A DNA stretch of 35,866 nt. Source: Candidatus Aenigmatarchaeota archaeon. GTDB taxonomy: Archaea > Aenigmatarchaeota > Aenigmatarchaeia > QMZP01. A program made the translations under genes and the position numbers. The stretch is from the NCBI GenBank assembly GCA_016783545.1, contig JADHWJ010000002.1, forward strand, positions 65,617 to 101,482, in the 5' to 3' direction. Below, in pieces: positions 1 through 35,866 of the stretch. Each line of letters starts with the position of its first letter. Within the stretch, counting starts at the first letter, position 1. The notes under the pieces are model-generated. The model worked only from the letters and a program-made list of their open reading frames with translations. It ran no database searches and had not been told where the DNA came from.

Positions 1-16
1 TCTAATATACCAATGT

Positions 17-454
17 TTAAATCACCTTGTTAGCAGCTACAGTCCCGCACACCGTATTTAGAACAACAATTTCTTTTATTGAACTAAAATCAGTAACTAT
101 ACCTTTGAGCAGAACACTTCTACCCTTCTTTAATGGGTTCTGCCTTGAGATATCTCCCTGGTCAACTTCTGTTCTCTCCAGAAGCTTGAGTCCAGAATCT
201 CCGTATAATATTATAGCGAATCCATAGATATTCGTATTACCTCTATTGGTAACTTTAGCAATTAATTTATCATTTCCTAATTCATTGAAGCTTACAGATT
301 CTATTGTATAATATGTATTCGTTGCACATGAAACATCTGATTGACCTGTTCCCTCTTTTACTATTTGTATCATCCCGGTTGATAGAGAGATGCCAATAGA
401 AATAGATATTGCAATAAGAATAACTACAGCGATCAGTGGAGAAAAACCTTTCAT
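17..454 (-). CDS. archaeal type IV pilin-like protein
   Basis: N-terminus MKGFSPLIAVVILIAISISIGISLSTG is typical of archaeal pilin N-terminal class III signal/hydrophobic segments. Confidence 0.75.
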   Translation of the reverse strand: MKGFSPLIAVVILIAISISIGISLSTGMIQIVKEGTGQSDVSCATNTYYTIESVSFNELGNDKLIAKVTNRGNTNIYGFAIILYGDSGLKLLERTEVDQGDISRQNPLKKGRSVLLKGIVTDFSSIKEIVVLNTVCGTVAANKVI

Positions 455-492
455 GATTATATTTAGCTTGGATTTTTAATAAAGTTTCTCAA

Positions 493-1359
493 TTACATCA
501 AAGCTGCGTGTGGGCTAAGTGCAATAGCCATTGAGAATATTGTGTAACCAATTGCTATCAAAAATACAGAATGTTTCAGACCTGAAATAAAGCTACCTTC
601 TGCGAGTTTTCCTGTGACCAGTCCTGCAAAAAAGCCCTGTATGATGATAAACCACAAAAAGCTTTGTCCATATGCCTCTATAGGCATACCGCCACCCATA
701 GGACCTCCTGTTGTCATCTCTTCAATTGGCATCAGCATGGGCAAAAGAAAAATCTGCAGTATAACAAGTATGAAAATAAAAACAAAGTATATGAGATAGG
801 AAGTGAATATCTGTGAAAATATGCTACTCTTTCTCTCTTTCTTTATTCTATTTATCAACCTCAAAGAACTGGAAACAGATGAAAGTGTTTTTGCAACCTC
901 TCCACCAACCTTATAGGTTTCTATTATTGTTGCAATAGATCTTTTTATGGGAACTGATCTAGTCTTTGTTGCAAGCATGCTTAAAGCCTTTCCAAATGGA
1001 ATACCCCAATCAACTTGTGCAGCTAGTTTGTTTACATATGGATTCAATGAAAGATAATCATTTTTGGATGAGTGCTTTAGAGCTAGTGGCAGGTTCATTC
1101 CGGATTTTATACTCTCACTTAGATCATATGTAAAATTTATGAATTGCTCTTCCATCACTGTTCTTTTTCTATATTCCGCATAGAAGTGCCAGAAACTTGG
1201 AATAAATGCAATCAAACCTCCCATGAGGTTTATGAGAGGAGATACAAGAGCCATTGATTTTGGAAGAAGAAGCATATTAAGAACTATTATCAAAATGCCT
1301 GCAAAGACGCTTATAAATTCAGTTTTATATTTTTTATATTTCAGGGACTTGAGGTTCAT
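493..1359 (-). CDS. type II secretion F / TadC-like membrane protein (pilus assembly platform)
   Basis: 288 aa with T2SSF-like segment (SGMNLPLALKHSS...GGEVAKTLSSVSSSLR) and several TM segments; next to a pilin-like gene. Confidence 0.7.
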   Translation of the reverse strand: MNLKSLKYKKYKTEFISVFAGILIIVLNMLLLPKSMALVSPLINLMGGLIAFIPSFWHFYAEYRKRTVMEEQFINFTYDLSESIKSGMNLPLALKHSSKNDYLSLNPYVNKLAAQVDWGIPFGKALSMLATKTRSVPIKRSIATIIETYKVGGEVAKTLSSVSSSLRLINRIKKERKSSIFSQIFTSYLIYFVFIFILVILQIFLLPMLMPIEEMTTGGPMGGGMPIEAYGQSFLWFIIIQGFFAGLVTGKLAEGSFISGLKHSVFLIAIGYTIFSMAIALSPHAALM

Positions 1360-1400
1360 ATATAACTATTATAGTAAGTTTCTAATAAGAATTTAGGTAG

Positions 1401-1652
1401 TTATTTCTTTTTCTTCTTTTTGCTTTTTAGTTTTGGCAGTCTCATTAAGAACCCGCAATTTTCACATTTGATGTTAAAAGGTCTTTTCCATTCCTTTACA
1501 ACATGCCTTTTATCTGAACATTCAGGGCATTCATAGTCAGCTTCAGCATCGTCAGAGTTTACTCTTACAAGAACCCTTATCTTTCCTTTATTCTCTTCCC
1601 CTGCTTTATTGGGAATTGTTCTATTTGTTACATATTTAAATCGTCTTTCCAT
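1401..1652 (-). CDS. small zinc-ribbon protein with poly-Lys tail
   Basis: 83 aa with CPEC...CENC pairs and C-terminal KSKKKKKK. Confidence 0.65.
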   Translation of the reverse strand: MERRFKYVTNRTIPNKAGEENKGKIRVLVRVNSDDAEADYECPECSDKRHVVKEWKRPFNIKCENCGFLMRLPKLKSKKKKKK

Positions 1653-1950
1653 AATCGATACCTTTTCTATCTTTATAACTAATATTGATTCAGAGCTTAA
1701 AAAGCTTTTGCATGGTCCTATATATTGGTTTTAGGATATATTTTACAGGGTATATTTACTCCTTAAAACCTTTATAAGCAAGATATCTTAACTATATTAT
1801 CCCTCATAGTAAAATCCAGCCTAAAAACTGTTTTTACTTTCACTTAACGTAAAGTTTCACTGGAGAATTCAGTTTCTTTCTTAGGCCTTGGAATATGTTG
1901 GTTTTCAAATTACCTGTCTGGGGTCTGTCTTTGAAATGGGGGGAACGGCG

Positions 1951-2286
1951 ATGGGGTGGAGTGAGATTCTCAACGGAACCGGACAGCTCCCTGTCGGCGG
2001 AAAAGCGTTCGTAATGGAAACCGTCCAGGAGTTCGGCGAGAAGCTATCGAAGCACCTTGAGGCTATCCGGCACTTCATACATACGTACGGTGCCCGCGAA
2101 CATCTCAAGATGCAGGAGGAGGAGGTTGCGACGATTTCTGTCATGACTCCAGAAGCCCTTTTCAAGTGGGTCATGGCCAACCTCACGATGGAACGGATGA
2201 CAAACGAAGTCAAGAGCCAGCTGGCCAAGGCCTGGTTACTGGTTCTTCGGTGGAGAATCACCAAGAGATTTCTGGAAGCTCAATAG
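1951..2286 (+). CDS. hypothetical protein in GC-rich island (ORF can extend to a TTG at 1888)
   Basis: open frame; ATG at 1951 preceded by gggggaac; composition much richer in G+C than the flanks. Confidence 0.5.
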   Translation: MGWSEILNGTGQLPVGGKAFVMETVQEFGEKLSKHLEAIRHFIHTYGAREHLKMQEEEVATISVMTPEALFKWVMANLTMERMTNEVKSQLAKAWLLVLRWRITKRFLEAQ

Positions 2287-2352
2287 AAAGGAGCAGGGCT
2301 TCTATACCGGGCTGGTAACGATTCCATAGGCTTTCTTTTGAGGAGAGAAGTA

Positions 2353-3291
2353 ATGCGTTTAGGTATCTTAGAGGGTATATTTGGCCGAAGAGGAGAAGAC
2401 TCAGCGGAAGGAGAATCGGCTGTACCAGAGCATTTGAGAGCTTTGGTGGAGGCCCTTGAAGGTTCAATGGATGAGTTCGTCAAGGTCTTTGATGCAGATT
2501 TTCATCATGACTCTGGATGCCCTGTGATGCAGGCCGGCGGGTTGAGGGGCATGTTGGATCGCATCATACGAAGCAAAGATGCCATGTCAAGGGCTTTCCC
2601 ACAGGACGGCGACATGATGGTTCTTGGGTGCAATCTTGGTGAAGAACCCAGCGATGACACCGTCGTTCTGAACGTTCCTGCACCGCCATGGGTTCGGGAG
2701 TACTTCGAGATCCTGGATAGTGAGTCCACGACCGAGCACATGGCTGCCAACGCTAGTGGAATGGCGAAGATCCTTAGCGGCGACCAGTCCGGATTCGATG
2801 AGCTCTGTTCTCATTGGACAGATGCAATGTCCGAGATAGCGACCCGAATACAAAGGGACCTGTTGGATCAGGCCGCTGGACTTAGTGATGGCGACGCATC
2901 TCCTGAGGCAGCCGAGCTCAATACAATCGTTGAAATGAGTTCGGCCGAATTCCTTGGTTTCGTTGTCGATTTGCTCGGCGAGGAGGAGTTGGCGATCGAG
3001 AGCGAGTTACTTAAGAGGAATGTCGCTGAACTCAGATCTATGTGCAGTTCTACTATCACAAGCATTAATGGCAGTCTCCAAACAGGAGAGTTCGGACTCT
3101 CCCCAGAACAAGTGGAGAGAAAGGCTCAGCTTCTCAGAGAACATCCTGAGATCGCCGAGATGAGCGAACTGCCGGAACCGATCCAGATCCCTGTCGAGGA
3201 ACTCTGGAACTGGCCGGAAGCGAAGACTGACAGCGATTCCCAAGAGGATGGTGTCGATCTTCTCAGAGACGCTATAGAGGGAAGAAGGTAA
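2353..3291 (+). CDS. hypothetical acidic protein in GC-rich island
   Basis: long ORF; ATG at 2353 with AGGAG SD at 2341; composition differs from flanks. Confidence 0.65.
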   Translation: MRLGILEGIFGRRGEDSAEGESAVPEHLRALVEALEGSMDEFVKVFDADFHHDSGCPVMQAGGLRGMLDRIIRSKDAMSRAFPQDGDMMVLGCNLGEEPSDDTVVLNVPAPPWVREYFEILDSESTTEHMAANASGMAKILSGDQSGFDELCSHWTDAMSEIATRIQRDLLDQAAGLSDGDASPEAAELNTIVEMSSAEFLGFVVDLLGEEELAIESELLKRNVAELRSMCSSTITSINGSLQTGEFGLSPEQVERKAQLLREHPEIAEMSELPEPIQIPVEELWNWPEAKTDSDSQEDGVDLLRDAIEGRR

Positions 3292-3312
3292 TCGCCAGCC
3301 CGGCGATATGTG

Positions 3313-3350
3313 GAGGGAACAAAGGGGACCTAAGAAATCCCCTCCCTCTT
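3313..3350 (+). terminator. intrinsic-terminator-like hairpin closing the GC-rich island
   Basis: GAGGGA(acaaa)GGGGA-cctaagaaa-TCCCC TCCCTC followed by CTTTATAT. Confidence 0.6.
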
Positions 3351-3382
3351 TATATAGTCATTTAAACGGGATATAGATAAAA

Positions 3383-6340
3383 TTAATTTCCATAAGTTTT
3401 CCTGTAAAGTTCTGTACTTTCTAGTGCTTTTACATCCCTTTTATACAAATCGTCTTTCATCTCTTTTCCTGTCCCTTTCTTATACTCTTCAAAAGAAATG
3501 CCCTGACTTTTCTGGCTCTCATCTCTATACCATTCTGGAATAACATTGAATGTGCAGAATGGGATGATCCTTCCGTCTGTCATTGCATAATGTATGCAGC
3601 ATCTTTTAACACGCTCTATGTCATAGTTGTAGAGGTCCATAAAGTGCATCATTCCCAAAAACAATGAACTTTTATGAAATGCTCCGAGCGCCTTATAGTC
3701 ATGTTTAACCAGTGCATTGTATATGATCTTTGCCAGGCCAAAACCTTCTGGTGATTTTTTCTTGTCAATAAAAGTTCTTAACTTCCATAACATTTTTGGG
3801 CCAACAATCAATTTGCTTTTGCCTGCTTCCAGTTCTTCTGATTTCTCACCTAGATATTCCAATAAACCATCAACATCGACAAACCTTGTTATTGGAACCA
3901 TCTTTCCATTATCATTGAAAACATATGTGGCCATTCCACAACTAAAGTGCGAGCTAAGATCATACTCAGCTTTTTTTGTCAGGGCTTCTACAAACCTTGT
4001 AAAGTTTGTTAGTGTTGGTACAGGATAGAAATCGTTTTTATCTATCTCTCCACCTGTTTGTTCTTGAAGCCTGTCCAAAAGGTCAGGTATTGTTATTCTC
4101 ATTTTCTCTCTTTCAGCCTTTGAAACCCTTCCCACAAGACTCACCGGCTGCATGTTAACACCCCTTACAACATCATTGTTTCTGAAACCAAATCTCACTA
4201 TATCACCAATTTCATGATCATTTACACCTTTTATAACAGTTGGTACAAGAACAGCACCCATTCCTGTTTTTCTACAGTTATTAAGAACACCTGGAATCTC
4301 CCAGTGGTTCTTTGGGTTTGTTTTTGCAGACACGCCATCAAAGCTTAAGTAGAGTGTGTTTATACCAGCAGCTCTTACTTTCTGTGCCAGTTCCAAATCC
4401 CTTGAAATATGCGTACCGTTTGTGTTCAGTTGGATATGGTCAACACCATTTTTTTTGCAGATATTTATTATATCAACAATATCTTTTCTAAGACAGGGTT
4501 CGCCTCCTGTAAGCTGAACTGCGTTGCAAGGTACGGGTTTTTCAGCCTTTAATGTTTTCACCATTTCCTTTATCTGCTCTAATGTTGGTTCATATACGTA
4601 ACCCATTCTTCCAGCATAGAAAAAGCAATTACTTATTAGGATACCATCACCAGCTATAAAGGAGTGTGAATTATCTTCTACCTCTAAATCATATACAAAT
4701 TGTTCTTTATCTTCAAATTCTTCTATGGATTTTATTTTATCTAGAATAAAATCCCCGTTAACAATGAGTTTTGTACCTCTTCTTGGAGAAAGGTTTTCTA
4801 ATTTTTTTAAATGTGATGGTTTTAGATTTAGTTTATCAATTATAGAAATCATATCTTCACCACCCATATATAATTTATACAAAGTATTCGTATTTGATAA
4901 TGGATTATTTTTCATTGACATTTTGTGAATTCTATTTTTTATCCCCAATGTTGAAAGAAGCTTTGATGTATCTGAAACAAGTTTTCTTGATACAGTTCCT
5001 ATACCAATTGAGGCACATCTTTCACCTCTTATTACATACCCATCACCATTTATTATACCTTCGAGCATTGCAATTCTTGATTGTTCATCAAAAGAACCAA
5101 AATTGATAGGAAGCCTTTTGTTATGTGCACCAGCTGGTATGTTGAGAACAAATCTAAAAATAAGATAAAGGATTTTATTACCAACATTTATCTGCTCAGC
5201 CTTGTTTTTAGTTTCAATTACTGTATATGTTAAATTTAATTTTTTCAATGAAGTTTCAATTTCATTTCTGACATATACATCTTTACACGTAAACCAAATA
5301 TTTTGTTTTGAATAATGTCCATCTGTTATGAAATATCCCATGAGTTTGGATAAATCTGATGTTATTTTTAATTCCCTTTCAAAGTTATATTTTTTAGCAT
5401 CAACACCAAATTTTACACCGTTTGCTTTAATATTCGCATTCTTCATGAATTTATAAAAATAATTCAATGGCATTGTATTTTTACTTTTCCATGAATACAT
5501 CAGTGACTTATTAAAACCAAATTTCTCTGAAAAAATATCAATTCTATCTATCTCTGAAAAATATTCAGTTATATTTCTAACATATATATGCTTCATTTCA
5601 TTTTTTGGGAGATTCCTAAAAGATTCTAATATATCTATTTTAATTCCTTTTCCAGCCTCCATATTACCTACAGTAAAAGCCGTTTCACCAATATTTGCAT
5701 TCTTTTTAAGTAAATTTTCCCCTGATTTTACAATAAATTTATGATCAATTGTTGTTGTTATCTCTTTGCCTGTTTCAGTTTTAACTTTTATAAATTTACC
5801 ATTATATCTCCTTCTAAATAACTTATTTACTTTTGTCCAGATGATTTTCCCATTTTTCATTGTCATTACTTCTATATTTTTTGGTTCTGAAAATACTCCC
5901 AACTTTCCAATTTTCTTGATATTCTTATTAAGCCATTTATCTATAAAATTTCCAATTTTGACAGTAGAAACTTTTCCATTATCTTTTACTAGTATTTCTT
6001 CGTTGCTTGGAAGGCAATACCAGCAGGTAAGATCGCATCTATTTGTGACAACAATATTGGCCAACGCTGTCTGGGACTTATGTATCTTGCAAAGTCCGCA
6101 ATCCTTTGGACATATAGGAGCATCCTTTTCCATGTTCGGATTTTCTATTCCTTTTCCATCATGTGCGAATCTCTCTGCTTTTTTGTAAAGATCATAATCA
6201 CTCCAGTAAACTTCTTCTACTTCGCCATGCTCAGGGCAGTTTTTAGAGATAAATACCTTTCCATCCCTTTCAAATATAGTCGCAGGAATAATCTTCTTGC
6301 ATTCAGGGCATAGGCTCGAAGTTTTGGATATTTCTTTCAT
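3383..6340 (-). CDS. radical SAM protein of the tetraether lipid synthase (Tes/MJ0619-like) type, intein-containing precursor
   Basis: NRCDLTCWY//CFFYAGRMGYVYEP restores CX3CX2C; QLTGGEPCLRKD; N-terminal CPEC/CPEHGEVEEVYWSDYDLYKKAERF and CPKDCGLCKIH resemble the MJ0619 family. Confidence 0.8.
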   Translation of the reverse strand: MKEISKTSSLCPECKKIIPATIFERDGKVFISKNCPEHGEVEEVYWSDYDLYKKAERFAHDGKGIENPNMEKDAPICPKDCGLCKIHKSQTALANIVVTNRCDLTCWYCLPSNEEILVKDNGKVSTVKIGNFIDKWLNKNIKKIGKLGVFSEPKNIEVMTMKNGKIIWTKVNKLFRRRYNGKFIKVKTETGKEITTTIDHKFIVKSGENLLKKNANIGETAFTVGNMEAGKGIKIDILESFRNLPKNEMKHIYVRNITEYFSEIDRIDIFSEKFGFNKSLMYSWKSKNTMPLNYFYKFMKNANIKANGVKFGVDAKKYNFERELKITSDLSKLMGYFITDGHYSKQNIWFTCKDVYVRNEIETSLKKLNLTYTVIETKNKAEQINVGNKILYLIFRFVLNIPAGAHNKRLPINFGSFDEQSRIAMLEGIINGDGYVIRGERCASIGIGTVSRKLVSDTSKLLSTLGIKNRIHKMSMKNNPLSNTNTLYKLYMGGEDMISIIDKLNLKPSHLKKLENLSPRRGTKLIVNGDFILDKIKSIEEFEDKEQFVYDLEVEDNSHSFIAGDGILISNCFFYAGRMGYVYEPTLEQIKEMVKTLKAEKPVPCNAVQLTGGEPCLRKDIVDIINICKKNGVDHIQLNTNGTHISRDLELAQKVRAAGINTLYLSFDGVSAKTNPKNHWEIPGVLNNCRKTGMGAVLVPTVIKGVNDHEIGDIVRFGFRNNDVVRGVNMQPVSLVGRVSKAEREKMRITIPDLLDRLQEQTGGEIDKNDFYPVPTLTNFTRFVEALTKKAEYDLSSHFSCGMATYVFNDNGKMVPITRFVDVDGLLEYLGEKSEELEAGKSKLIVGPKMLWKLRTFIDKKKSPEGFGLAKIIYNALVKHDYKALGAFHKSSLFLGMMHFMDLYNYDIERVKRCCIHYAMTDGRIIPFCTFNVIPEWYRDESQKSQGISFEEYKKGTGKEMKDDLYKRDVKALESTELYRKTYGN
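4628..6016 (-). other. intein (463 aa) with LAGLIDADG endonuclease domain, inserted in radical SAM CX3CX2C motif
   Basis: Block A CLPSNEEILV; LMGYFITDGH and LEGIINGDGYV LAGLIDADG motifs; C-terminal YDLEVEDNSHSFIAGDGILISN followed by Cys+1. Confidence 0.92.
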
Positions 6341-6440
6341 ATAAAATATTATATTTTTATATTTATAAACTTTTAATAGTTTTAAAAAGTATTAAATACT
6401 TATTTAAATGTATTATAACTAAATATAATTTGTGATATAT

Positions 6441-6677
6441 ATGGCAAAGGTAAGCGTATTCAGCACACCTGCATGTTCTTGGTGTGTTAAGTTAAAGGAA
6501 TGGCTAAAACAGCAAAAAATAGAATTCGAAGACATAGATGTATCAGTTGACCAAGAAAAAGCAAAGTATATGGTTGAAAAAACAGGTCAAATGAGCGTGC
6601 CTGTAACAGAGATTGATGGAGAATTTGTTATTGGTTTTGATATAGAAAAACTAAAAGAACTCTTGAAAATAAAATGA
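6441..6677 (+). CDS. glutaredoxin/NrdH-like redoxin (CSWC)
   Basis: VFSTPACSWCVKLKEWLKQQKIEFEDIDVS...VPVTEIDGEFVIGFD. Confidence 0.85.
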   Translation: MAKVSVFSTPACSWCVKLKEWLKQQKIEFEDIDVSVDQEKAKYMVEKTGQMSVPVTEIDGEFVIGFDIEKLKELLKIK

Positions 6678-7144
6678 TACATATGACAGAATCAGAGAAT
6701 ATAAAAAATAAAATATACTCAATATTCTCAGATGTTGCCACGTCAATCGGTTATTCACCTCTACATGGAAAGATAATTGGTGTACTTCTTGTTAAGAATA
6801 AATCACTGAGTCTTCAGGAGATTGCAGAAGAGACAGGATATTCTTCTTCAATGATAAGCCTGAGCCTTGACCTTTTGGATGTTATTGGGATAATTAAACG
6901 GGTAAAGAAAACTGGTGACAGGAAGCTCTATATAAAACTCTCTGGAGATCTTTTGGAATGCCTAAAAAAAGCAATTATAATAAAACTGGAAAAGGGAATA
7001 GATACAGCACTGTCTGATTTTGAGACAGAGAGGAAAAAATTAAATGAGAAAGATCCTGCTCTGAAGACAATTGAAACACTTGAAAGAGAAATCAAAAGAA
7101 TGGAAAAATATGTAAAATTGTTATCCAATATAAGATTACCTTGA
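6674..7144 (+). CDS. GbsR/MarR-like HTH transcriptional regulator
   Basis: SLSLQEIAEETGYSSSMISLSLDLLDVIGIIKRVKKTGDRKLYIKLSGD; start overlaps upstream stop (ATGA). Confidence 0.75.
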   Translation: MIHMTESENIKNKIYSIFSDVATSIGYSPLHGKIIGVLLVKNKSLSLQEIAEETGYSSSMISLSLDLLDVIGIIKRVKKTGDRKLYIKLSGDLLECLKKAIIIKLEKGIDTALSDFETERKKLNEKDPALKTIETLEREIKRMEKYVKLLSNIRLP

Positions 7145-7173
7145 ATATTTAAAATTTAGATGCAATTATAAAA

Positions 7174-7695
7174 ATGCGAATAGCTGTCATAGGTACACAC
7201 TCTACAGGAAAAACAGAATTTTGCAAAGAAATTTATGATCAATTATCAAAAACAAAAAAAGTGGGATTTGTTTCTGAACTAACAAGAAAATGTCCATTTC
7301 CTATAAATGAAAATACAAGTATAAAGGCACAGCTATGGATACTGGCAAACCAGATAAAAGAGGAGCAAGAGAAGGAAGATCAGAACGATGTTGTTATATG
7401 TGATAGAGGTCTTGTTGATCATTTCATTTACCTAATAAGGAAGTTTCCTGAATATGGTGAACTTCTTTCAAAATTCATAACAGAATATTCAAAAGGCTAT
7501 GATATTATTTTTAAAACAGAAATAGACGAAACAAAACCAATAATCGATGACGGTTTCAGATCAATAGATTCTTCTTTTAGAAAAGAGATTGATGATATGT
7601 TAATAGATTTTCTAAATAATCATGATATAGATCATGTACCTATTAAAAATGACCTTGATTTTGTCATGGATAAGGTGATGAAATGTCTAAAATAA
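7174..7695 (+). CDS. P-loop ATPase/kinase (NadR/AAA_28-like)
   Basis: Walker A MRIAVIGTHSTGKTEFCKEI; VVICDRGLVDHFIY. Confidence 0.7.
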   Translation: MRIAVIGTHSTGKTEFCKEIYDQLSKTKKVGFVSELTRKCPFPINENTSIKAQLWILANQIKEEQEKEDQNDVVICDRGLVDHFIYLIRKFPEYGELLSKFITEYSKGYDIIFKTEIDETKPIIDDGFRSIDSSFRKEIDDMLIDFLNNHDIDHVPIKNDLDFVMDKVMKCLK

Positions 7696-8942
7696 TAAGA
7701 AGAATACCACATGCCAATGGAAAGGGTATGGTGGATATTGACCTTACAGAATATAGGGATTTGGTAGGCACTTATCAATTCTTGAGAATGGATGAGGTGC
7801 AACAGGTTCCACTTGCATTAAGAAAATACACAGGCTGCAAGCATAGCAGAATGGAACACTGTCTTGGCACATACTATATAGCAAGAATGATATGTAACAG
7901 TGTTGGGATGGATGAGGCTACAGCACATGCTGTAAGTACATATGGATTAATACATGACATAGCACATGCTCCACTTTCTCATGTAACTGATAATGTATTA
8001 GCGATATATGGCACTGATCATAATAAAAAGAAGTTTGAGATTATTAAAGCACTTAGGGATGTATTGCCAGATGCTGATGCTGTATTGGCTGTAGCTGAAG
8101 ATGCAGAGAGTAAAAACCCCAGACATGCTGGCATTGTTAAATCAATAATAGGGGCTGACAAACTTGATTATGTGCCCAGAGATGGATTTCATTGCGGTGA
8201 AGATCTTGGAAATGAAACAGAGAGTATAATTACAAATGCTATTTTTAAGGATAATCAGTATGGCATAGATTTCTCTGCAGGAAGTTCTGTTATAAGCTTC
8301 CTTAATAGCTATTGGACTGCACACACAAAGATATACCTCCACAGAGAAGTTGAGATACCAAGGTCAATGTTCCAGAGAGCATTGTTTCTTTACATAGAAA
8401 ATCTTATAGAAAGCAAGAGGACAGAGTTTCTTGATGAAATTTTTGAAATGGATGATATAGACCTATTAAGTCTTTTACGGGGAGCAGGTACATCCAAATA
8501 TGTTATGGGAGAACTCAAAGCCGGTAGATTGCACACACCTGTAATGGCATTGAAGCTTGACGGTTATGAAGATTTTGAAGATACAGAGACAACAGTAACC
8601 ATAACAAGTTCTGAAGCAGAGGATATATGCAGTGACACAAGGACTGCATTTGAACGTTCAGAGAAGGTTGCAAAAAGCTTGGATATTGATTCTGATAATG
8701 TGATAATAACAGTATCTGATGATATTCAGAGACTTTCAAGAAAAAAGGAAAGGGGTATTGTATTGTTTAAAGGCGAAGAACAAAAATTAGCAGGTGATTT
8801 ATACCCAGCATTCTTTCAACACCTTACTGAGGAAGCAAAAAGACATTATGCTGTAAGGCTTCTGGTTCATCCTGAACATGCAGAAAAAGCAGAAGCGAAA
8901 ATAAAAGGAATGAGGCATCCTAAATCATTGCTTTTTGAATAA
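7683..8942 (+). CDS. HD-domain phosphohydrolase
   Basis: CKHSRMEHCLGTYYIARM...YGLIHDIAHAPLSHVTD; GADKLDYVPRDGFHCG. Confidence 0.88.
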   Translation: MSKIIRRIPHANGKGMVDIDLTEYRDLVGTYQFLRMDEVQQVPLALRKYTGCKHSRMEHCLGTYYIARMICNSVGMDEATAHAVSTYGLIHDIAHAPLSHVTDNVLAIYGTDHNKKKFEIIKALRDVLPDADAVLAVAEDAESKNPRHAGIVKSIIGADKLDYVPRDGFHCGEDLGNETESIITNAIFKDNQYGIDFSAGSSVISFLNSYWTAHTKIYLHREVEIPRSMFQRALFLYIENLIESKRTEFLDEIFEMDDIDLLSLLRGAGTSKYVMGELKAGRLHTPVMALKLDGYEDFEDTETTVTITSSEAEDICSDTRTAFERSEKVAKSLDIDSDNVIITVSDDIQRLSRKKERGIVLFKGEEQKLAGDLYPAFFQHLTEEAKRHYAVRLLVHPEHAEKAEAKIKGMRHPKSLLFE

Positions 8943-8950
8943 TTTGGGAA

Positions 8951-9343
8951 CTAATCAATGCAAAGAATTCCATACACCATTCCATCTTCAACAAATGCAT
9001 TGCATCCAACAACAGTTCTCTTGGAAGTACAATTACCATTGGTGTAAATAATTTCTCCTTCCTGAGCCTTGTCATAGTCTTCATCTGATAGGTCAGCTAC
9101 ACAACGTCCCTGACATTCACTGGAATCTGAGCATTCTTTTCCAGCATCTGAAGCAGGATAATTGCAGGATGGTGTTGCATCCAGGCCAATTCTTCCCCAT
9201 CTACCACCTTTGGCTTCGCAGGCTATCTTCAGGGGGTTTTGATCCAAATTTTCAGACACTTCTGGACTTATATATGCAGATAAGCTAATTCCAACTATAA
9301 ATATAATAAAGACGATCAAAAAATAATAATATTCTCTTTTCAT
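8951..9343 (-). CDS. secreted/membrane-anchored Cys-rich hypothetical protein
   Basis: start MKREYYYFLIVFIIFIVGISLSAYIS then Cys-rich ectodomain (KECSDSSECQGRCVAD). Confidence 0.6.
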   Translation of the reverse strand: MKREYYYFLIVFIIFIVGISLSAYISPEVSENLDQNPLKIACEAKGGRWGRIGLDATPSCNYPASDAGKECSDSSECQGRCVADLSDEDYDKAQEGEIIYTNGNCTSKRTVVGCNAFVEDGMVYGILCID

Positions 9344-9362
9344 ATATCTATATTGGGATAGG

Positions 9363-10325
9363 TTGTTAAAAAACATTAATTTATATTGTAAATGTTCCTT
9401 AATTATAAATATAAAGCTTTGGTTGGTTCTTTTGCTTGTTAGCATAGTTGCAATCAGTGGTTGCACTGACATTGCCTTAGATTACGGTGGAACTACATTC
9501 TGCGAAACAAGAGAGACTCAGGATGACAAGGATGATTGTTATTATCATCAGGCTAAAAACACAAAGAATCCTGCAGACTGTGCTAAGATTGAAAGTCGGG
9601 AATGGAGAGACCCTTGCTATGGTGATCTTGGCAAAGCAAAAAATGATGCTTCACTTTGCAAGCAAGCTGAAGGTGTTGGTACAAGGGACAAATGTTTATT
9701 GTATGTTGCCATAGAAACGTCTAATTATCAACTCTGCGATGATATTCAAACCGAAAGTTATAAGGATACTTGCCTCTTCCAAGGCGCCTCATCAAGCAGT
9801 GATATCTCACTTTGTGACAAGATCACAGGCAAAGTTAAAAAAGATCGTTGTGTTTCAAAGTTTACTGAAAAAGAAAAATCATGTGAGAGTATAGAGGATC
9901 AAGGAAGAAAGGATGCCTGTTATTCTAGTCTTGCTGGGGAAAATAATGATATCTCACTCTGTGACAAGATTCAGAGTCAATATAGTAAAGAGAGCTGTAT
10001 TTCTGATATTGCTGTAAAAAGAGGTGAACTTTCTCTTTGTGATGGAATTCAAGATGCTAAAGATAGGTGTTATGCTGGTGTTGCTGTAGCAAAGAAAGAC
10101 CCCACAATCTGTACAGATATTAGTGATCAAGGTTGGAAGGACAATTGCAATAACAATCTTGCTGTGACTATGAAAGATATCACACTCTGTGAGAGTGTTC
10201 AAGCTGAAGCAAGAAAAGATGCCTGTTATTCTAGTGTTGCTATAGAGAAAAAAGACCCTTCAGGTTGTGATATGCTTGAAGAAGGGACTAGCAAAGATTA
10301 TTGCATTGAACAAGCCAGTCAGTAA
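9363..10325 (+). CDS. lipoprotein-like protein of tandem Cys-pair repeats (N-terminal start uncertain, TTG)
   Basis: LLVSIVAISGC lipobox-like; about 10-11 units of ~25 aa, pattern xxDxSLCDxIxxxxxKDxCYxxxA. Confidence 0.7.
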   Translation: MLKNINLYCKCSLIINIKLWLVLLLVSIVAISGCTDIALDYGGTTFCETRETQDDKDDCYYHQAKNTKNPADCAKIESREWRDPCYGDLGKAKNDASLCKQAEGVGTRDKCLLYVAIETSNYQLCDDIQTESYKDTCLFQGASSSSDISLCDKITGKVKKDRCVSKFTEKEKSCESIEDQGRKDACYSSLAGENNDISLCDKIQSQYSKESCISDIAVKRGELSLCDGIQDAKDRCYAGVAVAKKDPTICTDISDQGWKDNCNNNLAVTMKDITLCESVQAEARKDACYSSVAIEKKDPSGCDMLEEGTSKDYCIEQASQ

Positions 10326-10326
10326 A

Positions 10327-12729
10327 CTACCCATATTCTACAATCTCTCCCATACCGCCTGGTATGGTCTTCTCAAAATTTTCTATCTGAATCTTCTCAA
10401 TCAAAAACTTATCTTCAGGTCTTGCTTTGATTAGAATTTTATTTTTAATATTCCTTGAGAGCTCTATGGATTTCTTAAATCCTGGTTTTATTGTAATAAA
10501 ATAATCAGCATTTATTCTTATAGCCATTACAGGCCCTGCCAAAACCTGCACCCTTTCATTTTCTCTATCAACCTTTACTCCAATAGAAAGCTTTAGTTCA
10601 GTGTCCTTATACCAAATTCTTTCCCCAGTAACCATGAAGCTTCCTTTTGGTAGGTATTCACCTGATGGTGGTGTTTTGCTTACCTGTTCCGGGCTGACTG
10701 AATATACATCCACTGCTCCTAATCCTCTATTCCAGGCCTTTGAGTTTGCAGCAGCAAATTCGGCTGCTTCTTTTCTGGTTTCATCTGGAACAGTATCCTC
10801 TTGCTCCATTTTAACAATAACAAATGCAGCTCCTGGTATATCCGCATGATAAACCAAATCCCTTTTTTCTGTGTGTTTCTTGATGATATTTTCATTTTGT
10901 TCTGCATTTCTCCCAGCAATAACTAGGAAACCATCAGAACTTATAAACCATTTATATTTTTCATACCATTTGGGTTTCTCGTCTATGATTGGTTTTTTTT
11001 CAGGTTCTTCTTCTCTTTTTACAACACCACCTTTTATAACAGGAATATCATTTTGTCTGTCTTCCATTGGTGCAGGTTCATCTGTTTTGGATTCAGTTAA
11101 GAATGTTGAAATACCTGTTTCTTCTTCAGGGGATCTTTCAGGTTCTTCTTTCTTATGTTCAAATTCAGCTTTCTCTTCAACAGGCTTATGCTCAAATTCT
11201 GTTTTCTTTGGCGTATGCTGTTCTTCAATTGGCTTATGCTCAAATTCAGCTTTCTCTTCAGCTTTCTCAGGGATGTATTGTTCTTTAACTGGCTCAGTTT
11301 TCTCTTCAACAGGCTCAGTTTCTGAAGGACGTTTCTCAGGCTCCTCCTCCAAGAGACCAGGTTTTATCACCTTTTCACCAATCTCTTCAGCTCTTTCTCT
11401 AATTTCTATTAGCTCCCTTTCTTTTACCTGAGCACTTTCATGAACACCTTCTAGTTTTTTTCTTGCCCATTTAGAATCTTCAAAATACTTTGCAGCGTTT
11501 TCTTTAACACTCTTCCTAAAATCGATTTCAATATCCTTTCCACCCAGGTTTAGAACAACTATACCTTCGGCCTCCCTTATATCTTTTATTAGCCCTGCTT
11601 CAGGACTTTCTTCAGACATTATCTTGGATTTTAGCTCCTCCCATGAGATACTCATTCCTCTTGCTTTCTGTATAGCATTTAAAACAGATTCAACAGATGA
11701 ATAAAAATTATATATTGCATCAGCAGATTCTTTGCTCTCCCTCTCAACCCTTTCCCATTTTTCTCTTGCGTCATCATGTACTCCCACTATCCTTTCAGCT
11801 TTTTCAACCATCACTTCTGCTTCTTTAATCTCACCTTCTGCCTTTACCTGGAGCCTTATTTCTGAGAAATAATCATCAAAGGCATCTGAAAGGCTCTCTT
11901 TCTTTATTCCTCCTGGTTTTGTTTTCAATGAAAACGGAGAGACCATGTCCTCATATAACGTTGGCTTTATCTCAATTCTTTCAAGTGCTTGCATGTATTT
12001 ATGCAAGTTGATTAGTTCTTCTGTTGTAAGACCTGTAACAGGTTTTTGGTCATCTATACCCGCTCTTTTACATAATTCCTTTGCATACATACCGCCAAAA
12101 CCAAGTTCTTTTGCGAGAAAAACAACTGTTTTTTTATCTGATGTCTTGGTCATGCTCACTAAATTATCAACACTAAGAGAAAACGGGTTTATATGCCTTG
12201 GCGGGTACTTGTAATTTATTTTTGGCTTTACTTCCCTGTCTTTCCATCTCTGTATCTCCAATGGCATTATTATATAATATAAGCTATCGCATAGTATCGT
12301 ATTCCCAGGTCTTATGAGTTCAAAAATGAGTGTATTTGTTTCTGTTTTAATTTCGATTATACTGTCGAATTCATGCTGATATATGTCTTTTATATTTCTT
12401 CCCATTAGATGTTTTCTCAGAAACATGCAGAAGCTTGGCGGTTCTATAGGAACTGGTTCTTTTTTCTTTGTTAGGAATATGCTCTTTCCATCAACATAAA
12501 GCATGTGCTTTTCCTTTGTATCAGGAACATATATCTCAAAAAGAAGCTGTTTTGTCTTGCTATCCCCATATTGATAGATTTTTCTAAAGATACCTCCCAT
12601 AAGCTTTTCTTTGAGCTCTCTCACAACAAATCTTATGTCAATGGAGGTCATTTCCTTCTTCTTCTCTATTGGTTTTATGGTTTCTGGTTGAGGAGGTTCT
12701 TCTGGTTCAGTGTTAAAATTCATATCCAT
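10327..12729 (-). CDS. Rqc2/RqcH homolog (NFACT family)
   Basis: NFACT-N (MTSIDIRFVVRELKEKLMGGIFRKIYQ...FCMFLRKHLMGRNIKDIYQHEFDSIIEI) and NFACT-R (KWYEKYKWFISSDGFLVIAGRNAEQNENIIKKH...YHADIPGAAFVIVK). Confidence 0.92.
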   Translation of the reverse strand: MDMNFNTEPEEPPQPETIKPIEKKKEMTSIDIRFVVRELKEKLMGGIFRKIYQYGDSKTKQLLFEIYVPDTKEKHMLYVDGKSIFLTKKKEPVPIEPPSFCMFLRKHLMGRNIKDIYQHEFDSIIEIKTETNTLIFELIRPGNTILCDSLYYIIMPLEIQRWKDREVKPKINYKYPPRHINPFSLSVDNLVSMTKTSDKKTVVFLAKELGFGGMYAKELCKRAGIDDQKPVTGLTTEELINLHKYMQALERIEIKPTLYEDMVSPFSLKTKPGGIKKESLSDAFDDYFSEIRLQVKAEGEIKEAEVMVEKAERIVGVHDDAREKWERVERESKESADAIYNFYSSVESVLNAIQKARGMSISWEELKSKIMSEESPEAGLIKDIREAEGIVVLNLGGKDIEIDFRKSVKENAAKYFEDSKWARKKLEGVHESAQVKERELIEIRERAEEIGEKVIKPGLLEEEPEKRPSETEPVEEKTEPVKEQYIPEKAEEKAEFEHKPIEEQHTPKKTEFEHKPVEEKAEFEHKKEEPERSPEEETGISTFLTESKTDEPAPMEDRQNDIPVIKGGVVKREEEPEKKPIIDEKPKWYEKYKWFISSDGFLVIAGRNAEQNENIIKKHTEKRDLVYHADIPGAAFVIVKMEQEDTVPDETRKEAAEFAAANSKAWNRGLGAVDVYSVSPEQVSKTPPSGEYLPKGSFMVTGERIWYKDTELKLSIGVKVDRENERVQVLAGPVMAIRINADYFITIKPGFKKSIELSRNIKNKILIKARPEDKFLIEKIQIENFEKTIPGGMGEIVEYG

Positions 12730-12780
12730 GCTATAATTTTAGGATTTAAAATTATTATAGTTAAAGAACAAATTATAATC

Positions 12781-14109
12781 ATGTATTCCAATAAAATAGA
12801 AAGTCTTCTAAAAAGGAAAAAAATAGGAATTGGCGATAATGTTTCCATATCTAGAGGAAAGGAGAGTTATGAAGGCATTCTAATGCCACAGACAGATCTT
12901 GGTGATCCTGATACAATTATAATAAAACTGGGTTCTGGATACAACATAGGTCTTGATAGTAAAGGAATAAAGATAACGAAAAACAAGGGTTCTACAAAAA
13001 ATCTTGGAAAAACAAAGAACATTAAGCTGAAATTCAATAAAAAGAAGCCACCAATATCACTTATTGCTACTGGTGGAACTATTGCTTCTAGAGTGAATTA
13101 TAAAACAGGTGGTGTATATGCATTGGAAAAACCAGAAGAGTTCCTTCAGAATATACCAGAACTGGAAAATATTGTTAATATAACAAAATCTTCAAAACCG
13201 CTCACAAAAATGAGTGAAGATATGGATAATACTCATTGGCAGAGCATAGCAAAAGCAGTTGCAAAGGAATTAAATTCTGGTGCCAAAGGTGTAATTGTTT
13301 CTCATGGAACAGATTATCTGCATTATACTGCTGCAGCTCTTTCATTCTTCTTGAAAAACCTATCCAAACCTGTTGTTTTAGTTGGTTCTCAAAGAAGTTC
13401 TGACAGGGGAAGCTCTGATGCTGGTGTAAATCTTATCTGTGCAGCTCATGTTGCTACCTCAGATATGGCTGAAGTTGGGATATGCATGCACGGTTCTAGT
13501 TCTGATGATTATTGTTTATTCAACAGAGGAACAAAGGTTCGTAAAATGGATACGCAGAGAAGAGATGCTTTCAGACCAATAAATGATCTACCACTTGCGA
13601 AGATCTATCCAGATGGAAAAATAGAGAAAATAAATTCCAAGATAAATAAGAGAACTGATAAAAAAGTAGAAGTGGATGCAAAGTTTGAACCAAAGGTTGC
13701 TCTGTTAAAGGTCTATCCTGGTGCAGATCCTGCTATTATAAACTGGTATGTATCCAAAGGATACAAGGGTTTTGTTATAGAAGGTTCTGGTCTTGGTCAT
13801 GTGCCTACACAGTGCCGGAATTCATGGACAGAAGTGATAAAAAAATACACTAAAAAAGGGATTCCCTTTGTAATTGCACCTCAAACCCTATATGGAAGGA
13901 TCAACGAAAGCGTCTATACCAACCTAAGGCTATTATACAAGGAAGCAGGTGCTATTTCCGGGCAAGATATGCTCCCAGAGACTGCCTACGTAAAGCTGGG
14001 ATGGATCCTAGGGCATACTTCTGACCTTAGTAAAGTCAGGGAAATGATCTCCACAAACTATGCCGGAGAGATTTCTAAGAGAACTTTGCCAGGAACATTC
14101 CTATATTAG
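12781..14109 (+). CDS. gatD: Glu-tRNA(Gln) amidotransferase subunit D
   Basis: SLIATGGTIASRVNYKTGGVYAL; VIVSHGTDYLHYTAAALSFFL; GatD-like N-terminal domain; ATG at 12781. Confidence 0.93.
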   Translation: MYSNKIESLLKRKKIGIGDNVSISRGKESYEGILMPQTDLGDPDTIIIKLGSGYNIGLDSKGIKITKNKGSTKNLGKTKNIKLKFNKKKPPISLIATGGTIASRVNYKTGGVYALEKPEEFLQNIPELENIVNITKSSKPLTKMSEDMDNTHWQSIAKAVAKELNSGAKGVIVSHGTDYLHYTAAALSFFLKNLSKPVVLVGSQRSSDRGSSDAGVNLICAAHVATSDMAEVGICMHGSSSDDYCLFNRGTKVRKMDTQRRDAFRPINDLPLAKIYPDGKIEKINSKINKRTDKKVEVDAKFEPKVALLKVYPGADPAIINWYVSKGYKGFVIEGSGLGHVPTQCRNSWTEVIKKYTKKGIPFVIAPQTLYGRINESVYTNLRLLYKEAGAISGQDMLPETAYVKLGWILGHTSDLSKVREMISTNYAGEISKRTLPGTFLY

Positions 14110-14123
14110 ATTAATCTTTTTTT
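14108..14123 (+). terminator. short palindrome plus T-tract after gatD
   Basis: AGATTAATCTTTTTTT. Confidence 0.4.
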
Positions 14124-14154
14124 ATATTATATCCCTCTTAACTGACAATATAAA

Positions 14155-14550
14155 GGGGAGACGACTGAGTGGTCGTACACATTCCCTTCCCAGAAGATGT
14201 GTTTTGATATGGCAGCCGCCTCCCCCAGACTTTAATGGTGTTTCAGCCATCCCGGAAAGAGTCTATCTTTCCCCGGATCCCAGTCCTTGGTGACCCTAAT
14301 GGTTGGCCACCACGGATGAGTTTCAGTCACCTCTTCCTTAGGCAACTTTTCATTCTTAGCCCCCCTTACGTCAGTGGCACATTGGTCTTCGTTCTCCTTC
14401 AAATTTTTCCCCCTTTGGACCTTCCGGTACGGTTTACGTAACCGGCCTTCAGGCGCGGTACTGCCATCTTCTGCCTGTCCTCCGGAACGGTTTGCAGCGC
14501 TTCGGCATTCCATCTATCCTTCTTCTTTCCTCTACTCATAGGCTTTCCCC
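14155..14550 (-). ncRNA. large structured RNA candidate, family not identified (strand inferred from purine richness)
   Basis: GC-rich noncoding block in AT-rich DNA; paired ends GGGGA/TCCCC; long-range ATGGCAG(TA)CCGC:GCGG-CTGCCAT; hairpins CCGGGGAAAGA-TAGAC-TCTTTCCGG, GGTGGCC-AACCATTA-GGTCACC, CGGTT-ACGTA-AACCG, ACGAC-CACTCA-GTCGT. Confidence 0.65.
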
Positions 14551-14734
14551 AAGACTTACAGTAGACAAAGAAAATGTTAAGAAAACGATACCAAGAGCTA
14601 AAAATCCCCTTTCAATGCTCTTTGATTAAGAAAAAATACTGGTTGAAGAATAACTATTGTAAAAGACTACTTATAAAGATTCCCCTATTTCCCCCACTTT
14701 AATGCTTATTTTATGGCAAAATCAAATAGTATGT

Positions 14735-15331
14735 ATGAAAATAGTTTTATGCGATATTGACGGTACAATATCATGGGATCATAAAAGAAAGCATTTCTGT
14801 GCCAATAAAACCGGTGCTAAAATTTCAATGAAAACTGTCAGGGAAAATTATAGTATTGGAAAATTTCTTACAGAAAAACAGAGAAAAATATACTATAATC
14901 TGACATTTTCTAATAAATATACTCATATGGATATACCAAGAAAGGGTGCAAAAGAAACCCTTAAGAAACTTTCCAAAAAATATATAATTGTTTATTTTAC
15001 AGCCAGAACAGAAAAAAGAATGAAAAAAGGAACATTGGAATGGTTAAAGAAACACAATTTCCCATACCCGGACAATAAGAAAGTATTCCTTTTTATGAAA
15101 TCAAGATTCAATACTGAGACAAAGGATGATGTGAAATATAAAGAAGAGGCAATTAGAAAAACAAAGGAGCTAGGAGAACCATTCGCATCAATAGATGATC
15201 TTTCGTACACAAAAAAAATATATGAAGGTGCTGGATTCAAATCAATTATAATAGAAACACCTCAGAATAGCACCAAGCCTGGTAAGAAAGTAAAGAACTG
15301 GTCGGAAATAAGGAAAAAATTATTTATTTAA
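14735..15331 (+). CDS. HAD-superfamily hydrolase
   Basis: MKIVLCDIDGTISWD; YIIVYFTARTEKRMKKGTLEWLKKHNFPYP. Confidence 0.75.
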   Translation: MKIVLCDIDGTISWDHKRKHFCANKTGAKISMKTVRENYSIGKFLTEKQRKIYYNLTFSNKYTHMDIPRKGAKETLKKLSKKYIIVYFTARTEKRMKKGTLEWLKKHNFPYPDNKKVFLFMKSRFNTETKDDVKYKEEAIRKTKELGEPFASIDDLSYTKKIYEGAGFKSIIIETPQNSTKPGKKVKNWSEIRKKLFI

Positions 15332-15376
15332 TTCTTCCCAAATATGTAGAATCTTTATATATAATTAATCCAATTA

Positions 15377-15400
15377 CATATTAAACAGCTGTTTAATATG
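15377..15400. promoter_or_regulatory. 24-bp perfect palindrome, candidate operator for the wHTH gene
   Basis: CATATTAAACAGCTGTTTAATATG, downstream of TATA-like TTTATATA and 8 nt before the ATG. Confidence 0.75.
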
Positions 15401-15408
15401 GTGATAAC

Positions 15409-15648
15409 ATGTCAAAAGGTCCAGATGCTAAAAAGATTGATGATATAATGAAAGTTCTTAAAAGAACGGGAAAAGAAGGAATATGGATAAGAGAATTAGC
15501 AAGACAGGCAGGTATGCCCATAGCAACTGTCTTTTATTACCTAAACAACTTTATGCAAGATAATATTAAAATTGAACCTGCCATTTTTGGTAGTATTGAG
15601 CATAAACAAATGAAAATTGTAAAATTAAGGAGAGACAAAAATGTTTAA
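15409..15648 (+). CDS. small winged-helix DNA-binding protein
   Basis: IWIRELARQAGMPIATVFYYLNNFM; SD GTGAT before ATG. Confidence 0.7.
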   Translation: MSKGPDAKKIDDIMKVLKRTGKEGIWIRELARQAGMPIATVFYYLNNFMQDNIKIEPAIFGSIEHKQMKIVKLRRDKNV

Positions 15649-16690
15649 CTTGCTTAAACTACATCAGTCAATTGATATCGGTCCCAACTCTTGGATATGT
15701 TTTGGTGGAAATAATTTGCATGAAGAAGTAAAATTAGCAATTGAAAGAAGTGGTAGGACACGCAAAGAAATTGTAAGGGATCTCTCTGAAAAATTCAACT
15801 GTAGTAAAGGGCCATTTGAAGAATCATTCTATAATCATAAATGGATACCAATACCAATATTAAATTTTCTTATTGATAATAGAATAATGTTCAAAAATGT
15901 CATTTTAAGAAATACAGAAAAATTAAAAGTAAATACATCAAAAGCAAAACCAATTACAGCAGTGAAAAATTTAACAATTGATTTATGTAAAATAGCTGGA
16001 GCATTTGCAGCAGATGGTAATTTACATTTCAGAATAGGGTTTCAAGGAAAATCGAAAAAACATATGAATCTTTTTGATGATTATTTTAGATTAGGTAAAC
16101 TTTATAGATTTAGAACAAACAATATCAAGTTGGCTTCAAAATTTGCTACAAAAATAAATCAGAAAAACATAAGGATGTGGCAAGATTATAATATAGATTT
16201 AACGGACGGATATAAGATATCAGTAAAAAAATATAAGAAATTAATAGAGAAAACGTTTAACTTAAATTTACCCAAATTAAGAGAATTTAGAAATGCATGG
16301 AGATTGAACTTTTCAAATAAAATTATAGCAAGATATCTAACAACATTTTTTGGTTTTCCAACTGGTAAAAAGACTATGGTTGTTAATGAACCTAAAATTA
16401 TAAAAGATAGAGGAAACAAGTTTAGAGGAGCATTCTTACAAGGTCTTCTCACATTTGATGGGTGTGTAAATAAAAGAGGTGTGGTATATTTTCTTAGTAA
16501 AAGTAAAAGATTAATTAACTCTGCAAATGAAATTATGATTAACAATAATATAAATCCGCAGATTTATAATGATATTAAAAGGGAAAGATGGCAAATAAGG
16601 CTTAGAAAAATAGACTCTGAAAAATGTTTGAAGTTCTTTGAGCCATATACGGAAAAATGGTCGAAATTAAAGGTGTATTATGGACTATAA
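15641..16690 (+). CDS. free-standing LAGLIDADG homing endonuclease-like protein
   Basis: two motifs: LCKIAGAFAADGNLHF and FLQGLLTFDGCVN; N-terminal HTH-like segment. Confidence 0.82.
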   Translation: MFNLLKLHQSIDIGPNSWICFGGNNLHEEVKLAIERSGRTRKEIVRDLSEKFNCSKGPFEESFYNHKWIPIPILNFLIDNRIMFKNVILRNTEKLKVNTSKAKPITAVKNLTIDLCKIAGAFAADGNLHFRIGFQGKSKKHMNLFDDYFRLGKLYRFRTNNIKLASKFATKINQKNIRMWQDYNIDLTDGYKISVKKYKKLIEKTFNLNLPKLREFRNAWRLNFSNKIIARYLTTFFGFPTGKKTMVVNEPKIIKDRGNKFRGAFLQGLLTFDGCVNKRGVVYFLSKSKRLINSANEIMINNNINPQIYNDIKRERWQIRLRKIDSEKCLKFFEPYTEKWSKLKVYYGL

Positions 16691-18098
16691 AAAATTAGGC
16701 TTTAAATGTGGTTTGGAAATTCATCAACAATTACAAACTAAAGAAAAATTATTTTGTTCTTGTAGATCGCAACTTGCACCAAAAAATAGTCCCTTCTTAG
16801 AAATTAAAAGAAAACTAAGACCAGTTGCTGGTGAAACAGGTGAAATAGATATTGCCGCTTTACACGAGACTTTTAAAAGCAAAGATTTTATCTACAGGTC
16901 ATACCAAAACGAGTCATGTGCAGTTGAGCTGGATAGTGAGCCAATTCACTTGGTAAACACGGAGGCTCTATATATTGCACTTACAATTGCAAAAATGTTT
17001 AACTGTGAAACACCTGATGAGATACAAGTAATGAGAAAGATAGTATTGGATGGGAGTGCAGTATCCTCCTTCCAAAGGACAATGCTTGTAGGCCTAAATG
17101 GTTATATTGAAACAGGGTTTGGAAAAGTTGGTATAGAAAACGTTTATTTAGAAGAAGACGCTTGCCAGATAATAAAAAAGGAAAAACATAAGGTAATCTA
17201 TGGTCTAGATAGACTTGGAATACCACTAGTTGAGATAGGAACAACGCCTAACATACCAAATCCAGAACAGGCAAAGATTGTTGCTGAAAAAATAGGAATG
17301 ATTCTTCGTTCAACAGAAAAGGTGAAAAAAGGCCTTGGAACAATAAGACAGGATCTGAATGTTTCAATAAAAGGTGGTAACAGAATTGAAATAAAAGGTG
17401 TACAGAAATTGAATAACATTCAAAAACTTCTAGAAAATGAAGTTAAAAGACAAGAGAAAATGATATTAAAAGGGAAAAAAGTAACAATGGATGTTAGAAA
17501 GGCAGTAAATAATAAAACTAAGTTTTTGAGACCCATTCCCGGCGCATTTCGTTTGTACCCAGAAACGGATTCCATAACAATACAGATAACCAATGAAATG
17601 CTTTCTAAGATAAAAATACCTGAAATAATAGAGGATAAAATAGAAAGAATTAAAAAGAAATATAAGATAAATGATGAGATAGCAAAACAGATTGTAAAGG
17701 AGGGCAAGACAGCTCTCTTTGAGATTCTTGTAAAGGATTTTGAAATAAAGCTGATCTCAGCCACACTAACTTCTTATATGAAAGAAACAGATGTTTCTCA
17801 GAAACAGGTGCAAGATATTTTCAGTCTTTTAAAGAAGAACAAAATAAACGATCCTTCCAAAGAATCAGTTAAAGAACTTTTGGAGAGCAAGGATCCAGGA
17901 GCTATAGTAGATAAACTAAAATCTGGAGAAGATATTGATATTGAAAAGATAGTTGAAAAAGTAATCAATGAAAATCCTTCTGTAACGAAGACAGGTAGGC
18001 CTGAGAATGCCTTGATGGGTCTAGTAATGAAAGAAACCAGGGGCAAGATTCCTGGCAGTACTGTTATGAGGATTATACAGAAGAAGCTGAAAAAGTAA
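16680..18098 (+). CDS. gatE: Glu-tRNA(Gln) amidotransferase subunit E (possibly shorter than typical GatE)
   Basis: GLEIHQQLQTKEKLFCSC; PVAGETGEIDIAAL; C-terminal GatB/YqeY-like NPSVTKTGRPENALMGLVMKETRGK. Confidence 0.92.
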   Translation: MDYKKLGFKCGLEIHQQLQTKEKLFCSCRSQLAPKNSPFLEIKRKLRPVAGETGEIDIAALHETFKSKDFIYRSYQNESCAVELDSEPIHLVNTEALYIALTIAKMFNCETPDEIQVMRKIVLDGSAVSSFQRTMLVGLNGYIETGFGKVGIENVYLEEDACQIIKKEKHKVIYGLDRLGIPLVEIGTTPNIPNPEQAKIVAEKIGMILRSTEKVKKGLGTIRQDLNVSIKGGNRIEIKGVQKLNNIQKLLENEVKRQEKMILKGKKVTMDVRKAVNNKTKFLRPIPGAFRLYPETDSITIQITNEMLSKIKIPEIIEDKIERIKKKYKINDEIAKQIVKEGKTALFEILVKDFEIKLISATLTSYMKETDVSQKQVQDIFSLLKKNKINDPSKESVKELLESKDPGAIVDKLKSGEDIDIEKIVEKVINENPSVTKTGRPENALMGLVMKETRGKIPGSTVMRIIQKKLKK

Positions 18099-18398
18099 TT
18101 ATTCAACAATTGATACTATGAGCCTTTTCAATATATCTGCATCATAGTCGCAAAATCCAATACTTGGGGCGATTTTTTCTCCTGTATTAGCCAATGCACC
18201 TGACAAACGTTCTGGTACTTCACCACCGTAAAGTTCTCTGATATCTTCTTCCACTAAAAACGGTGGAACTGAAGATGGTAATGATTTTCTCAATCTTTTA
18301 CAAAATTGTGTACCAGCTTCTATTCCAAGATCTCTAATTGTTGAGCCGTTAAGAGTTTCGTCTACATATTCACAGATATCTCTTGCATTATATGACAT
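18099..18398 (-). CDS. hypothetical protein
   Basis: 99 aa ORF with strong upstream GAGGAGG SD. Confidence 0.55.
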   Translation of the reverse strand: MSYNARDICEYVDETLNGSTIRDLGIEAGTQFCKRLRKSLPSSVPPFLVEEDIRELYGGEVPERLSGALANTGEKIAPSIGFCDYDADILKRLIVSIVE

Positions 18399-18636
18399 AT
18401 TTTTCCTCCTCTAATATAGAGCTTCCATACCACCACTCTTTGCCAGATAAAACCAAAAGGGGAGAGTTTTAACTCACCAATAAAACCTGAAATAAAACTT
18501 AAACATTTAACTTTCTTCAGAAATAAAGTGAGCTAATGGCCAATGACACTATCGGCTAAAAAAATAACCGAATTCATTATATGTAGTGCCTTGGTATGCG
18601 CTCATAACGTATATTTGTAAAGAAGAATATTTAAAC

Positions 18637-19074
18637 CTATTCCTTCAGAACAATTAGAGTTTCTGTCTTACTGATTCCATGAATCCTTAAAAGAAAATTA
18701 TTATTAAACCTATTTAGTTCTTCGATATCATTTACCCTGATTTTTAATATGATATCAAACCTGCCTGTTATAAGTGAGATGTTCTCAATGGTTTTGTTTT
18801 TCTTTATCTTATCAACAAGTTCTTCTGGTGTTATATCATCATTCTTTAATCTCTCATAATCTGGTATTATAAGGGTGTATGCTGTAATACATTTACCTAA
18901 TTTCTTATAATTCAAAGAAACAGTATAGTTTTTGATAATGCCATTATTTTCTAATCTTTTTATCCTATGGTAAACTGTAGTTATGGGTACCATTAATTTC
19001 TTAGATATTTTTCTTGTTGATAGCTTTGAGTTTTCCTTAAGGATTTCGATTATTTTTTCATCTAATTTGTCCAT
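18637..19074 (-). CDS. Lrp/AsnC family transcriptional regulator
   Basis: MDKLDEKIIEILKENSKLSTRKISKKLMVPITTVYHRIKRLENNGIIKNYTV. Confidence 0.93.
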   Translation of the reverse strand: MDKLDEKIIEILKENSKLSTRKISKKLMVPITTVYHRIKRLENNGIIKNYTVSLNYKKLGKCITAYTLIIPDYERLKNDDITPEELVDKIKKNKTIENISLITGRFDIILKIRVNDIEELNRFNNNFLLRIHGISKTETLIVLKE

Positions 19075-19381
19075 AATAGATCATTTGATTCATATATTTA
19101 TAAATTTAACATATTTTTTCAATAATTTTACGAAAAAATCGAAGTAAATTTTATATTACCTTTGAACAAACAAAAGAATATTCATGTTTACAATATTCAC
19201 ATTTCCAATACAGATGCTTTACGCATCTCTCCAGAGAAGAGGTAGTCTGTTTCTCAGAGCTTGAATTATAGTTAGAGTGTTTCTGATTAGTCTTTCCTCT
19301 GTCCTCATAATGAAAGGATAGCGAATGAATAAACTGTGTTTTCGACGTTTTTCGTTGTGTTGTATTGTGAAAGACTGAGAC

Positions 19382-19597
19382 ATGTTTAGGACAATCGTAG
19401 TTCTTCTAGTGATGTTTTCTGGAGTTGCGTTTGGTGGTGGTGTCGATGAACAGCGGGCTGCAGAAAACATAATAGGCTTCGTCATCTTTGGAATACCACT
19501 ATTGGTGGTATGCTTCCTCATCTTGATGGGAATAGTTATCCTCATATCCGGGGGTGGTGGAACCAGCAAGCCAAAAGACACAGGCGGCTGCCAGTGA
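19382..19597 (+). CDS. small membrane protein with C-terminal KPKDTGGCQ tail
   Basis: 71 aa, two hydrophobic segments; tail shared with 19711..19833. Confidence 0.6.
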   Translation: MFRTIVVLLVMFSGVAFGGGVDEQRAAENIIGFVIFGIPLLVVCFLILMGIVILISGGGGTSKPKDTGGCQ

Positions 19598-19609
19598 AAG
19601 GAGGTGTTA

Positions 19610-19726
19610 ATGAAAGACAATATACCAAAGGATTCTATTCGGAGCAGAATCTTACCTTTGGTATATATAATAAGAAATGCTCTGAAGACTTCCCTTTTAG
19701 GAAACAAGAGATGTCCACTCCAGTAA
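19610..19726 (+). CDS. 38-aa small ORF MKDNIPKDSIRSRILPLVYIIRNALKTSLLGNKRCPLQ
   Basis: ATG preceded by AAAGGAGGTGTTA (strong SD); overlaps the start of the next ORF. Confidence 0.4.
   Translation: MKDNIPKDSIRSRILPLVYIIRNALKTSLLGNKRCPLQ
19620..19666 (+). repeat. long inverted repeat/hairpin between the two small membrane ORFs
   Basis: ATATACCAAAGGATTCT-attcggagc-AGAATC-tta-CCTTTGGTATAT. Confidence 0.75.
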
Positions 19727-19833
19727 TTATCATAGCAGCAGTGGTCTTATGGCTGATTCTGACAGGAATCCGTGAACTTGTATCCCCGAGTAGCAGAGAA
19801 AAGAAACCAAAAGACACAGGCGGCTGCCAGTAA
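19711..19833 (+). CDS. 40-aa single-TM protein with C-terminal KPKDTGGCQ tail
   Basis: MSTPVIIIAAVVLWLILTGIRELVSPSSREKKPKDTGGCQ. Confidence 0.55.
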   Translation: MSTPVIIIAAVVLWLILTGIRELVSPSSREKKPKDTGGCQ

Positions 19834-19893
19834 GAAGAAAGGTTTTGGGAGTTACCTTAAAACTCCCATTACTATGTCAATTAAAAGGGATAA

Positions 19894-20001
19894 TAGCCCC
19901 GCCAGGATTCGAACCTGGGTCACGAGGTCCAGGGCCTCGCATACTTAGACCATAATACAGCTCAATAAGCTGAATATGTTTGACCACTGTACTACAGGGC
20001 T
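19894..20001 (-). tRNA. tRNA-Gln(CUG)-like gene with a ~34-35 nt D-loop insertion/intron
   Basis: acceptor AGCCCTG/CGGGGCT (A1-U72), anticodon arm CGAGG-CCCTGGA-CCTCG, T arm CCAGG-TTCGAAT-CCTGG; GTAC/GTAT D-stem only pairs once ~19946-19981 is removed. Confidence 0.75.
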
Positions 20002-20075
20002 TTCTATATGATTATTGAACTATTATTAATAAAAAGTTCGAATTTCGAACCGAATGAACGCTATGTTCGTTGATA

Positions 20076-20090
20076 AGAAAGCTTTTAAAT
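20076..20090 (+). promoter_or_regulatory. BRE/TATA promoter candidate for the thrS leader transcript
   Basis: AAGAAAGCTTTTAAAT; TATA centre ~25 nt upstream of ATG at 20111. Confidence 0.5.
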
Positions 20091-20110
20091 CTAAAGTGTG
20101 AATATTAAAT

Positions 20111-20140
20111 ATGAATTACCCAATAACAACTACACGATGA
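20111..20140 (+). CDS. putative thrS leader peptide MNYPITTTR*
   Basis: ATG AAT TAC CCA ATA ACA ACT ACA CGA TGA; three consecutive Thr codons upstream of threonyl-tRNA synthetase. Confidence 0.6.
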   Translation: MNYPITTTR

Positions 20141-20178
20141 TTTTGGTAGTGTTATCTGGGCTTTGTTCTTTGATTTTA
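20119..20178 (+). terminator. putative attenuator hairpin with U-rich tract in thrS leader
   Basis: CCCA-ATAACA-(a)-CTAC / GTAG-TGTTAT-(c)-TGGG (14 bp, two 1-nt bulges) followed by CTTTGTTCTTTGATTTT. Confidence 0.6.
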
Positions 20179-20187
20179 ACTGCCCAG
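20156..20187 (+). promoter_or_regulatory. competing stem (candidate anti-terminator)
   Basis: CTGGGC (20156-20161) pairs with GCCCAG (20182-20187) and uses the 3' arm of the upstream hairpin. Confidence 0.5.
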
Positions 20188-20222
20188 AAAAACGTATAAA
20201 CTTCAGAAACTAATGTGATAAT

Positions 20223-21920
20223 ATGAGACTATTAATATTACACTCGGATTTCATTGAATGGGAACCGAAAAAGAAGGCAATAAAGAATCCGGAAGAGGTA
20301 GAGAAGAAAAGGATAAGAGTAGAAGATGCTCTGGTTGTCTTCAGCTCTGTTGAAAAGGGTGATGAGAAAAACAAAAAAGAAATCATAGATAACTCTGTAA
20401 AGGCTGTTCTGGGTGTACTAAAACAGGTCAAAGCAAAGAATATTGTTGTCTATCCTTATGTTCATCTAAGTTCTAATCCAGGTGCACCTTCTGATGCACT
20501 TGATGTTGTAAAAGGAGTTGAAGAAAAACTAAAAGAAAAGAAGCTTTCTGTTTATAGAAGCCCGTTTGGATGGTATAAGTCTTTTTGTGTTTCTTGTAAA
20601 GGTCATCCATTGTCAGAGCTTTCAAGAGAGATTCATGTTCAAAAAGAGGGTTCTCAAGAGGAGGATATAGACTACAAACAGCTTCTCAGAGAGATTTCAA
20701 AATCAAAGCTTGATAGAGAAGAGCTTAAGCCAAATGATCACAGGATTCTCGGGCAAGATTTAGATCTATTTAGCTTTAGTGAGGTTGCACCAGGAATGGT
20801 TTTCTGGCATGATAAGGGCTGGATAATTTATAATGAGCTTGTTAAATTCTGGAAAGAAGAGCATAGAAAAGCAGGATATCAAGAGGTATCAACACCACAG
20901 ATATTGGATAAAAAATTATGGCAGATTTCTGGTCACTGGGAAAAATACAAGGAAAATATCTTTCTAACAGAATATGAGAAAAGATCTTTTGCAGTGAAAC
21001 CAATGAACTGTCCTGGAGGAATAATGATCTACAAGAACAAGCCCAAGTCATATAATGACCTACCATTAAGAGTTGGTGAGCTTGGTGTTGTGCACAGACA
21101 GGAGCTAAGCGGTGTACTTGCTGGTTTGTTCAGGGTTATAAAATTCACTCAGGATGATGCTCATATATATTGTACAGAAGAACAGCTGGAAGATGAAATA
21201 ATGAAGGTTGTCAGACTAACAGACAACTTTTACAAGAAGTTCAATATGCCTTATCATATTGAATTATCAACAAGGCCTGAAAAAAGAATAGGTTCAGATG
21301 AAATCTGGGATAAGGCAGAAAAAACATTGGAATCTGTTCTAAAGAAAAACAAAATAAAACATAAGATAAACAAGGGCGACGGCGCATTTTACGGCCCAAA
21401 GATAGATTTTCATGTAAAGGACTCTATGGGAAGGACCTGGCAATGCGGAACCAATCAGCTTGATTTCGCAATGCCCGAAAGATTCGACATGACATACAAA
21501 ACCAAAGATAACAAAGACAAACGACCTATAATGCTTCACAGAACTATTTACGGAAGTCTGGAAAGGTTTATTGGTATACTCTTGGAGCATACAAATGGAA
21601 ATCTTCCTTTATGGCTCTCTCCAGTACATGTTAGAGTGCTTTCTTTCACTGACAGGAACAAAAAATCAGCAGAAAAAATACACAGTCAACTTCTGGAAGC
21701 AGGTATAAGGTCTGAAGTGGATTTAAGTGATAATACTGTTGATTACAAGGTAAGAGATGCAGAATTAAAGAAAGTGCCTTTCATTGTTGTGATAGGTGAC
21801 AAAGAAGAAAAGGCAGGTACAGTAGCAGTGAGAGAAAGAGGAGTTAAGAAAGTAAAGTTTGGTGAAAAGTTGGATAAGTTTATTGAAAATGTTTCTAAGA
21901 AGATTGAGAAGAGGGAATAG
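20223..21920 (+). CDS. thrS: threonyl-tRNA synthetase, archaeal type with N-terminal editing domain
   Basis: MRLLILHSDFIEWEPKKKA archaeal N-domain; class II motifs WQISGHWEKYKENIF, VKPMNCPGGIMIYK; PIMLHRTIYGSLERFIGILLEH; SD GTGAT before ATG. Confidence 0.97.
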   Translation: MRLLILHSDFIEWEPKKKAIKNPEEVEKKRIRVEDALVVFSSVEKGDEKNKKEIIDNSVKAVLGVLKQVKAKNIVVYPYVHLSSNPGAPSDALDVVKGVEEKLKEKKLSVYRSPFGWYKSFCVSCKGHPLSELSREIHVQKEGSQEEDIDYKQLLREISKSKLDREELKPNDHRILGQDLDLFSFSEVAPGMVFWHDKGWIIYNELVKFWKEEHRKAGYQEVSTPQILDKKLWQISGHWEKYKENIFLTEYEKRSFAVKPMNCPGGIMIYKNKPKSYNDLPLRVGELGVVHRQELSGVLAGLFRVIKFTQDDAHIYCTEEQLEDEIMKVVRLTDNFYKKFNMPYHIELSTRPEKRIGSDEIWDKAEKTLESVLKKNKIKHKINKGDGAFYGPKIDFHVKDSMGRTWQCGTNQLDFAMPERFDMTYKTKDNKDKRPIMLHRTIYGSLERFIGILLEHTNGNLPLWLSPVHVRVLSFTDRNKKSAEKIHSQLLEAGIRSEVDLSDNTVDYKVRDAELKKVPFIVVIGDKEEKAGTVAVRERGVKKVKFGEKLDKFIENVSKKIEKRE

Positions 21921-21922
21921 AT

Positions 21923-21997
21923 ATGGAAAGAAAACAAATATTCAAATCTGAAGTGTTGATCTTCTTAGTTAATTCTACAACTACTCTAACTGTGTGA
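21923..21997 (+). CDS. Thr-rich mini-ORF MERKQIFKSEVLIFLVNSTTTLTV* directly after thrS
   Basis: ATG 2 nt after thrS stop; ACA ACT ACT CTA ACT GTG TGA run into the hairpin. Confidence 0.35.
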   Translation: MERKQIFKSEVLIFLVNSTTTLTV

Positions 21998-22024
21998 TTT
22001 TACACAGTTCATTGTTTTTCTTTA
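21988..22024 (+). terminator. intrinsic-terminator-like hairpin downstream of thrS
   Basis: AACTGTGT-GATTTT-ACACAGTT followed by CATTGTTTTTCTTTA. Confidence 0.75.
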
Positions 22025-22143
22025 ATCAGGATTAAGAATTTAATTTTCTTGGGGCCTGGTAACCCTATAAGTGATTAAGATTCTCTTCTTGATGGATTTG
22101 CAGTGAACTTGTTTCTGGCCATGTACCTAAGGAGGTGATAAAT

Positions 22144-22380
22144 ATGGGACCAGAAAAAGAAAGATATCAAGGACCAGGTCAAGAAATAGATCATCTAGGT
22201 GATCTGCCAAGAGATGAAACATTGAGAAGGTACCCAGAAGGATCTAGAGAAATGTTAGATAGGCACTCAGTTGAACCTGAAGAAGATGATTGTCTTACTG
22301 TAAAAATATATCTTGGATCAGATGAATCTGATGAAAAAAAACCATGGTATCGATCTGTTATAGATTTTTTTATAGGATGA
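22144..22380 (+). CDS. hypothetical acidic protein
   Basis: strong SD AAGGAGGTGATAAAT before ATG. Confidence 0.6.
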   Translation: MGPEKERYQGPGQEIDHLGDLPRDETLRRYPEGSREMLDRHSVEPEEDDCLTVKIYLGSDESDEKKPWYRSVIDFFIG

Positions 22381-22395
22381 GATTATTCTCATCCT

Positions 22396-23019
22396 TTATT
22401 TAATTATTATAACTTCGCCATCTTTCAAAGTCTTAAATGGAATTTTATTTTTCTTAGCAAATTCAACTTCCTTATCAACATCTGCTGATTCTGGATGATC
22501 TGACTTGTAATGCGGAAGAATAATATAATCTAAAAACCCAAGACCTTTCCAAATTGTTTTTTTCTGTTCTGGGTATGGATGATCATTTGGATCATCAACA
22601 TGCTGTATTGCTTTGAAATCAGGTGCAAGAACACAGATACCTGCGCTATATCCAGCATACAGAAAATCATCTCTTTTAAGAAGTTCTTTAAATATTATAT
22701 CAAAGCCGCTTAGTTTCATTGCTTGTCTAAGAATGAATGTATTTCCTCCTCTGACAAAAACACCGCCAAACTTGTTTAATTTTTTCTTTAGTTGAGCTGT
22801 CTCGCTAAAGTATTTCTTTAAGTCAATAATTTCTACAGATAAACCCAGTTTTTTTAGACTTTCTATATCTATTCTCTCTGATTTGTTTCTCCTATCCCAG
22901 TCAACATTTGTATAATCACACGCATTTGGAATATATGCAATCTTTTTGTTCTCGGACATCAGTTTAACTAATTCAGCAGATTTGCTTCCCAATTTGAAAG
23001 ATGATAAATAAAATTTCAT
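22396..23019 (-). CDS. peptidase S51 (peptidase E-like)
   Basis: GGVFVRGGNTFILRQAMK; LYAGYSAGICVLAPDF; LGFLDYIILPHYKSDH. Confidence 0.88.
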   Translation of the reverse strand: MKFYLSSFKLGSKSAELVKLMSENKKIAYIPNACDYTNVDWDRRNKSERIDIESLKKLGLSVEIIDLKKYFSETAQLKKKLNKFGGVFVRGGNTFILRQAMKLSGFDIIFKELLKRDDFLYAGYSAGICVLAPDFKAIQHVDDPNDHPYPEQKKTIWKGLGFLDYIILPHYKSDHPESADVDKEVEFAKKNKIPFKTLKDGEVIIIK

Positions 23020-23125
23020 GATAATAATTGATATTATATAGTTAAAACTCTGATCTGAATTTTCTAAGATTGTTTACAACATCTTATGATATTCATTTCT
23101 GCTCAGACTTATTTCTTTTAGAATA

Positions 23126-23521
23126 TTATACACACAACTCTTTCAGCGCTTCTTTAACATCTTCTTTACCGTTCATAACAAGGGCCATTGCATTCTTTGA
23201 AACCAGTGTTTCAACCTTAATGTTTCCGCCCTCTATCATTATCTTGGAAAGTATATTATACATGCCAATCAGTGCCTGTGCTATTGGATTTTCTTCATCA
23301 AGCATATACATGTCAGCAGTTCCAACTTTTCTTGTTCTTTTAACTGTGCCAATTTTAATAAAATCCTTTATCAATTTGTCAACAGTCACCCATGATATGT
23401 TTGCATTTTCTGATAACTCAGATATTGAGTAGTCAAACAGTCCTCTTTCAACTATTAAAAAGTCCAGCAGTTTTATGATTGGCGATTTTCCAAATACCTG
23501 AACAAAAACTGTCTCATTCAT
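23126..23521 (-). CDS. winged-helix transcriptional regulator
   Basis: YSISELSENANISWVTVDKLIKDFIKIGTVKRTRKVG. Confidence 0.7.
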   Translation of the reverse strand: MNETVFVQVFGKSPIIKLLDFLIVERGLFDYSISELSENANISWVTVDKLIKDFIKIGTVKRTRKVGTADMYMLDEENPIAQALIGMYNILSKIMIEGGNIKVETLVSKNAMALVMNGKEDVKEALKELCV

Positions 23522-23617
23522 ACTATAATATTGTTTAAATGTATATTTAAATGTTTTTAATATGAATTTTATTTATTTTAGAGTTTGTATTTAAGATAAT
23601 GATATCAAGACTTATAT

Positions 23618-23890
23618 ATGGACAAGATATCAGTCCATATAATAAGAAATCTTTATTATAGAGGATATATAGGAAGAAGGCATACCAATATATCTCATCT
23701 TAAACAGGGTTTGCCTAAACATCTTCAGGATATGACAACCATAAAGAAAAAACTAAAAGAACTCCAGAAAATCGGTATTCTAATAATTCATAAAAAAGGT
23801 GAACAGGTTTCTTTAAATTACATCGGAGAGACAAAATCCAAGATCGATATGATAATCAATGCTAAAAGAACAGACAGTATTTTAGACTGA
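23618..23890 (+). CDS. small winged-helix-like protein
   Basis: 90 aa; MTTIKKKLKELQKIGILIIHKKGEQVSLN. Confidence 0.5.
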   Translation: MDKISVHIIRNLYYRGYIGRRHTNISHLKQGLPKHLQDMTTIKKKLKELQKIGILIIHKKGEQVSLNYIGETKSKIDMIINAKRTDSILD

Positions 23891-23923
23891 AATTCTAAAA
23901 TTTTGGAGAAATTGGCACTAATC

Positions 23924-24142
23924 TTATGTATTTACCTTGATTTGTTGTATACCCACAAATTTAGGCATTTGAGAAATATTTTCTTTTTCCATGCAAAGCT
24001 CGAGAACCTCTTTCATTCCTTTCATTGTTTCATCTATTGTTTTCCCCTATGTATGACATCCAGCCAGCCCTGGAACTTCTGTCACAAACATTCCAGTATC
24101 CTCATCCTTCTCTATGACAACAGTAAAATTATATGATTTCAT
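23924..24142 (-). pseudogene. HicB/UPF0150-like antitoxin with in-frame TAG
   Basis: MKSYNFTVVIEKDEDTGMFVTEVPGLAGCHT*GKTIDETMKGMKEVLELCMEKENISQMPKFVGIQQIKVNT*; the frame continues across TAG at 24047-24049. Confidence 0.75.
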
Positions 24143-24218
24143 AAATAATCTATGATTTTCTGTTTTTAAAAGTTTAATATCGAGACAGTTTCTAAGAAAG
24201 TTGAGAAAAGGGAATGAT

Positions 24219-25586
24219 TTATTTATCATTGTGCAGATAGACACACCATTCTTCTTTGCAAAAACTTTCAATAACATTGGAATTCTCAATCTCTTTGAAA
24301 ATCACTTTATATTCGGTTTCAGAAGCTGTAAGATCATTTTGACTATAGAAAACATTCATTTTCTTTTCTGAATAATATGCAATAGGTGGGCAGTTCCCCC
24401 AACACGCAAATTCCTGAATATCCGAACTTTTCAGGAATAGTCCCATTTCTTTTGTTATATTCCTTAACCCATTCTCAAACTCTATCTGCGAATCATATGT
24501 TCTCATAATCTGGGGACTTAATAGGAAAAGGCCTAAGATAAATATTATTGCAATGAATGGCAAGGTATATTTCTTTCCAACTAATTTAGACAGTGATAAT
24601 AGTCCATATCCAATAAATATAGTAAAGAATGTTATTGAGAGCAGCATAAACCTTTCAGCTTCCCATTCAATTGTTGGCTGTTTTGCAACTTCTATATTGA
24701 CAACACCAATGAAATATGCTAGCGCAACAATGAATATGAATATTAGTGTTCCAGTGAGAAATTTATTTCTAATGGTGGGTTTACTTAGAATCTTCCTGGC
24801 AAATGCGATAAAGCCTATTAGTGAAACAACCAAAAAAATCAGGCCGAATGTATCATTGAATATGTAAGCAAAGAAATCAAAATTCACTGGCACTGGTTTT
24901 GCAACTATTCTCCATGCTTTCAGGAATGTATGTAAGGGTTCACCAAAGCTCAGATAATTGAACAAAAGATAGGGTGATAGCGTTGCAAGGAAAACAGCCC
25001 CTGATATTAAAATCTCTTTTATTCTTTTTTCAGCCAGCAGCATTATAAGGAAAGGTATTAGCAATAAGAATAGCAGTATATTTGTGAACTTCATTAAGAT
25101 TGATAGTGTTAGAAAGATACTGCCGATATACAATAGCTTGCTTTTTCTTTCCTTTGTTCCTAAAAAGAAAAATAATATAGTTGTTAGTGCCAGAAGAGCT
25201 CCCATATGATCTGTCAGAATATATCTGCTATGTGTCACACTTGCTGGTAGAATAGCAATCAGTATAGCAGAGATCATTCCGGTCTTCTTGCTTAGAATCT
25301 TGCCCAGGTAGTAAACAGGCACAACAATTAATGAATTAATAATAGCAATAAGTATCCTTACAGCTAATTCAAAATTTCCTAGGTGCCAGAGAGGGGAAAT
25401 TATCAATGATATTAGTGGTGGCCTTGAAGATAACTCCTCATATCCAACATTTACGCCAGCAAACATTTTACCATGTAATAAATAAACCGCTTCATCCCAG
25501 ATAAAATAAGAAGTGTCTATAAACACAAGTCTAAGAGATACTGAGAGAAGAAAGATTATTATCAGAAATTTGATTTCTTTTTTCAT
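24219..25586 (-). CDS. GT39/ArnT-like membrane glycosyltransferase
   Basis: RLVFIDTSYFIWDEAVYLLHGKMF...SSRPPLISLIISPLW; many TM segments. Confidence 0.78.
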   Translation of the reverse strand: MKKEIKFLIIIFLLSVSLRLVFIDTSYFIWDEAVYLLHGKMFAGVNVGYEELSSRPPLISLIISPLWHLGNFELAVRILIAIINSLIVVPVYYLGKILSKKTGMISAILIAILPASVTHSRYILTDHMGALLALTTILFFFLGTKERKSKLLYIGSIFLTLSILMKFTNILLFLLLIPFLIMLLAEKRIKEILISGAVFLATLSPYLLFNYLSFGEPLHTFLKAWRIVAKPVPVNFDFFAYIFNDTFGLIFLVVSLIGFIAFARKILSKPTIRNKFLTGTLIFIFIVALAYFIGVVNIEVAKQPTIEWEAERFMLLSITFFTIFIGYGLLSLSKLVGKKYTLPFIAIIFILGLFLLSPQIMRTYDSQIEFENGLRNITKEMGLFLKSSDIQEFACWGNCPPIAYYSEKKMNVFYSQNDLTASETEYKVIFKEIENSNVIESFCKEEWCVYLHNDK

Positions 25587-25593
25587 ACATTTC

Positions 25594-26919
25594 CTAAACT
25601 TTCAGGCTGGTTAAAATATCATCGTTTCCTTGTTTCTGTATCATATACCAATGCATAGGCTTTTTGAGAATGGCTTTAATGAAAGCTTTAGCCATGTAAA
25701 AGGAAATCATTACACCCACTGTTAAAGATGAGAATAATATTGTGATAAGCATTGTTGGAGTCATCTTCTCATACCTTGAAAGACCTATTAAAGTGGCTGC
25801 AATAAACCCTGAAGTAAGCAAAAGGTTCCTTCCCAATGAGAACAGAAATTTGCTCACATCTATTGGTCCTGGAGTATTTGTTGCAAATGAAACCATACCT
25901 GCTACCAATAATAGTGCCAATAGCGGTGCTACCACATAACCGAACAGTATGAATGATATGAGTATTTTTTGTTTATAATTGAACATTTCGTTAAAAAGTA
26001 TGCTTCTGCAGTGTTTTAGGTATGATCGTGTGTTTCCATATGACCATCTCATCTGTTGTTTCTTGAATGATTTGAAATTAAAGGGCAGCTCACCTTTAGC
26101 GCTAAGGTTTTTCAGATAGACATTTCTATACCCAGCCTTCATAAGCCTTAATGAAAATTCTATATCTTCTGTCAAGCTTCCGCTTTCCCATCCACCGAGT
26201 TTTATTAAAATATCCTTTCTTATTGCCTCAGCAGAACCGCATATGAATGAAACATTGTTCTTGTTGAATATTGGAAGGATAAGATGATGGTATACCACAA
26301 GAACTCCAGAAGCAAGCCTTGAAATAATACTCTGTTTCATATTAAGGAAATCCCACCTTGCCTGTACAGCACCTATCTTTTTGCTTGATCCAAAGGGCTT
26401 TACTATCTCCCTAAGGAAATTCTTTGGCGGAACAAAATCAGAGTCAAATATTACAATAATTTCTCCCTTTGAATATTTTAGCATGTGATTAAGATTGCCT
26501 GCTTTATACCCAAAGTTATTACCCCTTCTTGTTACCTTTACAATACCCTTGTGTAGTTTTGCGAATTTGTCTATAAGCCTTGAAACATTCTTATCATTGC
26601 TGTCATCACCGATTATTACTTCATATTTATCTTTGGGATAATCAAAGTTAAGGCATTTCTTTGCACATCTCATTGCCACAGGTTCATTGAATGTGGGAAT
26701 CTGTATGGTTACCATTGGCCACTTAACCAGATTTTTGAAACTCACTTTTTTATTTTTTATGAGCATGCCGTCTATGGCTATGAGATAAAAGAACACAGAG
26801 AAGAATGTTGCTCCTATAAGAGTGATATTGAATATAAAATCGCTTGTTGCATATATTGGAGGCTTTATTATTGTATCTATAACATTCGCTAGAATCACTG
26901 GATTTAATAGATCTATCAT
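25594..26919 (-). CDS. family 2 glycosyltransferase, membrane (cellulose synthase-like)
   Basis: VTIQIPTFNEPVAMRCAKKCL; FDSDFVPP; GGWESGSLTEDIEFSLR; QQMRW. Confidence 0.88.
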   Translation of the reverse strand: MIDLLNPVILANVIDTIIKPPIYATSDFIFNITLIGATFFSVFFYLIAIDGMLIKNKKVSFKNLVKWPMVTIQIPTFNEPVAMRCAKKCLNFDYPKDKYEVIIGDDSNDKNVSRLIDKFAKLHKGIVKVTRRGNNFGYKAGNLNHMLKYSKGEIIVIFDSDFVPPKNFLREIVKPFGSSKKIGAVQARWDFLNMKQSIISRLASGVLVVYHHLILPIFNKNNVSFICGSAEAIRKDILIKLGGWESGSLTEDIEFSLRLMKAGYRNVYLKNLSAKGELPFNFKSFKKQQMRWSYGNTRSYLKHCRSILFNEMFNYKQKILISFILFGYVVAPLLALLLVAGMVSFATNTPGPIDVSKFLFSLGRNLLLTSGFIAATLIGLSRYEKMTPTMLITILFSSLTVGVMISFYMAKAFIKAILKKPMHWYMIQKQGNDDILTSLKV

Positions 26920-26923
26920 ATTA

Positions 26924-28183
26924 TCACTTGTCAATAAATGTACCTCTCCCTCCAGATGCAATATATTTAATTACACCCAACATTGTTCCTATACATAATA
27001 ATATTGTGTATGGAAAATAAAAGAATATACTAACAATGGTTTTGTATTGAATTTTTTCATTAAATGATTTCAGTCCTATTGCTATGATTACTGCTGTTAT
27101 TATTCCTGCTAGAACAGCAGTAACTGAATAGATATTAAAGCCCCATTCAGGTATCATGTAGAGTGTGTAAAAAGGCCCTATCATACTAAACCATCTCAGA
27201 ACATAAAAACCAGCATCTAACAATGTTGCTATATTATATGGAAGCCAAAAAAAGAATTGATAAAATAACAGAGGAAGTGCAAAAAATGCATAAACATACC
27301 AAAACATATGAACAAACATTATAAATGATAAAGCAAGACCGTATTTTGGAGAAGCAAACATATCTTTATGTTTAACAAGCACTTGAAGCATACCTTTTGA
27401 CCACCTTGTTCTTTGTTTAAAAAACACTTTTATTTTATCTTCTGCAGGTGTTGATCCAACAGCAGATCCAAGCACAAGTGATTTATATCCTGCCTTTCTT
27501 ATCTGAAGGGAGACATCTATATCCTCAGAAGTTGTTGAGTCCTGGAATCCTCCTATCTTCTGTAGCACGGATTTCCTGTAACAGCAAAATGAACCATAGA
27601 AGCCAAGGCTTGTGTTAAATAACTGTGAAAATCCCTCTTTAACCAATGACATTGAAACATACTCTATGTTCTGAAAAAAACTTAGCAGATTCTTTGGGCA
27701 TTCTATTTTCATTGCACCACCAACAGCGCCCATATTCTTATCAGAAAACGGAGATAATACCTTTTTCACCGCATCTTTTTTCAATATTGTATCAGCGTCT
27801 ATTGTGATTATAAGCTCATTGGAAGCGTTCTTAATTCCATAGTTCAGTGCTCCCACCTTTCCATTGTGGTTCTGCTTTAGAACTTTCACATCAAAGCTTT
27901 TTGCGATGTCTATTGTATTGTCATTCGAGCCATCATCCACCACCATAACTTCCATCTTGTCTTTTGGATAATCAGAGGAGAATATTGCTTTTAGGGTCTT
28001 ACCAATGTTTTTCTCTTCGTTATATGCAGGAATAATTATGCTAACAGGAGGGGTTCCTGAAAGCCTATATTTACCCCTTTTAAAGAAGGGTACAATCGCA
28101 AAACCAAAGAAAACAACAAGTATTCCAAATAGTAAAGAAAACGTTACATTGGATATCATTATTATCGTAGGGTCCATATTCAC
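26924..28183 (-). CDS. family 2 glycosyltransferase, membrane
   Basis: VSIIIPAYNEEKNIGKTLKAI; ITIDADT; TSEDIDVSLQ; QRTRWSKG. Confidence 0.9.
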   Translation of the reverse strand: MNMDPTIIMISNVTFSLLFGILVVFFGFAIVPFFKRGKYRLSGTPPVSIIIPAYNEEKNIGKTLKAIFSSDYPKDKMEVMVVDDGSNDNTIDIAKSFDVKVLKQNHNGKVGALNYGIKNASNELIITIDADTILKKDAVKKVLSPFSDKNMGAVGGAMKIECPKNLLSFFQNIEYVSMSLVKEGFSQLFNTSLGFYGSFCCYRKSVLQKIGGFQDSTTSEDIDVSLQIRKAGYKSLVLGSAVGSTPAEDKIKVFFKQRTRWSKGMLQVLVKHKDMFASPKYGLALSFIMFVHMFWYVYAFFALPLLFYQFFFWLPYNIATLLDAGFYVLRWFSMIGPFYTLYMIPEWGFNIYSVTAVLAGIITAVIIAIGLKSFNEKIQYKTIVSIFFYFPYTILLCIGTMLGVIKYIASGGRGTFIDK

Positions 28184-28252
28184 ACTCTTTAACAGTTTCT
28201 AATCTATAATTAAATTATATATTGTTTTAAATACATAAAGTAGTATATTACT

Positions 28253-28915
28253 ATGCCAAGGAGAAAAGTGTACCTTTACGCAGCGATTCTCACCATTATT
28301 CTGTATTTATTAGGTGTTTATACAGGTGTTTATTTTTCACAGAAAGCATTGGCAGGTCAGGAGACTTTTCAGGAATTGAAAGCAGAAATACAGTTATTAA
28401 AAAACAACCTGGAAAACATACAATTACAGCAATTATATGTGTCAGCTTCTGAGACAACATTGGGATGTAATTTCCTTGTATCAGACATAAACAAGATACA
28501 AAACGATTTGGGATATTTTATTCAAAGACTGCCTCAAAAATTAGAGGTATATGAAAGCAGTGGGCAGGTTGATGAAGAATATGAAGAAGTTAAGAGAGAA
28601 TATATGCTTGTTTCTCTTAGAGTCTGGCTTCTTTCTACAATCGCAAAGGACAGGTGTAAGGAAAACATAGTACCAATCCTTTATTTCTACTCAAAGAACT
28701 GCACAAAGTGCATTGAACAGGGTAGTGTATTGGATAGTATAAGAGATGATGTTGAAAATATTGCAATATTTACAATTGACCTAAATTTGGATGAAACAAT
28801 TGTAGAGACAATAAAAGAAAGCTATGTTATTAAGGAAACACCGGCTCTCATAATAAACAATTATCTGTATGAAGGCTTTATAAACAGTACAGAGCTGAAA
28901 GAGATTTTAGTATAA
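28253..28915 (+). CDS. membrane-anchored thioredoxin-like protein
   Basis: N-terminal TM; PILYFYSKNCTKCIEQGSVLDSI...VIKETPALIINN. Confidence 0.65.
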   Translation: MPRRKVYLYAAILTIILYLLGVYTGVYFSQKALAGQETFQELKAEIQLLKNNLENIQLQQLYVSASETTLGCNFLVSDINKIQNDLGYFIQRLPQKLEVYESSGQVDEEYEEVKREYMLVSLRVWLLSTIAKDRCKENIVPILYFYSKNCTKCIEQGSVLDSIRDDVENIAIFTIDLNLDETIVETIKESYVIKETPALIINNYLYEGFINSTELKEILV

Positions 28916-28982
28916 TTGAATATTCCTGTTTTCGTGTTTTTTAACCAAAAACAACAAAATATAGTTATCAGGGGTGATTATA

Positions 28983-30440
28983 TTGAAAAAATTTTATATA
29001 ACAACTGCAATTGACTATGTTAATGCTAAACCACATCTGGGGCATGCGTATGAGAAGATTTGTGCAGATATTATTGCTAGATGGAAGAGGCTCGAAGGAT
29101 TTGATGTATTTTTCTTAACAGGAACTGATGAAAATGCGCAGAAAAATAAGCAGGCAGCAGAAAAAGCAGGCATTCCTGTAAGGAAGTTTGTTGACCAAAA
29201 TGCAAATTTCTTCATTGAAATGTGCAAAGTATTGAACATATCTTATGATGAATTTATCAGGACAACTGAAGAGCGGCATATAAAGGTTTCACAACAGATA
29301 TTCCAAAAAATCTTTGACAAAGGAGACATATATAAAGGAAAATATGAAGGACTCTATTGCACTGGCTGCGAGGCATTCAAAACAGAGAAAGACCTAGTGA
29401 ATGGAAGATGCCCTGAACACAAAGAAAAGCCAAAATTCATAAGCGAGGAAAGCTATTTTTTCAAACTAAGTAAATATAAGGCCTATATACTTGATCTCAT
29501 TAAAAACAAAGGATTGATTTTTCCCAAAAGCAAAGAAAATGAAATTCTCCAAAGACTAAATGAAGAAGAGCTTAAGGATCTCTGTGTTAGTAGAAACTCT
29601 TTGGAATGGGGTATTAACGTCCCTTTTGATAAAACACATACTATATATGTCTGGATGGATGCATTGGTAAACTATATATCAGCGATTGGATATACAAATG
29701 ATCCGAAATTCAAAAAGTACTGGCCTGCAGATATGCACATAATTGGGAAGGGAATAAACTGGTTCCATACTGTTATCTGGCCTGCTATTTTGAAATCAGC
29801 TGATATAGAACCACCAAAACTTGTTCCAATTCATGGATATATAACAATTAATGGGAAGAAGATAAGCAAGAGTTTGGGCAATGTAATAGATCCTGTAGAG
29901 CTTGTAAAAAAATATCCAGCAGATACAATAAGATACTACTTAGCAAAGGTTGTTCCGTATATAGATGATGGTGATTTCTCAGAGAAATCCCTTAAGGAAA
30001 GGATAAATGGTGAACTGGTCTCAGACTTAGGTAACCTAGTAAACAGAGTCTTAACACTATCAGACAAATTCTCTGGAAAAATAGAAGGAACACCAGAGCT
30101 GGACAAAAAATTGGATTTCCAGAAAATCCAGAAGAAAATGGACAAACTAGAGCTTCATCATGCACTAGAAGAGATTTGGCAATTTGTAAGGGAATGCAAC
30201 AAGTATGTGAATGAAAAAGAACCCTGGAAGCTTGAAGGCAAAGAGCTCTCACATGTCTTATACAACCTTTTGGAAGCACTTAGAGTTACCTCAATCTTAA
30301 TACATCCATTTATACCAACTACATCTGAAAAGATAAACCAACAGTTGGGAACAAAGTTAGGTACATTCAAAGACCTGAAATTCAAAGAATTTAAAGGGAA
30401 GCCTAAGAAGGGTGAGCTGTTGTTTGAGAAGGTTCAATAA
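28983..30440 (+). CDS. metS: methionyl-tRNA synthetase
   Basis: FYITTAIDYVNAKPHLGHAYEKICADIIARW; KKISKSLGNVID; likely TTG start after SD GGGGTGAT. Confidence 0.95.
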   Translation: MKKFYITTAIDYVNAKPHLGHAYEKICADIIARWKRLEGFDVFFLTGTDENAQKNKQAAEKAGIPVRKFVDQNANFFIEMCKVLNISYDEFIRTTEERHIKVSQQIFQKIFDKGDIYKGKYEGLYCTGCEAFKTEKDLVNGRCPEHKEKPKFISEESYFFKLSKYKAYILDLIKNKGLIFPKSKENEILQRLNEEELKDLCVSRNSLEWGINVPFDKTHTIYVWMDALVNYISAIGYTNDPKFKKYWPADMHIIGKGINWFHTVIWPAILKSADIEPPKLVPIHGYITINGKKISKSLGNVIDPVELVKKYPADTIRYYLAKVVPYIDDGDFSEKSLKERINGELVSDLGNLVNRVLTLSDKFSGKIEGTPELDKKLDFQKIQKKMDKLELHHALEEIWQFVRECNKYVNEKEPWKLEGKELSHVLYNLLEALRVTSILIHPFIPTTSEKINQQLGTKLGTFKDLKFKEFKGKPKKGELLFEKVQ

Positions 30441-30471
30441 CTTATATATGAATTCAGACAATCATTACATA

Positions 30472-30876
30472 ATGAAAAAATCAATTTTATTTTTGTTAAC
30501 ATTGTCAGTATTTGCAATACTGTTTTCTGTAACAGTCCTTGCTCAGGCTTCTCAGGCAGATGCAAACCGAATAATATCAAATATACAAAACATGCAGAGC
30601 AATTCAAATGCAGGAGCTTTTCTCCTTATGGGTGCAATGATGATACCTATCATGATTTTTGGTATTGTCAGTTTCATAGCATTCATTTGGTCATTAATTA
30701 ACATACTCACAGCAGAGAATGACAATCACTGGAAAATACTCTGGGTAATCATTTGCCTTTTCCTTGGAATAATAGGCGTGATAATCTATGTGCTTGTGGG
30801 TAAAAAGGAAAGAATAGCAAAGAGTGGCATAACACCGGTAAAAGAGCCAGTACCAGAAGAAAAGACCAAAAAATAA
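30472..30876 (+). CDS. small membrane protein with PLDc_N-like domain
   Basis: FIWSLINILTAENDNHWKILWVIICLFLGIIGVIIYVLVGKKER. Confidence 0.65.
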   Translation: MKKSILFLLTLSVFAILFSVTVLAQASQADANRIISNIQNMQSNSNAGAFLLMGAMMIPIMIFGIVSFIAFIWSLINILTAENDNHWKILWVIICLFLGIIGVIIYVLVGKKERIAKSGITPVKEPVPEEKTKK

Positions 30877-30921
30877 TTTCTTTTAACAGGCTTATATAAA
30901 ACCCGAGCCAATTATTATTTA

Positions 30922-31326
30922 ATGAAAACCAAAATTATTTTGCTAATATTTCTTTTAGGTGTTTTTTTAATTCCAATAGCCAGTGCAGACACATGTACGC
31001 AAAACGATATAAGATGTTCGAGTAAAGAGCTGCAGATTTGCGAGAGTGATGCCTGGGAAACACTCAGGGTCTGCGAACATGATTGCGAAGACCAGAAATG
31101 CACAACAGGTCAGGGTGGCACAGGGCCTCGCTGTGGGGACGGTGTCTGCGAAGACAGTGAAATCACTGAGACCTGTCCGCAGGATTGTCCGGCAGAAATG
31201 GACAATGAAGTTCTGTCAGGTATAATTATGATTGCTTTTGGAATTGTTGGTGCAGTTTTGGTAATTTCGGGTATTGCGCTTTTTGTAATTATAATGGGAA
31301 AGGAAAAAGAAATTAAGAAGGATTAG
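30922..31326 (+). CDS. secreted Cys-rich protein with C-terminal TM
   Basis: signal peptide; RCGDGVCEDSEITETCPQDCP; C-terminal TM. Confidence 0.65.
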   Translation: MKTKIILLIFLLGVFLIPIASADTCTQNDIRCSSKELQICESDAWETLRVCEHDCEDQKCTTGQGGTGPRCGDGVCEDSEITETCPQDCPAEMDNEVLSGIIMIAFGIVGAVLVISGIALFVIIMGKEKEIKKD

Positions 31327-31356
31327 ACTTATAAGCAGGTATAATAAAATTAGAAT

Positions 31357-31713
31357 ATGGCAGGAATAGAAGAACATGCAAAGAGTTTGAACATTAAGGC
31401 AGCGCTTTCTACATTAATAATCTCAGCGTTTGGTTTTGCTGCTGCACTTTTTTGGAAAGATGCCATAAAAGATCTTATAAACACTGTTCTGCCTGAGGGC
31501 GAGGGGCTTGCATATTCATTCACCGCAGCTATTCTGGTGTCTGTACTTGCAGTAGTTATGATCTTTGTTCTTTCAAAGACAGATGCCTTTAGTGTCAGGG
31601 AAACCGTGAAGGTAAAGGTTCTTAGAAAACGCACGGATGTTAAAGTGGAAGAAAATGTACCCGGAAAGACTCAAAAGAAAACCAGGGCCAAGAAAAAGAC
31701 TCCTAAGAAATAA
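31357..31713 (+). CDS. small two-TM protein with Lys-rich tail (possibly DUF5654-like)
   Basis: ISAFGFAAALFWKDAIKDLINTVLPEGEGL...; KTQKKTRAKKKTPKK. Confidence 0.55.
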   Translation: MAGIEEHAKSLNIKAALSTLIISAFGFAAALFWKDAIKDLINTVLPEGEGLAYSFTAAILVSVLAVVMIFVLSKTDAFSVRETVKVKVLRKRTDVKVEENVPGKTQKKTRAKKKTPKK

Positions 31714-31857
31714 ACTTTGAAAGATATATTCTCTAGAATAGAAATGTTTATATACTACCAAGACGATATTATATAATACTTCTAAAAGACGAGATGTTGT
31801 GTTTTAGAAAAACAGTAAATACAATATCTGGTATTTTGATTGTAGGGAGAGTTTTAT

Positions 31858-34800
31858 ATGGAATGTCCATTTTGTAATAATAAAGAAACAAAGGTTCTTG
31901 ACAAAAGAAAGTCAGATAGGCTTATCAACAGAAGAAGAAGGGAATGTCTGAAATGCGAAAAAAGATTCACAACACACGAGAAGATAACGAATCTTCTGAC
32001 AAAGGTAAAGAAGAGAAATGGAAAGCTAGTTGATTTTGATCAGGAAAAGATTGCAAATGCTATCTGGAAAGCAGCAGAGTCAATGGGCGGAACAGACAAA
32101 GAGATGTCAAAAGTGCTTTCAGACAAAGTTGTTTCCACAATTGAAGAGAAATTTGGCGGAGTGACAATACCTAGTGTTGAGCAGGTGCAGGATATTGTTG
32201 AAAAAGTTCTGGTTGAAACAGGACATTACAAGACAGCCAAGGCTTATATTATATATAGGAAACGACATGAAAAAATAAGGGAGACAAAGAATCTAATAGT
32301 TGATGTTAATAGCACAATAAGCGAATATTTGGATCAAACAGATTGGAGGGTTAGAGAAAATGCAAATGAAGCATTTTCTTTTTCCGGCTTGCTCTTACAT
32401 ACAGCTGGAAAAGTAATGTCTAATTACAATCTAAATGAAATGTATAGTGGTCCGATATCAGAAGCGCATAAGAAAGCATATATCCATATACATGACTTGA
32501 GTCATGGTGTTATCGGTTATTGTGCGGGATGGTCACTAAAGAATCTACTTCTACTAGGTTTTGGCGGTGTACCAAATAAGGTAGACTGCAAGCCAGGCAA
32601 GCATCTAAGTACGGTTGTTCATCAGATGGTAAATTATATTGGCTGCCTTCAGATGGAATTTGCAGGTGCCCAGGCATTTAGTTCTGTTGATACACTTCTT
32701 GCACCCTTTGTGAGAACAGATAATCTTGAATATAAACGGGTTAAGCAAAATATGCAGCAGCTTGTATTCAGTTTGAACATACCATCAAGGTGGGGATGTT
32801 TTAGCGAGGATACTGAAATCCTAACAGATAATGGATGGAAACTGGGAAAAGACCTAAACGTAAGTGATATAATAGCAACATTTAACACAGAATCAGAAGA
32901 GATAGAATATCTACCTGTTCAAAAAATGACAAAGTATCATTACAACGGCAAAATGATAAACTTGAAAAACAGAATAACCGATCAGCTTGTAACACCAAAT
33001 CACAGAGTTTTAAGAAGAATACACAATTACAAAAAAGGTATTTCAGAATCAAAATATGTTTTCGAAGAAGCAGATCAGTTGAAAACAAAGATTCCGCTTA
33101 TACCTATTGGTGCCAAGTTCATGGGAGAGAAAATGGATAAAAATATTGTAAAACTTCTTTCATGGATAGTTTCCGAGGGGAGCCTTTGTGAAAAGGAAAG
33201 GATAGTCATATATCAATCACATGAAAAGAATCCAGAAAACTGTAATGAAATAAGAGAAATATTGAATGATTTGGATATGCCTTTTGATGAAAAATTAAGA
33301 AGGTCTGGATTTACAGGTAAAATGAGCTGCATGAGATTCAGACTAAACAGGCCAATATCAAACCAAATATATGAGAATTATTTCCCAGGATATAAAAAAC
33401 AGATACCAGATACAATGAGAAATCTATCAACAAACCTTGGAAAGGATTTTATCGATACCTACATGAAAGCAGATGGTAATATTGAAGATAGAAAGCTATT
33501 TACAAAAAGCAAAGAAGATGCAGACCTTTTGCAAGAGATAATAGTCAAAGCTGGTTGGGGAACCACCCTAAGAAAAGATAAAAACGGTATTTATGTGGTT
33601 AGAGTTATAATGCATGATTTCACACAGATAAGTGAAATAGAAGAAGTTGATTATAATGGTACTGTTTGGTGTCCAACTACAGACAACGGAACAGTTGTTG
33701 TGAGAAGAAAGGGAAAGGTCTTCATAAGCGGTAATTCACAATATCCATTTTCTAACCTTACTTTTGACTGGGTTGTTCCCGAAGACATGAAAAAAGAAAA
33801 AGCAATAGTAGCAGGCAAAGAACAGGATTTCACATACGGGGACTGCCAGAAAGAGATGGACATGGTAAACAGGGCATTCCTTGAAGTTATGACAGAAGGA
33901 GATGCAAATGGGTCTGTTTTCACATTTCCAATACCAACATACAATATAACAAAGGATTTTGACTGGGACTCTGAGAACGCTAAACTGCTTTTTGAATTAA
34001 CAGCAAAATACGGTCTGCCGTATTTTCAGAATTATGTTGGTTCTGGACTTGATCCAAAATCGATTCATGCAATGTGCTGCAGATTAAATCTAGACCAAAA
34101 TGAATTAATGAAAAGACCAGGTAGCATGTGGGGTCCTGGGGATTCGACAGGATCAGTAGGTGTAGTAACAATAAACCTTAACAGAATTGCATATGAAGCA
34201 AGGAGAGATTTCGAAGGAGATAAAGATGTCATCAATAAGGCAAAAAAACTATACCTGAAAAAGCTTCATAATTACATGGTTCTTTGTAAAGATTCACTTG
34301 AAACAAAGAGAGAGGTTATTGAAAGGAATATGGAAAACGGGCTTATGCCATTCACAAAAAGATATTTGGGGACATTCAAGAATCATTTCTCAACAATAGG
34401 GCTCTGTGGAATGAATGAAGCATGTTTGAATTTATTAGGTGTTGATATATCAACGCCAGAAGGAAAGGCATTTGCAATTGAAACACTGAAATTCATGTCA
34501 GAGAAATGCAAAGAGTTCCAGCAAGAAACAGGAAACCTCTATAATCTTGAGGCAACACCAGCTGAATCAACAGCGTATAGGCTTGCAAAGGAAGATAAGA
34601 AACTATATGGTAAAAAAATAATGACTTCAGGGGACAAGGTACCATTCTTGACAAATTCAACATACCTGCCTGTTGACAAGACAGACGATGTTGTTTTTGC
34701 ACTAAAGCATCAGAATGATATACAGCCATTATATACAGGGGGTACGATGTTTCATACATTCCTTGGAGAAAAAATGATAAGTGGTGATGCAGCAAAAATG

Positions 34801-35079
34801 CTTGTGAAAAAGATAGCAGAGAATACAAGATTGCCATACTTCTCAATAACACCAACATTTAGTGTGTGTAGAGATCATGGATATCTGAAAGGAGAGCAAT
34901 TCAAATGTCCAACCTGTCAGAAAGATTGCGAAGTATATACAAGGATAGTTGGATACTTCAGGTCAGTTCAACAGTGGAATGAAGGAAAGAAAGAGGAATA
35001 TAGCAAAAGAGTGGCTTATTTAGAGAAAAAAGCAATGGAAAATCCCATAAAAATAACAACATCAAAATTACCTAAATAG
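31858..35079 (+). CDS. nrdD: class III anaerobic ribonucleoside-triphosphate reductase with N-terminal NrdR-like zinc ribbon + ATP cone and intein
   Basis: MECPFCNNKETKVLDKRKSDRLINRRRRECLKCEKRFTTHE (NrdR-like); ATP cone; NrdD core; CPTCQKDC and glycyl loop RIVGYF. Confidence 0.95.
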   Translation: MECPFCNNKETKVLDKRKSDRLINRRRRECLKCEKRFTTHEKITNLLTKVKKRNGKLVDFDQEKIANAIWKAAESMGGTDKEMSKVLSDKVVSTIEEKFGGVTIPSVEQVQDIVEKVLVETGHYKTAKAYIIYRKRHEKIRETKNLIVDVNSTISEYLDQTDWRVRENANEAFSFSGLLLHTAGKVMSNYNLNEMYSGPISEAHKKAYIHIHDLSHGVIGYCAGWSLKNLLLLGFGGVPNKVDCKPGKHLSTVVHQMVNYIGCLQMEFAGAQAFSSVDTLLAPFVRTDNLEYKRVKQNMQQLVFSLNIPSRWGCFSEDTEILTDNGWKLGKDLNVSDIIATFNTESEEIEYLPVQKMTKYHYNGKMINLKNRITDQLVTPNHRVLRRIHNYKKGISESKYVFEEADQLKTKIPLIPIGAKFMGEKMDKNIVKLLSWIVSEGSLCEKERIVIYQSHEKNPENCNEIREILNDLDMPFDEKLRRSGFTGKMSCMRFRLNRPISNQIYENYFPGYKKQIPDTMRNLSTNLGKDFIDTYMKADGNIEDRKLFTKSKEDADLLQEIIVKAGWGTTLRKDKNGIYVVRVIMHDFTQISEIEEVDYNGTVWCPTTDNGTVVVRRKGKVFISGNSQYPFSNLTFDWVVPEDMKKEKAIVAGKEQDFTYGDCQKEMDMVNRAFLEVMTEGDANGSVFTFPIPTYNITKDFDWDSENAKLLFELTAKYGLPYFQNYVGSGLDPKSIHAMCCRLNLDQNELMKRPGSMWGPGDSTGSVGVVTINLNRIAYEARRDFEGDKDVINKAKKLYLKKLHNYMVLCKDSLETKREVIERNMENGLMPFTKRYLGTFKNHFSTIGLCGMNEACLNLLGVDISTPEGKAFAIETLKFMSEKCKEFQQETGNLYNLEATPAESTAYRLAKEDKKLYGKKIMTSGDKVPFLTNSTYLPVDKTDDVVFALKHQNDIQPLYTGGTMFHTFLGEKMISGDAAKMLVKKIAENTRLPYFSITPTFSVCRDHGYLKGEQFKCPTCQKDCEVYTRIVGYFRSVQQWNEGKKEEYSKRVAYLEKKAMENPIKITTSKLPK
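32797..33735 (+). other. intein (313 aa) in NrdD with degenerate LAGLIDADG-like domain
   Basis: starts CFSEDTEILTDNGWK, LVTPNHRVL block B; ends KGKVFISGN followed by Ser+1; exteins join as PSRWG/SQYPFSN. Confidence 0.92.
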
Positions 35080-35140
35080 TGTTTTTATATTCTAATGGAA
35101 AATCTTACTTACTGGTATGAAGATATACTAGAGGATCGTT

Positions 35141-35833
35141 ATGAAAATTAAGGGATTGCAAAAGACCAGCCTAATAGACTATCCAGATAAAATGAGTTGC
35201 GTAGTGTTTTTAGGAGGCTGCAACTTTAGATGCGGTTTCTGCCAGAATTCAGACCTTGTCTTAGAACCAGAGAAACAGCCAACTATTCCAGAGAGTGAAT
35301 TCTTTGAGTTTCTTGACCAGAGAAAGGGCTGGCTTGACGGCGTTACGGTAACTGGTGGTGAGCCCTGTTTGCACAAGGAACTGTCTCAGCTCTTGGCTGG
35401 AATTAAGGAGAGAGGCTATATGGTGAAGTTGGACACAAATGGTTATAATCCAGTAGCTTTGATGCAGATAATTGATCAAAAACTAGTGGATTATATTGCA
35501 ATGGATATAAAAACCGATAGGGAGAGCTACCCCAAAGCTGCAGGTATAGATATTGATATTTCTAAAATAGAAAAATCCATAGAACTGATAAGAAACTCAG
35601 GTATTTTGTATGAATTTCGATCTACATTAGTACCACCCCTTTTCAACAAAGGAATAATATTGAACATAGGAAAATGGCTAGAAGGATCTAACAAATATGT
35701 TCTTCAGCAATTCAGAGCTGAGAAGACTCTGGACCCAAAGTTCAAAGATGTAAAACCTCTTCCTAAAGAAAAAATAGAAGAGTTTGCAGAGCTTTTAAAA
35801 CCGTTTTTCAAGAAAGTTGAAGTCAGGATTTGA
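35141..35833 (+). CDS. nrdG: anaerobic ribonucleotide reductase activating protein (radical SAM)
   Basis: KTSLIDYPDKMSCVVFLGGCNFRCGFCQN; VTVTGGEPCLHKEL; adjacent to nrdD. Confidence 0.92.
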   Translation: MKIKGLQKTSLIDYPDKMSCVVFLGGCNFRCGFCQNSDLVLEPEKQPTIPESEFFEFLDQRKGWLDGVTVTGGEPCLHKELSQLLAGIKERGYMVKLDTNGYNPVALMQIIDQKLVDYIAMDIKTDRESYPKAAGIDIDISKIEKSIELIRNSGILYEFRSTLVPPLFNKGIILNIGKWLEGSNKYVLQQFRAEKTLDPKFKDVKPLPKEKIEEFAELLKPFFKKVEVRI

Positions 35834-35866
35834 CATCCCCTAAAGAATACTTTGTGAATAGCCGAA

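Follow-up and report, generated by a model that had tools for sequence, protein, structure and literature searches.

A homing-type intein placed before the third radical SAM cysteine of an archaeal tetraether lipid synthase

The intein found in the window, a stretch of 35,866 nucleotides from a Candidatus Aenigmatarchaeota archaeon (contig JADHWJ010000002.1), interrupts a predicted tetraether lipid synthase (Tes), the enzyme that makes the membrane-spanning lipids of archaea. It is best explained, with good confidence, as a homing class-1 intein occupying a known allelic site immediately before the third cysteine of the radical SAM motif C-x3-C-x2-C, where a redox trap would arise as a chemical by-product. 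Two results stand out as most useful: the host of a published Pyrococcus abyssi intein is re-identified, very probably as Tes, and a natural panel of alleles becomes available for testing conditional splicing.

By its predicted activity, the host protein is the archaeal tetraether lipid synthase Tes/GDGT-MAS. Once spliced (residues 1-108 joined to residues 572-985, 522 amino acids), it reaches 728.6 bits against the Tes equivalog NF045702, whose cut-off is 450, and matches the M. jannaschii enzyme (MjGDGT-MAS, PDB 7tol/7tom) with an E-value of 2.5e-142. For MjGDGT-MAS, whose structure is solved, the residues that bind the metal sites are published (PMC9433317), and the parts of the precursor can be set against them as follows.

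3383..6340, minus strand: intein-containing Tes precursor, 985 amino acids, from the translated open reading frame and its match to NF045703
6017..6340, minus strand: N-extein, residues 1-108, ending in NRC(102)DLTC(106)WY, its junction set by intein-free relatives
6227..6310, minus strand: rubredoxin-type iron site, C11, C14, C35 and H38, aligned to C9, C12, C33 and H36 of MjGDGT-MAS
6080..6112, minus strand: N-terminal auxiliary [4Fe-4S] ligands C77, C81, C84 and H87, aligned to C73, C77, C80 and a His of MjGDGT-MAS
6035..6037, minus strand: Cys102, first radical SAM cluster ligand, aligned to C98 of MjGDGT-MAS
6023..6025, minus strand: Cys106, second cluster ligand and also the -3 cysteine of the N-extein (redox-trap position), aligned to C102 of MjGDGT-MAS
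4628..6016, minus strand: intein, 463 amino acids, residues 109-571, class-1 splicing domain with LAGLIDADG homing endonuclease
6014..6016, minus strand: codon of intein Cys1, residue 109, a cysteine in 23/23 aligned allelic inteins
5741..5752, minus strand: intein block B, TIDH (TxxH), T and H in 23/23 allelic inteins
5318..5344, minus strand: LAGLIDADG motif 1, LMGYFITDG, catalytic Asp kept, as in 23/23
5039..5068, minus strand: LAGLIDADG motif 2, MLEGIINGDG, catalytic Asp kept, as in 22/23
4658..4696, minus strand: intein block F, VYDLEVEDNSHSF, Asp and His in 23/23
4628..4651, minus strand: intein block G, GDGILISN, with a penultimate Ser replacing the usual His, Ser-Asn in 23/23
4628..4630, minus strand: codon of the last intein Asn, residue 571
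4625..4627, minus strand: Cys572, third cluster ligand and +1 splicing nucleophile, aligned to C105 of MjGDGT-MAS
3383..4627, minus strand: C-extein, residues 572-985 and stop codon, starting C(572)FFYAG
4496..4510, minus strand: TGGEP motif of the radical SAM core; in genome G006, Tes has another, different intein at this place
3554..3601, minus strand: C-terminal auxiliary cluster region CCIHY...C, including the conserved Tyr (Tyr459 of MjGDGT-MAS)

The rubredoxin-type site, the cluster ligands and the conserved Tyr are thus as in 7tol/7tom. In the numbering of the spliced protein, the labile methionine is kept as Met435 (Met439 in MjGDGT-MAS) and the conserved tyrosine as Tyr455, while the C-terminal cluster cysteines checked in the alignment to MjGDGT-MAS are also retained. 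Since the third radical SAM cysteine is a cluster ligand in the published structure (PMC9433317), the unspliced protein is very likely inactive, and splicing would be needed to obtain an active radical SAM site.

Tes is also encoded in two small, single-contig genomes of the same phylum (L021 in G118 and L035 in G099). It has been suggested that Tes genes in assemblies from DPANN may come from the host organism (PMC8941075); the two single-contig genomes speak against this suggestion, the phylum being placed within DPANN by inference.

The intein itself is recognized by both of its termini and by its endonuclease, with matches far above chance level: 58.9 bits for the intein N-terminus (TIGR01445, cut-off 24.5), 24.3 bits for the C-terminus (TIGR01443, cut-off 15.6), and 57.5 bits each for the Pfam models Intein_splicing (cut-off 35.8) and LAGLIDADG_3 (cut-off 22.5). 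The hallmarks of a class-1 intein are all found, namely Cys1, the TxxH of block B, the Asp and His of block F, the C-terminal Asn571 and Cys572 at position +1, together with two LAGLIDADG motifs that hold their catalytic Asp (ITDG and NGDG). The preliminary description had placed the intein at 4628-6016, between the second and third cysteines of CX3CX2C, and codon positions and intein models show these coordinates to be exact to the base. Intein-free relatives read CWYCFF across the junction without a gap, which establishes the splice points as correct; together with the translation, it bears out that Cys1 follows CWY and that the third cysteine is the +1 nucleophile. In the proposed mechanism, Cys1 would attack the carbonyl of Tyr108, Cys572 would take over the N-extein, Asn571 would cyclise, preceded by Ser instead of His, and the ligated host would in this way acquire its authentic third cluster ligand.

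The only usual, though not obligatory, feature missing from the splicing domain is the penultimate His, replaced by Ser in all 23 allelic inteins. Active inteins lacking this residue exist (PMC4031507), and splicing is not called into question simply by a serine common to all alleles, although this residue could make C-terminal cleavage slow. This residue might also be taken as a sign of decay, in which case the intein would be a poorly splicing remnant no longer capable of homing, and the organism would contain little active Tes. The intein does sit on the longest branch of the intein tree (2.17) and has a letter composition unlike that of the others. However, Cys1, TxxH, the block F Asp and His, the terminal Asn, the +1 Cys and both LAGLIDADG Asp residues are retained, as are the metal ligands of the host, which would not last without splicing; the serine, moreover, is shared by every aligned allele. 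Decay is therefore highly improbable, and the intein is read in what follows as a homing element predicted to splice.

The insertion site is already curated by NCBI as NF045703 (rSAM_Tes_intein, "Tes, intein-containing"). This model describes the same host, insertion site and a homologous intein, and it aligns end to end with the precursor in one continuous alignment covering residues 6-983. Nevertheless, the score of 1060 bits stays below the curated cut-off of 1700, so that the precursor falls outside the model as curated; it also lacks the N-terminal extension of about 50 residues present in the model, and belongs to an organism of another phylum. A literature search for Tes together with intein returned nothing. 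The intein is a divergent new member at the Tes site, in a phylum for which no earlier report was found.

The preliminary description had proposed that homologs be surveyed for inteins at this position, and the survey found them at the same Tes site in 23 further genomes. A two-row intein profile, searched against 393 genomes, recovered five strong allelic inteins outside the phylum (447-490 bits), after which scores drop to 165 bits. The host-based survey locates most of the inteins in the family containing Pyrococcus (f36), with 17 of approximately 87 species for which the site is covered; elsewhere the site is mostly empty. Two genomes carry the intein in the order of G342, both with a Thermococcus-like Tes, three in the order of G163, all from genus g111, and two of about 90, by a count from the listing, in the phylum of the window (the genome of the window itself, G000, and G069). 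The locus in G069 (L049) was also the sole return when genome contigs were scanned with the intein, and a scan of viral contigs showed no relative.

The intein of the window is 35-42% identical to the other allelic inteins. Residue conservation was counted over 23 alignable inteins, comprising 22 of the others and that of the window, the intein of G470 being split over contigs. Cys1, TxxH, the block F Asp and His, the terminal Ser-Asn and the +1 Cys are invariant, and both endonuclease Asp residues are kept in 22 of the 23. Most of the aligned inteins have no cysteine apart from Cys1, hence an intein-internal disulfide is not a common theme among them.

Three members of family f47 (L080 in G477, L054 in G342 and L111 in G480) have a Thermococcus-like Tes, 77-81% identical, and G477 additionally retains a native-type copy of the gene. 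Their presence in f47 reflects either gene transfer or assembly contamination.

The distribution and divergence of the element bear on how it came to occupy this site. On a host tree of 108 rows, the presence and absence of the intein requires 17 changes, 13 of which are forced by well-supported branches. The 1365-nt inteins of G458 and G463 are 100.0% identical in DNA, whereas their C-exteins are 92.7% identical, and the inteins of G458 and G459 reach 98.6% against 88.8% for the C-exteins; elsewhere the inteins diverge faster than the exteins, with a mean amino-acid identity of 73% versus 86%. Recent sideways transfer of the Tes intein among relatives is in this way demonstrated at the level of sequence. 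Moreover, when 1599 segments of 18 nt were compared over 86 intein-free Tes genes, the one with the insertion at its centre was the most conserved. Patchy presence, kept endonuclease motifs, identical copies and a conserved target fit the marks of a homing endonuclease element. Two reasons are proposed for its presence here: the endonuclease would target the least variable stretch of the gene, and imprecise loss of the intein would destroy the active site of Tes. As homing explains the placement, a use for the host is unnecessary to explain it, though compatible with it.

For sister species of genus g111, whose inteins are 56% and C-exteins 89% identical, separate gains of the intein were considered and set aside, since the AU test does not reject a single intein clade in this genus (p 0.31), nor in family f47 (p 0.38).

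One relative at this site appears to have been described under another name. Reviews (PMC10663303, PMC3922620) describe the splicing of the "MoaA" intein from P. abyssi (Callahan et al. 2011) as governed by a disulfide that links Cys-3 and Cys1, and they relate this to the oxygen-labile nature of the enzyme. Among the genomes surveyed, G202 is P. abyssi, since its PolC intein is identical over 185 of 185 residues to the "Pab polC intein" of PDB 2lcj. Its intein-bearing frames, named by eye, are RIR1, IF2, MCM, KlbA, RFC, PolII, VMA, RtcB and Tes, and Tes, at 1052 amino acids, is the one radical SAM match of this genome in a frame of intein length, the frames of the others having at most 605. 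MoaA itself was rejected as the host, because every full-length copy of the MoaA equivalog recovered in the family, that of G202 included, is a single uninterrupted frame. Given that Tes is the sole intein-bearing radical SAM protein, that MoaA is uninterrupted and that the junction of P. abyssi Tes reads CWY|C, the Cys-3/Cys1 geometry, it can be deduced with high confidence that what was published as the "MoaA" intein is that of Tes, named after an earlier annotation. The host is thus named MoaA in the reviews and Tes in the present reading, which links a published but isolated case of redox trapping to its probable real host.

The window precursor has the same geometry, with Cys106 at position -3 of Cys1 (Cys109) in a radical SAM protein, as in the P. 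abyssi allele. Its intein is 37% identical to that of P. abyssi Tes, and reports of redox trapping concern P. abyssi alone; by this precedent, a redox trap is probable here too. Oxidation would form the Cys106-Cys109 disulfide, and splicing would be held until reducing conditions return. Other inteins linked to redox conditions resemble this one in part. The fused split DnaE intein from Synechocystis has the same -3/1 disulfide geometry, with an engineered Cys-3 (PMC3922620), whereas the -3 cysteine of the window precursor is a native cluster ligand. The PolII intein from P. abyssi (PDB 2lcj) shares Cys1 and Cys+1, between which a disulfide blocks splicing (PMC3922620), but it resides in another host and site, has no endonuclease and ends in Gln. 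In Mycobacterium tuberculosis, oxidants inhibit splicing of the intein in SufB (PMC6195587), which is also an iron-sulphur protein, though a cluster-assembly scaffold rather than a radical SAM enzyme, with another site and intein.

Such a trap could have been put to physiological use, the intein being kept because disulfide-blocked splicing delays assembly of the oxygen-labile Tes until the cell returns to a reduced state. In favour of this, the protein has Cys-3, Cys1 and Cys+1, redox trapping is reported for the allelic intein in P. abyssi (PMC10663303, PMC3922620), and a gene for a YruB-type glutaredoxin (6432-6677, plus strand) begins just upstream of Tes on the opposite strand. Nonetheless, most relatives, close sister species included, lack the intein, the homing motifs are retained as in a mobile element, and the junction cysteines are dictated by cluster binding and therefore give no separate indication that a switch was selected for. 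No glutaredoxin neighbour is found at 116 other loci, nearly all of them Tes, and for this reason a functional link between the glutaredoxin and Tes was dropped. Although a physiological switch is possible, this explanation for the maintenance of the intein is unlikely, and the disulfide trap is preferably read as a chemical by-product of the site. With about two dozen natural alleles beside many intein-free sister species, whether the intein serves its host becomes directly testable, and the comparison is practical, as there are relatives with and without the element and tetraether lipids are measurable as a read-out. Thermococcus is genetically tractable.

The preliminary description had also held that the radical SAM motif forms only after splicing. 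This stands for the authentic third ligand, C572; as a pattern, though, the motif is already present in the precursor, which reads C102-x3-C106-x2-C109 with the intein Cys1 in the place of the third ligand. Because of this mimicry, the precursor could trap a metal or form the Cys106-Cys109 disulfide. It can be imagined that Zn, Fe or a [4Fe-4S] cluster is bound by C102, C106 and Cys1. The splicing nucleophile would then be engaged as a ligand, and splicing would track metal or cluster status; divalent ions are indeed reported to inhibit inteins (PMC4031507). The mimicry is nevertheless automatic for any intein that begins with Cys and is placed before a Cys, and the fold predicted for the precursor from a two-row input is unusable as a model (mean pLDDT 37), which leaves this gate very unlikely next to the by-product reading.

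Cysteines of radical SAM proteins are found at the junctions of other inteins as well. The same genome encodes a second radical SAM protein (L188, G000:C8:87573-90443), HpnJ/BchE-like but below the cut-offs of both families, with a 476-aa intein that precedes the last cysteine of C-x4-C-x2-C (KCTF|C...KN|CSW), a place corresponding to the Tes site. Its likeness to the Tes intein profile is weak (65 bits, mainly in the endonuclease part), and the orthologues of the protein in G024, G140 and G117 have no intein. In a radical SAM/SPASM-type protein (L194, G045:C22), the intein lies at DIWP|C...HN|C, and its +1 cysteine, within a C-terminal Cys-rich region, may be an auxiliary cluster ligand. The different intein in the Tes of G006 (L040, G006:C11, 878-2494), placed just before TGGEP, has the junctions VQF|S...HN|TGG. 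Cysteines of radical SAM proteins would thus repeatedly act as +1 nucleophiles of different inteins. This points to the third cysteine of the motif as a place where inteins land repeatedly. A broader proposal, in which the decoy C-x3-C-x2-C holds Fe, Zn, a nascent [4Fe-4S] cluster or a disulfide and thereby gates the assembly of Tes, and with it the membrane lipids, by redox or metal status, could draw on the intein of another lineage at the same position in the second radical SAM enzyme, and is quite unlikely.

Besides these, the intein of this genome closest to that of Tes in the profile search is a 529-aa element within GDAAGQVKPW|SGGG of a geranylgeranyl reductase family protein (L189, G000:C8:64500-68500). 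Geranylgeranyl reductase acts at an earlier step of archaeal lipid synthesis. Within the window, the anaerobic ribonucleotide reductase NrdD (31858-35079, plus strand) also carries an intein (SRWG|CFSEDTEIL...FISGN|SQYPF); it has an N-terminal NrdR-like zinc ribbon and an ATP cone, and adjoins the radical SAM activase NrdG. A free-standing, non-intein LAGLIDADG protein of 349 amino acids (15641-16690, plus strand) is encoded directly before a GatB-like gene. Finally, a 108-nt tRNA match at 19894-20001 (minus strand) was seen by Rfam but missed by ARAGORN, and is therefore probably intron-bearing.
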